Below, in pieces: positions 1 to 64,000 of a stretch of DNA of 64,000 bases. This stretch comes from Crocinitomicaceae bacterium (lineage in GTDB: Bacteria > Bacteroidota > Bacteroidia > Flavobacteriales_D > Crocinitomicaceae): contig JAQVCM010000009.1 of assembly GCA_028689775.1 (NCBI GenBank), positions 62,001 through 126,000 on the forward strand, read 5' to 3'. Numbering within the stretch: the first letter of the stretch is position 1; every line of letters begins with the position of its first letter. Below the pieces are notes generated by a model that ran no database searches, was not told the DNA's origin, and saw nothing but the letters and a program-made list of their open reading frames with translations. The position numbers were made by a program, and so were the translations under genes.

Positions 1-618
1 ACCTGGTTTAAAGTACTGTGCTTGTTCAAATTTAGTTCGTGCATCAAGATAATTCTGAGCGGTTGCAGCAGCTTCCCCTTCTTTCATTTTATTCTGATAC
101 TGAACCTCATTATTTCCAACCGTTTTATCTGCTTGCGCAATCACTTCAGTAACTTTCTTTTCCATCTTGTCAGCAGTTGCCTTGTTGTAGGCAAGCGAAG
201 TTGACTTTCCATCAAAAGAAAAATCAGTAATTGCATTGGATTCGATGAAGCTATAATCCACGTTATTGGTTCTGTCAAATAAAGAAATCGACGTTTTAAC
301 GAATGGTTCAGAAGCACCTTGAAGCAGTTCGATGTCGATGTTTTGTGAGTTTACATTGAAAAAGCGGGTAACTTTTCCTTGTTTTGAAAATTCAACTTTA
401 TACACTTTCCCAGCAGGAACCTTGAGTGCAACTTTTCCATTGGAAGCAGAACTTGCAGAACTAACTAATTTTGTTCCATCAAAAACTTTCATCAATACGC
501 CTGCCTCTTTTTTATTTGACTTGAGGTCCGTTACAATGACGTCAATCTCTAATTGCAACTGCGCAAAAGTTGTTGTTGAGAATAATAAAATGAATAGAAA
601 AAGTAATTTGTGCTTCAT
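1..618 (-). CDS. Secreted protein of unknown function, C-terminus beyond the window edge
   Basis: The reading frame starts at an ATG whose complement ends at 618 and stays open to base 1, giving 206 residues without a stop, so the C-terminus lies outside the window. The N-terminus (about residues 1-19, ending TTTFAQ) is a clear Sec signal peptide. Residues 20-90 look like an Ig-like or carboxypeptidase-regulatory-like fold (VPAGKVYKVEFSKQG). The last visible residues (KEGEAAATAQNYLDARTKFEQ) resemble the first of a run of TPR-like helices. Such signal-peptide/beta-domain/TPR proteins are common in Bacteroidota envelopes, but I do not recognise a specific family and infer no function. Confidence 0.8.
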   Translation of the reverse strand, partial: MKHKLLFLFILLFSTTTFAQLQLEIDVIVTDLKSNKKEAGVLMKVFDGTKLVSSASSASNGKVALKVPAGKVYKVEFSKQGKVTRFFNVNSQNIDIELLQGASEPFVKTSISLFDRTNNVDYSFIESNAITDFSFDGKSTSLAYNKATADKMEKKVTEVIAQADKTVGNNEVQYQNKMKEGEAAATAQNYLDARTKFEQAQYFKPG

Positions 619-802
619 ATCGTTATTTGAAAAACGTTCATTTCGTAAAGAGTTACAAAACAATGTTTAGTTCTTTTAAAAAATTTAAAACAAATATCGG
701 AAAATTCGGCAAACTACCACACTATTTATACGCTAAAATTGATTCTAAAACAGAAAAAAAATACTTTATAATGGTCAGCTGTATAATTCTTCAATTTATT
801 GT

Positions 803-997
803 CTAAAAATGAACTTTAAAACTTGGAAACAAAGCATCCTTAAAAACTAAAATCCAGCTGTAATTTAGTTTCAGATAATGCATAATCGAACCGTTGTTGA
901 TCACTTCCAGAATATGAAAAGACGGAATAAAAAACAGCATCAAAAGCAGAAAAAACAAATTTTCAGGATTAAACAGTTTAAAAGCAAACACATTCAT
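803..997 (-). CDS. Possible small hydrophobic protein (doubtful)
   Basis: A 64-codon frame starting at ATG and ending TAG, with a strongly hydrophobic stretch (NLFFLLLMLFFIPSFHIL, residues 13-30) that could be one membrane segment. It lies in the otherwise empty 619-1041 gap, divergent from the 3-hydroxybutyryl-CoA dehydrogenase gene. No family resemblance is seen, and an AT-rich spacer can produce such a frame by chance. It is listed mainly to describe the gap. Confidence 0.22.
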   Translation of the reverse strand: MNVFAFKLFNPENLFFLLLMLFFIPSFHILEVINNGSIMHYLKLNYSWILVFKDALFPSFKVHF

Positions 998-1017
998 CGC
1001 GACTAAAATTTTAAAAT

Positions 1018-1025
1018 TATATTTG
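1018..1025 (+). promoter_or_regulatory. TAnnTTTG -7 box for the 3-hydroxybutyryl-CoA dehydrogenase gene
   Basis: TATATTTG matches the Bacteroidota -7 consensus and lies 16 bases before the ATG at 1042. No clear TTTG -33 element was found at the expected spacing. Confidence 0.65.
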
Positions 1026-1041
1026 TAAAAAATTAAACAAC

Positions 1042-1932
1042 ATGAAAAACGTAGCAGTTATTGGCGCAGGCACAATGGGAAATGGAATTGCACATACTTT
1101 TGCGCAATTTGGATACCAAGTTTCCTTGATTGATGTGGCACAAACATCTTTGGACAAAGGAATGGCAACCATTACTAAAAACTTGGACAGACAAGTTTCT
1201 AAAGAAGTGATTAGCGAACAACAAAAACAAGAAACCCTGAATAACATTACCACTTTTACATCCATTACAGAAGGCGTTAAAGGTGTTGAATTGGTCGTTG
1301 AAGCAGCAACAGAAAACATCGATTTGAAATTGAATATTTTCAAAGAATTAAGTGCGCTTACTCCAGAAAATGTCATCTTAGCTTCGAACACCTCTTCAAT
1401 CTCCATCACGAAAATAGCTTCTGTTACCAATCGTCCTGAAAAAGTAATCGGAATGCACTTTATGAATCCCGTTCCAGTGATGAAGTTAGTTGAAATTATT
1501 CGCGGATATTCAACCACGGATGAAGTAACCAATACCATCATGGAAATCTCTAAAAAACTGAATAAAATTCCAGTTGAAGTGAATGACTATCCAGGATTTG
1601 TTGCCAACCGAATTTTGATGCCGATGATCAACGAAGCAATTTATACTTTGTATGAAGGAGTTGCTGGTGTTGAGGAGATTGACACCGTAATGAAACTAGG
1701 AATGGCGCATCCAATGGGTCCGTTACAGCTAGCAGACTTTATAGGTTTGGACGTTTGTTTGGCGATTTTAGAAGTGCTTCACAACGGATTTGGAAACCCT
1801 AAATATGCACCTTGTCCATTGCTTGTAAACATGGTAACAGCCAACAAAAAAGGAGTTAAAACAGGTGAAGGATTCTACAGTTGGGGTCACGGAACAAAAG
1901 ATTTAATTATCGCTCCAAATTTCAAGAAATAA
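1042..1932 (+). CDS. hbd: 3-hydroxybutyryl-CoA dehydrogenase
   Basis: NAD(P)-dependent oxidoreductase interconverting acetoacetyl-CoA and 3-hydroxybutyryl-CoA, acting in the cytoplasm in fatty-acid or butanoate metabolism. The 296-residue length is typical of stand-alone enzymes of this family. The Rossmann motif GAGTMGNG is at residues 8-15, SNTSSIS near 115-121, the catalytic His in GMHFMNP is at about 139, and the C-terminal domain shows GFVANRIL and HPMGPLQLADFIGLDV. It appears monocistronic, with a -7 box just upstream. The paralogous role in phenylacetate degradation (PaaH) cannot be excluded; no paa genes are nearby. Confidence 0.93.
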   Translation: MKNVAVIGAGTMGNGIAHTFAQFGYQVSLIDVAQTSLDKGMATITKNLDRQVSKEVISEQQKQETLNNITTFTSITEGVKGVELVVEAATENIDLKLNIFKELSALTPENVILASNTSSISITKIASVTNRPEKVIGMHFMNPVPVMKLVEIIRGYSTTDEVTNTIMEISKKLNKIPVEVNDYPGFVANRILMPMINEAIYTLYEGVAGVEEIDTVMKLGMAHPMGPLQLADFIGLDVCLAILEVLHNGFGNPKYAPCPLLVNMVTANKKGVKTGEGFYSWGHGTKDLIIAPNFKK

Positions 1933-2077
1933 AGTAGATTAACAGAGATTACATTGGGTTTTTCAAAACCTATTTTTCACAGGTCTTTAATTTATTTTTT
2001 AAAGGTTATATGGTATCGCCATTTTATAGTCATTACTTTTTATATCAGACTATTATCAGGGCTTATTTCAGAAAAAG

Positions 2078-2866
2078 ATGGCTAAGAAAAACCCAATGCA
2101 CGCTGTAAAAGGCAAAAAGAAAAAAACCACATCAAGGAGGAAGAAAAAAGAGAAAAACTCGCTTAAAATTAAACTGATTTTAGGTTTTTCGCTCCTTGTT
2201 TCGATCACTGCATCCATCCTTTTTTATACCAAAGAAATGAAACCACTTAATAGCAATACTTTTAGAGAAACTGTACCAACTGGATTTGCATCTATTGGAC
2301 TCGATGTATCTCATCATCAAGGAGAAATAGATTGGAAAAAACTAATGACAGAATCCGGTTTTGACACCCTTATTCATTTTGTATATTGCAAAGCAACAGA
2401 AGGAAATACACATTTTGACAGACAATGGGTTCGAAATCGAAGCATCTTGAATGAAATGGGAATTCCCAATGGTGCCTATCATTTTTTCACATCCAAAGAA
2501 CCAGCCATTCCACAAGCAGAACATTTTCTAAATAGATGGGTAAAAAGAGACATTGATTTACCACCAGTTTTGGATGTAGAAACAGAAGGTTTATCTGATC
2601 AACAGCTGATTGAAAATATGAAAATCTGGCTAGATTATGTCGAGAAAAAAAGTGGCATGAGACCCATCATATATACTTCTTTGCATTATTTTGAAACTAA
2701 ATTTAAAAACGTATTTCTAGATTATAAATTCTGGGTCGCTGCATATTCAAGAATACCGAGTTGCATTGATGATAAAAGAATTATTCATTGGCAATATTCA
2801 GAATCTGGAAGGTTACCAGGAATCCGTGAAAAGGTAGACCTAAATGTGTCGAAACTGGACTTTTGA
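2078..2866 (+). CDS. GH25-family lysozyme (N-acetylmuramidase), membrane anchored
   Basis: Predicted peptidoglycan hydrolase cleaving MurNAc-GlcNAc bonds. Residues 1-28 are extremely Lys/Arg-rich, followed by one hydrophobic segment (about 29-50), so the enzyme is probably tethered to the inner membrane and faces the periplasm. The GH25 domain fills the rest: GLDVSHHQG with the first catalytic Asp at about 76, CKATEG, GAYHFF, and PPVLDVETEG carrying the second Asp/Glu pair. The end, HWQYSESG...VDLNV, is also typical. The family is widespread in phages and bacteria; in this chromosomal context a cell-wall remodelling role is inferred. Confidence 0.92.
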   Translation: MAKKNPMHAVKGKKKKTTSRRKKKEKNSLKIKLILGFSLLVSITASILFYTKEMKPLNSNTFRETVPTGFASIGLDVSHHQGEIDWKKLMTESGFDTLIHFVYCKATEGNTHFDRQWVRNRSILNEMGIPNGAYHFFTSKEPAIPQAEHFLNRWVKRDIDLPPVLDVETEGLSDQQLIENMKIWLDYVEKKSGMRPIIYTSLHYFETKFKNVFLDYKFWVAAYSRIPSCIDDKRIIHWQYSESGRLPGIREKVDLNVSKLDF

Positions 2867-2960
2867 AAACGTTAGACAATCAAAAAAACAAGCTCAACGC
2901 ATTAAAACTACTTTAAAACGAATCGAGATGGTTTGGTATTCTTTTTATCCTTATTTTGGG

Positions 2961-2975
2961 AATAGCTAAGCTATT
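2961..2975. promoter_or_regulatory. Short perfect inverted repeat upstream of the histidine-kinase-like gene
   Basis: AATAGCT-A-AGCTATT is a perfect 7-bp inverted repeat around one base. It sits directly after a weak -7-like TTATTTTG (2951-2958) and about 48 bases before the ATG at 3023. It could be an operator or chance; no regulator is identified. Confidence 0.25.
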
Positions 2976-3022
2976 AAATTTACAATTTGATCAACAATCA
3001 ACATAACACATCTGTTTTTCCG

Positions 3023-4219
3023 ATGGACAAAAAACACTCTAGATCAAGGGTAATAAATGTGTATACCTTAATTCTAGCTTTCACACCCTTTTTAGCTAGT
3101 ATAAATGCTTATTTAACAACAGACTATTTTTCATTTTATTTCTTGCTAGCCTCATCTGCAGCAATTTCAGTTGGCTTTGTATTTAACTGGTTAAAATACT
3201 ACGATTTTACAAAATCTTATATTCTCATAATTATTTCATTCGTAATTTTTTTCTACGTTTCTTATGATGCGGCTCAAAGTGGAGCATATTTGTATTATTT
3301 CCCGCTTACATTGGCAATCGTGAATATTTATGATTTTGAAATAAAAAAAGATAGAATCTCCATTTTTATGCATTTCTTGCTCAATGGTATTTTAATCGCA
3401 ATCAATATATTGACAGATAATTCACTGTTTACTTCTGACTTTGTTTCAACAGAAATGGTCAATCATTTTTTTACATTCAATTTGATTTTTTCAATTCTTT
3501 GCATGGGCTATTTCATTTACTTGATTATTTACATGAACATTAGTCAGAAGCAACTCATCAACACGTTAACTAATGAAATGATGAGATCCAAGACTTTTGA
3601 AGAGTCCAAAAAAACCAGCAACGACATTCTTTTTGCTGAGCTTCAACATCGTTTAAAAAACAACTTAAGCTTAATCAATTCATTGCTACGATTAAAAATG
3701 GAAAAGGCAGTTTTGGAAAATCTGGAAGAAAAAATCAATGAAGCAGCGCACGCCATTCAAATCGTTGCAGATGCCAATCGTTTTGTCATCTTTAAAGACG
3801 ATACCTTTTGCGTTCCAACGGAAGTTTACTTCAACGGAGTTCTTGATTCGTGGGTAAGTTTTAAAAATAATAAAAAAGATGATTTCAAATTGGAACTCGA
3901 GAACTATGAAATCAACATCAAACAAGCTGTTCCGCTTGCCTTGATTTTACATGAAACATTTGCTAGCTTCTGCAAACATCAGAAAGAAGCGAACACAAAA
4001 CATTATCTAAACATCAATCTGACCCAACGAGGAATTCTCCGACTAGAAAGTTCCATGGATGATTTTTTAGAAACATGCTTGACTTCTGAACAATTGTTTC
4101 AAATCTTGGTTGAACAAATCGATGCCGAAATCGCTGTCATCGACAAGCGTGTTTTTGAAGTCAGATATGAAAACAATGTTGAAAATAAAACAATCGAAAG
4201 TGCAAGTATTTTCGCTTAA
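3023..4219 (+). CDS. Membrane histidine-kinase-like protein with degenerate ATPase domain
   Basis: The first half carries about six hydrophobic segments. A linker then leads to a HisKA_2-type dimerisation motif, ELQHRLKNNLSLINSLLRL, with the candidate phosphohistidine at about residue 209. The following ATPase domain is decayed: the N-box region reads PLALILHETFASF, where both expected Asn residues are missing (His and Ser in their place). No DxGxG or other glycine-rich ATP lid follows, and only about 90 residues remain. Autophosphorylation is therefore unlikely; it may be a sensor, a phosphotransfer partner or a relic. The ATG at 3023 (398 aa) is preferred over an in-frame TTG at 2987. No response regulator gene is adjacent. 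Confidence 0.72.
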   Translation: MDKKHSRSRVINVYTLILAFTPFLASINAYLTTDYFSFYFLLASSAAISVGFVFNWLKYYDFTKSYILIIISFVIFFYVSYDAAQSGAYLYYFPLTLAIVNIYDFEIKKDRISIFMHFLLNGILIAINILTDNSLFTSDFVSTEMVNHFFTFNLIFSILCMGYFIYLIIYMNISQKQLINTLTNEMMRSKTFEESKKTSNDILFAELQHRLKNNLSLINSLLRLKMEKAVLENLEEKINEAAHAIQIVADANRFVIFKDDTFCVPTEVYFNGVLDSWVSFKNNKKDDFKLELENYEINIKQAVPLALILHETFASFCKHQKEANTKHYLNINLTQRGILRLESSMDDFLETCLTSEQLFQILVEQIDAEIAVIDKRVFEVRYENNVENKTIESASIFA

Positions 4220-4260
4220 AATTGGAAAACCCATACTGTAAAAGCACTCATTCAAGCGCA

Positions 4261-4300
4261 TTTAAACACGCCTTAAACTTCCTTTAAACTGCGTTTAAAT
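4261..4300. repeat. Four TTTAAAC-like direct repeats with exact 11-bp period
   Basis: TTTAAAC, CTTAAAC, TTTAAAC and TTTAAAT begin at 4261, 4272, 4283 and 4294, so one copy falls on the same DNA face every helical turn. They lie between the 3' ends of two convergent genes. Such phasing suggests cooperative protein binding or DNA bending, but no regulated promoter is apparent here. The surrounding 4220-4537 gap holds otherwise only the two hairpins listed separately. Confidence 0.4.
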
Positions 4301-4315
4301 AACAGACTTAGATTC

Positions 4316-4343
4316 ATTTTACAATTCTATTCAATTGTAAAAT
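4316..4343 (+). terminator. Hairpin after the histidine-kinase-like gene
   Basis: ATTTTACAATT (4316-4326) pairs perfectly with AATTGTAAAAT (4333-4343) around a 6-base loop. The stem is AT-rich and no T-run follows, so termination is possible but weakly supported. Confidence 0.35.
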
Positions 4344-4473
4344 CTACTCCATTTAGTCGTTTAAAAAAACCAGAAATATTTTATAAAAGTCAAGGCTGAA
4401 CTAAGTTCATTCGCTTTCGTTAAATCACTTTAAAATACCGTAATCGTTAGGTTTTTTATTCTTGAAACAAAAA

Positions 4474-4513
4474 AAAATCAGCCAACCGATTTTACTCGAT
4501 TTAGGCTGATTTT
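4474..4513 (-). terminator. Bidirectional intrinsic terminator after the PD40/OmpA gene
   Basis: AAAATCAGCC (4474-4483) and GGCTGATTTT (4504-4513) form a 10-bp stem with A/T runs on both sides. It lies 24 bases past the stop of the minus-strand gene and could also stop transcription arriving from the left. Confidence 0.75.
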
Positions 4514-4537
4514 ATTTTCAATAATCTGAATCCAATT

Positions 4538-6601
4538 TTACATTTTCTCAATAAAGAAATCTGTTCTTCTGTTGATTGCTCTATTTTCATTCGTTGTATT
4601 TGGAACCTTTGGAGTCGTTTCACCAAATCCTTTCGAACTCAATCTTTGTGCTTCGATTCCCAATTGTTGCAAATACGCCTTTACTTCGTTTGCACGACTT
4701 TTAGATAATTCCATGTTGGCGCCATCGTCTCCAATATCATCCGTATGTCCTTGAACCATGATGGTAATTGATGGATTTTCCTTTAGGAATGAAGAGAATT
4801 GTTTCAAAATAAATTTAGATTTAGAATTCAATGCCGAAGAGTTGGTTGCAAACAAGATGTCATTGATGGTATATGCTGAACCTTCTTTTAATTCACGAAC
4901 TGCTAAATCCGCACCTTTAAATTCCTTTTTAGATGCAATATCTTCTTTGCTAATCAATTTGGAATCAAATGCTGAACCTTCTTTCTTAACGGTCACCATG
5001 ATGTCCTGTTTTACTTCTGTTTTGATAATTGCGGTGTATTTACCATCGCTTCCATTCACTTTTATTTTTTCAACTTTATCTGAATTTTCGTATGCAATTT
5101 CGATGGTTGCATTCTCAACTGGAACGCCATTTTCATCTTTCAATTCACCCTTCACGATTGCAACAGATTTTGGTCTGGCCTCTTCATACAATTCAAAAGA
5201 ATAAATGTTCCAGTTTCCGCCTTGTCGAGAAGAGTAATAAGCTAAATTACCGTCTGTTGACACGAAAACACCTAACTCATCTGCCTCGGAATTAATTGGA
5301 TATCCAATGTTTTTTGGTTTTGACCATTTTCCTTCACCTTCCATTCGAATGTAAAAAATATCCAAACCTCCAACGCCTTTTCGAGTATCTGAGACGGTAG
5401 AAACAAAGTACAAGGTCTCGCTATCTTGGTGTAAGAAAGGACTTTTATCTTTCCCAGCCGTGTTGATTTCATCAAACGGACGACCAGCTCCCCACTCTCC
5501 TTTATCATTTCGGTATGCAACCCAAATGTCATCGTTTCTCGTTGGATTTGCTCCACCTCTTAACGTGGTATAAAAAAGCATGTTTCCATCGGCAGAAAGT
5601 GAAGGTTGCGCGTCCCAGCCACGAGAAGAGTTAATTCCTGGTCCCATGTTTTCCAGCGGAGTCCATTGAAAATCATTTCCTCCTGTTCCACTTCGTTCAA
5701 AACGAGTAATATACAGATCACAATTGCGGTACTTTTGTCCGTCAACCATTTCATCTTTACAAGCACATAAAATCATTTCCTTGTTATCAACAGACATGGT
5801 AGCAGCACCATAGCTTTGAAAAGTTCCATCGTTGAATGGATATTTGAATGGCTTTCCAGAATCAAAAGGCGACTGTGCATTTTTTCGCTCCGAGAAAGTA
5901 AACTCCTCAACCACATTAGATTGAATATCTCCTTTTAGTTTACGGTCTATTTTTCGGGTATAAAACATCAATTCGTTATCTGGCGAAATCATTGGGAAAT
6001 ATTCATCCCAAGAAGAGCTTACGTTGGGAACGATGGAAGGAGAAAATGGAACTTCTTTTGCTTCCATTTCTTGATCACTTTCCAATTTAGTTAAAACACT
6101 TTTAACATCCGCTAATTTTTTAGCATGATCATTCGGATAGCGTTCTGGTTCGGTATGTTTGTAGCTCTGAAATTGTTTAAAATAACGAATTGCTTCTGCC
6201 ATGTTGTCCTGAGAATATTTAATTACTCCTAGATAATAACTACAATTTGCGTGGTAATCTGCGCATATATCCAAGGTTTTTTGAAACATCTCAGCAGCTT
6301 TCACCATTCCTTTATCTCCAACAGTTGGGTTGGGATTAATATCGTACGCTTTCATAGCTTGTTTGTATGCATACATCGCATATTCATAATACGCCATGGC
6401 GTTGTCTGGTTCTGCATCAATGGCTTGATTGAAGGTTAGAACAGCAGTTTTAACATCCGATGAATTAACCGCTTTCTCAATTAATTTGACCGTCTTTTTG
6501 GATGGTGGCAAACACGATTCATCTTCGCCTTGTGCAAAAGCTTGCACAGTAGCCATCATTGAAATTAGTACTAAAAAGGTGTAGTTTTTAATCATATCCA
6601 T
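4538..6601 (-). CDS. TPR-PD40-OmpA family envelope protein
   Basis: A peptidoglycan-associated, secreted or outer-membrane protein. Order of domains: signal peptide (ends about VQAFAQ); TPR-like helices to about residue 190; a PD40/WD40-like beta-propeller with repeats such as LSADGNMLFYTT and VSTDGNLAYYSS (about 200-480); a carboxypeptidase-regulatory-like domain beginning VKGELKDENGVPV; and a C-terminal OmpA-like domain with GHTDDIGDDGANMELSKSRA, which contains the Asp/Arg that bind diaminopimelate. This layout matches the PorE-like family tied to gliding and type IX secretion in Bacteroidota, though I cannot assign PorE specifically. The ATG at 6601 (687 aa) or 6595 fits the signal peptide better than a GTG at 6640. 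Confidence 0.88.
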   Translation of the reverse strand: MDMIKNYTFLVLISMMATVQAFAQGEDESCLPPSKKTVKLIEKAVNSSDVKTAVLTFNQAIDAEPDNAMAYYEYAMYAYKQAMKAYDINPNPTVGDKGMVKAAEMFQKTLDICADYHANCSYYLGVIKYSQDNMAEAIRYFKQFQSYKHTEPERYPNDHAKKLADVKSVLTKLESDQEMEAKEVPFSPSIVPNVSSSWDEYFPMISPDNELMFYTRKIDRKLKGDIQSNVVEEFTFSERKNAQSPFDSGKPFKYPFNDGTFQSYGAATMSVDNKEMILCACKDEMVDGQKYRNCDLYITRFERSGTGGNDFQWTPLENMGPGINSSRGWDAQPSLSADGNMLFYTTLRGGANPTRNDDIWVAYRNDKGEWGAGRPFDEINTAGKDKSPFLHQDSETLYFVSTVSDTRKGVGGLDIFYIRMEGEGKWSKPKNIGYPINSEADELGVFVSTDGNLAYYSSRQGGNWNIYSFELYEEARPKSVAIVKGELKDENGVPVENATIEIAYENSDKVEKIKVNGSDGKYTAIIKTEVKQDIMVTVKKEGSAFDSKLISKEDIASKKEFKGADLAVRELKEGSAYTINDILFATNSSALNSKSKFILKQFSSFLKENPSITIMVQGHTDDIGDDGANMELSKSRANEVKAYLQQLGIEAQRLSSKGFGETTPKVPNTTNENRAINRRTDFFIEKM

Positions 6602-6751
6602 CTTAAAATTTATACATATTTCGAGGTCAAATCCATTCACAATTCAACCTGTTTCAAATAATAGCGTGAAATTAGTAATTTTGGTACAGCTATCCATCAC
6701 TTTCGTTCATATACTCTTCTATTTAACTGTTTTTCTCCCCACATTTATTTT

Positions 6752-6759
6752 TAACTTTG
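6752..6759 (+). promoter_or_regulatory. TAnnTTTG -7 box abutting ribD (leaderless promoter)
   Basis: TAACTTTG ends 4 bases before the ribD ATG at 6764. With the usual distance from this box to +1, transcription would begin at or next to the start codon. Confidence 0.65.
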
Positions 6760-6763
6760 TCAG

Positions 6764-7798
6764 ATGAATACCGATGAAACTTTTATGCAACGTTGTTTGG
6801 ATTTGGCTTCCAATGGCAAACAAGATGTTGCTCCCAACCCAATGGTAGGCGCTGTTATCGTTCACCAAGGAGAAATTATTGGAGAAGGATATCACCAGTT
6901 TTACGGAGGTCCGCATGCGGAAGTAAACGCGGTAAATGCTGTTAAAGATTTGAGTTTACTTAAAGAATCCACCATCTACGTCAGCTTGGAACCTTGCGCT
7001 CATTTCGGAAAAACACCACCTTGCGTTGATTTAATCTTGGAGAATCAATTTAAAAGAGTGGTGATTGGTTGTCTAGATCCTCACGATCAAGTGGCTGGAA
7101 AAAGTGTTGAAAAATTACAGAAAAACAACATTGAAGTACGCGTTGGTGTTTTGGAGGCTGAATGTCTAAAAATCAACAAGCGCTTTTTTAAATTTCATCA
7201 AAAACAACTTCCGCACGTCATTCTAAAATGGGCACAAACTCAGGATGGATTTATAGATGGAATTCGAGATTCCGAAGAACGTAAAATCAATTGGATATCG
7301 GCACCAGAAACCAAAGTGTTGGTTCACCAATGGCGCAGCGAAGAACAAGCGATCTTAGTTGGATGGAAAACCATTAATAACGACAATCCAAGTCTGACCG
7401 TCCGAGAAGTAGTTGGCAAAAACCCAATTCGTGTCATTCTGGATTCTCATTTAAAATGCAATCCAAATTCTACTGTTTTCACAGATGGATTGAAAACAAT
7501 CGTGTTCAATACTTTGAAAGATGAAACGGTCGAAAATGTTGACTATATCAAACTGAAAGATATCAGTACCAAAACGGTTCTAAAGGCTTTATATGAATTG
7601 AAAATCACCTCCGTTTTTGTGGAAGGAGGAAGCAGTACTTTGCAACATTTCCTGACCGACAAGACCTGGGATGAGGCACGCGTGATTGTTGGGAAAAACA
7701 ATTTTGGAGAAGGAGTAAAAGCTCCCGAAATGACAGGAATTCCAGAACTTACTTTTGAATTTGCAGGCGACACCATTTACCAATTTCAGAACAAATGA
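6764..7798 (+). CDS. ribD: Bifunctional riboflavin biosynthesis deaminase/reductase RibD
   Basis: Catalyses deamination and then NADPH-dependent side-chain reduction of the pyrimidine intermediate in riboflavin synthesis. The N-terminal cytidine-deaminase-like domain (1-150) has zinc ligands in PHAEV (His51, catalytic Glu53) and PCAHFGKTPPC (Cys78, Cys87). The C-terminal DHFR-like reductase domain runs from about HVILKWAQTQDGFI to the end (VEGGSSTLQHFL). Length of 344 residues is standard. It heads a tightly coupled run: the next gene overlaps its stop by 4 bases (ATGA). No FMN riboswitch is seen upstream; the -7 box abuts the start codon. Confidence 0.95.
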   Translation: MNTDETFMQRCLDLASNGKQDVAPNPMVGAVIVHQGEIIGEGYHQFYGGPHAEVNAVNAVKDLSLLKESTIYVSLEPCAHFGKTPPCVDLILENQFKRVVIGCLDPHDQVAGKSVEKLQKNNIEVRVGVLEAECLKINKRFFKFHQKQLPHVILKWAQTQDGFIDGIRDSEERKINWISAPETKVLVHQWRSEEQAILVGWKTINNDNPSLTVREVVGKNPIRVILDSHLKCNPNSTVFTDGLKTIVFNTLKDETVENVDYIKLKDISTKTVLKALYELKITSVFVEGGSSTLQHFLTDKTWDEARVIVGKNNFGEGVKAPEMTGIPELTFEFAGDTIYQFQNK

Positions 7799-8670
7799 AA
7801 GAACTAATTTTCGGAATCCTATCTTCTACCTTTATTTTAGTTCTCTTTCGAGTTTTTCCAAAATACAAAGTAAATACCTTTCAAGCAGTCGTTTTCAATT
7901 ACTTCACAGCTTGTACTTTCGGACTTATTTTTTACGGAAATCAATTCAATCAGCAAGCTTTTCAAGAATTAAGTTGGTTGCCTTACTCCATCATCAGTGG
8001 AATTTTGCTCATTGCCTTGTTTTTAGTCATTGGAATTAGTGCCCAGAAAAATGGAATTTCATTCACTTCCATCGTCTCTAAAATGAGCATGTCGGTAGCT
8101 GTATGCTTGATGATTCTTTTCTACAAAGAACCGCTCACCCTTTTAAAAATTAGTGGAATCGCGCTTGCTTTCGTCGGAATAATCAGTATATCTTGGAAAA
8201 AATCAAGCAAAGGAATCAAGCGAAATACCCAATTTATTTCCCTGCTCATTTTCTTGTTTGTTGGTGGTGGCATCTTGGATTTCATTTTCAATTACACCCA
8301 AAACTATCACCTCAAGAACCTTTCAACTCCTTTATTCAGTGCCATTTCCTTCGGTTTTTCAGGATTAATTGGAATTTCAATTTTGATGATACAGATTACA
8401 AGAAAAAAACAACATTTTCACTACCGAAATGTCATCGCTGGAATTTTACTCGGCGTGCCAAATTTTTTTTCAGTTTATTTGCTAATGAGCGCTTATTCAA
8501 CCTTGGGTTGGAATGACTCAACGGTGATTACGGTAATGAATGTTTCCGTCGTTTTAATGGCATTCTTCATTGGCGTATTGATCTTTAAAGAATCATTTAC
8601 CCGTCTGAAAGCTTTTGGACTATTTGCTTCGCTAACTTCAATTATTCTGCTATATTTAGCATCGATATGA
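7795..8670 (+). CDS. EamA/DMT-superfamily transporter
   Basis: A 291-residue inner-membrane protein with about ten hydrophobic segments in two five-helix halves, the layout of EamA drug/metabolite transporters. The first half ends near LKISGIALAFVGIISISW and the second near LKAFGLFASLTSIILLYL, the conserved end of each repeat. Substrate is unknown. It overlaps ribD by 4 bases and recX by 4 bases, so the three are probably cotranscribed. A link to riboflavin export is possible from position only. Confidence 0.85.
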   Translation: MKELIFGILSSTFILVLFRVFPKYKVNTFQAVVFNYFTACTFGLIFYGNQFNQQAFQELSWLPYSIISGILLIALFLVIGISAQKNGISFTSIVSKMSMSVAVCLMILFYKEPLTLLKISGIALAFVGIISISWKKSSKGIKRNTQFISLLIFLFVGGGILDFIFNYTQNYHLKNLSTPLFSAISFGFSGLIGISILMIQITRKKQHFHYRNVIAGILLGVPNFFSVYLLMSAYSTLGWNDSTVITVMNVSVVLMAFFIGVLIFKESFTRLKAFGLFASLTSIILLYLASI

Positions 8671-9170
8671 CAGATTTTGAAAAGAAAATACACATCCCAA
8701 AAATCCCTTCTTTTCTAGAAGCCAAGACCAAACTTGAGTTTTGGTGTGCATATCAAGAACGATGTCAGTTTGAGGTCGACACCAAATTAAACACCTGGAA
8801 TTTTAATTTCGAAGAACGAGACCAATTGATTTCGCACCTCATTGCTAACAATTTCATCAACGAAGAACGATTTGCAGAAGCCTTTGTAAGTGGAAAATTC
8901 AGAATCAAACATTGGGGAAGAAATAAGATCAAGCAACACCTCAAGCAAAAAAGAATCTCAGATTATTCAATTCGCAAAGGAATGAAAGAAATTGACCCGG
9001 ATGAATATTGGGAAACCTTGCTGCGATTAACCGAGCGAAAACTGAGCGAAAAAAAATCAGGCGAAGATAGCTGGCAGTTGCAGGCAAGAACACAACGCTA
9101 TCTTTCTGCGAAAGGATATGAGTTTGATTTAATCGTTGAATCCATCAAAACGATTCAAAACAAAGCATAA
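8667..9170 (+). CDS. recX: RecX family regulator of RecA
   Basis: RecX proteins bind RecA filaments and modulate recombination activity. The 167-residue sequence is nearly all helical, with the RecX three-helix repeats visible: LEFWCAYQERCQFEV, LISHLIANNFINEERFAEAFVSGK, WGRNKIKQHLKQKRISD and LSAKGYEFDLIVESI. The start overlaps the preceding transporter stop (ATGA), indicating translational coupling. recA is not in this window. Confidence 0.9.
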   Translation: MTDFEKKIHIPKIPSFLEAKTKLEFWCAYQERCQFEVDTKLNTWNFNFEERDQLISHLIANNFINEERFAEAFVSGKFRIKHWGRNKIKQHLKQKRISDYSIRKGMKEIDPDEYWETLLRLTERKLSEKKSGEDSWQLQARTQRYLSAKGYEFDLIVESIKTIQNKA

Positions 9171-9256
9171 AACAGAATAAAAAGGTATGTTTTCTTTATT
9201 TTTCGTTATTTTTAACGAACTTATAGAATCCATATCGGCTCTTTCAGATAAATAAT

Positions 9257-9264
9257 TATTTTTG
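9257..9264 (+). promoter_or_regulatory. TAnnTTTG -7 box for the mannosyltransferase gene
   Basis: TATTTTTG lies 18 bases before the proposed GTG start at 9283. Its position rules out a TTG at 9262 as the start, because that codon is inside the box. Confidence 0.6.
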
Positions 9265-9282
9265 TATCATAAATTCAATTGC

Positions 9283-9996
9283 GTGTCAAAAAGTTTAGTA
9301 ATTATTCCTACGTATAACGAACGAGAAAATGTGGAGAAAATGATCCGTCAAGTAATGACTTACGAGGAAAATTTTCACATCTTAATTGTCGACGACGGTT
9401 CTCCCGATGGCACCTCCCAAATTGTAGAACAATTACAGTTGGAATACAGCGATCAGTTACACCTCGAAAAAAGAGCTGGAAAGCAAGGATTGGGAACGGC
9501 CTACATTCACGGTTTCAAATGGGCTTTGGCACGAGATTACGAATATATTTTTGAGATGGATTGCGATTTCTCACACAATCCAGACGATTTATCTCACTTA
9601 TTAGCGCCATTACAGGCAGGAAAAGCATCCGTCAGCATCGGTTCTCGCTATTGTAAAGGTGGGAAAATTTCCAATTGGCCAATCGGCAGAATCTTGATGT
9701 CGTATTTTGCATCCATTTATGTTCGGTTGATTTTATGGATTAAAATCAAAGATACAACCGCCGGATTTATTGGATACCACAGAGATGTGCTCTCAACCAT
9801 CAAAATTGACAACATTTATTTCAAAGGTTACGCATTTCAAATTTGTATGAAATACGCAGCTAAGAAGCATCAATTTAAAATCACAGAAGTCCCAATTACC
9901 TTTATTGACCGTCAGTTTGGCGCTTCAAAAATGAGCTCCGGGATTTTTAAAGAAGCATTTTTTGGTGTCTGGAAAATGAGGAAACTAAAATTATAA
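9283..9996 (+). CDS. Polyprenol-phosphate mannosyltransferase (Dpm1-like GT2)
   Basis: Transfers mannose or a similar sugar from a nucleotide donor to polyprenyl phosphate at the inner membrane. It is a GT-A fold enzyme of family GT2: SLVIIPTYNERENVEKM, LIVDDGSPDGT, and the catalytic DCDFSHNP are all present, as is the family signature GSRYCKGG. Length is 237 residues when started at GTG 9283 (MSKSLVIIPTYNE), which matches relatives; the upstream TTG would overlap the -7 box. In Bacteroidota this gene is often found next to pyrC and a DUF4296 gene, exactly as here. Confidence 0.92.
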   Translation: MSKSLVIIPTYNERENVEKMIRQVMTYEENFHILIVDDGSPDGTSQIVEQLQLEYSDQLHLEKRAGKQGLGTAYIHGFKWALARDYEYIFEMDCDFSHNPDDLSHLLAPLQAGKASVSIGSRYCKGGKISNWPIGRILMSYFASIYVRLILWIKIKDTTAGFIGYHRDVLSTIKIDNIYFKGYAFQICMKYAAKKHQFKITEVPITFIDRQFGASKMSSGIFKEAFFGVWKMRKLKL

Positions 9997-10037
9997 GCCC
10001 TTGTTATTAGGCATCTTTCATAACAAAACAGAAAAAG

Positions 10038-11375
10038 ATGAACGCTATTTTACTCAAAAACGCAACTGTATTCAACGAAGGAAAATCTTTTGTTTCTGAT
10101 GTCTTCATCCAAGACGAAATCATTCAAAAAATAGCGGTTAACATTGCTCCATCAGAAGGCGTAACAATCGTTGATTTAGAAGGAAAATGGATCTTACCAG
10201 GTTGCATTGACGATCAAGTTCACTTTCGCGAACCAGGATTGACCCACAAAGGAAATATTTTTTCAGAATCCAGAGCAGCAGTTGCCGGAGGAATTACATC
10301 CTTCATGGAAATGCCGAATACGGTTCCAAATGCATTAACACAAGAATTACTTCAAGATAAATACGACATCGCAGCCAAAAATTCACCCGCGAATTACTCG
10401 TTTTTTATGGGAGCATCCAACGACAACATCGAAGAAGTTTTAAAAACAGATCCGAAAAATGTGTGTGGTGTGAAAATTTTCATGGGTTCTTCAACCGGAA
10501 ACATGTTGGTAGATCAGGAAGAAACCTTAACTAAATTATTTTCACAAGTTCCGATGCTTATTGCTACACACTGTGAAGATGAAGCAACCATTCGCGCAAA
10601 TACTGCAGCTTTCAAAGAAAAATATGGTGATGACATCACGATGGAAATGCACCCCTTGATTCGCTCTGCTGAAGCTTGTTATATCTCTTCATCGCTTGCA
10701 GTTAGCTTAGCGAAAAAATACAATACCCGTTTACACATCTTGCACATCTCCACTGCGAAAGAGGTTGAATTGTTTGAAAACGATTTACCTTTGAGTGAAA
10801 AGAGAATTACTGCCGAAGCCTGCGTTCACCACCTGTGGTTTTCAGACGAAGATTATGCTGAAAAAGGAACCTTAATCAAATGGAATCCTGCTGTAAAAAC
10901 GAAAGAAGATCGCGCTGGAATCTGGGCAGGACTTCTATCTGATAAAATTGACATTGTTGCTACAGACCACGCACCGCATACGATCGACGAGAAAAACAAC
11001 AGCTATTTCAATGCTCCTTCTGGCGGACCATTGGTTCAGCACGCTTTATTAGCAATGCTTGAAAAAGCAAAAGAAGGTGTTTTATCGGTTGAGAAAGTCG
11101 TTGAGAAAATGGCACACGCACCAGCAATCTGTTTCCAAATGGAAAAAAGAGGTTTTATCAAGGAAGGATATTTTGCAGATATCGTTGTAGTTGACCCAAA
11201 TAAAAAAATTACGGTTGACAAATCGAATATTCTGTACAGTTGTGGTTGGTCACCGTTTGAAGGAGTAACTTTCTCTCATACAATTGACAGCACGTACGTG
11301 AATGGAAATCTGATGTATGACGGGAAAGCAGTTAAAAACAATATCTTTGGTAAAAGATTGACTTTCAATAGATGA
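10038..11375 (+). CDS. pyrC: Dihydroorotase
   Basis: Third step of pyrimidine synthesis: cyclisation of carbamoyl-aspartate to dihydroorotate in the cytoplasm. The amidohydrolase core shows the metal motif DDQVHFREPG (about residues 60-69), KIFMGSSTGNM, THCEDE, LHILHIST and the ATDHAPHT metal Asp region. Length of 445 residues matches the longer, class I-type dihydroorotase. The downstream lipoprotein gene overlaps its stop by 4 bases. Confidence 0.95.
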   Translation: MNAILLKNATVFNEGKSFVSDVFIQDEIIQKIAVNIAPSEGVTIVDLEGKWILPGCIDDQVHFREPGLTHKGNIFSESRAAVAGGITSFMEMPNTVPNALTQELLQDKYDIAAKNSPANYSFFMGASNDNIEEVLKTDPKNVCGVKIFMGSSTGNMLVDQEETLTKLFSQVPMLIATHCEDEATIRANTAAFKEKYGDDITMEMHPLIRSAEACYISSSLAVSLAKKYNTRLHILHISTAKEVELFENDLPLSEKRITAEACVHHLWFSDEDYAEKGTLIKWNPAVKTKEDRAGIWAGLLSDKIDIVATDHAPHTIDEKNNSYFNAPSGGPLVQHALLAMLEKAKEGVLSVEKVVEKMAHAPAICFQMEKRGFIKEGYFADIVVVDPNKKITVDKSNILYSCGWSPFEGVTFSHTIDSTYVNGNLMYDGKAVKNNIFGKRLTFNR

Positions 11376-11731
11376 GAAAAATAATTATTTTAGTTTTAAT
11401 TGGCCTCTTTTCTTCTTGCGAAGTCAAGTTAAATGATTTTCCAATCCCCAAAGATTTGATTCCAAAAGATTCGATGACTTTGATCTTACAAGACATGATG
11501 GTTTTGGAAAACTACATTGCCAATACACATCCAGAAATTAATATTTCTCCTGATTTGATGAAAAAATCAGGAGATTCTTTACTTTCGACCTATCACATTT
11601 CACCTAAAAGATTTGAAAGTTCTTTTCAATATTATGGAACGCAGCAAGAAGAGATGATTAAAATCTATTCAGAAATTCAAGATTCTTTGACTTGGAAGAT
11701 GAATCAATTGCAGGTAGGAAACAAAGATTAA
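11372..11731 (+). CDS. DUF4296 family lipoprotein
   Basis: A 119-residue predicted lipoprotein. A short signal sequence ends in the lipobox-like LFSSC with the lipidated Cys at residue 16. The body begins PIPKDLIPKDSMTLILQDMMVLENYI, the characteristic opening of DUF4296, and is mainly helical. Function is unknown. It is translationally coupled to pyrC (ATGA overlap). The conserved company of DUF4296 with pyrC and a polyprenol mannosyltransferase suggests an envelope or glycosylation role, but that is only inference. Confidence 0.85.
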   Translation: MRKIIILVLIGLFSSCEVKLNDFPIPKDLIPKDSMTLILQDMMVLENYIANTHPEINISPDLMKKSGDSLLSTYHISPKRFESSFQYYGTQQEEMIKIYSEIQDSLTWKMNQLQVGNKD

Positions 11732-11836
11732 ACCTCTAAAGCTTTTTTCAGGACGATACAAACCTTAAGACAAATCAAGTTTCTCCCTTTGGATGAGGAC
11801 AATTTCCCTACCTTAAAAAAAGAATCAAAACAAACC

Positions 11837-12391
11837 CTAAACCTTCCTGGCTGGATTATTTTTCACAAAAGAAGACCATGAATTTCCTCCAGTTTTATTG
11901 TGTTCTCCAATACCTTTTGAGAAGTGATGACAAACTGCCACACCCAACCCATCGGTTGCATCGAGGTATTTAGGAATCTCCTCAAATTTCAGCATCGTTT
12001 GTAGCATAATTGCCACTTGTTCTTTGGATGATGCTCCATTTCCGGTAATTGCTTGCTTAATTCTTCTTGGTGAATATTCTTCAAAAGGAATGTTATTTTT
12101 CAAAGCAGCAGCAATCGCAACACCTTGAGCGCGACCTAATTTCAGCATCGACTGAACATTTTTACCGAAGAATGGTGCTTCGATGGCCATTTCATCTGGA
12201 CAGTATTCTTGAATCATTGCATCCACGCGATCAAAAATAATTTTCAATTTATCTGGATGATTTGGTACTTTCGACAAATGAATGACACCAAACGTCAACA
12301 AAGTGAGTTTTTTGCCTTGAATGTGGATAATTCCATATCCCATTGCTGTTGTACCTGGATCAATTCCAAGAATTATTTTATCTTCAACCAT
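11837..12391 (-). CDS. ruvC: Holliday junction resolvase RuvC
   Basis: Endonuclease that resolves Holliday junctions with RuvAB. The RNase H-like fold is clear: LGIDPGTTAMGYG with catalytic Asp11, MAIEAPFFGKN with Glu71, GRAQGVAIAAAL, and the C-terminal DATDGLGVAVCHH with the last acidic residues. At 184 residues it has the usual length. It diverges from the flippase-like gene, with only 14 bases between the two start codons. ruvA and ruvB are not in the window. Confidence 0.95.
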   Translation of the reverse strand: MVEDKIILGIDPGTTAMGYGIIHIQGKKLTLLTFGVIHLSKVPNHPDKLKIIFDRVDAMIQEYCPDEMAIEAPFFGKNVQSMLKLGRAQGVAIAAALKNNIPFEEYSPRRIKQAITGNGASSKEQVAIMLQTMLKFEEIPKYLDATDGLGVAVCHHFSKGIGEHNKTGGNSWSSFVKNNPARKV

Positions 12392-12405
12392 TATTTCGTC
12401 GTTCA

Positions 12406-13344
12406 GTGATCAAATTTACTCAAAAAATACAAACTATTTCATTTTTGGTTAAAATCTTATTGTTTTTAGCGGTTATTTGGTTATTTTATAATCAAATAAC
12501 AAAAATAGATTGGAGTAAAATCAACGAATTGAGCCTTGCGAGGCCGCTTTTATTAATAGCTACCATCCTGCTCGTATTTTTCAATTGGTTTTTCGAATAT
12601 TTAAAATGGGATGAAGTTTTGAAGACTTCTACGATAAAAGCATCTTTAAAAATCAGAATTAAATCATTTTTAGCAGGAATAGTTACAGGTTTTTTAACGC
12701 CCAACATGTTGGGAAATTTTATTGGTCGGATGTTCTATTTCCAACGCAGAGAACGAGTACCAATCATCTTGTTAACGCTTTTTTCGAACGCTGCGCAATT
12801 CATCGCCAGCATCTTATTTGGTTTTATCGCATTAATGTGGTTAGGCGCTCCGCAAGTCATTGCATTTGAGAATTCTGATTTTTACCTCGCCATCCTCGCG
12901 CCTCTTTTAGTTATTCTGATTTGGGCTTTCTTTCGATTTGAGCACATCAAAATTGGCTTCATTACCAACATGAAACTTTACAAAAAAAGTGTTCCATTGA
13001 TGATTCACGCGCAAAACTTTAGGTGGAAGTTGATGCTATTTAGTTTGGCGCGTCACGGAATTTTCTCTTTGCAATATTGGCTGCTGCTGCAAGCTTTTGG
13101 CTTGGAAATCGGTTGGGAATGGTTTGGATGGATTTGGCAAGTATTCTTCTGGTCGACCTTGATTCCTTCGTTGTGGTTTGGGAAATTATTCATCCGAGAA
13201 TCGATGGCCTTGCTGATTTTAGCACCACTGACGAGCGAACCTTCCGTCATCTTATTTACATCGTTGATTTTGTGGAGTATCAACCAGATCTTACCATCTT
13301 TATTGGGAATTCCATTCATCACTAAAAAAATGCCAGCTGTATGA
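12406..13344 (+). CDS. Lysylphosphatidylglycerol synthase TM-region (UPF0104) membrane protein
   Basis: About seven to eight hydrophobic segments in 312 residues, with the family motif GIVTGFLTPNMLGNFIGRMFYF split over residues about 92-113. The family includes the flippase-like membrane domain of MprF and related lipid transporters. The GTG at 12406 is preferred because the longer frame would run back inside ruvC. It overlaps the next glycosyltransferase gene by 4 bases (ATGA), so the pair probably works together on a lipid-linked sugar or lipid head group (inference). Confidence 0.82.
   Translation: MIKFTQKIQTISFLVKILLFLAVIWLFYNQITKIDWSKINELSLARPLLLIATILLVFFNWFFEYLKWDEVLKTSTIKASLKIRIKSFLAGIVTGFLTPNMLGNFIGRMFYFQRRERVPIILLTLFSNAAQFIASILFGFIALMWLGAPQVIAFENSDFYLAILAPLLVILIWAFFRFEHIKIGFITNMKLYKKSVPLMIHAQNFRWKLMLFSLARHGIFSLQYWLLLQAFGLEIGWEWFGWIWQVFFWSTLIPSLWFGKLFIRESMALLILAPLTSEPSVILFTSLILWSINQILPSLLGIPFITKKMPAV
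12411..12418 (-). promoter_or_regulatory. TAnnTTTG -7 box for ruvC
   Basis: On the minus strand TAAATTTG lies 19 bases upstream of the ruvC ATG (12391). The box falls inside the first codons of the divergent flippase-like gene. Confidence 0.55.
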
Positions 13345-14429
13345 TTGGAATTTATTTCATTGTATTCACCGCGTTACTCCTCTTTTTCCTCTTTGGATTT
13401 TGGGTTCGTTGGCAATGGAATCAAAATTTCCAGGATCGAAAATTGCTCTTTGTTCCTTCGGAGATTTCGGTCATTATTCCGTTTAGAAATGAAAGAGAAA
13501 ATCTTCCTGCTTTAATAGAATCGATTACTAATTTAAAAATCTTCCCAAAGGAAATCATTTTTGTAAACGACCATTCGGAAGATCATTTTGAAGTTTATTT
13601 TGAAAAATTGCAAATTCCGATTTCGTTCTCGATACTCCATTTAAAATCTCCACAACAAGGAAAGAAAAGTGCTTTACGACTGGGAATTGACGCCGCACGA
13701 GGAAGTTTTATCTTAACTTGGGATGCTGACATCAAAGTTTCACCAAACTACTTCACAAGTCTTTCAAAAGTACCACAATCTGATTTGCTGATTCTCCCTG
13801 TGTCGATGCCGGGGAAAAGTTTTCAGGAATTGTTTTTTGAACTGGATTATCACTATTTAAACGCCTTGAACGCTGGAATTTCAGGAAATCTAAACCCAAT
13901 CGTTGCCAGCGGAGCGAATTTATTGTTCAACAAAGAAATATTTCTAGAAATAGATTCCATTGAGTCGCACATTGATACGCCAAGTGGCGACGACGCTTTT
14001 CTATTACAAGATTTTAAATTGAATGAGCAGACGATCGAATTAGCATTTAAGACAGATTTAATTGTTGAAACGAAACCTCCAAGCAATTGGAATGACTTCT
14101 TCCAACAGCGTTTGCGATGGATCGGAAAATCATCCAAAGTTTCAGATCGCAGCGCAAACATAATTGGCATTTTGGGAATGATTTATCACCTTGGATTTTG
14201 GCTTTTATTAATGACTGATATTTCGTGGAAGCAAATCGCATGGGTGACAGTTTTTAAAATCAGCTTGGACTTTTTAGTATTCCTACCGTACTTGAGTATT
14301 TTGAGACGAAAACGAATTTTATTTTTAGTCCCGATTTTTTCGATTGTGTATCCGATTTATATGTTGATGATTTTGGTGACGACGCTCTTTTATGAACCGG
14401 AATGGAAAGGTAGAAGTTTGAGCGAGTGA
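13341..14429 (+). CDS. Membrane-bound family 2 glycosyltransferase
   Basis: A 362-residue GT2 enzyme with one N-terminal membrane helix and two or three C-terminal ones. The catalytic domain shows VIIPFRNERENLPALIESI, EIIFVNDHS, the DXD-like TWDADIKV, the acceptor-side SGDDAFLLQDF, and a QQRLRWIGK motif (QxxRW family). Such proteins elongate or transfer sugars to lipid carriers or polysaccharides. It is translationally coupled to the upstream UPF0104 protein. Donor and acceptor cannot be told from sequence. Confidence 0.88.
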   Translation: MIGIYFIVFTALLLFFLFGFWVRWQWNQNFQDRKLLFVPSEISVIIPFRNERENLPALIESITNLKIFPKEIIFVNDHSEDHFEVYFEKLQIPISFSILHLKSPQQGKKSALRLGIDAARGSFILTWDADIKVSPNYFTSLSKVPQSDLLILPVSMPGKSFQELFFELDYHYLNALNAGISGNLNPIVASGANLLFNKEIFLEIDSIESHIDTPSGDDAFLLQDFKLNEQTIELAFKTDLIVETKPPSNWNDFFQQRLRWIGKSSKVSDRSANIIGILGMIYHLGFWLLLMTDISWKQIAWVTVFKISLDFLVFLPYLSILRRKRILFLVPIFSIVYPIYMLMILVTTLFYEPEWKGRSLSE

Positions 14430-14458
14430 TGAAGGATGAGTGAGCAAGCAGTTTTTTG

Positions 14459-14594
14459 GCCACGGATTCACGGATTTTAATGTGAGTGAAACTACCATGC
14501 TTTAATCGGTGAAATTTATTATTGTAAGCTTCATTTTTAATGCGTGAATCCGTGGCAAAACTTTCCTAAACCTTCTGTGGCAAAACTTCCGTGG
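14459..14594. repeat. Inverted repeat GCCACGGATTCACG plus short partial copies
   Basis: GCCACGGATTCACG (14459-14472) recurs inverted as CGTGAATCCGTGGC (14543-14556), a perfect 14-bp match. It is followed by partial copies CTGTGGCAAAACTT and CCGTGGCAAAAA (to about 14594). The unit looks like a REP or miniature-element end rather than a single terminator. It fills most of the 206-base gap. Confidence 0.5.
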
Positions 14595-14602
14595 CAAAAA
14601 AA

Positions 14603-14630
14603 AATCCCGCTACTTGCAGGATTCTTTTTT
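14603..14630 (-). terminator. Intrinsic terminator between convergent genes
   Basis: AATCCCGC (14603-14610), loop TACTT, GCAGGATT (14616-14623), then TTTTTT on the plus side and an A-run on the other. It serves the DUF2795 gene (minus) and can also end transcription from the glycosyltransferase side. Confidence 0.7.
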
Positions 14631-14635
14631 ATTTC

Positions 14636-14857
14636 TTAATACTCATCTTCGTTGAATAGGAAATCATCTTTCGATGGATAATCCGGCCAAATTTCTTCAA
14701 TACTTTCGTAAATATCTCCTTCATCTTCTAAATCTTGAAGGTTTTCTACTACTTCCAAAGGAGCTCCATTACGGATTGCGAAATCAATCAATTCATCTTT
14801 GGCTGCTGGCCAAGGCGCGTCTTCCAAATACGATGCTAATTCAAGTGTCCAATACAT
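14636..14857 (-). CDS. DUF2795 family small protein
   Basis: A 73-residue acidic cytoplasmic protein. The sequence MYWTLELASYLEDAPWPAAKDELIDF followed by AIRNGAPLEVVENLQ matches the DUF2795 core, a small helical fold, and the tail DEGDIYESIEEIWPDYP with a very acidic end is usual in Bacteroidota members. Function is unknown. It has its own -7 box upstream. Confidence 0.85.
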   Translation of the reverse strand: MYWTLELASYLEDAPWPAAKDELIDFAIRNGAPLEVVENLQDLEDEGDIYESIEEIWPDYPSKDDFLFNEDEY

Positions 14858-14886
14858 TTTGTCCTTTTTAAATTTTAATATTGGCG

Positions 14887-14894
14887 CAAAAATA
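14887..14894 (-). promoter_or_regulatory. TAnnTTTG -7 box for the DUF2795 gene
   Basis: TATTTTTG on the minus strand, 29 bases upstream of the ATG at 14857. No clear -33 element. Confidence 0.55.
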
Positions 14895-14979
14895 GTTTTA
14901 TTTTCATTACATCCTAGTAATTAAACAAAATAAATTAAAAAGATTAGAATTTATTCACAATTTATTTCTATCAATAAAC

Positions 14980-15528
14980 CTAAACCCTTGCTTTCCAAGG
15001 CTGTTCCTCTGCTCCTAAATCTTGTGCTAATTTTCTACTTAAAACAAATAAATAGTCGCTCAAGCGGTTTAAATATTGTAGCACAATTCCAGCTACTTCT
15101 TCCTCTTCTTGTAAGTGCGTCACCAATCGCTCCGCTCTTCTGCAAACCACACGTGCCAAATGACAAAACGATACTGTTGTATGTCCGCCCGGAAGTATGA
15201 ATGAGCGCATCATCGGTAATTGTTCGTTCATTTCATCGATTTTCTGTTCTAAAAACGTCACATCTGCTTCCAATAAATCTGGTAATTTCATTTTTGATTT
15301 CACTGGATCAGCAGCTAATGTCGAACCGATTGTAAAAATTCGATCCTGAATTTCAATCAATTGCTTTTTATAAGCTTCATCAATTTCTTGATCGCGAATC
15401 AATCCGATGTAGGAATTTAATTCGTCTGTTGTTCCGTATGATTCAATGCGCAAAGCGTATTTTGGAACGCGTGTTCCGCCAATTAAAGACGTTGTTCCTT
15501 TATCTCCTGTTTTGGTATATATTTTCAT
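14980..15528 (-). CDS. PduO-type cob(I)alamin adenosyltransferase
   Basis: Transfers the adenosyl group of ATP to cob(I)alamin, producing coenzyme B12 for mutases such as methylmalonyl-CoA mutase. The signature KIYTKTGDKGTTSLIGG opens the protein, followed by ESYGTTDELNSYIG and the late CRRAERLVTHL that bind ATP and cobalamin. At 182 residues it is a normal stand-alone enzyme. It follows the methyltransferase gene in the same direction with a 42-base gap and may be cotranscribed. No B12 riboswitch is visible. Confidence 0.93.
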   Translation of the reverse strand: MKIYTKTGDKGTTSLIGGTRVPKYALRIESYGTTDELNSYIGLIRDQEIDEAYKKQLIEIQDRIFTIGSTLAADPVKSKMKLPDLLEADVTFLEQKIDEMNEQLPMMRSFILPGGHTTVSFCHLARVVCRRAERLVTHLQEEEEVAGIVLQYLNRLSDYLFVLSRKLAQDLGAEEQPWKARV

Positions 15529-15570
15529 TTCTTCTCGTTTTTTTGAATGTATGATGTATAATCTATTTAT

Positions 15571-16359
15571 TTAAAATCCTGATAAAACGTTTTTCAACTT
15601 GATTGTAAAATGTTGCTTTTCTTGCTGTGGTCTCGGAATCAAGATTCCCATTCGGAACAAATCCAGACTCAAATGAAAATTGTTGGATGCTTTCAATTCA
15701 TTCCAAGCGGCAAACATGTCTTCGCTCCAACGAATGTCGTCCAAGACAAAAATCGTATCAGAATGTGTCCATGCCTTTAGCAGCTGCATGTAATTTTTAA
15801 GCGCTTCACCTTGGTGATGTCCGTCTACATAAACCAAATCGAAGACTTGTTTTTCTACCTGATTCAAATAGGATAAAAATGTGTCGTTTACAAGTTCAAC
15901 ATTCTCAATTCCCAAGGTGAAAAGATTATTTTTAGCTACTTCTATCGTATTTTCACACGCATCAATCGTAGTCACTTTTCCGTTCAGATTTCCAATGGCA
16001 AGCAAAGAAGTTCCAATTCCTAAACTTGTACCCAACTCTAAGGTTTTTTTTGGCTGATAATGAGCGGTTAATTGATACAGCAAATCTGCATAAACTCCTT
16101 TACAAGATGTATTTTTCAAGATGTCTTGGATTCTTCTTTCCGAACTCATTTTCCGAGATCCTGCACCAGCATCAACTACCTGAATGACTGTTTTATTGTT
16201 TTTAAGCGATCTAATCAAAGAAAGATACTTGTCTGCAAAAGATTGTTCTTTTTTAATTATCAAACAGTTATCTACAAAGTCATAAACAAAAGGTGAATGA
16301 ATTCCGTGTCGCCCTTTGGCGTTAAACAAGTATTTGATATATTCGCTGAAAAAATTCAT
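15571..16359 (-). CDS. Class I SAM-dependent methyltransferase
   Basis: A 262-residue protein beginning MNFFSEYIKYLFNAKGRHGIHSPF, an N-terminus typical of a Bacteroidota-specific methyltransferase family. The SAM-binding motif I is LELGTSLGIGTSLLAIG, with the acidic residue at the end of strand 2 in VTTIDACENT and DLVYVDGHHQGEALKNYMQ following, like caffeoyl-CoA-type O-methyltransferases. The substrate is unknown. It diverges from the DUF4301 gene, with 31 bases between start codons. Confidence 0.82.
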   Translation of the reverse strand: MNFFSEYIKYLFNAKGRHGIHSPFVYDFVDNCLIIKKEQSFADKYLSLIRSLKNNKTVIQVVDAGAGSRKMSSERRIQDILKNTSCKGVYADLLYQLTAHYQPKKTLELGTSLGIGTSLLAIGNLNGKVTTIDACENTIEVAKNNLFTLGIENVELVNDTFLSYLNQVEKQVFDLVYVDGHHQGEALKNYMQLLKAWTHSDTIFVLDDIRWSEDMFAAWNELKASNNFHLSLDLFRMGILIPRPQQEKQHFTIKLKNVLSGF

Positions 16360-16390
16360 TCTTACAAAGAAAGAAATAATTGCTGAATTG

Positions 16391-17800
16391 ATGGAAAATC
16401 TAACCCTAAATAGTGAACAAATCGCATTTCATAAAAAACGTGTTTTTGAAAAGCACCCTGAAGTGAAATTAATTGAACCGTGTAAAATTGGTGATGGAAT
16501 TGTTCATTTCCTCCTCGTTCAGCGAGAAAACCTCATCCAGAAATTCACCAATGCTGGAGTAAGTTCTACTTTTTTCATTCCGGCATCTGGTTCTGGTTCG
16601 CGGATGTTTCAATTCTTGTATAATTTCCTAGACCAACCAAACGAGGATAATCGGGGTCAAGTGGAGAAGTTTCTAAACAATATGGAAGAATTCGCTTTTT
16701 TCCAAAAATTGCCTTTGGAAATTAAGAAAAAACTAAAATCACACAATGTCAATTTGGATGAATTTGTGGCTTTTTTACTGAATTCAGAAGGAATGGGCTA
16801 TGGTGAATTGCCAAAAGGCTTGATTCCTTTCCATAAAAATGGACCGTTTGTACTGAATCCGTTTCAAGAACAAATCTTACAAGGAATTAAAGTGAATGAA
16901 GAAAATGCAAAATTTCATTATACGATTAATCCAAATCACAAAGAAACGATCGCAAATAACATTAAAAGTACTGAAGAATTATCGGGAAGAAACTACGACG
17001 TTTCCTTTTCAATTCAGAATAAATCTACGGATGCCATCGCTTTTGACAGAGAACAAAACGTAAAACTGTTGGAAGACGGAAGTATTTTAAAACGTCCTGC
17101 TGGTCACGGAGCTTTATTGGAAAACTTGAATGAAATCGATACCGATGTAATTTTTATCAAAAATATCGACAACATTCAGCATTACCAGAAATCAAAAGAA
17201 GCAACAGAAACTTGGAAATATTTGGGCGGTGTTGCCTTGTGGTTTAGAGAAGAACAAATGCGAATTCTGAAAAATCCAAACTTGGAAGAATTAGTAGAAT
17301 TGAATCGTGTTTTTCAATTTCTTTCTAATCAAGAACTTGAAAACATCCAATCCGATGAAGATATCGTTGCCATTTTAAACAGACCGATTCGAGTTTGTGG
17401 AATGGTTCGAAATGAAGGACAGCCAGGTGGTGGACCTTTTTGGATTGAAGATCAAGGAAAAATAACCAAACAAATTGTTGAAAAATCACAGATTACGATG
17501 AGCGGAGATCAATACCGCTTGATGGTACAAAGTGTGTACTTCAACCCCGTGATGATTGCATGTATCAACAAAGACATCAACGACCAACCTTTTGATTTGA
17601 TGAAATACAGAGATGAAAGTAAGTTCTTTGTTGTCAGTAAGAAACAAAAAGGTCAAGATGTTTTATTTTCAGAACTTCCAGGATTATGGAACGGTTCGAT
17701 GGCACATTGGAACTCGATTTTTGTGGAAGTAAAATCAGATACGTTTAGTCCGGTGAAGACAATTTTAGATTTGTTAGAATCGGCGCATTTGGAAGGGTAG
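16391..17800 (+). CDS. DUF4301 family protein
   Basis: A 469-residue cytoplasmic protein; the ATG at 16391 (MENLTLNSEQIAFHKKR) is the natural start, since a longer frame would run back into the divergent methyltransferase. FFIPASGSGSRMFQFLYNF resembles the glycine-rich nucleotide loop of sugar nucleotidyltransferases, and GYGELPKGLIPFH and GGGPFWIEDQG are family-conserved segments. DUF4301 proteins have no established activity that I know of; UDP-sugar-pyrophosphorylase-like chemistry is a guess from the loop motif. Confidence 0.82.
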   Translation: MENLTLNSEQIAFHKKRVFEKHPEVKLIEPCKIGDGIVHFLLVQRENLIQKFTNAGVSSTFFIPASGSGSRMFQFLYNFLDQPNEDNRGQVEKFLNNMEEFAFFQKLPLEIKKKLKSHNVNLDEFVAFLLNSEGMGYGELPKGLIPFHKNGPFVLNPFQEQILQGIKVNEENAKFHYTINPNHKETIANNIKSTEELSGRNYDVSFSIQNKSTDAIAFDREQNVKLLEDGSILKRPAGHGALLENLNEIDTDVIFIKNIDNIQHYQKSKEATETWKYLGGVALWFREEQMRILKNPNLEELVELNRVFQFLSNQELENIQSDEDIVAILNRPIRVCGMVRNEGQPGGGPFWIEDQGKITKQIVEKSQITMSGDQYRLMVQSVYFNPVMIACINKDINDQPFDLMKYRDESKFFVVSKKQKGQDVLFSELPGLWNGSMAHWNSIFVEVKSDTFSPVKTILDLLESAHLEG

Positions 17801-17869
17801 AATGCTTTAATCAACTCATTATCGCAATCCTCTCCCTTATCCGATAATTATCTGAAAAGAGGGAGGAAA

Positions 17870-19018
17870 TCACCTCCAAAATTCTCTTCCTTTTCTGTCG
17901 ATATATCCCCATTTTCCGTCGGGAGTTTCAACCAGTGAGAAACCTAAGTTAAAAGGAAGGGCATCTTTATATTTTAATTCTGTCAACGGTCTGAATATAA
18001 TATCAACAAATCCGCACTTGTTATTTATGCAAACCAACATCTCTTTTTTTGGATCATACCAGCGCTCGTTATATCGGTTTATTCGTATTTCATCATAGAT
18101 TATTGGTAGTACTTCTAATCCTTTTTTATTTATAACGCCATATTTCTTGTTAATTTCTACCAACCAAAAATAATCACTATCCCTTAATGAAACAGTCGAA
18201 ATAGCATCATAGATGGCAGGTGTAATTGTATCAAAGCTCCAAGTGCCATTCTTTTGAAGCGTTGCCTCATTGCTGATTAAACCCATACTTCCATTCAATC
18301 TATAGCTTATTACTGTCCGTAAATTATAGCCTCCTCCTCCTCCACAAGTTAAAAGATATCTATAATCATCAAAAACTTTTTGCCCTGCGGTATCAACTAC
18401 AAAATGCTTTCCGTTTCTCTCAACCGAAAATCTGGGTGGATTTTGCTGCGTTCGATAATTTTTGTAATCTATCGTGTCAAAAACAGCTTGCGTTAAAAGT
18501 GTCATGGATTTGTTTATCAAAGCGTATTTGTCTTTTATTTTAACAACAGCGTAGTTGCCATTGAATGGAAGAACAAAATCAAAATCAGCACTTAGCTTAT
18601 TAAAATTACTGTCCACATAACACCATTTTTCACCTTCCAGAAACGGAAAAACAGCTGATGAATAATACGGCTTGGCATCTGAATGTACCATTAACAGATG
18701 CTTTCGGTTGTCGGGGTCTATCCAATAAACTTGAAATTGTGCGAGGTCTGAAATTTTATATCGTTTTAAATCAACGATTCTTTTAGTCGAAGAATAGGTC
18801 CCCAGCAAAGATTTAGCGGATAAAACAATCTCTTTGTCCGTACCATTTACTTCTATTTTGATCTTATTTTTTTTGTATTCTCTGTAGCTCATTGTTAACT
18901 CCAATGTATTGTTGTTGAATGTTACATGCGGAGGTATAATTGAATCAAAATAAAGACCTTGTCCTTTCACAGTGAAAGAAAAAAGTATCGTTAAAAGAAG
19001 AAAAATTATTTTGTTCAT
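17870..19018 (-). CDS. Secreted WG-repeat protein
   Basis: A signal peptide (residues 1-19, ending VKGQ) is followed by a beta-rich region and several WG/KWG-type repeats: KYALINKSMTLLTQAVFDTI, KYGVINKKGLEVLPIIYDEI, KCGFVDIIF and KWGYIDRKGREFW at the very end. WG repeats form beta-structures presumed to bind other molecules; no catalytic role is known. Length is 382 residues, full in frame. No linked partner gene is evident. Confidence 0.85.
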   Translation of the reverse strand: MNKIIFLLLTILFSFTVKGQGLYFDSIIPPHVTFNNNTLELTMSYREYKKNKIKIEVNGTDKEIVLSAKSLLGTYSSTKRIVDLKRYKISDLAQFQVYWIDPDNRKHLLMVHSDAKPYYSSAVFPFLEGEKWCYVDSNFNKLSADFDFVLPFNGNYAVVKIKDKYALINKSMTLLTQAVFDTIDYKNYRTQQNPPRFSVERNGKHFVVDTAGQKVFDDYRYLLTCGGGGGYNLRTVISYRLNGSMGLISNEATLQKNGTWSFDTITPAIYDAISTVSLRDSDYFWLVEINKKYGVINKKGLEVLPIIYDEIRINRYNERWYDPKKEMLVCINNKCGFVDIIFRPLTELKYKDALPFNLGFSLVETPDGKWGYIDRKGREFWR

Positions 19019-19176
19019 TTTCTGTTTGCTTTTCGGGATTCGATCGTGATTTGTTACAGCCAGATATTACAAATAAGGCAAGTACCTAAATATAGTAAGG
19101 TACAAATGAGCTAAAACAGAATCCAGTTTCGCATACTCGAAAGTACACTATATTCTGCATTAAAACAATTGTTCTA

Positions 19177-19207
19177 TTTGAAAATTCAAAATAGTTTTTT
19201 ATATTTG
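19177..19207 (+). promoter_or_regulatory. Strong Bacteroidota promoter of the candidate ncRNA
   Basis: TTTG at 19177-19180, a 19-base spacer, and TATATTTG at 19200-19207 form a near-ideal TTTG-N19-TAnnTTTG promoter. Transcription is predicted to start near 19212, about 270 bases before the next start codon. Confidence 0.75.
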
Positions 19208-19211
19208 TGTT

Positions 19212-19439
19212 AGAGGTACGTTCGCACGGCGAATCAGAGACCTATTCCGATTTATCGGGAGCCCATGTAGTATATTTTGGAACTTAACATTTTTGACAAT
19301 CAAGGGAGCCTCAAGAATTCAATGGCGGGCCGCAACAGGAAACTGTAGAGAATTTCTCTCAGCGGATTACAAAACATTCTGGCAATCTTAAGCGTGTTTC
19401 TGAAGTTCTCAGAAATTCAGCTACATGGGTTTATTTTTT
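19212..19439 (+). ncRNA. Candidate structured small RNA, possibly 6S RNA
   Basis: This gap has its own strong promoter and dense complementarity but no convincing reading frame. Helices seen: TTCGC/GCGAA hairpin near the 5' end, inside AGGT/ACCT; CCGAT/ATCGG hairpin (around 19247-19258); a long closing helix AGCCCATGTAG (19260-19270) with CTACATGGGTTT (19421-19432); inside it GGAACTT (19279-19285) with AAGTTCT (19403-19409). At the core is a three-way junction: CCGC/GCGG (19330-19333 with 19362-19365) closing a CAG-GAAA-CTG hairpin and an AGAGA/TCTCT hairpin. A T-rich stretch follows the closing helix. A long rod with an internal bulge suits 6S RNA, but the extra 5' hairpins do not clearly fit. 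It lacks the marks of tmRNA, RNase P or SRP RNA. It could also be a leader of the downstream esterase. Confidence 0.55.
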
Positions 19440-19481
19440 ACTTACCTCATCTGCGCTAATCATACTAATTCATTCTACAAC

Positions 19482-20636
19482 ATGAAGTATTACTCCACAC
19501 TTATCACCGCTTTGATCATCTTTGTACAATCAGCATTCGCACAAACAAATACAAGCGTAACGCTGGATGTAAATGGTGTATCTCGAACCTACAAAATTTA
19601 TGTTCCAGCAATTTACTCCAGTGCAAATGCAGTTCCTTTGGTATTCAATTTTCACGGTTATACCTCTACAAACGTTCAGCAAGAAGCGTATGGAAACTTT
19701 AGACCAATAGCGGACACAGCTAATTTTATTGTTGTTCATCCACAAGGTTTAAACATTGGTGGCGGAGCGGGTTGGAATAATTTCGCAGCAGTTTCGGCAA
19801 ATCAAGGAGATTTGAATTTTGTAGAAAAAATGATTACCGAAATCAGCACGCAATATAACATCGATCAAAATCGAATTTATAGTACCGGAATGAGCAACGG
19901 TGGTTTCATGAGCTATGATTTAGCTTGCTTCATGAGCGACCGATTTGCAGCAATCGCTTCTGTTACTGGCGGTATGTCTGCTTTGCATTGGAATGCGTGT
20001 CAGGCAAGTCACCCAACACCGGTGATGCAAATTCACGGAACAGCTGATGCGGTTGTTGCCTATAACGGCGGTGGTATTGGTAGTTTACACGTTGATTCTT
20101 TGGTAAAAAAATGGGTTGATTTCAATAATTGTAATCCAACACCTACTTTCACAGCGATTCCAGATGTCGTTACAAGTGATAATTGTACAGCAGAACATTA
20201 CGTTTATTCCGGTGGAACGCAAGGCGCTACTGTAGAGTTTTTTAAAATAATTGGCGGAGGACACAATTGGGCAGGTGCTCCAATTTCAGTGAACGGAAAT
20301 ACGAACATGGACATCAATGCATCGAAAGAAATCTGGAGATTTTTCAGCAAATACAAATTAAACGATTTGATTTTGAAAACTGGAAACATCGATAATAAGG
20401 AAATCTTTCGGGTGTATCCAAATCCAACTCAAAATCAGGTAACGATCGAACTGGAAAATTCAAGTAACGCGGTTTTCAAATTGTTTGATGCTTCAGGAAG
20501 ATTGATGCAAGAAAACAAGTTGATTACAGGCAACAATGAAATCTCTACGAGTCAGTTGACACCAGGAGTTTTTATGTATACGCTTTCACAAGATCAAGCA
20601 ATTATTCAGACGGGTAAAATCGTAAAAGAAAATTAG
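19482..20636 (+). CDS. Secreted PHB-depolymerase/feruloyl-esterase-like hydrolase with T9SS sorting domain
   Basis: A secreted serine esterase. The signal peptide starts at the ATG at 19482 (ends SAFAQ). The alpha/beta-hydrolase domain opens RTYKIYVPAIY, continues PLVFNFHGYTS, and has the nucleophile motif GMSNGGFMSYDLAC (Ser in G-M-S-N-G), then HGTADAVVAYNGGG and GGGHNWAG with the acid and His. This matches the LpqC / poly(3-hydroxybutyrate) depolymerase / feruloyl esterase family. The last about 75 residues (VYPNPTQNQVTIEL through GKIVKEN) form a type A T9SS sorting domain, so it crosses the outer membrane through type IX secretion. The natural substrate is unknown. Confidence 0.9.
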   Translation: MKYYSTLITALIIFVQSAFAQTNTSVTLDVNGVSRTYKIYVPAIYSSANAVPLVFNFHGYTSTNVQQEAYGNFRPIADTANFIVVHPQGLNIGGGAGWNNFAAVSANQGDLNFVEKMITEISTQYNIDQNRIYSTGMSNGGFMSYDLACFMSDRFAAIASVTGGMSALHWNACQASHPTPVMQIHGTADAVVAYNGGGIGSLHVDSLVKKWVDFNNCNPTPTFTAIPDVVTSDNCTAEHYVYSGGTQGATVEFFKIIGGGHNWAGAPISVNGNTNMDINASKEIWRFFSKYKLNDLILKTGNIDNKEIFRVYPNPTQNQVTIELENSSNAVFKLFDASGRLMQENKLITGNNEISTSQLTPGVFMYTLSQDQAIIQTGKIVKEN

Positions 20637-20637
20637 A

Positions 20638-21216
20638 TTATCCGTGAATCGTCTCTTCTTTCCCGTAATTAACGATGATGGAAGCTTCATATTCCAACCA
20701 ATCTTGCCATCTTTTGTTGACATCGCCTTCGCCGTATTTTCGAGCAAAACCTAAGAAAGTAGTGTAATGTCCTGCTTCACTGATCATCAATTCTCTGTAG
20801 AAGTTTGATAACTCAGGGTCTTTGATGTTTTCTGATAAAATTCTAAAACGCTCACAACTTCTTGCCTCAATCATTGCGGAAAAAAGTAAACGATCGGTTA
20901 AAGCTTGTTTTCGACTTCCGTCTTTCTTTAAAAATTTCATCAATTCATTGACGTAATTGTCTTTTCGCTCGCGAGCCAAAGTCAAGCCTTTCTTTTTAAT
21001 CAAATCGTGAACCATTTGAAAATGTTCCATTTCTTCACGCGCTATCACCAACAATTCAGTGACCAATTCTTCTATTTCAGAGTTCAAGGCAATCATGGTA
21101 ATGGCATTAGAAGCTGCTTTTTGCTCACACCACAAATGATCCGACAATACCTCACTGATATTAGATTCAACAATGTTTACCCAACGTGGGTCTGTTTGAA
21201 GTTTTAATCCTAACAT
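20638..21216 (-). CDS. miaE: tRNA-(ms2io6A37) hydroxylase-like protein MiaE
   Basis: Diiron monooxygenase of the ferritin-like fold that hydroxylates the isopentenyl group of ms2i6A at tRNA position 37. The four-helix bundle carries Glu/His ligands: HLWCEQKAA, REEMEHFQMVHDLI (E-x-x-H), MIEARSCERF, and ISEAGHYTTF (E-x-x-H). At 192 residues the length is typical. Its stop nearly touches the convergent esterase stop (2-base interval), so the two messages would overlap at their 3' ends. Confidence 0.9.
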   Translation of the reverse strand: MLGLKLQTDPRWVNIVESNISEVLSDHLWCEQKAASNAITMIALNSEIEELVTELLVIAREEMEHFQMVHDLIKKKGLTLARERKDNYVNELMKFLKKDGSRKQALTDRLLFSAMIEARSCERFRILSENIKDPELSNFYRELMISEAGHYTTFLGFARKYGEGDVNKRWQDWLEYEASIIVNYGKEETIHG

Positions 21217-21239
21217 GATAACGATTTAAAAAAGAACTG

Positions 21240-21247
21240 CAAAGTTA
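21240..21247 (-). promoter_or_regulatory. TAnnTTTG -7 box for miaE
   Basis: TAACTTTG on the minus strand, 23 bases upstream of the miaE ATG at 21216. Confidence 0.6.
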
Positions 21248-21380
21248 AGGATTATTTCAACTTTGAACCGTTTTGTACGTCTATTAAACGGTATCATGCA
21301 TTTTAAAGAGCGCTTTTTGAATTAAAGTCTTAAAACAATTTGAAAGTGATTGATTCATTTTTTTTCCTTAATTTTCACGT

Positions 21381-24300
21381 ATGAAATTCATCGTATTACT
21401 TATTCTAAGCAGTTTTATCTTGACGCTTCAAAGTCAGGAAATAGAACACAAGCATTCCATTCATCATGCCTTTATTGAGAACAAAGGTCAATGGGATGAG
21501 AAGGTTTTATTTAAAACTCGATTCAAAGGTGGAAATCTATGGGTAGAACAAGGAAAAATGATGTTTCATTTGCAAGATTACAGTGCTTTTCAACGTGCAC
21601 ATGCAAATCCTAATTTTGAAGGAGAATCAAACTTTTACAAACAACACGTGGTGCACTTAAATTTTAAAGGAGCAAAAAAAGTAACTGAAATCATTAAAGA
21701 AAAACCTACTGAAGCATACTACAATTTCTTCCACGGAAAAGAAGAGCGCAATTGGAAAGGTGGCGTTCACGGTTATTCCGAAGCAACACTAAAACAACTT
21801 TACCAAGGAATTGACTTGAAATTGATTGAGGAAAATGAAGAACTAAAATATGAATTTCACGTAGCTCCAAACATCGACCCAAACACCATTCAACTCGACA
21901 TTCAAGGTCAACAAAAAATTGTTATTGACAAAGAAGGCAATTTGAATATTCACACACCGCTTGGAATCATTCGCGAGAAAAAACCTTTTGCCTATCAGAT
22001 CCTCAATGGAAATATCAGAGAAGTCAGCTGTGATTTTAAATTGAAAAACGGATTGGTTGTTTTTCAGTTGGGAAATTACAACAAGAACGTGGAATTAATC
22101 ATCGATCCAACGTTGGTTTTTGCAACCTATTCCGGTTCCGTTACCGATAACTTTGGAATGACTGCCACTTACGGGTATGACGGCACAGCATTTTCTGGCG
22201 GAACAATCTACGGAAACTCCTACCCGACTCCAGATCCAAATGCACTCAATGTAACATCTAATTTCACGGTTGTGAACGTTTTCAATTCCGTGACAACGGA
22301 TGTCTTTGTTTCAAAATATGCTGCCGATGGCACAACGATGCTTTGGACCACTTTTTTTGGCGGTGGAGATAATACCAAAGGCACAGAAACCATTCACAGT
22401 TTAATTTGCGACAAACAAAACAACTTGTACATGTATGGCGCAACCTCTAGTACAGATATTCCGATTCAAAATGGTTTTCAACCCGTTCACGGAGGAGGAA
22501 CTACTTTAAACATCAGTTACAATGGAGCAAATTTTGACAATGCGGGTGTTGATATTTTTGTGGCAAAAATAAGTGCAAATGGGCATCAACTTCTCGCATC
22601 AACGTATGTTGGAGGTTCAGAAAATGACGGCGTAAACTACAACCTTTATGGCGGAAATTATCCCGCAGCACTTTACGATTCGTTGACTTCCAATTACGGA
22701 GACCAATTTAGAGGAGAAATTATGTTGGATGCGCTTGGAAATTGTATCATTGCATCGTCCTCTCGTTCTAGTAATTTCCCTGTTCTGAACGCAATTCAAC
22801 CTACCAAAGATGGACTGCAAGATGGTGTGATTTTTAAATTAAATCCTGACTTCTCAGCCTTGATATTCTCTACTTTTATCGGAGGATCCAACAACGATGC
22901 GTGCTACTCTGTTAAGATTGATTCGAGTTACAACATTGTCTTTTCTGGTGGAACAAGTTCTACTAATCTTCCCACTACGCTTGGCGTTTGGCAACCTGCT
23001 TACCAAGGTGGTAAAGCAGACGGATTTGTGGGTAAATTAAACCCATCGGGAACGCTTTTAACGCATTTATCTTATGTGGGAACGAACAATTACGATCAAG
23101 CATTTTTTGTTGAAATTGATAGAAGCGATAACGTTTTTCTCCTTGGTCAATCGCGCGGTGGACTATTTCCTGTCACCAATGCTACTTACAGCGTTCCTGG
23201 CAGTAGTCAGTTCATTGCCAAGCTATCATCTGATTTATCAACGCTCGAAAACTCAACGGTTTTTGGAAACGGAAATCCTGGCTTAAACATTTCACCTTCC
23301 GCTTTTTTAGTTGATTTCTGTGGAAACATTTATGTCTCTGGTTGGGGAGCAAACATTCTTCAAAATTCTCCACTAAGTGGAATGCAAGTCACCAACGATG
23401 CTTTTCAATTCAGTTCACCCAACGGTTTTGACTTTTACTTAATGGTCGTTGATCGCACATTCAGCAATTTACTTTATGGGACTTATTTGGGCGGAAGTTC
23501 TGCGAAAGAACATGTTGACGGTGGAACATCTCGTTTCGATAAGAACGGTGTTGTTTATCAATCTGTTTGTGGTGGTTGCGGAGGTTTTAGTGATTTTCCA
23601 ACAACTCCAGGCGCTTGGTCTAATTTGAATTTAAGTAGCAATTGCAACAACATTCTCTTCAAATTTGATTTCGGAATCACACCAAAAGCTGAATTTACTT
23701 CAAACATCGTCAGTGGTTGCGCACCTTTAACCATTACCTTCAACAATACTTCAACCGTTACCGATTCGTATCAATGGCATTTTGGAGATGGTTTTGTTGA
23801 TTCAATTAACTTTAACCCAAGCAGAACGTTTACAACTCCAGGAACTTATACGGTAACTCTTCTCGTCAGTGATTCCATTTGTCAGATAACAGATTCAGCA
23901 CTGATTACCATCCAAGTATTTGACTCTTTGGTGATCGATTTACCAGCAGTTTTAGAATTGTGTCAACCGATTCCAATTACCTTGACAGGAAATACTTTTG
24001 GAACTGCAACTCAATTTCAGTGGTCATCCAACAATCAGTTCACAGACCAATTGAATACGAGTCTTGCAGATTCTACCTTAACCATTACTCCTACTATTTC
24101 TACTGTCTATTACTTCAAGGCTTCCAATCCGTATTGCTCACTTTATGATAGTATAGCAGTCAATTTCATCAGTTCAGGACTTGAATTAACGGGTCAAACT
24201 GGGATTTGTATTTTTGATTCAACGATCATAACGGTTACCAATTCCAACCCAACAGTAAACTTTACGTACGTTTGGTCTCCAACATCCATCATTGCAAATT

Positions 24301-24941
24301 ATCCTTCCACAACATCCGTAACCGTTAAACCAGAAAGCACGCAATATATTTACGTGACGGCTAGCACACAAGATGGATGCATTATTAAAGATTCTATTTT
24401 AATCAACGTCAGTTTGCTCGGAAACATCAATGCGGAAGCTTCGGCTTCTAAATACAGCATAATGGAAGGAGAAACGGTCACATTATTTGGTCAACCAAGC
24501 GGATATAGTTACCAGTGGCAACCAGCAAACTTAGTCAATTCACCAACTTCACAAAACACAAGCGCCACCATTGCAAACACGCAGCTATTTACCTTGACAG
24601 TTTCTGACGGCATTTGTGCTAAATCAGATACGGTGATGGTTAAAACAATTCCTTTTGTGTGTGATCATCCATTTATCTTTATACCCAATGCATTTTCACC
24701 CAATGGAGATGGAGACAATGATTTGTTGTATGTTCGAAGTGCCGTAACAACAGACATACTTTTCCGTGTTTTTGATCGTTGGGGCGAAATGGTATTCGAA
24801 TCTACCAGTCTTCACATTGGCTGGGATGGAAAATACAAAGGAAAAAATTTAGCACCTGATGTTTATGACTATTACTTAAAGGCAACCTGCATCAATGGGG
24901 AATCGTCTATCCTCAAAGGAAATGTAACCCTTTTAAAGTAA
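21381..24941 (+). CDS. Giant T9SS type B secreted protein with SBBP-type propeller and PKD domain
   Basis: A 1186-residue cell-surface or secreted protein. After the signal peptide (ends TLQSQ) comes a conserved N-terminal region (FIENKGQWDEKVLFKTR) typical of SBBP/beta-propeller proteins. Next are repeated blades of the type FVSKYAADGTTMLWTTFFGG, FVAKISANGHQLLASTYVGG and FKLNPDFSALIFSTFIGG (about 290-760). A PKD domain follows (about 775-860; YQWHFGDGFVDS). A gliding-motility-type C-terminal domain ends the protein: FIPNAFSPNGDGDNDLL and FDRWGEMVF, a T9SS type B signal. Adhesion or matrix binding is likely; no enzyme domain is seen. Confidence 0.92.
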   Translation: MKFIVLLILSSFILTLQSQEIEHKHSIHHAFIENKGQWDEKVLFKTRFKGGNLWVEQGKMMFHLQDYSAFQRAHANPNFEGESNFYKQHVVHLNFKGAKKVTEIIKEKPTEAYYNFFHGKEERNWKGGVHGYSEATLKQLYQGIDLKLIEENEELKYEFHVAPNIDPNTIQLDIQGQQKIVIDKEGNLNIHTPLGIIREKKPFAYQILNGNIREVSCDFKLKNGLVVFQLGNYNKNVELIIDPTLVFATYSGSVTDNFGMTATYGYDGTAFSGGTIYGNSYPTPDPNALNVTSNFTVVNVFNSVTTDVFVSKYAADGTTMLWTTFFGGGDNTKGTETIHSLICDKQNNLYMYGATSSTDIPIQNGFQPVHGGGTTLNISYNGANFDNAGVDIFVAKISANGHQLLASTYVGGSENDGVNYNLYGGNYPAALYDSLTSNYGDQFRGEIMLDALGNCIIASSSRSSNFPVLNAIQPTKDGLQDGVIFKLNPDFSALIFSTFIGGSNNDACYSVKIDSSYNIVFSGGTSSTNLPTTLGVWQPAYQGGKADGFVGKLNPSGTLLTHLSYVGTNNYDQAFFVEIDRSDNVFLLGQSRGGLFPVTNATYSVPGSSQFIAKLSSDLSTLENSTVFGNGNPGLNISPSAFLVDFCGNIYVSGWGANILQNSPLSGMQVTNDAFQFSSPNGFDFYLMVVDRTFSNLLYGTYLGGSSAKEHVDGGTSRFDKNGVVYQSVCGGCGGFSDFPTTPGAWSNLNLSSNCNNILFKFDFGITPKAEFTSNIVSGCAPLTITFNNTSTVTDSYQWHFGDGFVDSINFNPSRTFTTPGTYTVTLLVSDSICQITDSALITIQVFDSLVIDLPAVLELCQPIPITLTGNTFGTATQFQWSSNNQFTDQLNTSLADSTLTITPTISTVYYFKASNPYCSLYDSIAVNFISSGLELTGQTGICIFDSTIITVTNSNPTVNFTYVWSPTSIIANYPSTTSVTVKPESTQYIYVTASTQDGCIIKDSILINVSLLGNINAEASASKYSIMEGETVTLFGQPSGYSYQWQPANLVNSPTSQNTSATIANTQLFTLTVSDGICAKSDTVMVKTIPFVCDHPFIFIPNAFSPNGDGDNDLLYVRSAVTTDILFRVFDRWGEMVFESTSLHIGWDGKYKGKNLAPDVYDYYLKATCINGESSILKGNVTLLK

Positions 24942-25069
24942 ATGCATAAAAATTTGAAATCTTATTTTACAAAATTTGAAAAAAATAACGTATTTTCGAG
25001 ACTGAAAGTAAAATATTTAAATTGGGTATGAATTTTGTTTCGTCTTGATGCGGATTAAGCAGAAACAAC

Positions 25070-25119
25070 TTTAAATCAAAATTAAACACGAATTAAAAAC
25101 TCTTTAATCATCTTTAAAA
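25070..25119 (+). repeat. TTAA repeats with 11-bp period in the leader of the Spy-like gene
   Basis: TTAA cores at 25071, 25082, 25093 and 25104 are exactly 11 bases apart, with a fifth at 25114. They lie 20-70 bases before the ATG at 25137. Similar phased TTAA arrays occur at 4262-4298 and 39976-40011. A regulatory-protein array is possible, but AT-richness makes chance a real alternative. Confidence 0.4.
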
Positions 25120-25136
25120 TCATAATAAAACAAACT

Positions 25137-25532
25137 ATGAAAAATTTAAAAATTACACTTGGAGCATTATTATTATCCTTCTCATTCAACTATGCAACGG
25201 CGCAAAGTATTGGAGATAGAGCGACTGCACAAACTGAAAAGATGGATGTGCAATTGGGATTAGCTTCTGATCAAAAAGCAAAAGTAGCAGAAATAAACTT
25301 TGCTATTATTGATAAAAATGAAGCAGTTATGAATGACGCGAACATGTCAGCTGAGGTGAAAAAACAGGCAATACAAGGTAATAACGAAGGAAGATTGCAA
25401 TTGTTAAGTACGGTTTTAACACCAGAACAGTACAAAATGTACGTTGATTCTCAAACTCAAGTAAAAGTCAGAGAATCTTCTAGAGAAATTAAATCTTTAA
25501 AACTAGCTCCAGTTACTCCTGCTGAAAACTAA
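25137..25532 (+). CDS. Small periplasmic Spy/LTXXQ-like protein
   Basis: A 131-residue protein with a clear signal peptide (ends ATAQ). The mature part is helical, with one LTxxQ-like motif, LTPEQYKMYVDSQ, near residues 103-115, as in Spy/CpxP periplasmic chaperones and many Bacteroidota small secreted proteins. Homology to Spy is weak, so function is uncertain. The unusually long AT-rich leader with phased repeats suggests regulation. A strong terminator follows. Confidence 0.75.
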   Translation: MKNLKITLGALLLSFSFNYATAQSIGDRATAQTEKMDVQLGLASDQKAKVAEINFAIIDKNEAVMNDANMSAEVKKQAIQGNNEGRLQLLSTVLTPEQYKMYVDSQTQVKVRESSREIKSLKLAPVTPAEN

Positions 25533-25573
25533 AAATAAGAAAACAGAACACTGGAAATCAAAAATACATGAAA

Positions 25574-25611
25574 CAAAAAAAAGCTCAAGATTTTATCCTG
25601 AGCTTTTTTTT
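25574..25611 (+). terminator. Strong bidirectional intrinsic terminator
   Basis: An A-run then GCTCAAGAT...ATCCTGAGC and a T-run (about 25574-25611) form a long stem with one mismatch. It separates the Spy-like gene (plus) from the FKBP lipoprotein gene (minus) and can serve both. Confidence 0.85.
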
Positions 25612-25649
25612 GTTTTCGTAACTTCTAAAACAACTGCTTTAACAAGGTC

Positions 25650-26585
25650 CTATTTTGAAAGTGAACCTGGTTTACCATAATCAATCAGTTCGATGTAAAA
25701 CACCAACGCTTCATACGGTTGAATGTCGTAAGAGTTCGTTTGTTGATTAAACATTCCTCTTTCTCCATACGCCAAATTATACGGAAGGTATAATTTGTAT
25801 TTCCCACCTTTATTCATCAACGGCATTCCTTCTTGCCATCCCGGAACGACTGCAGCCAAAGAGAATGGATTCAAAGGTTGCTTGTATTTTTCAACCATTT
25901 CAAAAGAACTTTGCAAGGTATCTCCCATGGAGTTCATCAAAATGTAATGTGCCAATACATCATCTCCCGGAGCAGGTTTACCACCTTTACCAAGTTCGAT
26001 TGTTTCCAAAACAATTCCACTATTTGTCACCTGCGTGTTGGCTTGCTTTTTGGCATTATCCAACATTTTAGTACCATTTATTTTATTCAAATCCTCAAAG
26101 AAATCTTGAATAATTTGAGATTGCTCTGTTCGATCCAAAACGGTATCCGTACCTGTCAAACCGTGTTTAAAGCCAATGATGACGTTTTTGAAATCGATTT
26201 TGTCCATCGCTCCTTTTTTCATCCAACTGGTTTGAAAAACCATTCCTGACAATTTACCAAGACATAAAGAACCTGCTTTCAAATACGTGGTATCAAAATC
26301 TTGTCCTTGAGGTCCGAAAAGTCCATTCATCGTAGCTTTACAAGCATCGTCAAATGCATTGGCATCTTTCAATCCAATTTCAAAACCTTTCACAATATCT
26401 TCCACATTGTATCGGCTGAAATACGGATCGCCCGATTCAGAAATAGAACGTGCGTGGTCTGCTCCTAAAGAGTATGCCAAACGATCAGCTGCAGAATTTA
26501 GTTCAATTTTTTCCTCTGTTTTCGTTTCTTTACAAGCAGTTGTTGCAAGCAGAAGAAAGAGCATCGGAGCTACTAATTTTTTCAT
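25650..26585 (-). CDS. FKBP-type peptidyl-prolyl isomerase lipoprotein
   Basis: Peptidyl-prolyl cis-trans isomerase/foldase anchored in the envelope. The signal sequence ends in LATTAC, a lipobox with Cys at residue 18. An FKBP_N-type helical dimerisation region follows (SAADRLAYSLGADHARSIS), then a second, lower-similarity N-like repeat, and a C-terminal FKBP domain (about 205-305) with LAAVVPGWQEGMPLMNKGG and LYLPYNLAYGERG. Length is 311 residues. It lies 20 bases after the second FKBP gene in the same direction, so they form an operon. Confidence 0.9.
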   Translation of the reverse strand: MKKLVAPMLFLLLATTACKETKTEEKIELNSAADRLAYSLGADHARSISESGDPYFSRYNVEDIVKGFEIGLKDANAFDDACKATMNGLFGPQGQDFDTTYLKAGSLCLGKLSGMVFQTSWMKKGAMDKIDFKNVIIGFKHGLTGTDTVLDRTEQSQIIQDFFEDLNKINGTKMLDNAKKQANTQVTNSGIVLETIELGKGGKPAPGDDVLAHYILMNSMGDTLQSSFEMVEKYKQPLNPFSLAAVVPGWQEGMPLMNKGGKYKLYLPYNLAYGERGMFNQQTNSYDIQPYEALVFYIELIDYGKPGSLSK

Positions 26586-26605
26586 TTTTACTATTTAAGT
26601 TGTGA

Positions 26606-27205
26606 TTAGTGAACTTTCAACAATTCAACTTCAAAAATCAAAGTCATGAATGGTTTAATTGGTCCGCCTGGATGCGGATGCGCTCCATAAGCTAGGTCTT
26701 GAGGAATAAACAAACGGTATTTAGAACCTTCTGGCATTAATTGCAATGCTTCTGTCCAACCTTTAATCACTTGTTTAACACCAAAAGTTGCTGGGTCATT
26801 TCTTTCAATAGAACTGTCAAAAACACTTCCATCGATCAATGTTCCGTGGTAATGTACTTGAACTGTATCATCTTCAGAAGGCGTTTTTCCATTTCCTACA
26901 GTGATTACTTCGTATTGCAATCCACTTGCTGTTGTATGAATGCCTTCTTTTGCTCCATTTTCCTTCAAGAAATTTTCTCCTTCGGATCTGAATCCGCTGA
27001 ATTTCTCTTCGTTTACGCGCTGTAAGTACATTTGGATAATTCCATTTGCCTCTTCTGGAGTAAATCTTAAATCTTTTTGATTGAATACATCCGCAATACC
27101 TTCAGCAATATCTGATGGGTTAATTCCATTTAAATCTTGTTGCATTAAACTTTCTGCAACGCTCATTCCTACGCAGTAACCTGCTGCATTGATTTCTTCT
27201 GTCAT
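26606..27205 (-). CDS. fklB: FKBP-type peptidyl-prolyl isomerase, FklB-like
   Basis: A 199-residue isomerase without a signal peptide, therefore cytoplasmic. The N-terminal helical domain begins INAAGYCVGMSVAESLMQQD, and the FKBP fold covers about 95-199: GLQYEVITVGNGKTPSEDD, VQVHYHGTLIDGSVFDSS, VIKGWTEALQLMPEGSKY and FIPQDLAYGAHPHPGG, with the conserved binding-pocket aromatic residues. It is the first gene of a two-gene operon with the FKBP lipoprotein, and has its own -7 box. Confidence 0.92.
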   Translation of the reverse strand: MTEEINAAGYCVGMSVAESLMQQDLNGINPSDIAEGIADVFNQKDLRFTPEEANGIIQMYLQRVNEEKFSGFRSEGENFLKENGAKEGIHTTASGLQYEVITVGNGKTPSEDDTVQVHYHGTLIDGSVFDSSIERNDPATFGVKQVIKGWTEALQLMPEGSKYRLFIPQDLAYGAHPHPGGPIKPFMTLIFEVELLKVH

Positions 27206-27222
27206 ATTAATCTAATTTCTTG

Positions 27223-27230
27223 CAAAGGTA
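27223..27230 (-). promoter_or_regulatory. TAnnTTTG -7 box for the FKBP operon
   Basis: TACCTTTG on the minus strand, 17 bases upstream of the ATG at 27205. Confidence 0.6.
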
Positions 27231-27316
27231 ATTTTTTTAAAAGGAATAGAGACCATAAGCATGTCGCTCTTTCGAGATGAAATTTTCTATTTAAATCAAA
27301 ATTCAATCTTTTTATC

Positions 27317-27324
27317 TACTTTTG
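27317..27324 (+). promoter_or_regulatory. TAnnTTTG -7 box for efp
   Basis: TACTTTTG lies 20 bases upstream of the efp ATG at 27345. A longer frame from 27261 would place its N-terminus across this promoter. Confidence 0.6.
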
Positions 27325-27344
27325 CGATTCAAAATAAATCGACA

Positions 27345-27911
27345 ATGGCAAATACCTCGGATATTAAAAATGGACTGTGCATCAAATTCAATGATAAACT
27401 ATGTCAAATCGTAGAATTTCAACACGTGAAACCAGGGAAAGGTCCTGCGTTTGTTCGTACGAAAATGCGTCAAATAGAAACTGGTAGAGTTTTGGAAAAC
27501 ACCTTCTCTGCAGGTCACAAAATCGACATCGTTCGAATTGAAAACAGAGAGTATCAGTACCTTTATCAAGATGGTGAAGATTACGTTTTCATGAACAATG
27601 AAAATTACGAACAAGTAAACATTCCAAAGAAATTAATCGAAAAACCTGAGTTTTTGGTGGAAGGAATGACCTGTACTATTATTTTTCACGCAGAAGAAGA
27701 AACGCCATTGGTTGTTGAACTTCCAATCTACATCATTTCAGAAGTAACGTATACCGAACCTGGAATTAAAGGAGATACTGCAACAAACACGATGAAACCA
27801 GCAACTATTGCGACAGGTGCTGAAGTTCGCGTTCCTTTGTTTATTGACAATGGAGAAATTATCAAGATTGATACAAGAACAGGAGTTTACATGGAACGTG
27901 TAAAATCTTAA
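27345..27911 (+). CDS. efp: Translation elongation factor P
   Basis: EF-P binds between the P and E sites and relieves ribosome stalling at polyproline. Starting at ATG 27345 (MANTSDIKNG) gives 188 residues, the usual length. The KOW-like domain I contains the tip loop KPGKGPAFVRTK with Lys32, the residue that may carry a modification. Domains II and III follow, ending with the conserved EIIKIDTRTGVYMERV. No modification enzyme (EpmA/EpmB, EarP or YmfI-type) is adjacent. Confidence 0.96.
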   Translation: MANTSDIKNGLCIKFNDKLCQIVEFQHVKPGKGPAFVRTKMRQIETGRVLENTFSAGHKIDIVRIENREYQYLYQDGEDYVFMNNENYEQVNIPKKLIEKPEFLVEGMTCTIIFHAEEETPLVVELPIYIISEVTYTEPGIKGDTATNTMKPATIATGAEVRVPLFIDNGEIIKIDTRTGVYMERVKS

Positions 27912-27928
27912 ATAAATAATTCAATTTC

Positions 27929-27961
27929 AAAAAAATCCTGCATTGAATGTAGGATTTTTTT
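27929..27961 (+). terminator. Intrinsic terminator after efp
   Basis: AAAAATCCTGCATT...ATGTAGGATTTTTT folds into a stem with a two-base loop and one mismatch, 20-50 bases after the efp stop, and ends in a T-run. Confidence 0.8.
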
Positions 27962-27976
27962 GTTTCAAGGAATTCC

Positions 27977-28768
27977 ATGATGACCATCGAGAAAAAAATT
28001 CAATTAGACTCACATCACGCCAACACCCAATTTCTTTTTGCTGATTCAGTAAAAAACGACGCCACACTTGTGGTGTTTTTACACGAAGCCTTGGGTTCGA
28101 TTCCGCAATGGAGAGATTTTCCGCAGTTGCTTTGTAATCAGATGGGAATGAATGGCATTGTATACGACCGCAGAGGCCACGGAAAGTCGGATGCTGAATT
28201 AATTGAGCGCGGTGTAGATTACTTGCATCAGGCGGCTCATCAAGAATTGAAGAAATTGTTGGACATCCTCATTCCATTAGACAAGAAAATTATTTTAGTT
28301 GGACATTCAGATGGCGGAACGATTGCACTTTTATACGCTGCTCGATTTCCAAAGCAAGTTGCAGGAATTGTTACGATGGCCGCACACGTACTGGTTGAGG
28401 ATGAAACTTTGAACGGAATTCATCCCGCAATTGAAGCCTATAAAAAAGGTAAATTGGATGGTTTGAAAAAATTTCACGGCGATAAAACCAATGATTTGTT
28501 TTTCGCTTGGGCAAATACGTGGTTGATGCCAGCTTTTAAAAATTGGAATATTGTTGCTGAAATTAATGGAATGGACATTCCTACCATTGCCATTCAGGGA
28601 CGAGAAGATCAGTATGGGACTGAGAAACAAATTGATGACATCGTCTCTGCTTTGGTACATGTGAAAGGTGTGATGCTGGATCAGTGCAAACATCATCCGC
28701 ATTTAGAGAAAACAAAAGAAGTAATTGATCTGATTGATGCAAATTTGAAATATCAGCAGAAAATCTAA
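27977..28768 (+). CDS. Alpha/beta-fold hydrolase
   Basis: A 263-residue cytoplasmic hydrolase of unknown substrate. LVVFLHEALGSIPQW carries the oxyanion-hole region, VYDRRGHGKSD follows, the nucleophile elbow is VGHSDGGTIALLYA (Ser in G-H-S-D-G), the acid is in IQGREDQYG, and the catalytic His is near CKHHPHLEKT. This set fits esterase or C-C hydrolase members. It starts just beyond the efp terminator; ATG codons at 27977 and 27980 are equally possible. Confidence 0.88.
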   Translation: MMTIEKKIQLDSHHANTQFLFADSVKNDATLVVFLHEALGSIPQWRDFPQLLCNQMGMNGIVYDRRGHGKSDAELIERGVDYLHQAAHQELKKLLDILIPLDKKIILVGHSDGGTIALLYAARFPKQVAGIVTMAAHVLVEDETLNGIHPAIEAYKKGKLDGLKKFHGDKTNDLFFAWANTWLMPAFKNWNIVAEINGMDIPTIAIQGREDQYGTEKQIDDIVSALVHVKGVMLDQCKHHPHLEKTKEVIDLIDANLKYQQKI

Positions 28769-28834
28769 TTTAGTACAAATAACAATTCATTTTTAAATTT
28801 TCTATCACAAGTGAATAGAAATTCGTTTTTAGAG

Positions 28835-28842
28835 TAACTTTG
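28835..28842 (+). promoter_or_regulatory. TAnnTTTG -7 box abutting rluF (leaderless promoter)
   Basis: TAACTTTG ends 4 bases before the ATG at 28847, the same spacing and same octamer as at ribD. Transcription would begin at or next to the start codon. Confidence 0.65.
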
Positions 28843-28846
28843 CACC

Positions 28847-29806
28847 ATGCGTGAAGAAAATACAATTCGTTTAAATAAATACATCAGTGAAAGTGGAATT
28901 TGCTCTCGTAGAGAAGCAGATAAATTCATTGAATCTAAAAAAGTATTTATCAACGGACGTTGTGCAAGAATGGGAGATCAAGTTGGGCCAACCGATGAGG
29001 TACGCGTGAATGGCATCATCATTGAACCGCGAGGCGAAGATGAAGCTATTTATATTTTATTCAATAAACCTCCAGGAATTACCTCCACAACTGACATTAA
29101 GGAGAAAGACAACATCATCAGTTACATCAACTATGGTGAGCGTATTTTCCCGGTTGGAAGATTGGATAAAGATTCTCAAGGATTACTTATTTTAACCAGC
29201 AACGGAGACATTGTAAACAAAATTCTTCGAGCAGGAAATAACCACGAGAAAGAATATGTGGTTACCGTTGACAAGCCAGTTACCGATCAGTTCATCAAAG
29301 GAATGAGTAACGGTGTACCGATTTTGGGTGTTAACACGAAGAAATGTAAGATTGTTCGTGAATCAAACTATGTATTTACGATTACTTTGATTCAAGGATT
29401 GAATCGACAAATTCGTAGAATGTGTGAACATTTTGGATACGAAGTATTGAAATTAGATCGCGTTCGAATTATGAATTTGAGCCTAAAAGGAATTCCTTTG
29501 GGCGAATACCGTGAATTGAAAAAACACGAATTGGAAGAATTGAATGCGCTTTTAAAGGATGCTCCGCCTGAAAAAGAAAAGGCGAAACCAGTTCAAGCTG
29601 TAAAACCAAGTGCAACTAAAAAACCAGCTCCTAAAAAACCGGGTTATCGAAAGCCGGAAGTAAAAACAAAGCCAGAAGCGAAAGAAAAATCAGAATCTGC
29701 GAGCAGAAAAGGACCTAAAAAGTCTGGGAATAGACCAACTTTGAAAAGAACATCTACAAGCTCTCCCTCTAAAAATAAAGGAAGAGCTGGCAGATCAGGA
29801 AGATAA
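28847..29806 (+). CDS. rluF: 23S rRNA pseudouridine synthase RluF-like, with basic tail
   Basis: Converts uridine to pseudouridine in 23S rRNA (RluF class, position 2604 in E. coli numbering). An N-terminal S4 RNA-binding domain ([21 protein letters not shown]) is followed by the RsuA/RluB/RluF catalytic domain with the active-site Asp in [15 protein letters not shown] and the conserved [17 protein letters not shown]. The last about 75 residues are low-complexity and rich in Lys, Pro and Ala, a basic tail that is common in Bacteroidota members and probably binds RNA. Total length is 319 residues. Confidence 0.9.
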
Positions 29807-29813
29807 TAAAAGC

Positions 29814-31013
29814 TTACGCTTGCGTTTCCTCATTTTCTTCAATACTATCAGAATCTTCGTTTTGACCTTTCAAGAAATCTTTTCTGAAACCGTCAAATAT
29901 TCTAAATTCTCTAAAGCTACATTCTAAATCACCGTTGAAGAGTTTTACTTTGGTTGTTGGTTTCAGTCCAACCGATTTGAAACCTTCTTCGTTGGATGAA
30001 ATTACCCAGCAATTCCAGCCTTTCAATTCATTTTTGAACCAGTCGCCTAATTCTTGGTACATTTCTTCGATTCCGTCACCCATTCTTTCTCCGTATGGCG
30101 GGTTACAAACAATAGTTCCGTGATCACTTGGTTTTTTAACATCTTGAAAAGCGTTCGAAGTTACATTTACAAATCTACCAATTGGCAAACCTCTTAAATT
30201 GCGTTTCGCCATCATCATCATGTCTGAGTCCATATCAGATCCTAAAATCTCAAAATCAAATCCTTTGCACGTTTTAATAGCTTCTGATTGAATTTTCTCC
30301 CACATCGCCGAATCAAAACCAATGAAGTTTTTGAAAGCATAATGCTGACGATCAATGTTGGATGGAATTCCACTTGCCAATAAAGCAGCTTCAATCAACA
30401 AGGTTCCAGAACCACAGAATGGATCCATGAATGTTGATTTACGATCCCATTTTGAAAGACGAATCAATGCAGCTGCAGTCACTTCATTCAAAGGCGCCTC
30501 ACCTACTTCAGTTCTGTATCCACGTTGGTACAATGGTGCACCACTTGTATTCAATGAAATCGTCACTTGACTTTCTTTGATGTATAAATCAAAAACTACT
30601 TGAGGCGTTTTGATATTTACATTTGGTCGTTCGCCCAATTTATCTCTAAATGTATCCACGATTGCATCTTTCACCAATAAAAATGGGAATTTTGTATGCG
30701 TAAATAAAGTAGATTGAATTGCTCCTTTGACAGCAAATGTTTTGCTGATGTCAAAATAACTCGTCCAATCAATTTTCATACATTGCTTGAATAAATCTTG
30801 TTCGTCGCGAATTTTAAATTTCTTCACTTCTACCAACACAGACATGGCGCAACGTAGGTGAAGATTCAAGTAGTAAACGTCTGACATTGTTCCTTGAATT
30901 TGTACTGCACGGTTTAAAACGGTTACTTCGTTGTATCCTAATTCATTCAATTCTTCTTTCAGAACTTCTTCTACACCAAAAATTGTTTTAATCGTAATTG
31001 TTAATTGCTCCAT
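29814..31013 (-). CDS. rlmL: THUMP-domain 23S rRNA guanine-N2 methyltransferase RlmL-like
   Basis: A predicted RNA methyltransferase for G2445 of 23S rRNA. The N-terminal ferredoxin-like/THUMP region (residues 1-160) begins with FGVEEVLKEELNELGY. The Rossmann methyltransferase domain has FMDPFCGSGTLLIEAALLAS, ILGSDMDSDMMMMAKRN and the catalytic NPPYGERMGD. Its 399 residues correspond to the N-terminal half of E. coli RlmL (RlmKL fusion), the usual state outside Gammaproteobacteria. It ends 7 bases from the convergent rluF stop. Confidence 0.9.
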   Translation of the reverse strand: MEQLTITIKTIFGVEEVLKEELNELGYNEVTVLNRAVQIQGTMSDVYYLNLHLRCAMSVLVEVKKFKIRDEQDLFKQCMKIDWTSYFDISKTFAVKGAIQSTLFTHTKFPFLLVKDAIVDTFRDKLGERPNVNIKTPQVVFDLYIKESQVTISLNTSGAPLYQRGYRTEVGEAPLNEVTAAALIRLSKWDRKSTFMDPFCGSGTLLIEAALLASGIPSNIDRQHYAFKNFIGFDSAMWEKIQSEAIKTCKGFDFEILGSDMDSDMMMMAKRNLRGLPIGRFVNVTSNAFQDVKKPSDHGTIVCNPPYGERMGDGIEEMYQELGDWFKNELKGWNCWVISSNEEGFKSVGLKPTTKVKLFNGDLECSFREFRIFDGFRKDFLKGQNEDSDSIEENEETQA

Positions 31014-31097
31014 GTTGCTTGTATTGTTATTTATTTAATCGCTAACTTTTTATTTAACTCTTTATTCTCGTTGCTCTTTTGAGCATTTCAAAGCATT

Positions 31098-31706
31098 CTA
31101 TTTATTTTGACTGTTTAATACAGGCATTTTCCATCCAAACTGCACACTTAATATGCGGACAGTTGCAATAATTAAAATACACCCGATGAGCGTAAATTGA
31201 TTATTAATTCCAAAATGGTTTAAACTCAAATAACAAATACCACCAACCATTCCGGCAGTAGCATAAATTTCTTTTCTGAAAATAAGCGGAATCTCGTTAC
31301 AAAGCACATCTCGAATAACTCCACCAAACGTTGCAGAGATCAATCCTAAGAACAAACAGGTGATTGGAATTTGACCGTAATCAATTCCTTTTTGAATGCC
31401 TAAAATCGTAAACAATGCCATTCCAATCGTATCAAATAAAAAGAAAGTCTTCCGAATCTTAATCCAAAAATCACGAAACAAAATTCCCACAAATGCACCA
31501 CCTAGCGCGGTATAAATGAGTGATGGAGTTTGCGTCCACAAAACATCGGTATTCAACAACATGTCTCGGATCGTTCCTCCTCCTAAAGCTGCAAAAAAAG
31601 CAATGACCACGCCTCCAAAATAATCTAGTTTTTTCTCAGAAGCCATTAACAAACCGCTAATTGCAAAAACAAAAATCCCAAGGTGATCAAAAAAAGGAAG
31701 TAACAT
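31098..31706 (-). CDS. Trimeric intracellular cation channel (TRIC/UPF0126) family protein
   Basis: A 202-residue inner-membrane protein with about seven helices arranged as two related halves: FDHLGIFVFAISGLLMASEK with GGGTIRDMLL, and LFDTIGMALFTILGIQKG with FGGVIRDVLC. The GG-x-x-RD motifs are diagnostic of this family, whose bacterial members act as cation channels or glycine-linked transporters. The ATG at 31706 fits the family start; a TTG at 31745 would lie inside the -7 box. Confidence 0.88.
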   Translation of the reverse strand: MLLPFFDHLGIFVFAISGLLMASEKKLDYFGGVVIAFFAALGGGTIRDMLLNTDVLWTQTPSLIYTALGGAFVGILFRDFWIKIRKTFFLFDTIGMALFTILGIQKGIDYGQIPITCLFLGLISATFGGVIRDVLCNEIPLIFRKEIYATAGMVGGICYLSLNHFGINNQFTLIGCILIIATVRILSVQFGWKMPVLNSQNK

Positions 31707-31742
31707 TGTACCTAAGTTCTTAAATTTATGCGTTATTTTGTA

Positions 31743-31760
31743 CAAAAGTAGTTAAATTTG
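31743..31760. promoter_or_regulatory. Back-to-back divergent -7 boxes
   Basis: TACTTTTG on the minus strand (31743-31750) drives the TRIC gene, and TAAATTTG on the plus strand (31753-31760) points to the patatin gene. Only two bases separate them. The plus box overlaps the only plausible patatin start codon, TTG at 31758, so it may not be the true patatin promoter; a TTATTTTG at 31733-31740 is an alternative. Confidence 0.5.
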
Positions 31761-34064
31761 AGAACAAAATTCTTTGTAAAATTTCTAATCGTACTTAGCC
31801 TCTCATTTGCTACTTCCATCCAAGGTTATTCACAGCAAGTAGGAGTGGTTTTAAGCGGCGGCGGTGCTGCAGGATTTGCGCACATCGGAGTTTTAAAAGC
31901 TTTGGAGGAACGAGGAATTCCAATTGATTACATTACGGGTACTTCAGCCGGAGCATTGGTTGGTGCGATGTATGCCTGCGGTTACAGTCCTTTGGAAATT
32001 GAAACCTATGTTTTGAGTGATGTTTTCCAACTGATGGCCAACGGAAGATTGGAATGGAATCAGCAATTTCTTTTTCAAAAAAATCACAACGACGCCAGTT
32101 TATTGGGCGTTGCCTTTTCGAAGGATAGTATTCTCAAAAAATCACTTCCAACCAACTTCATCAAGCCTTCACTTCTCGATTTTGAAATGATGCGGATTTT
32201 CGGAGTTACCAGTGCGTCTTATGGGGATAATTTTGACAGTTTATTTGTTCCCTATCGCTGTGTTGCTTCCAATATTGTTAAAAAAGAAAGTGTCATTTTT
32301 AAAAGTGGTAAACTCAACGAAGCGGTTCGTGCATCGATTACGTATCCATTTTTCATCAATCCAATTCGCATCAATGGAGAATTACTTTTCGACGGTGGCT
32401 TGTACAACAACTTTCCAAGCGATGTGATGTACACCAACTTCGATCCTGATTTTATCATTGGTAGCAATGTTTCAGGAAATGCAATTCTTCCTTCAGAAGA
32501 TGATTTAATAAGTCAGCTAACGAACATGTTGGTTTCCCATACAAATTTCAATTTGCCATGTGAAAATGGTGTGATCATTTATCCTTCAACACAAGTAAGA
32601 ACTTTTGGATTTTCAGATGTTAAAAAAACAATTGACGAAGGTTATAATTCAACCATTTTATATTTAGATTCGATCGAAAATCAAGTTACGCGACGCGTTT
32701 CCGCAGAAGAAATTAAAAAAAGAAGAGCTGAATTTAAAAAAGGAATACTTCCATTAAAATTAAGTGGAATCAACGTGACTTCTCCTCAAAAAAAATCAGA
32801 CATTACATTTGTTCGTCAATCCATTTTAAAGAATAACCGAAAAGAAAGCATTGATTTCTCCTTGATGAAGAAAAGATATTTTAGAACCAATGCCATTCCA
32901 CATTTGGAATATTTGTATCCTACTTTAAATTTAGATGAAGACTCTACGTTTACGATGAACATCAAAGTGAGAAAAGCAAAAGACTTTAAATTGGAAGTTG
33001 GCGGTCACTTCTCTTCTCGTCCAGTGAACATGGGTTACATTGGCTTAACCTATTACAACCTGGGGAAAGTTGCACTTCGAGCGAAAGCAGAATCTTATTT
33101 TGGAAAATTTTACGGCTCCATTAAAACCGAATTAGAAATCCAATTTCCTTTATACTATCCCATTTCAATTACTCCTTATTTTGTGCAAAACAGATGGGAT
33201 TATTTCCGCAGTTCAACTTCTTTCTTTGAAGACTTAAAACCTTCATTTCTAGTTCAGAATGAAACGTACACTGGAATGAAAATCAAAATGCCCATTTCAA
33301 ATGCAATCAACAGCACCTTGGATTACCGCATCTTTGAATTGAAAGATCAATACTATCAAACCGCTACTTTTTCAAGCATTGACACGGCAGATTTTACCCG
33401 TTTTTCTGGTCAAACTATCAGTTGGGAGTTTGAACAAAATACGTTAAATAAAAAACAATTTGCCAACGGAGGACATCATTTATCATTCAAAGCTCGCTAT
33501 ATCAGCGGAAAGGAACGAAGTATTCCTGGTTCAACAAGTGTAAACAACCCAAGTATTGCCAAGAATCACAGTTGGCTTCATTTAGAAACCAACCTGCAAT
33601 CTTTCGTTGTTGATAAAACTCACTTTCATTTGGGACTGCATTTTAAAGGTGTATTGTCATCCCAAGACTTATTTAACAATTACAAATCATCCATTTTGAG
33701 TTCGCCTGCCTTTGCTCCTTTCCCAGATGTAAATACGCTTTTTATGGACGAATACCGTTCACCAATTCACGCTGGTGCAGGAACAAATTTGGTTTTTACA
33801 GTTCGAAAAAATTGGGACATCAGACTGGATGCATATTGGTATCAGCCTATCAAAAAAATCATTTTAAATACAGATGGCACTTTTTACTATTCTAAGTCTA
33901 AGTTGTTGAAAGGTGAAAGCTATCTTGCTTCTGGTTCCTTGATTTTCCACAGTCCGATTGGTCCAGTTCGTTTGACCTTGAACTATTTTCCAGCCCAGAA
34001 AGATCCTTTGCTCTTCCAATTCAGTTATGGCTATATTTTATTTAACGAAAGAGCAATTCGTTAA
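31758..34064 (+). CDS. Patatin-like phospholipase with C-terminal outer-membrane barrel
   Basis: A 768-residue protein of the PlpD/type Vd kind. After a signal peptide (ends IQGYSQ) the patatin domain shows GVVLSGGGAAGFAHIGVLKAL (oxyanion loop), the nucleophile motif GTSAGALVGAMY, and the catalytic Asp in LLFDGGLYNNFPSDVM. A POTRA-like linker (about 310-410) leads to a beta-barrel of the Omp85 type (about 410-768) ending FQFSYGYILF. The lipase would act at the outer membrane or outside. No ATG/GTG start exists near the signal peptide, so TTG at 31758 is taken. Confidence 0.88.
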   Translation: MRTKFFVKFLIVLSLSFATSIQGYSQQVGVVLSGGGAAGFAHIGVLKALEERGIPIDYITGTSAGALVGAMYACGYSPLEIETYVLSDVFQLMANGRLEWNQQFLFQKNHNDASLLGVAFSKDSILKKSLPTNFIKPSLLDFEMMRIFGVTSASYGDNFDSLFVPYRCVASNIVKKESVIFKSGKLNEAVRASITYPFFINPIRINGELLFDGGLYNNFPSDVMYTNFDPDFIIGSNVSGNAILPSEDDLISQLTNMLVSHTNFNLPCENGVIIYPSTQVRTFGFSDVKKTIDEGYNSTILYLDSIENQVTRRVSAEEIKKRRAEFKKGILPLKLSGINVTSPQKKSDITFVRQSILKNNRKESIDFSLMKKRYFRTNAIPHLEYLYPTLNLDEDSTFTMNIKVRKAKDFKLEVGGHFSSRPVNMGYIGLTYYNLGKVALRAKAESYFGKFYGSIKTELEIQFPLYYPISITPYFVQNRWDYFRSSTSFFEDLKPSFLVQNETYTGMKIKMPISNAINSTLDYRIFELKDQYYQTATFSSIDTADFTRFSGQTISWEFEQNTLNKKQFANGGHHLSFKARYISGKERSIPGSTSVNNPSIAKNHSWLHLETNLQSFVVDKTHFHLGLHFKGVLSSQDLFNNYKSSILSSPAFAPFPDVNTLFMDEYRSPIHAGAGTNLVFTVRKNWDIRLDAYWYQPIKKIILNTDGTFYYSKSKLLKGESYLASGSLIFHSPIGPVRLTLNYFPAQKDPLLFQFSYGYILFNERAIR

Positions 34065-34096
34065 GCACCTAAATTGGTCGCTACAACCAAAATGAT

Positions 34097-34104
34097 TACA
34101 TTTG
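34097..34104 (+). promoter_or_regulatory. TAnnTTTG -7 box for the VOC protein gene
   Basis: TACATTTG lies 25 bases upstream of the ATG at 34130. Confidence 0.6.
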
Positions 34105-34129
34105 TCTTCAAAATTTAGAAATAACTGAT

Positions 34130-35194
34130 ATGGAGAAAATTATCTGTGGAATCCAACAAATGGGTATTGGTGTTCCAAACGTTCAAGCAATTTGGCCTTG
34201 GTATAGAAAGTTCTTTGGTGTAGACATCAAAGTTTTTGAAGACGCAGCAGACGCTCCATTGATGACAAAATATACCGGTGGCGTTGTTCAAAATAGAACA
34301 GCAACTTTGGCGCTCAGCATGGACGGTGGTGGTGGTTTTGAGATTTGGCAATACAAATCCAGAGGAACCGAAAAAGCAACTTTCGACATTCAAATGGGTG
34401 ACTATGGAATTTATGCGTGTCGTATCAAATCAAGAAACGTAGAAGCTTCTTATGAATTCTTCAAAAAGGAAGGCGCTAAATTACTTTCAGAAGTACAAAA
34501 AACACCTGAAGGAAAATCCCATTTTTTGGTGGAAGATCCGAATGGAAATATTTTCGATATCGTTGACGGATTAGCATGGTTTTCCAACACTGGAAATCCG
34601 GCACAAACTGGAGGCGTTGCTGGTGCTATGATTGCAGTTAGCGACATCCAAAAAGCATTGAAGTTTTACCAAGAAGTTTTGGGTTATACAGAGCTTGTTT
34701 ACGACCAAACAGCAGTTTACGATGCATTCTCAAATCTTCCCGCAGGTGATAAAAAGATTCAACGTGTTTTATTGAGACACGAAGGTTTAAGAAAAGGTCC
34801 ATTTGCGCAATTGTTAGGTCCAACAGAAATTGAATTGGTTCAATCCGTTGAAAGAACAGATTGTCGCCCGATGTTTGAGAATCGTTTTTGGGGTGATTGG
34901 GGTTTCATTCATTTGTGTTTTGACATCCAAGGAATGGAAGCCATGAAAGTAGATTGCGAAAAAGCAGGATTTCCATTTACAGTAGATTCAGGTGCAACGT
35001 TTGACATGGGAGAAGCTGGCGGAAGATTTAGTTATGTAGAAGATCCAGACGGAACTTTGATTGAATTTGTCGAAACGCATAAAGTTCCGATTTTAAAGAA
35101 ATTGAATTGGTATATCAACTTAAAAGAACGTGATCCGAAGAAACATTTACCAAAGTGGATGCTTAAATCGATGCGCTTCAACCGAGTAAAATAA
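34130..35194 (+). CDS. Tandem VOC (glyoxalase/dioxygenase superfamily) protein
   Basis: A 354-residue cytoplasmic protein of two or three VOC modules. The first starts GIQQMGIGVPNVQAIWPWYR and ends FLVEDPNGNIFDIVDG; the second starts AGAMIAVSDIQKALKFYQEVLG and ends FSYVEDPDGTLIEFVE. The Asp-Pro-[ND]-Gly ends and Glu residues are typical metal-site neighbours. Members include glyoxalases, extradiol dioxygenases and 4-hydroxyphenylpyruvate dioxygenase, but the exact reaction cannot be assigned. It has its own promoter. Confidence 0.82.
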   Translation: MEKIICGIQQMGIGVPNVQAIWPWYRKFFGVDIKVFEDAADAPLMTKYTGGVVQNRTATLALSMDGGGGFEIWQYKSRGTEKATFDIQMGDYGIYACRIKSRNVEASYEFFKKEGAKLLSEVQKTPEGKSHFLVEDPNGNIFDIVDGLAWFSNTGNPAQTGGVAGAMIAVSDIQKALKFYQEVLGYTELVYDQTAVYDAFSNLPAGDKKIQRVLLRHEGLRKGPFAQLLGPTEIELVQSVERTDCRPMFENRFWGDWGFIHLCFDIQGMEAMKVDCEKAGFPFTVDSGATFDMGEAGGRFSYVEDPDGTLIEFVETHKVPILKKLNWYINLKERDPKKHLPKWMLKSMRFNRVK

Positions 35195-35224
35195 GCTACA
35201 TTGATTAAAAGGTAGTAAAATTCT

Positions 35225-35236
35225 ATTCTATAGAAT
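35225..35236. promoter_or_regulatory. Perfect 12-bp palindrome at the -33 region of the lipoprotein gene
   Basis: ATTCTATAGAAT reads the same on both strands and sits 20 bases upstream of the -7 box at 35257, where a regulator could block or recruit RNA polymerase. No regulator is identified. Confidence 0.35.
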
Positions 35237-35256
35237 ATTTATTTCCATCAAAATCG

Positions 35257-35264
35257 TATCTTTG
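35257..35264 (+). promoter_or_regulatory. TAnnTTTG -7 box for the DUF4249-like lipoprotein gene
   Basis: TATCTTTG, giving a leader of about 60 bases before the ATG at 35329. Confidence 0.6.
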
Positions 35265-35328
35265 GGTGATTTATTAAATCAAAAATATTGTAAACAGATG
35301 TTTATCATCTGAAACCAAGATAAAACAT

Positions 35329-36444
35329 ATGAAAATAGGAACATACATTCTTTCTTTATCGATTTTAACAATGCTTTTCACATCTTGTAAAGATGACATC
35401 GATTTAGCATCAAGCTCAAAATCAAGTGCAGTCGTTTACGGACTTTTGGATGCAAGTGATTCAGTTCACATGATCAAAATCAACAGAGCATTTGTGAGCA
35501 ACGGGAATTCATTAGAAGTTGCCCAAATTCCGGACTCAAACTATTTCAGAAATGTAGATGCGACCGTTACAGAAATAATCAATGGAGTTGCAGGACGAGT
35601 TTGGACTTTGCATGACACCTTGGTTCAAAACAAAGAAAGTGGTGTATTCTTCGCGCCTGAACAAAAGATCTATACGTTTTCAACCAGTACTTCTGCACCG
35701 CTCATTGCGAATGAGAATACGGAATACGAATTGAACATCAGCCTTAACCAAGGAGAATTTTCAGTACAAGGAAGAACGAAATTAGTTTCTGGAATGTCCA
35801 TCCAAAATCCTTCGACAACTACTTCCTATTCTTTTGCAAAAAGCAACGTAGCAACAATGGGTTATGATCGTGCAAATATTAAATTCACAAAAGGAACTGC
35901 ACAAGTTGTTGACGTTTCGATGAAAATACTGTACGACGAATATATTGGAGCAAGTTCAACCACCAAATCATTTGATTGGAAAATTTCAGAATTAGGCCCT
36001 TCTTCTTTGAAAACACCGAGTATCCAAGTAGCTGCTGATGGAGAAACTTTTTATCGATTGATGAGTAAAAATGTGGTCGAAAATTCAAGCGTTACCAAAC
36101 GTAGAATCAATTCCGTAGTTTTGACCATTACTGGAGGTTCAGCAGAATTACAGAGTTATATTGAAATCAATAAACCTTCTACGTCCTTGGCACAAAACAA
36201 ACCTACTTATACGAATTTAACAGCAACAAACGACCGACGAGTTCTGGGTTTATTCTCATCTCGTCAAACCAAAACATTATCAAAATTAGAATTTGAACCA
36301 TTATCCAATAGCATCGTTGCGTTGAGTCAATTCACGATGAAAGAACTATGTATCGGACCAATAACTGGTCATTTACTGTTCTGTTCAGGAAACCCATTAT
36401 ACAATCCAGCAAGTCCAAATAACCAACCTTGGTATTGTAACTAA
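35329..36444 (+). CDS. DUF4249-like outer-envelope lipoprotein
   Basis: A 371-residue protein whose signal sequence ends in the lipobox LFTSC (Cys20) followed by acidic residues (KDDIDL), as in surface-destined lipoproteins. The body is beta-rich: SSAVVYGLLDASDSVHMIKINRAF, repeated Tyr/Thr-rich strands, and a Cys-containing tail (CIGPITGHLLFCSGNPLYNP). It resembles DUF4249 proteins often linked to TonB-dependent receptors, though none is present here. The assignment is tentative. Confidence 0.7.
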   Translation: MKIGTYILSLSILTMLFTSCKDDIDLASSSKSSAVVYGLLDASDSVHMIKINRAFVSNGNSLEVAQIPDSNYFRNVDATVTEIINGVAGRVWTLHDTLVQNKESGVFFAPEQKIYTFSTSTSAPLIANENTEYELNISLNQGEFSVQGRTKLVSGMSIQNPSTTTSYSFAKSNVATMGYDRANIKFTKGTAQVVDVSMKILYDEYIGASSTTKSFDWKISELGPSSLKTPSIQVAADGETFYRLMSKNVVENSSVTKRRINSVVLTITGGSAELQSYIEINKPSTSLAQNKPTYTNLTATNDRRVLGLFSSRQTKTLSKLEFEPLSNSIVALSQFTMKELCIGPITGHLLFCSGNPLYNPASPNNQPWYCN

Positions 36445-36452
36445 ACTTTTCC

Positions 36453-36486
36453 AAAACCACCGAGTCTCAATCGGTGGTTTTTTTTT
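36453..36486 (+). terminator. Strong intrinsic terminator
   Basis: AAAACCACCGA (36454-36464), a 6-7 base loop, TCGGTGGTTTT (36471-36481), then a T-run. Stem is 11 bp and GC-rich in the middle. It ends the lipoprotein transcript just before the priA promoter. Confidence 0.9.
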
Positions 36487-36495
36487 GACATTTAG

Positions 36496-36526
36496 TTTGA
36501 ACATCGAATCGCAGTTGCTACCTTTA
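36496..36526 (+). promoter_or_regulatory. Probable priA promoter
   Basis: TTTG (36496-36499), 19-base spacer, TACCTTTA (36519-36526), one base off the -7 consensus. The -7 box ends 4 bases before the ATG at 36531, so the mRNA may be leaderless. Confidence 0.55.
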
Positions 36527-36530
36527 TACC

Positions 36531-39014
36531 ATGGCTGAGAGAAAAACACTTTTTGCGGATGTCATCATTCCAATTCCTGTTCGCAACGAATTTACATACC
36601 GTGTACCCTTTGAAATGAATGACCTCATTAAATCTGGGATGCGCGTTGTGGTGAACTTTGGAAAAGACAAGTTATATACGGCAATTGTTACTAAAATTCA
36701 CGAAGTTGCTCCGACCTCTTACCAAGTAAAATACATCGAACACTTATTAGATGATTACCCAATTGTAACTGGAAAGCAGTATCAATTCTGGAAATGGATT
36801 GCCAATTACTACATGGCACCAATTGGAGATGTTCTCAATGCTGCTTTGCCAGCGAACTTCAAACTTGCTTCCGAAACAAAGATTACCATTCACCCGGAAT
36901 TCGACATTCAAAAAGCAACTTTAAATGAGCGACAAATGCAAATTATAGATGCACTTGAAGTTCAAGAAACGCTTGATTTGAAAGAAATCTCAGAAATCAT
37001 TGGAATCAAAACGATTCAGCCCATCATCAAACAAATGATCGATGCCCGAATTGTGATTTCATTGGAAGAGATGAATTATAAATACACGCCAAAAACAGCA
37101 GTCGCTTACTTTTTTAGACCAGAATATCAATCTGAAGAAAAACTGAATGAAGTGGCACTTTCATTTGAAAATAAAAAAAGCAAGGAAAAACAACTCAACG
37201 CATTGATCCAAATGTTGAGTATCGGAGACTTTCAATTTAACTACGAATCTCCAGTTTTACAAAAAGATTTAGAAGAAAAAGAAGTCTCTGTTTCCGCATT
37301 GCAAACCTTGGTGAAGAATGGCATTCTAATGTCAGAAAGATTGCAAATTGATCGCATTGGACTGAAAGAAAATGAGCTGAAAGAAAAGAAATCCTTATCA
37401 GAAATACAGGAAACAGCTCTGAATGAAATCAAAGAAGTCTTCAAAGAAAAAGACATCTGTTTATTACACGGTGTGACAGGATCTGGAAAAACTGAAATTT
37501 ATGTCGAGCTGATTGAAGAACAATTAAAACAAGGAAATCAAGTACTCTTTTTATTGCCTGAAATTGCCTTGACCACCCAATTGATTCAACGACTATCTGC
37601 TTATTTTGGAGACAAAATTGGAGTTTATCATTCCAAGTTCAATCAAAATGAACGCGTTGAAATTTGGAATCACATTTTACATGATCATCCAGAAAGGTAT
37701 CGCATCGTTTTGGGAGCTCGTTCATCCGTTTTCTTGCCATTTCAAAAACTAGGATTGGTAATCGTAGATGAAGAACATGAGTCTAGTTTCAAACAGTACG
37801 ATCCTTCTCCACGATATAATGCGAGAGATTCATCCATTGTATTGGCAAAATCTTTTAACGCCAAAGTTTTATTGGGTTCAGCAACTCCTTCAATTGAAAC
37901 GTATTACAACGCGAAACACAATAAGTTTGGCTTGGTAACTCTCGACAAACGTCACGGCGGCTTGGCGCTTCCAGAAGTTTTTTGTGCGGACTTGAAACGC
38001 GAAAGAAAAGAAAAAACAATGCATTCGCATATTTCTTCTTTTTTAATGAATTCGATGGAAGAAGCTTTGAAAGCCAAAGAACAAATCATTTTATTTCAGA
38101 ATAGACGTGGCTACACGCCTACTTGGACGTGTGAGATTTGCAACTGGTCACCAACGTGTAAAAACTGTGATGTATCTTTGACTTATCACAAACAAACCAA
38201 TTCTCTTAAATGTCACTATTGTGGATTCGTAAGCGCACCAGTTGGAACTTGCGGAAATTGTTCTAGCAATCGACTGAAAATGAACGGATTTGGAACTGAA
38301 AAAATTGAAGATGAATTGTCCATCATTTTTCCAGATAAAGTGATCAAACGATTGGATTTAGATACTACACGAAGTAAAAATGCCTATCAAATTATTTTAT
38401 CTGATTTTGAGAATCGGAAAATTGACATTCTAATCGGGACACAAATGGTTACCAAGGGTTTGGATTTTGACAACGTTTCTTTGGTTGGTATTTTGGATGC
38501 TGACATGTTGTTGAACCGTCCAGATTTTAGAGCATTTGAGAGAGCGTTTCAATTGATGACGCAAGTTGCAGGAAGAGCAGGCAGAAAAACGAAACGTGGA
38601 AAAGTAATCATTCAAACAGGAAGACCAGATCATTGGATAATCCAGAAAGTAATTGAACACGATTACATTCACTTTTATGAAAATGAAATTTTAGAAAGAA
38701 AGAATTTTTTCTATCCTCCATTTTACAAGATTATTCAATTTACACTAAAGCACCGCGATGAAAACCAACTCAATAGTTCGGCTCAAGAATTTACAGATTC
38801 GCTGACAGATGTTTTTAAAGAAAGAGTATTGGGTCCTGAATATCCAGTAATTAAACGTATTAATAACTTATTCTTAAAAACGGTCGTTTTAAAAATTGAA
38901 AAAGAAGTTTCTAATAAAATTGTGAAAGACCAAATTCAACAAAAAGTAGACGATTTCTATGCAAAAGCCGCTAATAAATCCATTCGTTTAATAATCGATG
39001 TAGACCCTGCTTAG
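36531..39014 (+). CDS. priA: Primosomal helicase PriA
   Basis: ATP-dependent 3'-5' helicase that restarts stalled replication forks. The 3'-end-binding N-terminal domain (1-110) opens [19 protein letters not shown]. The helicase core has Walker [13 protein letters not shown], the DEEH box, ARSSVFLPF, and [10 protein letters not shown]. The zinc-binding insert carries eight Cys in four pairs (CEIC, CKNC, CHYC, CGNC). The C-terminal helicase motifs include [21 protein letters not shown] and QVAGRAGRK. Length of 827 residues is normal for Bacteroidota. Its stop overlaps the convergent rpoD stop. Confidence 0.97.
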
Positions 39015-39877
39015 CCCAAATAAGATTTCAACATTTTACTTCTGGAAGTATGTTTCAACCTTCGAATGGCTTTTTCTTTGATCTGTCTTACACGTTCACG
39101 CGTCAAATCAAATTTTTCACCTATTTCTTCCAAGGTAAGCGGGTATTTTCCGTTTAAACCGTAGAATAGTCGAACTACTTCTCCCTCGCGCATTGTAAGC
39201 GTAGAAAGTGAACGTTCAATGTCTTTACGAAGTGATTCTTTGACCAAGCTTTGTTCTGGATTATTGATGTCGTCATTGGGCAAAACGTCGTACATGCTGG
39301 AAGAATCTTCTGAATCTGAAAGCGGTGCATCCATCGAAACATGTCGAACAGAATTGGACAATGATTTTCGAACTTCCTCTGGAGAAACATCTAAAAACTC
39401 ACCCAGTTCTTCAGCGGAAGGCGGTCTTTCAAACTTTTGTTCCAGATCAGAATAAGCGCGGTTGATTTTATTAATGGTTCCAATTTTATTCAAAGGCAAT
39501 CTGACAATACGCGATTGTTCAGCCAAAGCCTGTAAAATCGATTGTCGAATCCACCAAACCGCATAGGAAATAAATTTAAATCCTCTTGTTTCATCAAAAC
39601 GACTCGCAGCTTTAATCAAACCCAAATTACCTTCATTGATTAAATCTGGCAGCGTCAAACCTTGGTTTTGATATTGCTTGGAAACAGAAATCACAAAACG
39701 TAAATTTGCTTTCGTCAATTTATCCAAAGCTCTTTGGTCGCCATTTCTAATACGAACCGCTAATTCCACCTCTTCCTCAGCAGAAATCATGTTTTCTTTT
39801 CCAATTTCTTGCAGGTACTTGTCTAGTGAAGCATCCTCCCGATTGGTAACTTGCTTGATAATCTTTAACTGTCTCAT
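39011..39877 (-). CDS. rpoD: Primary RNA polymerase sigma factor (sigma-70, RpoD/SigA type)
   Basis: Housekeeping sigma factor that recognises TTTG...TAnnTTTG promoters such as those listed here. At 288 residues it lacks region 1.1 and the long nonconserved insert, as is standard in Bacteroidota. Region 1.2 is at [22 protein letters not shown]; region 2 at [38 protein letters not shown]; region 3 around [19 protein letters not shown]; region 4 at [21 protein letters not shown] with [11 protein letters not shown]. It ends by sharing bases with the priA stop (39011-39014). Confidence 0.96.
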
Positions 39878-39974
39878 GGCCGCTCGTATTCGTAAATTAT
39901 AGTAAATGGCTTTCGGTTGGATTAACCGCTCTCGTATTAAACGATTAAATTAACCAATAGTTGGTAAATAAATT

Positions 39975-40012
39975 TTTAAAATATGTTAATTTAACGTTAA
40001 AGATTATTTAAG
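39975..40012. repeat. Phased TTAA run upstream of rpoD
   Basis: TTAA cores at 39976, 39986, 39997 and 40008 (10, 11, 11 base spacing) lie 100-130 bases upstream of the rpoD start. Pattern as at 4261 and 25070, but this stretch is very AT-rich. The whole gap 39878-40299 holds this, a regulator remnant and a hairpin. Confidence 0.25.
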
Positions 40013-40097
40013 CTGACATTTTTTCATTAAATAATTCTCAAAAAATCTAGCTTTTTCAAGGATTCTGTCTATACCTGGGGAAATAATTCAAGTTTAG

Positions 40098-40223
40098 AAA
40101 AATGAAATTCTCATAAATCTATTAGACGATGACGATAAACAAACCATTTTCAAAACAATTGATACCATGCTAAGCAAAAAGAAATTTAAAGACTTCTTTC
40201 ATAAAAATATTGCAACGATGTAA
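40098..40223 (+). pseudogene. Remnant of a helix-turn-helix (XRE-type) regulator C-terminus
   Basis: An open stretch of 41 codons, closed by TAG just upstream and ending TAA, encodes LLDDDDKQTIFKTIDTML then SKKKFKDFFHKNIATM. That pattern (acidic-K-T-I-F-x-x-I-D, basic tail) is what closes many Bacteroidota XRE-family regulators after the HTH domain. No start codon or HTH segment is present, so only the tail survives. The identification is by resemblance only. Confidence 0.45.
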
Positions 40224-40231
40224 AAATGAGA

Positions 40232-40264
40232 AATCCCAAGTAACAGAAATTGATACTTGGGATT
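40232..40264 (+). terminator. Hairpin after the regulator remnant
   Basis: AATCCCAAGTA (40232-40242) pairs perfectly with TACTTGGGATT (40254-40264). It follows the remnant's stop codon by 8 bases, as a terminator of the former gene would. The T-run is weak. Confidence 0.5.
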
Positions 40265-40299
40265 AAATATCGTTTAACTTCGATAACTTAAATTTGGAA

Positions 40300-40665
40300 T
40301 TATTTAATTAAATGTAATACTAAATAGGAAAATGCAAGTGAAAAAACGGGTAATAGAATAAATAGAAGCAAATAAAGATAAAATCGCATTTTTTTCATAC
40401 TCTCGACAAATGATAAATATTCATAATTGGGAAATATAAAATAGACTACTTGTGCGATTATAGCACTTAGTAGACTTAAATAAGAAATTGTTCTCACTTC
40501 TGATATAAAAAACATATATATAAGGTTAAAACATCCAGTATAAAACAGCAAGTCGAGGAAAAAAAATGCTCGAAAGAATGCATAATCACCATTTTTATCA
40601 GTGTTATAGTATTTTTTAAGTATACTAAACTTTAAGTTCATAAATTTTCTAAAACCCTGTACCAT
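40300..40665 (-). CDS. Small membrane protein, possible immunity partner of the RHS tip
   Basis: A 121-residue protein with three or four hydrophobic segments ([60 protein letters not shown] split in pieces here). Its first ATG (40665) overlaps the end of the RHS gene by 17 bases; a second ATG at 40641 is also possible. I do not recognise the family. Position directly behind the variable end of an RHS-core protein is where immunity genes sit, so an immunity role is suggested by context alone. Confidence 0.6.
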
Positions 40666-41896
40666 TTGGACTTGTATTATCTTTGTTTCTTTCCAAAACC
40701 CAATTATCAGGCAATTCTACTCTTTTTGTAAGATTATTAGGTTTATCTAAATTTGAAACTACAGGTTTTAATAAATAATATAAGATAGCACCTCCAATTG
40801 CATAAGGATTTGGAGAGGTTAATGCCTTATCAACAACAAATTTTTCAAATAGCATTGTTGCTGATTCTTTAATTGCCTCCCCATACTTTTCATCAATTGC
40901 CTTATCTACAATATTTAAACCACTGTTAATATCAGAAACTGTTCCAAGACCTATCTTGAGACCTTTGACAGGGTTAGGAGTACTTGGCTTTTCCGCAACC
41001 TCTAATGCCTTTGAAAGATAATCACCTGTTTCAATTACTTTATTACTTTTGTCTTTGGCAAAATCTTTTGTATTAGTTGTAGATATTTTAGTTTGCGAAT
41101 TTATATTGGTGTTTGGTCTACTATTATTTGTTGCTGAACCATTAGAATGCTGAGAATTTACTTGGTTATTAGCAACTCCTTCTGCGCCTACCCTACTATA
41201 AGGACCAAAAACTGCAACTTTTATTCCTTGTTTATCTATTACAACTTGTTGTTCTAAACCTTCTAATTCAACTGCATTTATAACCACATTCTCGCTAAAC
41301 GCATAAGGGCTATTCCAAGGATAATCTTTTGCCAACGGATCAACCGCAAAGAACCACCCCAATCTTGGGTCGTGCATTCTGTATTTGAAATTTACACTAT
41401 TACCGTTGCCCTTGATTTCGTTGTCAACTTCCTGATTTTGGAACCCATATCGATACCCACCATCAACCTCAAAACTTCTCCCACTCAAAGTCACCCCAAA
41501 AGGCGAATAATCCTGCGCCACCCTTACATCTGCAAGCATTCCAGCAAGTTCTTCATGTTCAAAACTCGGGATTACCTTATCAGAAATCACGCTCAATACA
41601 TTGCCCAAATGGTTGGATAATTCATACGTTCTTTTTCCAATTTCGTATTTTACGCTTTTCATCGAGTAATTCGGATTATGCAAAGCCAACATGTCAATAT
41701 CCGTACTTCGCACACCAACTCTCGAACTTCCATAAATAGAGCGATCCTTGAGTTTAAAATAAACTTCGGAATTTGTATAATCTATTTCTTTGTTGGATGT
41801 TGCCATTATATTTCCAGTAGCGTCAAGTACATAATAAGTCGATTTTTCAAGGTTAAACTGATCGTCGAAGATGTGTTTGGCAATTCGGTTGATCAT
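40649..41896 (-). CDS. Orphan RHS repeat-associated core protein, N-terminally truncated
   Basis: Only the last part of an RHS/YD-repeat polymorphic protein is present (415 residues; full proteins exceed 1000). The RHS-associated core is clear: [56 protein letters not shown] at about 150-215. Beyond it lies a variable C-terminal region of about 200 residues: an Asn/Ser/Thr-rich linker, then a helical part with a hydrophobic stretch ([14 protein letters not shown]). RHS-like coding extends about 18 codons upstream of the ATG before an in-frame TAA, so the 5' part has been lost. A TATCTTTG box at 41911-41918 could still transcribe it. Toxin type is not recognised. Confidence 0.75.
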
Positions 41897-42064
41897 CGTA
41901 TCTTCAGATTCAAAGATAGGATTATTTTTGGTTTGGAGAATTTACTCACACTTAAAAAATCACTTCTTAATACCCTCGAACCATTGTGTAAAACACATCA
42001 CTTCTGCTGAAAATCAAGGTGATTTTTTCATTCTTGCGATGTCAAGCCGATCTTCCTTTCAAAA

Positions 42065-42101
42065 AAAATGCAGGATCTTCACATTGAAAATCCTGCATTT
42101 T
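42065..42101 (-). terminator. Intrinsic terminator of the POT transporter operon
   Basis: AAAATGCAGGAT (42065-42076) and ATCCTGCATTTT (42090-42101) form a perfect 12-bp stem 25-60 bases past the stop, with an A-run on the plus strand that reads as a T-run in the minus-strand transcript. The rest of the 41897-42125 gap holds only the RHS upstream remnant. Confidence 0.85.
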
Positions 42102-42125
42102 AAAGTATTTAAAGTCAACTGTAAA

Positions 42126-43715
42126 CTATTTTACGTCTCCCATCAATTTTTTCATCAAAGGCGACAACGCGATAATTAAAACTCCTGCGATGAGTGCATA
42201 GATTGATAACTGTAAATATCCGTCTGTTAAGTTTGTTAGTTTCTGAGGCAAGGAAATCACCACATTTGGATCATCTGATTCTAAAATCATTCCTGCTCCT
42301 AAAATACCGGCGACATATTGTCCGTAAGCACTTGCTAAAAACCACATTCCCATCATTACACCTTGTAGTTTTTGAGGCGAAAGTTTGGTCATAATTGATA
42401 AACCAATTGGAGATAAACAAAGTTCACCAAAAGTGATTACCAAGTAAGCTAATGCAAATACATCCAAGCTTGTTTTTCCTGAACCAACGATTGTTTCAAA
42501 GAAACGAGTTGAGTAAAGAACGTAGAATCCACCGGCAAGGAATAAGAAACCTAAACCAAATTTGACAACTGTATTTGGCTCTATTTTCTTTTTCGCCATG
42601 GCAACCCAAAGTAAACCTAGTAAAGGAGCGAAAATAATTACGAAAACAGAGTTTGCAGCATTATTGACTCCGTTAGGATCTAATTTAACGCTTCCTAAAA
42701 TGGTGTCATTTAAGTTATGCGCAGCGAAAATACTAAGTGAACCTCCACTCTGTTCGAAGAACGCCCAGAAAATGATTGAAAACAAGATAAATACCAAAGC
42801 AGCAATCAATTTTTTACTCTCTTCCCAGGAATGACGGGACATTTCGAAAAATAAATAAAGAAGTGTTGCAGGTCCGATGATGTACATAAACCAAGCTGTG
42901 TATTCTGTTTTAGAAATCATGGTCATAATCACTGGAATGATTGCCAAGGTTCCGATGTAAACCAACACTTCGTATAAACGTTTGTTTTTGTTGACCACCA
43001 TGGTCACATTTCCGTTTTCATCTTGCACTTCACGCGGTTGGAATGGCGACAAACCAATCGGTCCTAAGTTTTTCTGCGTAAACATGAAGAAAATCAAACT
43101 GATGGTCATCACGATTCCAGCCAAACCAAAAGCAACATTCCATCTTAATTCTTCTGGAATAGAAGTAAACAATTGTCCTTTTCCAATCGCAATACACCCG
43201 TAACCTCCTAAAAGTGCACCGATGTTAATTCCTGAATAAAACAAAGAAAAACCAGCATCACGTCGAGAATCGTTCTTTTTGTATAAAGAACCAACCATCG
43301 TTGAAATGTTTGGTTTAAAGAATCCAGTTCCGATTACTGTAAAACTAATTCCTAAGAAGAAATTGTGAACTGGAAAGGGGTCAAATGCTAAAATAGCACT
43401 ACCAATGATCATCATGATTCCTCCCCAAAAAAGGGATTTTCTAAAACCTAGAATCTTATCGGCAAACAAACCACCAATAAATGTAAATGCATAAACAAAA
43501 GCTTGCGTCGCTCCATATTGCAAATTCGCTTGTCCCTCGCCCATGTGCTGACCGTTGTCCAAGATCAAGTGCGTAACCATGAAGTACGTAAGTACTCCAC
43601 GCATTCCGTAGAAACAAAAACGCTCCCACATTTCAGAGAAAAACAATCCATAAAGTTGTTTTGGATATTTCCCCTCAAAATTTTGAATGTCTTCTATTGT
43701 TTGATTTGCTACCAT
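42126..43715 (-). CDS. POT-family proton-coupled peptide transporter
   Basis: A 529-residue inner-membrane transporter for di- and tripeptides (MFS, PTR2/POT family). The signature ExxERFxxYG appears as EMWERFCFYGMRG at about residues 28-40, GTGFFKPNISTMVGSLY is the second POT motif, and LCLSPIGLSIMTKLSP is the third. About 12-14 helices are visible. It follows the larger POT paralogue by 36 bases in the same direction, so the two are likely one operon. Confidence 0.93.
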   Translation of the reverse strand: MVANQTIEDIQNFEGKYPKQLYGLFFSEMWERFCFYGMRGVLTYFMVTHLILDNGQHMGEGQANLQYGATQAFVYAFTFIGGLFADKILGFRKSLFWGGIMMIIGSAILAFDPFPVHNFFLGISFTVIGTGFFKPNISTMVGSLYKKNDSRRDAGFSLFYSGINIGALLGGYGCIAIGKGQLFTSIPEELRWNVAFGLAGIVMTISLIFFMFTQKNLGPIGLSPFQPREVQDENGNVTMVVNKNKRLYEVLVYIGTLAIIPVIMTMISKTEYTAWFMYIIGPATLLYLFFEMSRHSWEESKKLIAALVFILFSIIFWAFFEQSGGSLSIFAAHNLNDTILGSVKLDPNGVNNAANSVFVIIFAPLLGLLWVAMAKKKIEPNTVVKFGLGFLFLAGGFYVLYSTRFFETIVGSGKTSLDVFALAYLVITFGELCLSPIGLSIMTKLSPQKLQGVMMGMWFLASAYGQYVAGILGAGMILESDDPNVVISLPQKLTNLTDGYLQLSIYALIAGVLIIALSPLMKKLMGDVK

Positions 43716-43751
43716 ATAATTAAAATTAATAAGCGATAAATAGGTTTACAT

Positions 43752-45896
43752 TTATTTTACTCCGTGCATCAAACGTTTGATTACTGGATTCAAAGCTGCC
43801 ACAATAATACCGGCAGAAATTGGAACAATGGTGAAAATTAAAAAGAAAATCGACATGCTGTGTTCTTGCGACACAGATTCAATCATTCCGCCTAGCGATC
43901 CCGCCAATTTATTTCCAATTGCAATTGCCAAATACCACATCCCAAACATGAAAGCAATCATTCTTGGTGGCACCAATTTACTGACGTAAGAAAGTCCAAG
44001 TGGAGATAAGAACAACTCACCCAATGTATGGAACAAATACGCTAATACGAGCCAAATCATAGATACTTTAACTGCACCTGCTGGAGCACCTGCTGGAATT
44101 GCCATTGAACCGTATGCTAAAATACCAAAACCAAGTCCCATTACAATTAATCCCAATGCATACTTGATAGAAGCGGATGGATTGTACTTACTATCCCACC
44201 ATTTGGAGAAGAAAGAAGCGAATGCAATGATGAAGAATGAATTCAAAATACTGAACCAAGAAGTGGTAATTTCAACTTTACCATCCGTCGCTCCTTTCAC
44301 AGAAGCAACAATTACTTGAGAATCTTTTGCGCCTTTTTTATAATCAGCTTTCAATTGAGAACTTGCCGTTTTATCTAAATAAATCAACCTTCCAATTTCG
44401 TCGTGAACATCTACTTTATCACCTGGTTTTAAATCTTCGTGATTTGAAATCACAGCAGATTGATCTACTACAACATCTCCTTCAGAAACTACAGTTGTTT
44501 CAGTAACTGGCTTAAAATCATACACCAATTCTCCAGCTTTGTCTTTTACTTCAGCTCCTGATTTGTCAACTTGAACGGTTTTGATGGCTTGGTAGTTAAT
44601 TTCGTACGCTTTTGAAGTGAAATCGTTGTTCAACATCCAAATTACAACTGCCCAAATACCAATAAAACTCAATGCCAATGCAATGTTAGAACCTGGAATT
44701 TTCTTATACGTTTGTTTAAACAATTTAACCAATACCCAAGAGATGATCAACAAAGGAACTACTGTCAACAACAAGTTGACGATGTTGTAAATCATCGCTT
44801 CGTTTCCAATAAATGTTCTGTTGGTATAATCTCTCGCAAATAAAACCAGTGAAGTTGCACCTTGCTCAAACGAAACGAAGAAGAAAACGGTGAAAATTGC
44901 AAAGATAATTACCGCAATCATTCGATCTCTAACGATTCTCTCGTAGCGACTGATACGCGTAATGATTAAGTACAAGAATAAAATCAAGCCAATGATGATG
45001 ATTACCAATGGACCAGGAAGTGTATCTGCACTGAAGATAAATTGTTCCGGAAGAAGATTTAATCCACCAATTTTTGAAACTGGATCGTTGATTAAGAAAA
45101 GTAAACCAATTGTAGAAGTGATGAAAATCAAAATCTTATCAACGGATGTAAATGGATTTCTTTTGTCAGCAACTGGTGTTTTATCAGATGCTGATTTGTT
45201 TTCAACTAACTCATCAGTACCGGACATCACTTCCAATTTTTTGTCAGCATCTTTCATTGGCTTAGCACCAATTTTACCGAATAACGGACCAGCTAACCAG
45301 AATTGCAAACATCCTAAAAGCATAAAAATACCTGCTAGACCGAAACCGTAACTCCATCCCACTTTTTCTCCTAAATAACCACAAAGCATCATTCCTAAGA
45401 ACGCACCTGAGTTTACACCCATGTAGAAAATCGTGTAAGCACCATCTTTTTTCTCTGGTAAGTCTTTGTACATCTCAGAAATGATGGAGGTAATGTTTGG
45501 TTTAAAGAAACCTGTTCCTAAAACCAACAAAGCCAATCCAGCATACAAAGAAATTTCTGTTTCTAAGGCCATTGCTGCGTGACCTAAAGTCATTACAACA
45601 CATCCAATAATTACTGCATTTCTATAACCTGTAAAACGGTCAGCAATCATACCACCCAAAATTGGAGTTAAGTATAAAAGTCCGGCGTATGTACCGAAAA
45701 GTGCACCCGCGTTTGCAGCGCTCCATTCCCAACCGGGATTAGAACCGATTACGGCCATCGTTAAAAAGTTTATCAATAAAATTCGCATTCCGTAGAAGGA
45801 GAACCGTTCCCACATTTCTGTGAAAAACAGAATAAACAATCCTTGCGGATGTCCTAAAACGGTTGAACTAAACATGTCATTTGATGCTGGTTTCAT
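43752..45896 (-). CDS. Large POT-family peptide transporter with soluble insertion
   Basis: A 714-residue member of the same family: EMWERFSFYGMRI at about 28-40, GTGFFKPNITSIISEMY at about 127-143, LFLSPLGLSYVSKLVPP near the end. It is about 190 residues longer than its partner. The extra sequence includes a soluble charged insertion at about residues 423-545, between two helices, with repeats of short beta-prone segments (VYDFKPVTETTVVSEGD; LKPGDKVDVHDEIGRLIYLD). A cytoplasmic linker at about 205-250 is also expanded. It is the first gene of the pair. Confidence 0.92.
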   Translation of the reverse strand: MKPASNDMFSSTVLGHPQGLFILFFTEMWERFSFYGMRILLINFLTMAVIGSNPGWEWSAANAGALFGTYAGLLYLTPILGGMIADRFTGYRNAVIIGCVVMTLGHAAMALETEISLYAGLALLVLGTGFFKPNITSIISEMYKDLPEKKDGAYTIFYMGVNSGAFLGMMLCGYLGEKVGWSYGFGLAGIFMLLGCLQFWLAGPLFGKIGAKPMKDADKKLEVMSGTDELVENKSASDKTPVADKRNPFTSVDKILIFITSTIGLLFLINDPVSKIGGLNLLPEQFIFSADTLPGPLVIIIIGLILFLYLIITRISRYERIVRDRMIAVIIFAIFTVFFFVSFEQGATSLVLFARDYTNRTFIGNEAMIYNIVNLLLTVVPLLIISWVLVKLFKQTYKKIPGSNIALALSFIGIWAVVIWMLNNDFTSKAYEINYQAIKTVQVDKSGAEVKDKAGELVYDFKPVTETTVVSEGDVVVDQSAVISNHEDLKPGDKVDVHDEIGRLIYLDKTASSQLKADYKKGAKDSQVIVASVKGATDGKVEITTSWFSILNSFFIIAFASFFSKWWDSKYNPSASIKYALGLIVMGLGFGILAYGSMAIPAGAPAGAVKVSMIWLVLAYLFHTLGELFLSPLGLSYVSKLVPPRMIAFMFGMWYLAIAIGNKLAGSLGGMIESVSQEHSMSIFFLIFTIVPISAGIIVAALNPVIKRLMHGVK

Positions 45897-46309
45897 AAAG
45901 CTTATTTAATTTTTTAAATTTAATTTCAAAAAAACAGATTTTCTTTTTTAAAGATTTTAACATTCTTTAAGGCGTGAAAATATAAATTATATTTTAACAA
46001 TAGCCACTTTTTCGGCACTTTGTGTATATTCTGTTTTAAATGTTGATTAATTTTTTGCTAGATTTCGCTTTCAAGAGAGAATTCCTTGAACTCCCTTTTA
46101 CAGGAATAAAATTCTATTTTCAGCAAGCTTGAATAACAAAGACAAGCTTCACGCTACTCAACAACAAAGCCTTACTTCTTCCATCCATCCTTTTAAAAGT
46201 TGGAAGTGATTTTCAAAATTCTTTCATCTCATTTGAAAAACAAGAGATAAAATCAATAAAAACGATGACTTCAAATAAAAAATCAATCCTTCTTTCCTAA
46301 CTTTATAAA
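45897..46309. other. 413-base divergent intergenic region
   Basis: Very AT-rich spacer between the POT operon (minus) and the TatD gene (plus). A TATATTTTC near 45988-45996 on the minus strand is a weak -7 candidate for the POT pair, and TAACTTTA at 46298-46305, just before the TatD ATG, is one base from consensus. I see no convincing gene or structured RNA here. Confidence 0.4.
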
Positions 46310-46945
46310 ATGTTTATCAACATACATACGCATCTTTTACATCATCAAGATATAGAAATTCTCAATTTAGAGGATGCAAAAGAACTTGGTTCATCCTTTT
46401 CAGCAGGCATTCATCCAAATCAAGCACATCATCTTGAGCTCGATTACGATGTGCTTGTCAAAAATAGTTCACACGAAAATTGCCTGGCGATTGGTGAATG
46501 TGGATTGGACAAAATCATCTCTACTCCTTTTCATGTGCAAACGCTCGTTTTTAAAAAGCAAATTGAGCTTAGTGAACGCGAGAATTTACCTTTGATATTA
46601 CACTGTGTGAAAGCTTGGAATGAAGTTTTGCTTGTAAAAAAAGAAATGAAAGCAAACCAAACATGGATTTTTCACGGCTTTAGAAAAACTGCACTTTTAG
46701 AAAGTGTTTTAGAAAACAAGTTGATGGTAAGCATCGGAACACCTTTATTATACGATCTCAAACTTCAAGAAATATTTCCGAAAATTCCTCTTGAAAAACT
46801 CTTTTTAGAAACAGATTCCGATGATCGGTTTTCAATTGAAGAAGTTTATAAGAAGGCGGCAGAACTGAAAGGAATCCCATTAGCTGTTTTAAAAAATCAA
46901 ATTTTAGAAAATTTCAAACGCGTTTTTACTAAATTCAAAACCTAG
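46310..46945 (+). CDS. TatD-family metal-dependent hydrolase
   Basis: TIM-barrel DNase/deacylase family member of 211 residues, shorter than the usual 255-265. It opens with metal ligands in INIHTHLL (His6, His8), continues SAGIHPNQAH, AIGECGLDK (Glu), LPLILHCVKAW (His), WIFHGFRKT (His) and LFLETDSDD (Asp), so all metal-binding positions are kept despite the shortened loops. The known activities of the family are 3'-5' exonuclease/DNase; the substrate here is unknown. Confidence 0.88.
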   Translation: MFINIHTHLLHHQDIEILNLEDAKELGSSFSAGIHPNQAHHLELDYDVLVKNSSHENCLAIGECGLDKIISTPFHVQTLVFKKQIELSERENLPLILHCVKAWNEVLLVKKEMKANQTWIFHGFRKTALLESVLENKLMVSIGTPLLYDLKLQEIFPKIPLEKLFLETDSDDRFSIEEVYKKAAELKGIPLAVLKNQILENFKRVFTKFKT

Positions 46946-47015
46946 AATAAATCACGAAAAGCTGCAATTCAAAAGAATTTTCAGAGAATCACTTTCATCT
47001 AGTTGATATATATTC

Positions 47016-47023
47016 TAATTTTG
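47016..47023 (+). promoter_or_regulatory. TAnnTTTG -7 box for tcdA
   Basis: TAATTTTG, 15 bases before the ATG at 47039. This supports 47039 over an upstream in-frame start at 47003. Confidence 0.6.
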
Positions 47024-47038
47024 CCGAAAAAAAATTCA

Positions 47039-47785
47039 ATGGCAAACTGGCAAGAACGAACAGAATTATTAATCGGTGAAGAAAGTCAAGAACGATTAAA
47101 CAAAGCACATGTCTTAATTGTAGGTCTTGGCGGTGTTGGTTCCTATGCTGCAGAATTCATTGCAAGAGCTGGAATTGGAAAAATCACCTTGATTGATGGC
47201 GATTCGTTTGACATCAGCAACAAAAACCGTCAGTTAACCGCCTTGGATTCGACCATTGGCAGAAATAAAGCAGTCGTTTTAGCAGAGCGATTGCGAGACA
47301 TTAATCCAGAAATTGAACTAAATGTCATCGAAGAATTCATAATTCCAGAACGAGTTTGGGAAATCTTGAAAGAATTTAAACCAGATTATGTGATGGATTG
47401 CATCGATTCCGTTTCACCAAAACTAGAGTGGATCATTGCATCGAAACGCTTGAAAATAAAAATAATAACGCACCTTGGTGCAGGTGGAAAAACAGATCCT
47501 TCCACGGTTTCCGTTGTCAAGTTACATCAAACACACAATTGCAAACTGGCAGTACATTTAAAAAAGAGATTGAAACGAAAAGAAATAGATTTCAGAAAGA
47601 TCAAAGCTGTTTTCTCGTCTGAATTACAATTAAAATCTTCGTTGGAAATGACCGATGGTGCGAACTTTAAACGTTCCTATTACGGAACAATCAGTTACAT
47701 GCCAGCACTCTTTGGTTTACATGGAGCGGCAGAAGTAATTCGATATCTTAAAACAGAAAAACCATCAAAAATTGAAGTGGAGTAA
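47039..47785 (+). CDS. tcdA: tRNA threonylcarbamoyladenosine dehydratase
   Basis: E1-like (ThiF/MoeB superfamily) enzyme that cyclises t6A37 in tRNA to ct6A using ATP. Starting at ATG 47039 (MANWQERTELLIGEE) gives 248 residues, as usual for TcdA. The nucleotide loop is VGLGGVGSYAAEFIARAG, followed by ITLIDGDSFDISNKNRQ with the adenylation Asp and Arg, then VMDCIDSVSPK and THLGAGGKTDP. The partner CsdE/CsdL sulfur genes are not adjacent. It has its own -7 box. Confidence 0.9.
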   Translation: MANWQERTELLIGEESQERLNKAHVLIVGLGGVGSYAAEFIARAGIGKITLIDGDSFDISNKNRQLTALDSTIGRNKAVVLAERLRDINPEIELNVIEEFIIPERVWEILKEFKPDYVMDCIDSVSPKLEWIIASKRLKIKIITHLGAGGKTDPSTVSVVKLHQTHNCKLAVHLKKRLKRKEIDFRKIKAVFSSELQLKSSLEMTDGANFKRSYYGTISYMPALFGLHGAAEVIRYLKTEKPSKIEVE

Positions 47786-47839
47786 AAGTCATTCAAATTT
47801 CACTAATTTTACAAAATAACATTGATTAAAAAATAAATT

Positions 47840-48655
47840 ATGTCAGTTCATAAAAACATTAAACGCGTCACTACAAACGTTCTTCAAGAAATGAAAAATT
47901 CTGGAGAGAAAATTTCCATGCTTACGGGTTATGACTTTTCAATGGCTCGAATCATTGATGATGCGGGAATTGATGTGATTTTAGTTGGCGATTCTGCCTC
48001 AAACGTAATGGCTGGTCACGAAACAACGTTACCAATCACCTTGGATCAAATGATTTACCACGCATCTTCTGTAGTTCGTGCAGTTGAACGTGCATTGGTT
48101 GTTGTGGACATGCCATTTGGATCTTACCAAGGAAACTCGAAAGAAGCGCTTTCAAACGCCATTAAGATTATGAAAGAATCTGGAGGTCACGCCGTAAAAC
48201 TGGAAGGTGGACAAGAGATTTTGGAATCTATTCAACGTATTTTAACGGCTGGAATTCCAGTAATGGGTCATTTGGGTTTAACGCCTCAATCGATTTATAA
48301 ATTTGGAACTTACGTAGTTCGTGCCAAAGAGGAAGATGAAGCCAATCAATTGATTAGCGACGCTATAGCTTTGGAAGCCGCTGGGTGTTTTGCAATTGTT
48401 TTGGAAAAAATACCTGCTAACTTAGCGGAGAAAGTGGCTAAAACCGTATCCATTCCAATCATTGGTATTGGTGCTGGAAACGGCGTTGACGGACAAGTTT
48501 TGGTAGTACACGACATGCTGGGAATCAACAATGAATTCAATCCTCGTTTCTTGAGAAAATATAACAATTTATACGAACAAATGAAAAAATCCATTCAAGA
48601 TTACTCGAATGACGTGAAGTCAGGCGATTTTCCGAATGAGAAGGAACAGTATTAA
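47840..48655 (+). CDS. panB: 3-methyl-2-oxobutanoate hydroxymethyltransferase
   Basis: First committed step of pantothenate (coenzyme A) synthesis: ketopantoate from 2-oxoisovalerate and methylene-THF. The TIM barrel shows [38 protein letters not shown] (metal Asp), [12 protein letters not shown] (second metal Asp), [19 protein letters not shown] and the catalytic Glu in [12 protein letters not shown], then [20 protein letters not shown]. Length 271 is standard. panC is not in the window. Confidence 0.95.
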
Positions 48656-48742
48656 ATTAGCTTCTTACATGTCGGATATATCCATTTTATTTTTATATTC
48701 GTAGGTTTCAACATATAATTCACGCTTTATCATCTTGCATAC

Positions 48743-50437
48743 TTGGAAAGATTCATCAACATACTAATCATTGACGATAATCCGACTAATCAGCGAGGTT
48801 TGAAAGAAATTCTGAACGGTGGTGGCAACAACACGCTTATTGCCAACACCGTTTATGAAGCCATCTCAATTTTAAGAAAAAAGGAAGTTGGAATTTTAAT
48901 TCTAAACATCGACTCGCCATTTTTTGGTGGAATAGAATTGCTTCAATCGCTGAAAGAAGCGAGTAACGTCAGTAACGTTTATAAAATTGTTTTAACAGAA
49001 AACACCGTTTCTGGAACCAAATTGGTCAAAGGTTTGAACGAAGGAGCGGTTGATTTTATTCAAAAACCGTTTAATCCAAATTTAATTAAGGCGAAGATTG
49101 AAGTTTATAAATCGATGTACTACAAAGACCAACGCATTGGTCAACTTCTAGAAAATATTTTTCCTGAAAAAGTATTAAACGACCTCAATTACAAAGGAAA
49201 ATTCTCACCAAAACGGATTGATAATGGCGTGGTAATGTTCACCGATTTTGTTGGTTTCTCGAACAAAGCGCGAAAAATAACGCCTTTAAAACTGCTAAAG
49301 AAACTTGAATATTATTTCACCAAGTTTGACGAAATAACTGAAAAATACAAGGTAGAAAAAATCAAAACCATTGGAGATTCCTACATGGCTTTGGCCGGAG
49401 TAAACGAAAGTGAACCAGAACCAGAAATTCGAGTTTGCTTGGCTGCCTTGGAAATGAGAGATTTCATGATCAACGAGCGCGAAGTTGCGATCGCCATGAA
49501 TAAAGATTATTGGGAAGTTCGAATTGGAATTCACGCAGGACCTTTGGTAGCTGGAATTATTGGTGCGAAAAAAATCAGTTTTGATGTTTGGGGAGATACC
49601 GTAAACATCGCATCTCGTGCTGAACAAGAGTCGGAACCAGATCGCATTCTGATAACACAAGATGTTTTCGATAAAATCGAAGATCATTTTGTGACCATTT
49701 TCCACGAAGATGTTGAAATCAAGAAAAGAGGAGGTTCTGAAATGATGTACTTTTTAGAAGAACTCAAAGAGGAATCATCAGATGAACACAATCACAAGCG
49801 TGCTCATTCAGATTTATTGCGAAAATGCAACATGACGGTGATTGATTTTCAACGCATGGAACGCACCATTTTCAATCAATTGAAATCGATGTTACCCGAA
49901 GAATTGCTGTATCATGATTTGGCGCACACAGCCAATGTAGCAAAAGCAGCGATGCGTTTGGCAAAATTAGAAGGCATTTCAAGTTACGAATCTTTACTGC
50001 TTTGTACAGCGGTGTATTTCCACGATTCAGGGTTTTTAGTGCAATACAGCCAAAATGAGAAATTTGGAATTAAACTCGCTCAAAATAAGTTGAGCGATTA
50101 TGGATATACCAAGATAGAAATCGATTTAATTTCTAAAATAATCGCATCCACAGCGTTGGATACCGAACCGGTTACGATGTTGGAAAAAATTATGTGTGAT
50201 GCCGATCACGATTATTTAGGAAGAGCAGATTACACCAACGTTGCTAAAAAACTTCGGATTGAAATGGAAAACATGGGAAAAACCTTTTCAGATTTGGAAT
50301 GGATTGATTTTCAGCTCAATTTCTTAGAAAATCAGCATCGTTATTATACGGAAACGGCTCAAAACATTCGAGATTCAGGTAAGAAAATTAGAATTCAGAC
50401 TTTGAAAACTGAAAAAGAAGAATTGATAAATTCTTAA
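48743..50437 (+). CDS. Degenerate receiver - class III nucleotidyl cyclase - HD domain fusion
   Basis: A 564-residue soluble signalling protein. Residues 5-122 are a receiver fold: the acidic pair DDN (11-13), Thr85 and Lys108 (QKPF) are kept, but the phospho-acceptor position is Asn55 (ILILNIDSP), so normal phosphorylation is unlikely. Residues about 160-345 form a class III cyclase: metal Asp168 (FTDFVGFS) and Asp212 (IGDSYMA), adenine-selecting Lys208 and Asp281 (FDVWGDTVN), and Asn288/Arg292. All catalytic positions for cAMP synthesis are present. Residues about 380-510 are an HD domain (YHDLAHTANV, VYFHDSGFL, CDADHDYLG) that could be a phosphohydrolase. The start is a TTG, since no ATG or GTG exists in this frame before the receiver. 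Its stop overlaps that of the convergent LuxR-type gene. Confidence 0.88.
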   Translation: MERFINILIIDDNPTNQRGLKEILNGGGNNTLIANTVYEAISILRKKEVGILILNIDSPFFGGIELLQSLKEASNVSNVYKIVLTENTVSGTKLVKGLNEGAVDFIQKPFNPNLIKAKIEVYKSMYYKDQRIGQLLENIFPEKVLNDLNYKGKFSPKRIDNGVVMFTDFVGFSNKARKITPLKLLKKLEYYFTKFDEITEKYKVEKIKTIGDSYMALAGVNESEPEPEIRVCLAALEMRDFMINEREVAIAMNKDYWEVRIGIHAGPLVAGIIGAKKISFDVWGDTVNIASRAEQESEPDRILITQDVFDKIEDHFVTIFHEDVEIKKRGGSEMMYFLEELKEESSDEHNHKRAHSDLLRKCNMTVIDFQRMERTIFNQLKSMLPEELLYHDLAHTANVAKAAMRLAKLEGISSYESLLLCTAVYFHDSGFLVQYSQNEKFGIKLAQNKLSDYGYTKIEIDLISKIIASTALDTEPVTMLEKIMCDADHDYLGRADYTNVAKKLRIEMENMGKTFSDLEWIDFQLNFLENQHRYYTETAQNIRDSGKKIRIQTLKTEKEELINS

Positions 50438-51108
50438 TTATCCGAAGCGAATAAAAATTTATTGGGACTTATCAAATCCGTTTTCACGGCGTACATCACA
50501 ATTCCAGCAGTATTTTTTACACCCAATTTCGCCATGATGTTCTTGCGATGCGTGTTGATGGTGTGATTACTCAGAAATAAAGTTTCCGCAATCTGAGCGT
50601 TTGTTTTCCCTTCTGCAATAAACACGATGATCTGATTTTCACGTTCGGATAATAAAACTGGTTCACAAGAAAACGATTCAAAATCGATGTCTTCCACGTT
50701 GATATGCGCTCTCTGAATGGTTTCTAACAATTGACCACAAAAAAACTTATTTCCGTTTGCTGTTTCCTTTACCGAGTTGATGATTTCAGAAATGTCACAG
50801 TCTTTCTTCACGTAACTCTTAACGCCACTTCTCAAGGCGTCAACCAAGGTCTGAGCACTTTGTTCTGGAGTGATTGCAACAAATTTCACATTTGGAAATT
50901 TAGAGATTACTTTGGGGATGATGTCGATGCTAAAGCCTGGCGAAGTATAATCAATGAGAACGATGTCTGTACCAAAATTAGCAACCAAAGAAAATAACAC
51001 ATCACTAGAAGTTGCCTCTCCAACAATTTCTATATTGGATTCATTGTTGAGCACTGTGCGCATTCCAACTCGAACCAATTCGTTACTATCTGCTAAGATT
51101 ATCTTCAT
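50434..51108 (-). CDS. NarL/LuxR-type response regulator
   Basis: A 224-residue two-domain transcription factor. The receiver (about 1-120) has the acidic Asp in LADSNELV, the phospho-acceptor Asp in IVLIDYTSPG (about 52), and Lys in SYVKKD. The C-terminal LuxR helix-turn-helix (about 150-215) reads LSERENQIIVFIAEGKTNAQ and FLSNHTINTHRKNIMAKLGV. Unlike the neighbouring cyclase's receiver this one is intact. The two genes converge and share a 4-base TTAA at their stops. No cognate kinase is adjacent. Confidence 0.9.
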   Translation of the reverse strand: MKIILADSNELVRVGMRTVLNNESNIEIVGEATSSDVLFSLVANFGTDIVLIDYTSPGFSIDIIPKVISKFPNVKFVAITPEQSAQTLVDALRSGVKSYVKKDCDISEIINSVKETANGNKFFCGQLLETIQRAHINVEDIDFESFSCEPVLLSERENQIIVFIAEGKTNAQIAETLFLSNHTINTHRKNIMAKLGVKNTAGIVMYAVKTDLISPNKFLFASDN

Positions 51109-51127
51109 TTAGAATGATTATAAACAA

Positions 51128-51135
51128 CAAATATA
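51128..51135 (-). promoter_or_regulatory. TAnnTTTG -7 box for the LuxR-type regulator
   Basis: TATATTTG on the minus strand, 19 bases upstream of the ATG at 51108. Confidence 0.6.
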
Positions 51136-51197
51136 CAAAGTAATCAAAGAAACGCGTGAAATAATCCAATTTATATCAAAAATGAGTAAAAATAAGA

Positions 51198-52118
51198 TTA
51201 ATAGCGCATGTGTCTTTCCACTTTTTCAGGATAAATATCTTCGATAACCACCAAGATACCAGTCTCTTCAACAGCTCCAAACTCTTTGTTAATGGCAGTT
51301 CCAAAAGTTTTCATCGAATCAGAAAGATTCATGTAAATATTCACCAAAGGTGGAACAAACTCCCCTCTTTCGCGCACAAAACTATTCAAAACCTTAAAAC
51401 CTTCTTTAAAGTTCAATCCCGCTAAGGAAGGGAAATCAGTAGGTTTTGATTCAATGATTAACGGCGAAATGGTTTCCATCAGACCTTCGGTATCTGGAAA
51501 ATAATGTTGCATGAAATGCAGTAAAAAATCTCTCGATTCGCGGTTATAACTTGGATACATCGTTACTTTTCCGAAGAAATATTTCATTGCTGGATTCTCT
51601 TTCGAGATTGCTCCTAGCCCATCCCAAATGTTATCCAAAGCAAAAAGTCCTTTTCGAGGATTTACGGATGGCTGAAAATTAGGTTGAACCCAACTTCTAC
51701 CCAATTCAATGGTAAACGGTAAATATTCTTTAATAAATCGATCCGAAAAATCGAAATAATGATGCGTCGAAAGGTGAATTTCTCCCGTTTCCTGATCAAT
51801 TGCGTCGTCGCAAAGCATATAGCGATACCCTCCAATAATTTCCTCATCCTCAGGTGACCAAACAATCAGTTGCTCGTAGCAAATCTCATTGGTATCATAT
51901 TCATCTAAGTCCAAAGGCAAACCGGTTCCTCCGCCAGAAGCTCGAAAAGTAACTTCTCTCAAGCGTCCAATTTCCTGCACCACATTTGGTGCATTGTGCT
52001 GATTTACAATGTATATTTCATTTTCACCTTTGCGCGTCGTTCGAACAAAACGTTCGGCTGATAATTCTTTCTTCAGAATTTCACGATCGATTGGGGCTAT
52101 AATTGGAGCTTCGCTCAT
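51198..52118 (-). CDS. GNAT-type N-acyltransferase (GlsB/OlsB-like)
   Basis: A 306-residue acyl-ACP-dependent N-acyltransferase related to OlsB and to GlsB, the first enzyme of glycine-lipid synthesis in Bacteroides. Residues about 40-200 hold the GNAT fold: EIGRLREVTFRASGGGTG, EEIIGGYRYML, and IELGRSWVQPNFQP. The C-terminal part contains ALDNIWDGLGA and KYFFGKVTMYPSY, typical of this hemolysin-like family. It is the second gene of a pair with the acyltransferase, 4 bases downstream. Glycine rather than ornithine as acceptor is inferred from the phylum. Confidence 0.85.
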   Translation of the reverse strand: MSEAPIIAPIDREILKKELSAERFVRTTRKGENEIYIVNQHNAPNVVQEIGRLREVTFRASGGGTGLPLDLDEYDTNEICYEQLIVWSPEDEEIIGGYRYMLCDDAIDQETGEIHLSTHHYFDFSDRFIKEYLPFTIELGRSWVQPNFQPSVNPRKGLFALDNIWDGLGAISKENPAMKYFFGKVTMYPSYNRESRDFLLHFMQHYFPDTEGLMETISPLIIESKPTDFPSLAGLNFKEGFKVLNSFVRERGEFVPPLVNIYMNLSDSMKTFGTAINKEFGAVEETGILVVIEDIYPEKVERHMRY

Positions 52119-52122
52119 AGTT

Positions 52123-52941
52123 TTATTTTTTAGCTAGTTCGTACACCTTTTCCTTGACCATAGCGGCTAATTTCCTGGTTGACTTGGTAGTATCTATATC
52201 TTGAATGGGAATGGGTTCACCAATCTTAAAAGTAATTTTCACGTTGCGTTGTTTAAACAACTCGTTCACCAAATATAACATCTCAAAATTAACTTTGATG
52301 CCTAAAAACTTTCTAAGGTTTGCAAGTCTATAGAAAAAATTGGACAATTTCCCGTCGATGTATATTGGAATGATTGGATTTTGATGTTTGATCGATAAAT
52401 CAATGAACATTTTTTTCCATTCTAAATCAAGTACTTCGCCTTTTACTTTTCGGCTGACTAATCCGGCAGGAAAAACACCGACGAGGTTGTTTGAATCAAA
52501 TACGTCATCAATCATTTTCAAGGTATTGACGTTGAGTTTCCCGTGTTTATTTACACCGACAAACATGTTTTCCATGCTTTTTAAATTCAGCAACAAGTCG
52601 TTGACGATAAACTTAATATCCGTTCTTTTCTCCTTCAAAGCATCTACCAATGCAATTGCATCCATTCCACCCAAAGGATGATTCATCGCAAGCGTTGCGC
52701 CGCCTTCCAAAGGAATGTTTTCAATTCCTTCTACCGCTATTTGAATGTTGAAATGTTCCATGATTCCCTCACAAAAATCAACACCTTTGGCGTCTTTGTA
52801 TTTTTCAATGATTGCGTTGACTTCATCTTGATGAAAGATTTTTTCAAGATATCGAATCACAAATCCAGGGAGCCAATTCAACAACTTTGGATTTTTACTT
52901 CGTATTAAATCTCTTACATTTATAAAATCTTTTTCCTTCAT
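52123..52941 (-). CDS. PlsC-like O-acyltransferase (GlsA/OlsA-like)
   Basis: A 272-residue membrane-associated acyltransferase. The catalytic motif is NHPLGGMD (His88 to Asp94), one residue longer than the classic H-x4-D of PlsC but as in the lysophospholipid-like acyltransferases paired with GNAT enzymes. Further blocks are VGVNKHGK, VFPAGLVSRK (the FPEG-like block) and NPIIPIYIDG. It would acylate the monoacyl product of the neighbouring GNAT enzyme. It is the first gene of the pair and has a good promoter upstream. Confidence 0.85.
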   Translation of the reverse strand: MKEKDFINVRDLIRSKNPKLLNWLPGFVIRYLEKIFHQDEVNAIIEKYKDAKGVDFCEGIMEHFNIQIAVEGIENIPLEGGATLAMNHPLGGMDAIALVDALKEKRTDIKFIVNDLLLNLKSMENMFVGVNKHGKLNVNTLKMIDDVFDSNNLVGVFPAGLVSRKVKGEVLDLEWKKMFIDLSIKHQNPIIPIYIDGKLSNFFYRLANLRKFLGIKVNFEMLYLVNELFKQRNVKITFKIGEPIPIQDIDTTKSTRKLAAMVKEKVYELAKK

Positions 52942-52984
52942 AAGTCTCTAAAAGTACTGAAAAGACAGTCTTAATTTATTAAAA

Positions 52985-53016
52985 CAAAGATAATTTTTTT
53001 AAATTCATTTCTCAAA
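52985..53016 (-). promoter_or_regulatory. Promoter of the acyltransferase pair
   Basis: On the minus strand TTTG (53013-53016), a 20-base spacer, then TATCTTTG (52985-52992), about 44 bases upstream of the ATG at 52941. One of the best promoters in the window. Confidence 0.7.
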
Positions 53017-53023
53017 GCTTTAC

Positions 53024-53053
53024 TTGGATTATCTCTCTTTTAGGATAATCCAA
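53024..53053 (-). terminator. Hairpin after the radical SAM gene
   Basis: TTGGATTATC (53024-53033) and GATAATCCAA (53044-53053) form a perfect 10-bp stem. It lies 50-80 bases past the radical SAM stop and just upstream of the acyltransferase -33 element. No T-run follows, so it may instead be an operator. Confidence 0.4.
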
Positions 53054-53103
53054 CGGTGTAAAACGTGTATTTTAATTCAAAAAAAATAGTTGACTATCAA
53101 AAA

Positions 53104-54123
53104 TCAAACCCAAACTTTTGAACCTTCTGAACAATTTCTGCAAATGTCTATTTGATTTCGTCCCGTAAGAATAGCCAATCGAAAAGCTTGATATTTGGGC
53201 GATTTCCAGATTCGAGTAAAATCTTCTTTTACAGCCGAACCGAGCACATACGAAGCGTCTTTGTCAAAACAACACGGAACAATGTTGGCATCCCAAGTAA
53301 TGACACAGGAAGACCACATTCGCCAGCAATGATTTCCCGTCGGATATTTTAATTGATACGTGCCATCTGCTTTCCGCTTGTAGCGCGAATACTTTTCATT
53401 CTCGGGAATCAAGCGATTTCCTTTCTCAAAATTATAAATTTGAGCTGATTTTAAACGCACTTCATCAATTCCCAATTCATTCGCCAATTCAAAAACTTCG
53501 GGAATTTCATGTTCATTGGGCTTCACCACCAAAAATTGAAAAATCAAATGTGGCGTGGAAGATTTCGCCCGCTTCTTTGCTTCTACCATCAGCTTTGCTC
53601 CCGCAATTACTTGACTCAGTTTTCCATTTACGCGGTAACTTTCGTATGTTTTCTGAGTCAATCCATCAATGGAAATAATCAAGCGATCGAGTCCAGAATT
53701 CACAATCTCATCTGCTTTCTGCGGATTTAAAAAATGTGCATTGGTAGAAGTTGCGGTGTAAATCTTGTGTTTTTTTGCTTCTCTAATCAATTCTAAAAAC
53801 TGCGGATGTAAAAACGGTTCTCCTTGGAAATAATAATTAATGTAAAACAATTGCTTCCCAAGCGTTTTCATCAAATCTTGGTTGACTTTTAAATCAATTT
53901 TCCCAGTTGGTCGCGAGAATTGTTTCAATCCACTTGGACATTCCGGACAAGCCAAATTACAAGCGGTTGTTGGTTCGATGCTCACTGTAAAAGGCAAACC
54001 AAAAAGGATGCTTTTTTTGGTAATGCGAGACAAAGTATACGAAATTTGAAGCAACATTAAATTCCAAACTCTTCGAAGTGTGAGGTGTTGAATGATGTTT
54101 ACGTTATCTTTGAATGTTCCCAT
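53104..54123 (-). CDS. Radical SAM/SPASM domain protein
   Basis: A 339-residue iron-sulfur enzyme. The radical SAM cluster motif is CNLACPEC (C-x3-C-x2-C, about residue 54-61), preceded by FTVSIEPTTA. The barrel continues NYYFQGEPFLHP, YTATSTNAHFL and LDRLIISIDGLTQKTYESYR. The C-terminal SPASM region has Cys in NHCWRMWSSCVITWD, VPCCFDKD and ICRNC for extra clusters. Close relatives are common in Bacteroidota, with no known substrate; a peptide or sugar modification is possible. No precursor peptide gene is seen nearby. Confidence 0.9.
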   Translation of the reverse strand: MGTFKDNVNIIQHLTLRRVWNLMLLQISYTLSRITKKSILFGLPFTVSIEPTTACNLACPECPSGLKQFSRPTGKIDLKVNQDLMKTLGKQLFYINYYFQGEPFLHPQFLELIREAKKHKIYTATSTNAHFLNPQKADEIVNSGLDRLIISIDGLTQKTYESYRVNGKLSQVIAGAKLMVEAKKRAKSSTPHLIFQFLVVKPNEHEIPEVFELANELGIDEVRLKSAQIYNFEKGNRLIPENEKYSRYKRKADGTYQLKYPTGNHCWRMWSSCVITWDANIVPCCFDKDASYVLGSAVKEDFTRIWKSPKYQAFRLAILTGRNQIDICRNCSEGSKVWV

Positions 54124-54130
54124 TAGGGTT

Positions 54131-54138
54131 CAAAAGTA
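54131..54138 (-). promoter_or_regulatory. TAnnTTTG -7 box for the radical SAM gene
   Basis: TACTTTTG on the minus strand, 7 bases upstream of the ATG at 54123, giving a very short leader. Confidence 0.6.
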
Positions 54139-54249
54139 AACAATTAAGTTTGTTTTGAAAGGTGACAAATGGAATTTAAGAAATGTTTGATTGATTAGAA
54201 TTTGATGTATATGCGTGATGCGCAGGTGTTTTCCCGTTAGCCAAAGCGA

Positions 54250-54560
54250 ACGGGGAATTTGGAGTGGTTTTTATTAATGATAGGACTATCGTCCTATCGT
54301 AATATATGGAGTCCCTTCAGATACTATGAAAAAATCCTGAAGGGACGACATACGTTCAAGATGGATATAAGTCCATCCATTAACGAACGCCACCACGCTA
54401 CTCGCCAGCCTTCGGCTGGCGGAATCTACGATATACTTCACGCGAGAACTTCACCTATCGACGTATCTGAAATCGAAAGCCCAAAGACCTTCCGCACCGC
54501 GAAAAAAGAGAGAATAAATACAGATATTTTTAACTCAAAGCTTAATCCTTCTAAGATCTA
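54250..54560. repeat. Palindrome-rich repeat element
   Basis: Three perfect hairpins in 143 bases: GATAGGAC/GTCCTATC (54279-54298), GTCCCTTCAG/CTGAAGGGAC (54311-54346) and CGCCAGCC/GGCTGGCG (54403-54421). Base composition here is more GC-rich than the surroundings. The layout looks like a REP/MITE-type element or the non-coding flank of a lost insertion sequence; no transposase is present. The 54124-54679 gap otherwise contains only flanking promoters. Confidence 0.6.
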
Positions 54561-54646
54561 AAAACCCGCTATCATTTATGTTTAAAACTTTTAATATCTC
54601 CTCTCTTAAATTTCAATTTCCAAACCCAAAAACCAATTAAAATCAC

Positions 54647-54654
54647 TAAATTTG
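54647..54654 (+). promoter_or_regulatory. TAnnTTTG -7 box for the transketolase genes
   Basis: TAAATTTG, 25 bases upstream of the ATG at 54680. Confidence 0.6.
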
Positions 54655-54679
54655 CCGTTCAAATAACGATCGTAGATTT

Positions 54680-55522
54680 ATGGATACTTTAGAACTAAAA
54701 AAAATTGCTTCACAAGTTAGAAGAGATATTGTCCGAATGGTTTCAGCTGTTAATTCAGGTCACCCAGGTGGATCTTTAGGCTGTGCAGACTTTCTAACTG
54801 TGCTTTATTTTGATACGATGAAACACAATCCATCTAATTTTCAAATGGATGCACCGAATGAAGATGTCTTCTATTTATCCAACGGTCACATCTCTCCAGT
54901 TTTGTACAGTGTTTTGGCTCGTAACGGATATTTTCCAGTTGCAGAATTGGCAACTTTCCGCAAGATAAACTCTCGTTTACAAGGTCACCCGAGTCCAGAT
55001 AAAAACTTACCTGGAATTCGAATGGCGTCTGGTTCTCTCGGTCAAGGACTTTCCGTTGCACTTGGAACAGCACAAGCGAAAAAATTAAACAACGATCCGT
55101 CAATCGTTTATACACTTCACGGAGATGGTGAATTGCAAGAAGGACAGATTTGGGAAGCAGCTTTGTATGCAGCAGCAAATAAAGTAGATAATGTGATTTC
55201 TACAATCGATTACAACGGAAGACAAATTGACGGTGACTTAGACGATGTTCTTTCCTTAGGTAACCTGAAAGGAAAATGGCTCGCTTTTGGTTGGGAAGTT
55301 TTGGAAATGGATGGTCACAACATCGACGAAATTAAAAAAACCTTGGCGGAAGCAAAAGCATTGACCGGAAAAGGGAAACCAATCATGATCATCATGGCAA
55401 CTGAAATGGGTCAAGGTGTAGATTACATGATGGGGTCTCACAAATGGCACGGTGTTGCACCAAATCCAGAGCAATTAGTAAATGCATTGGGTCAACTGGA
55501 AGAAACATTAGGCGATTACTAA
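54680..55522 (+). CDS. Transketolase, N-terminal (TPP-binding) subunit
   Basis: The 280-residue alpha-like half of a split transketolase, which transfers two-carbon ketol units in the pentose phosphate pathway. The TPP/pyrophosphate motif is HGDGELQEGQIWEAALYAA with NVISTIDYNG downstream, and GHPGGSLGCADFLTVLYF and GHISPVLYSVLA mark substrate and cofactor contacts. The transketolase C-terminal half is encoded separately at 56924-57880, with a VWA gene between. Split transketolases are known in many bacteria and archaea. Confidence 0.92.
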   Translation: MDTLELKKIASQVRRDIVRMVSAVNSGHPGGSLGCADFLTVLYFDTMKHNPSNFQMDAPNEDVFYLSNGHISPVLYSVLARNGYFPVAELATFRKINSRLQGHPSPDKNLPGIRMASGSLGQGLSVALGTAQAKKLNNDPSIVYTLHGDGELQEGQIWEAALYAAANKVDNVISTIDYNGRQIDGDLDDVLSLGNLKGKWLAFGWEVLEMDGHNIDEIKKTLAEAKALTGKGKPIMIIMATEMGQGVDYMMGSHKWHGVAPNPEQLVNALGQLEETLGDY

Positions 55523-55548
55523 ATTTCATTTTAAGTCTTAAGAATCAA

Positions 55549-56904
55549 TTGAAAAAAATTTCCTTCATATTTGTTTTTCTTTTCTCGATTTCATTTAGTT
55601 GGAGTCAAGAGAAATTAACTCGAATTTTATTTGTACTCGATGCTTCCAACAGTATGAATGCCAAATGGGATGGAAATCAAACGAGACTTGAAGCTGCCAA
55701 AGAATTATTGAGTAAAGCGGTTGATAGTTTAAAAGGAACGGCAAATTTGGAATTGGCATTGCGTGTTTACGGTCATCAGACTTTAGTAACTGCAACCTAT
55801 CAAGATTGTTCGGATACCAAACTAGAAATTCCTTTTGGTCCCAATCAATACGATGCGATTAAATTTCGAATCAGAGGACTTCAAGCAAAAGGAACTACGC
55901 CAATTGCCAGGTCGCTTGAAGCATCAGCTGGTGATTTTCCAGACATGAACTCTCGAAACATCATCATTTTAATTACCGATGGTTTGGAGGCTTGTGATGG
56001 TGATCCGTGTGTGATTGCCAAGAAATTGAAAGATAAAAACATCAACGTAACTCCTTTTGTAATTGGTTTGGGATTGGATTTATCGTATTTGGATAAATTT
56101 AGATGCATCGGTGAATATTCTGAAGCAGAAACTAAAACTCAATTCGATAAAGTGTTGAACAAAATCATCAATAAATCGTTGACCAACAGCACGACACAAA
56201 TTAATTTGAACAACATTGTTGGGAAACCTTTGGAAACTGATGTAACGCTTTTCTTGTACGAAGCGGGAACAACTAAAATAAAGTACACGTTCATGCATAC
56301 CTTGAACGACAAAGGAAATCCAGATACCTTGAACATTAATACCATTTATAAATACGACATGTTGGTAAACACCATTCCTCCAGTTTGGAAGAAAAACATT
56401 GAGATTTATAAAAACAAACACAATGTCATCGAAGCAGATGTTCCGCAGGGATTCTTGAAAGTAAAAACAGCAACTACTTCTCGCTTCGTCATTGACACGA
56501 GGATCATGCAATCCGGGTCAGGAACGACCTTGAATGTGCAACAAATTAACAGTACCGATAAATACATTGTTGGCAAATACGATTTGGAGATTTTAACGTT
56601 GCCACGTATTTATCAAACCATCGAAATCAATCAAAGTGCACTTACCAACATCGATGTTCCGGTTCCGGGAATCCTAAATTACAAAACTTCTGCGCCAATT
56701 GCAGGACAAATTTTCGTCGCAAAGGAAAATGGAACATGGGAATGGGTTTGCAACTTGGACAATACTACTTTATCAGGAACTTGGATTTTACTTCCAGGAA
56801 CGTATAAAATTGTATACCGTCAACTGCGATTGAAATCAACAGATTACACGTATGAGAAGGAATTTAAAATCTTCTCAAACAGAACCATGAGTGTTAATAT
56901 ATAG
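55549..56904 (+). CDS. Secreted VWA-domain protein between the two transketolase genes
   Basis: A 451-residue exported protein. Taking TTG 55549 as start gives MKKISFIFVFLFSISFSWSQ, a clean signal peptide; no ATG or GTG is in reach, and longer frames overlap the transketolase gene. The von Willebrand A domain spans about 22-200 with the MIDAS motif DASNSM, the Thr in GTTPIARSL and Asp in IILITDGLEACDGDPC. The remaining half is beta-rich and of no recognised family. It is 26 bases after the first and 19 bases before the second transketolase gene, so all three should be cotranscribed. Confidence 0.85.
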   Translation: MKKISFIFVFLFSISFSWSQEKLTRILFVLDASNSMNAKWDGNQTRLEAAKELLSKAVDSLKGTANLELALRVYGHQTLVTATYQDCSDTKLEIPFGPNQYDAIKFRIRGLQAKGTTPIARSLEASAGDFPDMNSRNIIILITDGLEACDGDPCVIAKKLKDKNINVTPFVIGLGLDLSYLDKFRCIGEYSEAETKTQFDKVLNKIINKSLTNSTTQINLNNIVGKPLETDVTLFLYEAGTTKIKYTFMHTLNDKGNPDTLNINTIYKYDMLVNTIPPVWKKNIEIYKNKHNVIEADVPQGFLKVKTATTSRFVIDTRIMQSGSGTTLNVQQINSTDKYIVGKYDLEILTLPRIYQTIEINQSALTNIDVPVPGILNYKTSAPIAGQIFVAKENGTWEWVCNLDNTTLSGTWILLPGTYKIVYRQLRLKSTDYTYEKEFKIFSNRTMSVNI

Positions 56905-56923
56905 AACTTAAATAAACAGACAA

Positions 56924-57880
56924 ATGATTGAATTTGAAATTTTCGGAAATAAAGATACTCGTTCAGGTTTCGGCGAGGGTTTGAGACAATTGGGTGAGAA
57001 AAATCCAAACGTAGTAGCACTTTGTGCAGATTTGACAGGATCTTTGAAAATGGATGCATTCAAGGATGAAAATCCAGATCGTTTCTTTCAGGTTGGTATT
57101 GCAGAAGCAAACATGATTGGAATGGCTGCGGGAATGACTGTTGGTGGAAAAATTCCATTTACAGGTACTTTCGCCAATTTCTCAACAGGTCGTGTTTATG
57201 ATCAAATCCGTCAGTCGGTTGCTTACTCGAACAAAAACGTGAAGATTTGTGCTTCTCACGCTGGTTTAACCTTGGGTGAAGACGGTGCAACACACCAGAT
57301 TTTGGAAGACATTGGAATGATGAAAATGCTTCCAAACATGTGCGTTATTGTTCCATGTGACTACGAGCAAACACGTCAAGCAACCCTTGCAATTGCAGAT
57401 TATGTTGGACCAGTTTACTTGCGTTTTGGAAGACCGGTAATGCCGATTATCACGCCAGAAACTGCGAAATTCGAAATCGGTAAAGCGGATGTCTTAATCG
57501 AAGGAACGGATGTAACGATTATCGCTTGTGGACACTTGGTTTGGAAATCAATCGAAGCTGCACAAAAACTAGAGGCACAAGGTATTTCAGTTGAATTAAT
57601 CAACATGCACACGATCAAACCTTTGGATGTAAATGCAATTTTGAAATCTGTTCAAAAAACAGGTTGTGTTGTGACTGCGGAAGAACACATGATCCATGGT
57701 GGTTTGGGCGATTCAGTAGCTCAAGTATTGATTCAAAACTTCCTAGCACCACAAGAATACGTTGGTGTAAACGATACGTTTGGAGAAAGTGGAAATCCAA
57801 TGGAATTGATGACGAAATACGGAATCGATACCGACAATGTGGTTGAAGCAGCTTTGAAAGCGATCAAAAGAAAAAAATAA
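56924..57880 (+). CDS. Transketolase, C-terminal subunit
   Basis: The 318-residue second half of the split transketolase: pyrimidine-binding domain (about 1-165) with [19 protein letters not shown], containing the Glu that activates TPP, and [18 protein letters not shown]-terminal domain (about 185-318) with [19 protein letters not shown] and [19 protein letters not shown]. It should assemble with the product of 54680-55522. A terminator follows. Confidence 0.92.
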
Positions 57881-57897
57881 TATTATTTTGACATACT

Positions 57898-57932
57898 AAA
57901 ATCAGAAGGCTTGTGTTTTCTGATTTTTTTTT
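57898..57932 (+). terminator. Intrinsic terminator after the transketolase operon
   Basis: AAAATCAGAA (57898-57907), loop, TTCTGATTTT (57918-57927) and a T-run. It ends 11 bases before the aminotransferase ATG. Confidence 0.85.
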
Positions 57933-57942
57933 ACCCTCAAAA

Positions 57943-59130
57943 ATGGAAAACAAAGAATCTTTTCTAAATCAACTCGGACAAACCAATCCGTTCCCATATT
58001 TGATTGACGTAGCAAGCGCTGAAGGTCTGTACATTTACGACAAAAGTGGCAAACGTTACATGGACATGATTGCGGGTGTTGCGGTAAACAACATCGGAAA
58101 TCGCCATCCAAAAGTTGTAGCTGCGATCAAAAAACAAGTGGACGAATTTTTACATGTCATGGTTTATGGCGAATTTATTCAGGATAGCACCTTGGCATTT
58201 GCGCAGAAATTGACTTCTTTACTTCCATCCTCATTGAATTGTGTTTATCCTGTCAATTCAGGAACAGAAGCCAACGAAGCAGCTTTGAAATTGGTGAAAC
58301 GCGTTACCGGAAGAACCGAATTGGTTTCATTTCGCGGTTCGTATCACGGAAGTACGCACGGTTCGATGAGTGTTTCGGGTAATGAAGTGAAGAAAATTAG
58401 TTTTAGACCTTTACTGCCCGATGTTCGCTTTTTGAAACACAATTCCATTCCTGATTTAAGTCAGATCACTGAGAAAACGGCTGGCGTGATCTTGGAAACC
58501 ATTCAAGGCGATGCCGGAGTTCGACAATCGACACCCGAATTTTTAAGAGCACTTCGCGCACGTTGCACCGAGGTTGGAGCTTTGTTAATCTTTGATGAAA
58601 TTCAATGTGGACTTGGAAGAGCAGGAAAAATGTTCGCTTTTGAAATCAGTGGAGTTATTCCAGATGTTTTGACATTAGGAAAAGCATTGGGTGGCGGATT
58701 GCCGATTGGCGCCTTGGTTTCTTCGCAAGAAAACTTGGATCAATTTACGTACAATCCGATGTTGGGTCACATCACTACTTTTGGCGGAAATCCAGTCATA
58801 TCTGCTGCTGCGAATGCTTTTTTGGAAGTGATGACAGATGAAATTGACTTGAACGAAGTAGATGAAATTGGTCAATTGCTGGTTGATATGCTGAAAAACG
58901 AACCCGAAATTCAAGAAATTCGTCGCGTGGGAATGATGTTCGCTTTTGACATGGAATCGTTTGAACGCGTTGAGAAAGTGGTCAAACGTTGTTTGGAAAA
59001 TGGCTTGATTAGCTTTTGGTTTTTATCACATCCCAATAGTTTTAGGTTATCGCCGTCGTTGAATATTACGAAGGAGCAGATGGTTGAAGCTGGGAAAATT
59101 ATTTTGGATGCGATTCGTGGGACGAGGTAG
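57943..59130 (+). CDS. Class III aminotransferase (acetylornithine/4-aminobutyrate type)
   Basis: A 395-residue PLP enzyme; the ATG at 57943 (MENKESFLNQLGQTNP) lies beyond the terminator hairpin and is preferred over an earlier in-frame start at 57913. Family blocks: YMDMIAGVAVNNIGNRHP, VNSGTEANEAALKL, RGSYHGSTHGSMSVSG, VILETIQGDAGV, LLIFDEIQCGLGRAGKMFA and the PLP lysine in LGKALGGGLPIGAL. Substrate cannot be fixed: no arginine or lysine pathway genes are near. It is transcribed separately from the transketolase operon. Confidence 0.9.
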   Translation: MENKESFLNQLGQTNPFPYLIDVASAEGLYIYDKSGKRYMDMIAGVAVNNIGNRHPKVVAAIKKQVDEFLHVMVYGEFIQDSTLAFAQKLTSLLPSSLNCVYPVNSGTEANEAALKLVKRVTGRTELVSFRGSYHGSTHGSMSVSGNEVKKISFRPLLPDVRFLKHNSIPDLSQITEKTAGVILETIQGDAGVRQSTPEFLRALRARCTEVGALLIFDEIQCGLGRAGKMFAFEISGVIPDVLTLGKALGGGLPIGALVSSQENLDQFTYNPMLGHITTFGGNPVISAAANAFLEVMTDEIDLNEVDEIGQLLVDMLKNEPEIQEIRRVGMMFAFDMESFERVEKVVKRCLENGLISFWFLSHPNSFRLSPSLNITKEQMVEAGKIILDAIRGTR

Positions 59131-59187
59131 TATTAGCTTGAATTATTTCACCAACTATCGTGGATGTTTTTTTGTTTTATAATATTG

Positions 59188-59195
59188 TATCTTTG
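59188..59195 (+). promoter_or_regulatory. TAnnTTTG -7 box of the toxin-antitoxin pair
   Basis: TATCTTTG, 16 bases before the antitoxin ATG at 59212. Confidence 0.6.
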
Positions 59196-59211
59196 AATAA
59201 AATCAAACGAC

Positions 59212-59412
59212 ATGGGAGCAATCTTAATTCAAACAAAAGACGAATCTGAACTTAAGTTCATAAAAGAAATTTTAAAGCGCACTAAAATAAAGAACAAAGA
59301 ACTCAACAAAGAGGACTATGAAGACCTTCTGCTTGGTGTTGCAATGATAACTGAGAAGACAGGGGAAAAAGTATCCAAAGAAACGATTATGGATAAGCTT
59401 TCTAAAAAATGA
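59212..59412 (+). CDS. Antitoxin-like small protein
   Basis: A 66-residue charged helical protein (MGAILIQTKDESELKFIKEI...). It resembles small type II antitoxins of Bacteroidota that precede RelE-like toxins. Its stop overlaps the ATG of the RelE-like frame (ATGA at 59409-59412), the standard coupling of type II modules. No DNA-binding motif is obvious. With the toxin broken, this may persist as a solo antitoxin. Confidence 0.75.
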   Translation: MGAILIQTKDESELKFIKEILKRTKIKNKELNKEDYEDLLLGVAMITEKTGEKVSKETIMDKLSKK

Positions 59413-59675
59413 AAGTGACTTTTGAAAGAAGCTTCAGTAAGGGAATCGATTAACTTAAAAACCAACAAGTAAAAAATCGAATCATCAAACTCATTGAAAA
59501 GTGTGAAGAGGCAAAAGTCATCACCGATATTCCAAACGTCAAAAAAATGACTTCGTTCACCTCCTTTTACAGATTTAAAATTGGCGATTATCGCATTGGT
59601 GTGGAATTAGAAAATGACACCATTAATTTCGTCATTGTTTCTCACAGAAAGGACATTTATAAGGTTTTCCCTTAA
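59409..59675 (+). pseudogene. RelE/ParE-like toxin interrupted by an in-frame stop
   Basis: From ATG 59409 the frame reads MKVTFERSFSKGID, then TAA at codon 15 (59451-59453), then LKNQQVKNRIIKLIEKC, then a RelE-like core KKMTSFTSFYRFKIGDYRIG and VIVSHRKDIYKVFP, ending TAA at 59673-59675. With the single stop ignored, this is a full-length 88-residue toxin, including the basic residues and late Tyr/Arg/His region expected in RelE-fold nucleases. One base change from a Lys codon (AAA to TAA) would explain it. No good internal start lies between the stop and the core. Confidence 0.85.
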
Positions 59676-59727
59676 TTACTAAACTTAACTCTTTACATTG
59701 TAGGTTTGTTTATCTTACAAATTTGAT

Positions 59728-59766
59728 TTTTTTAATTCTCAGGCTCCTGGCCCAAGAATTAAAAAA
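59728..59766. terminator. Inverted repeat between the toxin relic and the membrane protein gene
   Basis: TTTTTTAATTCT (59728-59739) pairs with AGAATTAAAAAA (59755-59766). The T-run is on the 5' side, so it is not a canonical terminator in either direction, though it sits where one is needed for two convergent units. Confidence 0.35.
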
Positions 59767-59779
59767 TAGAACTAATGTT

Positions 59780-60175
59780 TCAATAATGCTTCCCTATTCC
59801 AAGAAAATCAACAAGATCAAACATAACGCCGTTAAAAACAATCCCTAAAATTGCAGTAAAGACGATGCTGATCAACAAAATGATTGAAACTTGAATCCCT
59901 TTTGGTTTTTTAGAATTTTCTAAAAAAACATGCATCAGGAAAGGAACAAAAACCATAAAGATCGGCACTCTAAACGCTGGACTTAAAGCCCAAGCACTTC
60001 CCTCGAGAATATAACTCAAACAGATCAGACCAAATAAAACTGCGGATACAGTCAATCCCAAAAGGATTTCTTTGATTCCAACGTTCTTGTTTTTAAAATG
60101 TGTGATTAATTTCGATACGGATGACGCAGCAAGAAACAATGCGACGAAAAGAAATGGTAAAATGATTATTCCCAT
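59780..60175 (-). CDS. Small polytopic membrane protein of unknown function
   Basis: A 131-residue protein with about four hydrophobic segments: IIILPFLFVALFLAASSV, ILLGLTVSAVLFGLICL, FRVPIFMVFVPFLMHVF and ISIVFTAILGIVFNGVMF. No family is recognised. It lies 18 bases after the Fic gene in the same direction and is probably cotranscribed; whether it relates to Fic function is unknown. Confidence 0.7.
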   Translation of the reverse strand: MGIIILPFLFVALFLAASSVSKLITHFKNKNVGIKEILLGLTVSAVLFGLICLSYILEGSAWALSPAFRVPIFMVFVPFLMHVFLENSKKPKGIQVSIILLISIVFTAILGIVFNGVMFDLVDFLGIGKHY

Positions 60176-60193
60176 GTTTCAAAATAATAAATT

Positions 60194-61075
60194 TCAATCG
60201 TTCTCTTCGTAATAATAAGAATAATCGATCCCTTTCATAAACATTTCGCGGTCGTTTATTTTGGTAGTTAATGCATTTTCAATCAGTTTTTTTAGAAAGT
60301 TGCTTTTTATTGGACTCAGCGTCATTGCATGCATGTAGTCTTGCTTGCTGATTTTACTCCAATCCACACATTTCTTGAGACGTTTTTTCAAGATTAAATC
60401 CAACCAAACTCTTGTGCTTCTTCCGTTGCCCTCCATAAAAGGATGTGCAATGTTCATTTCTACATATTTGTCTACTATTTCTTCCAAAGAGGATTCAGGC
60501 ATTGCCTCAATTTGTATTAATGTATTCCCAAGAAAACGGGAAACCGCAAATTGAAAACCGCTTTTCGAAATATTCTTTTGTCTAATTTGTCCCGCAAAAT
60601 CATACAAGCCGCCAAATAAATAACCGTGTATTTGTTGTAATCCTGAAGACGTACCAACTTCTATGCTGTTTATTAAACTGCTTTCAAACAGCGCGTAAGC
60701 TTTTGTTTTACTTTTTCCATCTATGCTTTCATCGCTGAAAGTGAACCAATCAATAAATCGGTTTGCTTTTTTACCTGGAAACTCTTTACCCAATGCAACA
60801 ATGCCGTTGTAATCGAGCATATCCGACAAGTATCGTTTTCCATCATTTGCCAAAAGCTTCAGTTGGGTAGTGGCACTACCCAACTCACTGTTTTCTTTCT
60901 TTAACTTGGCTTTGAGATATTTCCAATAATTTCGAGTTTTGGTGTAGTCGTTTTGATCGGTAAGCACCGCTACAATGTCCAATACGCTAAACCACCATTT
61001 GGCGTTTGTTTCGTCCCACAAAGCACGAACTTCGCGGTCGTCAAAAAATCGTATGGAAATTTTTGCATTGCTCAT
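60194..61075 (-). CDS. Fic-family AMPylase-like protein with BRO/antirepressor-like N-terminus
   Basis: A 293-residue protein in two parts. Residues 1-112 ([31 protein letters not shown], and [16 protein letters not shown]) look like the BRO-N/phage antirepressor domain. Residues about 125-240 are a Fic domain with [13 protein letters not shown] and the complete catalytic motif [12 protein letters not shown] (211-222), which transfers AMP or a related group from a nucleotide to a protein. I see no clear S/T-x-x-x-E-G/N inhibitory helix. The target is unknown. The neighbourhood (broken toxin pair, small membrane gene) suggests an accessory patch. Confidence 0.88.
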
Positions 61076-61176
61076 AAATCAAATAAATTTTACATCATTT
61101 ATTCTCGACAAACTAAAAATCGCGCTATTAATAACTATTCAATCTGTTATGCTAATATACAATATAAAGCTTTGTT

Positions 61177-62316
61177 TTACATATCCTTCCCAGCCAAAAA
61201 CTCAAAAATTTCTAAATCTCCCTTCGTAAATTCAACATTTCTTCTTCCCATCATCGCTTTGGCAACTTCAATGGCTTTATCCAATCGAAAAGGAACTGTA
61301 CTTTCTCCTTCGCTCCAGGAAAATGAATCTATTTTCTTCTCTGGAAAACCTGCACCAAAAACATTGGCAGAAACTCCAACTACGGTTGCCGTGTTGAACA
61401 TCGTGTTAATTCCTGATTTGCTGTGATCGCCCATCATCAAGCCCATGAATTGAACGTCGGTTTGTTCTGTATTTTTGGTTTCGTACGAATACGTGCTCAC
61501 GGAGCTGTAATTGTTTTTCAAGTTAGAACAATTGGTATCAGCACCTAGATTACACCATTCTCCGATGACAGAATTTCCTAAAAATCCATCGTGACCTTTG
61601 TTGGAATAGGATTGAAAAACAACATTGTTTACTTCTCCACCTACTTTGCAATGCGGTCCTAAAGTGGTTGGTCCATATACTTTGGTTCCGAGTTTCAGAC
61701 CTGCAGATTCGCACAAAGCCAAAGGTCCGCGGACGATTGAACCTTCCATAATTTCGGCATTTTTACCGATGTAGATTGGTCCCTCGTTGGTATTTAAGAT
61801 ACTTGCTTCGCACTTCGCTCCTTCTTCCAAGAAAATCAAATTAGAATCTCCAATTACGGTATTGGTTTTCGACAAAGGCTGAGAAGTTCTTCCTTGGGTG
61901 ATTAAATCATAATCTGCTTTTAGAACTGCTCCGTTTTTCTGAAAGATATCCCAGCGGTTTTCTAAAATGATTAAATCAGATTTAAAAGCAATGTTCGTTT
62001 GAATCACGCTTCCCTTTCTAGCAACCCATTGATTATCAAAACTTAATTCTTCGCCGACATTTAACATTTGAACCGCATCAATCAATGCTTGTGTTGGAAT
62101 TACAGCTGCATTGACGATCAAATCCACATCTACACTCGATGGAAACTTGGTCGCTAAATACGATTCAGTTTGAAAGAAAACATGGGCACTTGGAATAAAC
62201 ATTTTCCAACGTTCGTCGTTGGTTAAAATACCCATGCGCAAATTTCCGACTGGTCGCGTTAAGGTCAAGGGTGCACAACGCAAGTTCAATTGGTTGTCGT
62301 GAAGAATGATTTTCAT
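61177..62316 (-). CDS. GlmU-like left-handed beta-helix protein
   Basis: A 379-residue cytoplasmic protein. The C-terminal half (about 170-345) is a left-handed beta-helix of hexapeptide repeats (IYIGKNAEIMEGSIVRGP, VYGPTTLGPHCKVGG, NSVIGEWCNLGADT) as in GlmU and other acyltransferases. The N-terminal half (LRCAPLTLTRPVGNLRMGIL) is nucleotidyltransferase-like, but I see no canonical G-x-G-T-x-M loop. Bacteroidota members are usually called GlmU family or putative sugar nucleotidyltransferase; the reaction is unproven. It follows the symporter by 49 bases in the same direction. Confidence 0.85.
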   Translation of the reverse strand: MKIILHDNQLNLRCAPLTLTRPVGNLRMGILTNDERWKMFIPSAHVFFQTESYLATKFPSSVDVDLIVNAAVIPTQALIDAVQMLNVGEELSFDNQWVARKGSVIQTNIAFKSDLIILENRWDIFQKNGAVLKADYDLITQGRTSQPLSKTNTVIGDSNLIFLEEGAKCEASILNTNEGPIYIGKNAEIMEGSIVRGPLALCESAGLKLGTKVYGPTTLGPHCKVGGEVNNVVFQSYSNKGHDGFLGNSVIGEWCNLGADTNCSNLKNNYSSVSTYSYETKNTEQTDVQFMGLMMGDHSKSGINTMFNTATVVGVSANVFGAGFPEKKIDSFSWSEGESTVPFRLDKAIEVAKAMMGRRNVEFTKGDLEIFEFLAGKDM

Positions 62317-62365
62317 CTGGAAATAATTTTAAATTGAGATTTAATTTTAGTCTAAGAATGTTGTT

Positions 62366-63874
62366 TTATGCTACTTGTTTACTGATTTCAGCTGGTTTGG
62401 AAATCAACCACAAACCAAAATAAGTCAATAAACCATTTAGAATTAAGATTTCATAACCAAATACATATCCGTTGAACCAAGCCACTGAATTTTTGGCAAT
62501 AAATAAACAAAATAAGGGAACAGCGATGCAAATAAAAGGAACAATTACTTCTTTCAATTTTCGCTTACTGAAAATTCCAAAGGCAAATAAACCCAATAAA
62601 GGTCCGTACGTATATCCAGCAATCATCAGAATTAAATCAATTAAATGCACTTCTGGATGATTGTCAACGTACCATTTTGTTCCGAGAATAATCACTAAAA
62701 ACAAAACCGAGAATCCAATGTGAACATACAATTTCAGCCTTTGTTTATTTCCTTCTTCCCGCTTGTTGAAATTCAAGAAATCGATGCAAAATCCGGTGGT
62801 CAAGGCAGCCAAAGCACTATCGGCAGAAGCATACGAAGAAGCTGTGATTCCTAATAGAAAAAAGATTCCAGCTATCATTCCAAAGTCATTCAATGCAAGG
62901 GTTGGGAAAACGTGATCGGTCACGATATTTCCATCAATCATTGGCAAAGCAGCGCCTGTTTCGTTGGCAAAAACATATAAAGCTCCTCCTAATAAAAGAA
63001 ACAAAAAGTTGGTAACGATTAAAACTGCCGTGAAAGAATACATGTTTTTTTGAGCTTCACCAAGTGATTTACAACTCAAGTTCTTCTGCATCATGTCTTG
63101 ATCCAAGCCTGTCATCGCGATCGCAATAAACATTCCACCAAAAAACTGTTTCGGGAAAAACATCCGACTATTTGGATCATCAAAAAACAGTATTTTACTC
63201 ATTGAAAATCCTTTGGTGGTTTCAGAAGCTGTAATTTTATCATACAATTGAATAAAATCTACATCCAAGGCTTTCGCAATGACAATGGTGCAAATGATCA
63301 CTGAGGTGATTAGAAAAAAAGTCTGAAAGGTATCGGTGTACACAATGGTTTTAATTCCTCCTTTAAAAGTATACATCCAAATCAATGCAATCGTAATGAC
63401 GGCAGTCAGCCAATAGGGAACGCCCATTGCTTTAAAAAGAAATAAATGCAGCACCATCGTCGCTAAATACAAGCGCGTTGCCGAACCCAGCGTTCTTGAA
63501 AGTAAGAAAAAACTTGCTCCTGTTTTGTAACTCACTTGTCCGAATCGAGTTTCAAGGTATTCATAAATGGAGGTCACTTGCAATTTATAATAAAGTGGCA
63601 TCAAGAGTTGAGCGATTACCGCATAGCCTAAAATGTAACCCAAAACTACTTGGTAATATCCCATTCCGTCGTTGATCACTGTTCCGGGAACAGAAATAAA
63701 GGTAACTCCTGATAAAGAAGCACCGATCATTCCAAAAGCTACCAAGTACCACTTACTTTGCTTATTACCTGTAAAAAAAGTTTCAGAAGTTGCATTTTTG
63801 GAGGTGTAATACGCAATTAGCATTAAGATTGCAAAATAGGCGATTAAGATGCTTGAAACTAGTATTGGAGTCAT
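62366..63874 (-). CDS. Sodium:solute symporter (SSS family)
   Basis: A 502-residue inner-membrane transporter with about 13 hydrophobic segments. SSS-family features: the early FGMIGASLSGVTFISVPGTV, LEVETRF-like YEYLETRFGQVSYKTGA, and the sodium-site helix near MTGLDQDMMQKNL and GITASSYASADSALAALTTG. The substrate is not determined; relatives carry sugars, sialic acid, proline or others. It precedes the GlmU-like gene and could be cotranscribed. Confidence 0.92.
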   Translation of the reverse strand: MTPILVSSILIAYFAILMLIAYYTSKNATSETFFTGNKQSKWYLVAFGMIGASLSGVTFISVPGTVINDGMGYYQVVLGYILGYAVIAQLLMPLYYKLQVTSIYEYLETRFGQVSYKTGASFFLLSRTLGSATRLYLATMVLHLFLFKAMGVPYWLTAVITIALIWMYTFKGGIKTIVYTDTFQTFFLITSVIICTIVIAKALDVDFIQLYDKITASETTKGFSMSKILFFDDPNSRMFFPKQFFGGMFIAIAMTGLDQDMMQKNLSCKSLGEAQKNMYSFTAVLIVTNFLFLLLGGALYVFANETGAALPMIDGNIVTDHVFPTLALNDFGMIAGIFFLLGITASSYASADSALAALTTGFCIDFLNFNKREEGNKQRLKLYVHIGFSVLFLVIILGTKWYVDNHPEVHLIDLILMIAGYTYGPLLGLFAFGIFSKRKLKEVIVPFICIAVPLFCLFIAKNSVAWFNGYVFGYEILILNGLLTYFGLWLISKPAEISKQVA

Positions 63875-63893
63875 TTAATTACAATTAAAAACA

Positions 63894-63901
63894 CGAATAT
63901 A
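63894..63901 (-). promoter_or_regulatory. Near-consensus -7 box for the symporter gene
   Basis: TATATTCG on the minus strand (one base off TAnnTTTG), 19 bases upstream of the ATG at 63874. The remaining 63902-64000 holds a TAATTTCG on the plus strand near 63969 that may serve a gene beyond the window. Confidence 0.4.
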
Positions 63902-64000
63902 GTTAATTGAAATCAAAACATTTCACATTTTTTTTCATCACAATCGCTTGAGCAACAAAATAATTATTAATTTCGACGCATAAATGCTGGTATAAAAAAG

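Follow-up and report, generated by a model that had tools for sequence, protein, structure and literature searches.

The window analyzed here is a stretch of 64,000 nucleotides from a Crocinitomicaceae bacterium (contig JAQVCM010000009.1); positions are counted from its first letter, and the features described are on its plus strand unless otherwise stated. At the locus of interest an exact TTTG (the −33 element; 19177–19180) is followed, after a spacer of 19 nt, by the −7 box TATATTTG (TAnnTTTG; 19200–19207), that is, all parts of the promoter named in an initial annotation of this DNA are present; transcription would start near 19212–19215. As that annotation also claimed, the segment that follows has no good reading frame: the longest wholly internal ORFs encode 23–32 aa, and an ORF of 34 aa on the minus strand overlaps the segment. 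The T-rich end that it described is a U-tract (19430–19439) located directly after the closing helix of the structure discussed below; the aligned homologues are U-rich at this position also, and the tract is the predicted 3′ end of the RNA.

Single-sequence folding is moderately better than that of shuffled sequences (z −2.4 for 19209–19440 and −2.6 for 19261–19437), and the pattern TTTG-N19-TAnnTTTG occurs in the window at chance density (7 found, 6.5 expected); because of these two results, our case for an RNA is built on comparison with relatives. The RNA rises above chance because its base pairs covary and because the −7 box has a fixed position in relatives: with at most one mismatch, the box is located 49–61 nt upstream of the rod (vide infra) in 35 of the 39 leaders from the host's family (10.6 expected from shuffles), and it is exact in 17 of the 39 (0.8 in shuffles, maximum 4). 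The −33 TTTG is not kept in most relatives.

The initial annotation guessed that the segment is a divergent 6S RNA, to be sought with the Rfam models for both 6S RNA (RF00013) and the Bacteroidota RNAs. At the gathering thresholds, Rfam has no match in the window. In a sensitive scan of 19130–19500, the Bacteroidota part of the expectation was borne out, with both matches below threshold: the segment 19213–19437 matches Bacteroidales-1 (RF01693, labelled "6S-Bacteroidales suggested"; 35.5 bits, E 1.8e−4, cut-off 60) and 6S-Flavo (RF01685; 30.6 bits, E 0.0095, cut-off 85). The RF01693 alignment is end to end (model positions 1–179) and includes the conserved core UGGCGGGCC...GGAUUAC; in a search of the whole genome this model matches once, at the window RNA. 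The RF00013 part was not borne out, that is, this model finds nothing anywhere in the genome; five control genomes do match. Among relatives, RF01693 matches 29 of 58, weakly, with a score of 61.7 bits in one member of the same order; RF01685, when searched directly in the relatives, found nothing, and its controls were likewise empty.

For the distribution of the RNA we used R1, a covariance model derived from a sequence-based alignment (A1) of 26 homologues in relatives. R1 matches 116 of the 150 genomes of the host's GTDB family, in 21 of its 24 genera, nearly always as a single match of full length; of the 116 genomes with a match, 115 have exactly one. The remaining genome (G078) has two: a second, weaker match (C2:163205–163376; 33.9 bits) is located approximately 2 kb from the main copy (161089–161262) and is possibly a tandem or decaying second 6S RNA. 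One genus of the family (g22) has no R1 match in its listed genomes (G025, G065, G077, G088, G098, G106, and others), which are 2.2–2.9 Mb in size and 99–100% complete; here the 6S RNA is either lost or diverged beyond detection.

Outside of the family, R1 recovers all 57 tested loci with the core motif, nearly all from Bacteroidales and including Bacteroides and Parabacteroides, and it also matches 22 further genomes of the phylum; the core UGGCGGGCC...GGAUUAC is found exactly in Bacteroidales genomes. For most of the R1 loci across the phylum, RF01685 or RF01693 has a match at that position too, in some cases far above the cut-off (up to 113 bits for 6S-Flavo and up to 184 bits for Bacteroidales-1); since R1 matches are named as either Rfam family, the group that includes the window RNA bridges the two. 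RF01685 and RF01693 have no common clan in Rfam 15; they are probably one family, because R1 recovers both the Bacteroidales loci and several 6S-Flavo loci confirmed by Rfam. Two observations were made in passing. The record CATLPG010000035.1 (L065) is titled Saccharospirillaceae and carries a Bacteroidota 6S RNA; the title looks wrong, and the record appears identical to contig C35 of G057, a genome of the host's order. Also, a Flavo-1 RNA (RF01705; L228:2470–2547; 69.5 bits) is located approximately 0.8 kb from a 6S-Flavo-like locus.

The features that characterize the 6S class include a rod with a closing helix, a large central bubble, and an internal arm, and these are found here both by RNAalifold and by counts of compensatory pairs. 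RNAalifold predicts the rod from the sequence-based alignment with no prior structure as input. In the structure that we describe, 88.3% of the alignment cells are paired vs 75.9% when shuffled and 31–54% (maximum 54.1%) when the partners are slid, and double changes, that is, changes on both sides of a pair, are found in 26 of the 38 pairs. The initial annotation had staked its reading on conservation of the helices in relatives; they are conserved and they covary, and this result, together with homology to both Bacteroidota families, supports its guess of a divergent 6S RNA.

The 11-bp closing helix that it proposed, P1, is present (19260–19270 with 19421–19431); 8 of its 10 modelled pairs are double-changed, and 98% of its cells are paired. 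Inside P1 is a second helix, P2, identified by RNAalifold and by the swap test described below, in which the 5′ strand UUUUGGAACUU (19275–19285) pairs with 19403–19408 and 19410–19414; U19409 is bulged from the 3′ strand (19403–19414). The central bubble measures approximately 16 × 13 nt. Its 5′ strand (19286–19301) begins with a near-invariant UUAACA and, with 19275–19285, is the predicted template for a product RNA (pRNA); its 3′ strand (19390–19402) contains a conserved CRUGU motif (both motifs from alignment A1). Above the bubble, the lower internal stem P3 (19302–19305 with 19386–19389) is double-changed in 4 of 4 pairs. The internal arm with its apical three-way junction (19308–19383) has a core that is conserved across Bacteroidota loci (UGGCGGGCC, 19323–19331; GGAUUAC, 19364–19370), and all 7 pairs of its upper stem are double-changed. 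The GNRA-capped hairpin that was claimed for this junction is found as a GAAA hairpin (19335–19346) next to a second hairpin (19348–19360), both on the stem 19330–19333/19362–19365; at least two hairpins occur in the fold of 21 of 33 apical segments.

A pairing of GGAACUU with AAGUUCU had been noted that overlaps, and so competes with, a local UUUCUGA/UCAGAAA hairpin; both helices covary. The local alternative is a 3′-bubble hairpin, GUUUCUGA-AGUUC-UCAGAAAU (19396–19416; 19396–19403 pairs with 19409–19416), that excludes P2. The covariation was measured with a swap test in which the strands belonging to one sequence are set against strands exchanged between relatives; because the shuffling ignores relatedness, control combinations of strands were used. 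With 26 sequences, P2 has z −6.0 and the hairpin z −6.5 (eleven control combinations, −2.8 to +3.0); with 63 homologues, 6S-Flavo and Bacteroidales types among them, z is −13.6 for P2 and −9.0 for the hairpin, in an alignment that was fitted to P2 and hence leans toward P2. By partition-function folding, 49 of the 63 free RNAs have P2 as the dominant form, and P2 flips in silico to the hairpin in 50 of the 63 once the predicted pRNA site is masked, the median hairpin pairing rising from 0.8 to 7.6 bp (0.6 when an apical control site is masked). In some homologues (e.g., L033) folding favors the hairpin over P2 already in the free RNA, and in four homologues from two other families of the order (L018, L028, L035, and L043) the hairpin is found in a shifted register. 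In E. coli 6S RNA, synthesis of the pRNA opens P2, whose 3′ strand then takes part in a 3′-bubble hairpin (PMC8876501). The comparative sequence data and the modelled folds support an alternative pairing of the E. coli type, one that would fit pRNA-driven release.

The initial annotation also likened TATATTTTG to the −7 promoter box and suggested a possible promoter mimic, a suggestion that we reject. The sequence is not an exact TAnnTTTG, and its conserved TTTG pairs in P2, on the presumed template strand for the pRNA. Near-matches to TAnnTTTG do occur at this site in 35 of the 63 homologues, four of them exact; we attribute these to the run of T. As described for other 6S RNAs, a −10-like element is carried by the 3′ strand of the bubble (PMC8876501). 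When this strand was searched for TAnnTTTG in the 63 homologues, the motif was found in 5 vs 8.2 in shuffles, that is, it is not enriched. For these reasons (pairing in P2, location on the template side, and no enrichment in the 3′ bubble strand), we prefer to interpret TATATTTTG as part of P2.

The genome context of the RNA was compared among four congeners. An esterase gene (19482–20636) is located directly downstream of the RNA on the same strand, both in the window and in congener G003, and mutually exclusive helices are typical of riboswitches, so the RNA might be read as a cis-acting leader, that is, a riboswitch or attenuator of the esterase gene with P2 and the hairpin as its regulatory switch. 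However, the adjacent esterase is missing in three of the four congeners (G001, G002, and G004): there the RNA is located next to the 3′ end of a convergent miaE gene, and no esterase intervenes. Outside of the genus, the neighbor genes that we tested were not found, except for one upstream gene in G022; moreover, the U-tract ends the RNA whichever gene comes next, and the RNA matches the 6S families. The RNA is almost certainly not an esterase leader, because three congeners carry it without the esterase; synteny largely refutes this explanation, to which we give almost no credence. As a separate matter, an in-frame ATG upstream of the esterase (19425) would extend its ORF into P1; the likelier start is that at 19482, which opens a signal-peptide-like MKYYSTLITALIIFVQSAFA.

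Between the −7 box and the rod, most members of the host's family have a 5′ domain of two hairpins, A (19214–19243) and B (19245–19260, abutting the rod). Its sequence varies rapidly across the family and its pairing is kept: in the swap test with 39 family members, hairpin A has z −6.2 and hairpin B z −9.6 (controls within 1.9), and in 11 aligned sequences double changes are found in 11 of 15 pairs in the domain as a whole (19213–19260; 7 of 10 in A and 4 of 5 in B). The domain is absent from the representative 6S-Flavo and Bacteroidales loci that were inspected and from a few members of the family. A second covariance model, R2, recognizes it in several leaders outside of the training set. 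Among 40 genomes, all of the strong R2 matches are located in front of a rod, with some help from the seven rod bases contained in R2; matches elsewhere are weak (at most 23 bits), so we reject the possibility that the domain is a dispersed element. In relatives at the level of the order that lack the domain (L018 and L028), the −7 box is 28–29 nt upstream of the rod; the box and the domain shift together, and we therefore argue that the domain is transcribed.

As to its role, the simplest guess is protection or maturation of the 5′ end of the RNA; a precursor that contains the domain and is then trimmed is possible. Absence of the domain from the inspected 6S-Flavo and Bacteroidales loci and from a few family members, as well as its rapidly varying sequence, would also fit a small RNA in its own right, or a processed leader, that is unconnected with the rod, the working 6S RNA then starting near 19261; this explanation deserves consideration and is, in our judgment, rather doubtful, because the domain abuts P1, the −7 box is at the start of the domain, and strong R2 matches are found solely in front of the rod. 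We regard as speculative, and improbable, the proposal that a lineage-specific regulatory module has here been fused to the 6S RNA: the domain, either through controlled processing or by binding a ligand or protein, would set when the rod can seize or release polymerase. If true, this 6S RNA would carry its own sensor.

Also characteristic of the 6S class is one conserved, independently transcribed gene per genome; here, nearly all positive genomes have a single match, the promoter box has its own set position, and the flanking genes vary. Taking the evidence together, we are confident that the locus is the host's single 6S RNA gene, with a predicted independent transcript of approximately 225 nt (probably 19213–19437) that would clamp and release RNA polymerase as follows. 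The rod would imitate an open promoter and occupy the active site of the σA holoenzyme, most likely in stationary phase. Once nucleotides are available again, the polymerase would transcribe a short pRNA, with the 5′ bubble strand and then the 5′ strand of P2 as template; the predicted pRNA is antisense to approximately 19275–19290, starts near UUAAC at the edge of the bubble, and has the sequence 5′-GUUAAGUUCC.... Its synthesis would open P2, the 3′ strand of P2 would snap into the local 3′-bubble hairpin, and the RNA would be ejected as in E. coli. In Bacteroides, 6S RNA and its pRNAs have been detected by dRNA-seq (PMC7366714), and the known RNAs detected in Flavobacterium psychrophilum include a 6S RNA (PMC9723704).

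A homologue with the same rod could instead act like Ms1, which is described as a structural relative of 6S RNA that binds core polymerase (PMC9130861): it would bind the core enzyme or act as a store, and would not be a promoter mimic released by a pRNA. The 3′ bubble strand, with no enrichment for a −7-like element, is compatible with such action; the P2/hairpin switch, however, is conserved, covaries, and fits pRNA-driven release, and the Bacteroides homologue has reported pRNAs (PMC7366714), so we consider Ms1-like action very unlikely and prefer the 6S mechanism.

The window RNA resembles RF00013 in its closing helix, central bubble, and internal arm, and in a 3′-bubble hairpin that competes with a downstream helix, as in E. 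coli (PMC8876501); it differs in sequence motifs, in ending with a U-tract, and in its 5′ domain, and the RF00013 model has no match in sequence and structure in this genome. With RF01685 it shares the aligned core, the bubble strands, and the internal stem, and P2 and the 3′ hairpin can be drawn in Flavo sequences too; however, RF01685 is a short core model that lacks P1 and P2, and the inspected loci lack the 5′ domain. Its likeness to RF01693 includes the full-length alignment, the core UGGCGGGCC...GGAUUAC, and the internal arm, and the Bacteroides members of this family are those with reported pRNAs (PMC7366714); in contrast, the Rfam model is unpaired in the outer third on each side, where we find P1 and P2, the inspected Bacteroidales loci have no 5′ two-hairpin domain, and the window RNA scores below the cut-off.

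The window RNA is, then, a divergent 6S RNA that is sub-threshold for both Rfam families and has a family-specific 5′ domain; because the Rfam cut-offs reject it, standard annotation misses the 6S RNA of the host's family. RF01685 and RF01693 are joined into one homologous group by the intermediate sequences, which also provide P1 and P2, outer helices missing from both Rfam models. Part of this rod architecture may already have been described for Bacteroidota by Wehner et al. in 2014, whose work on the dissemination of 6S RNA reportedly predicted pRNAs in Bacteroidetes. The Bacteroidota sigma factor reads promoters quite different from those of E. coli; the two-sided covariation of the switch is comparative evidence that a release hairpin of the E. 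coli type extends to this phylum. New in comparison with the known systems is the 5′ two-hairpin domain found in most members of the host's family, a defined and testable addition to 6S RNA.
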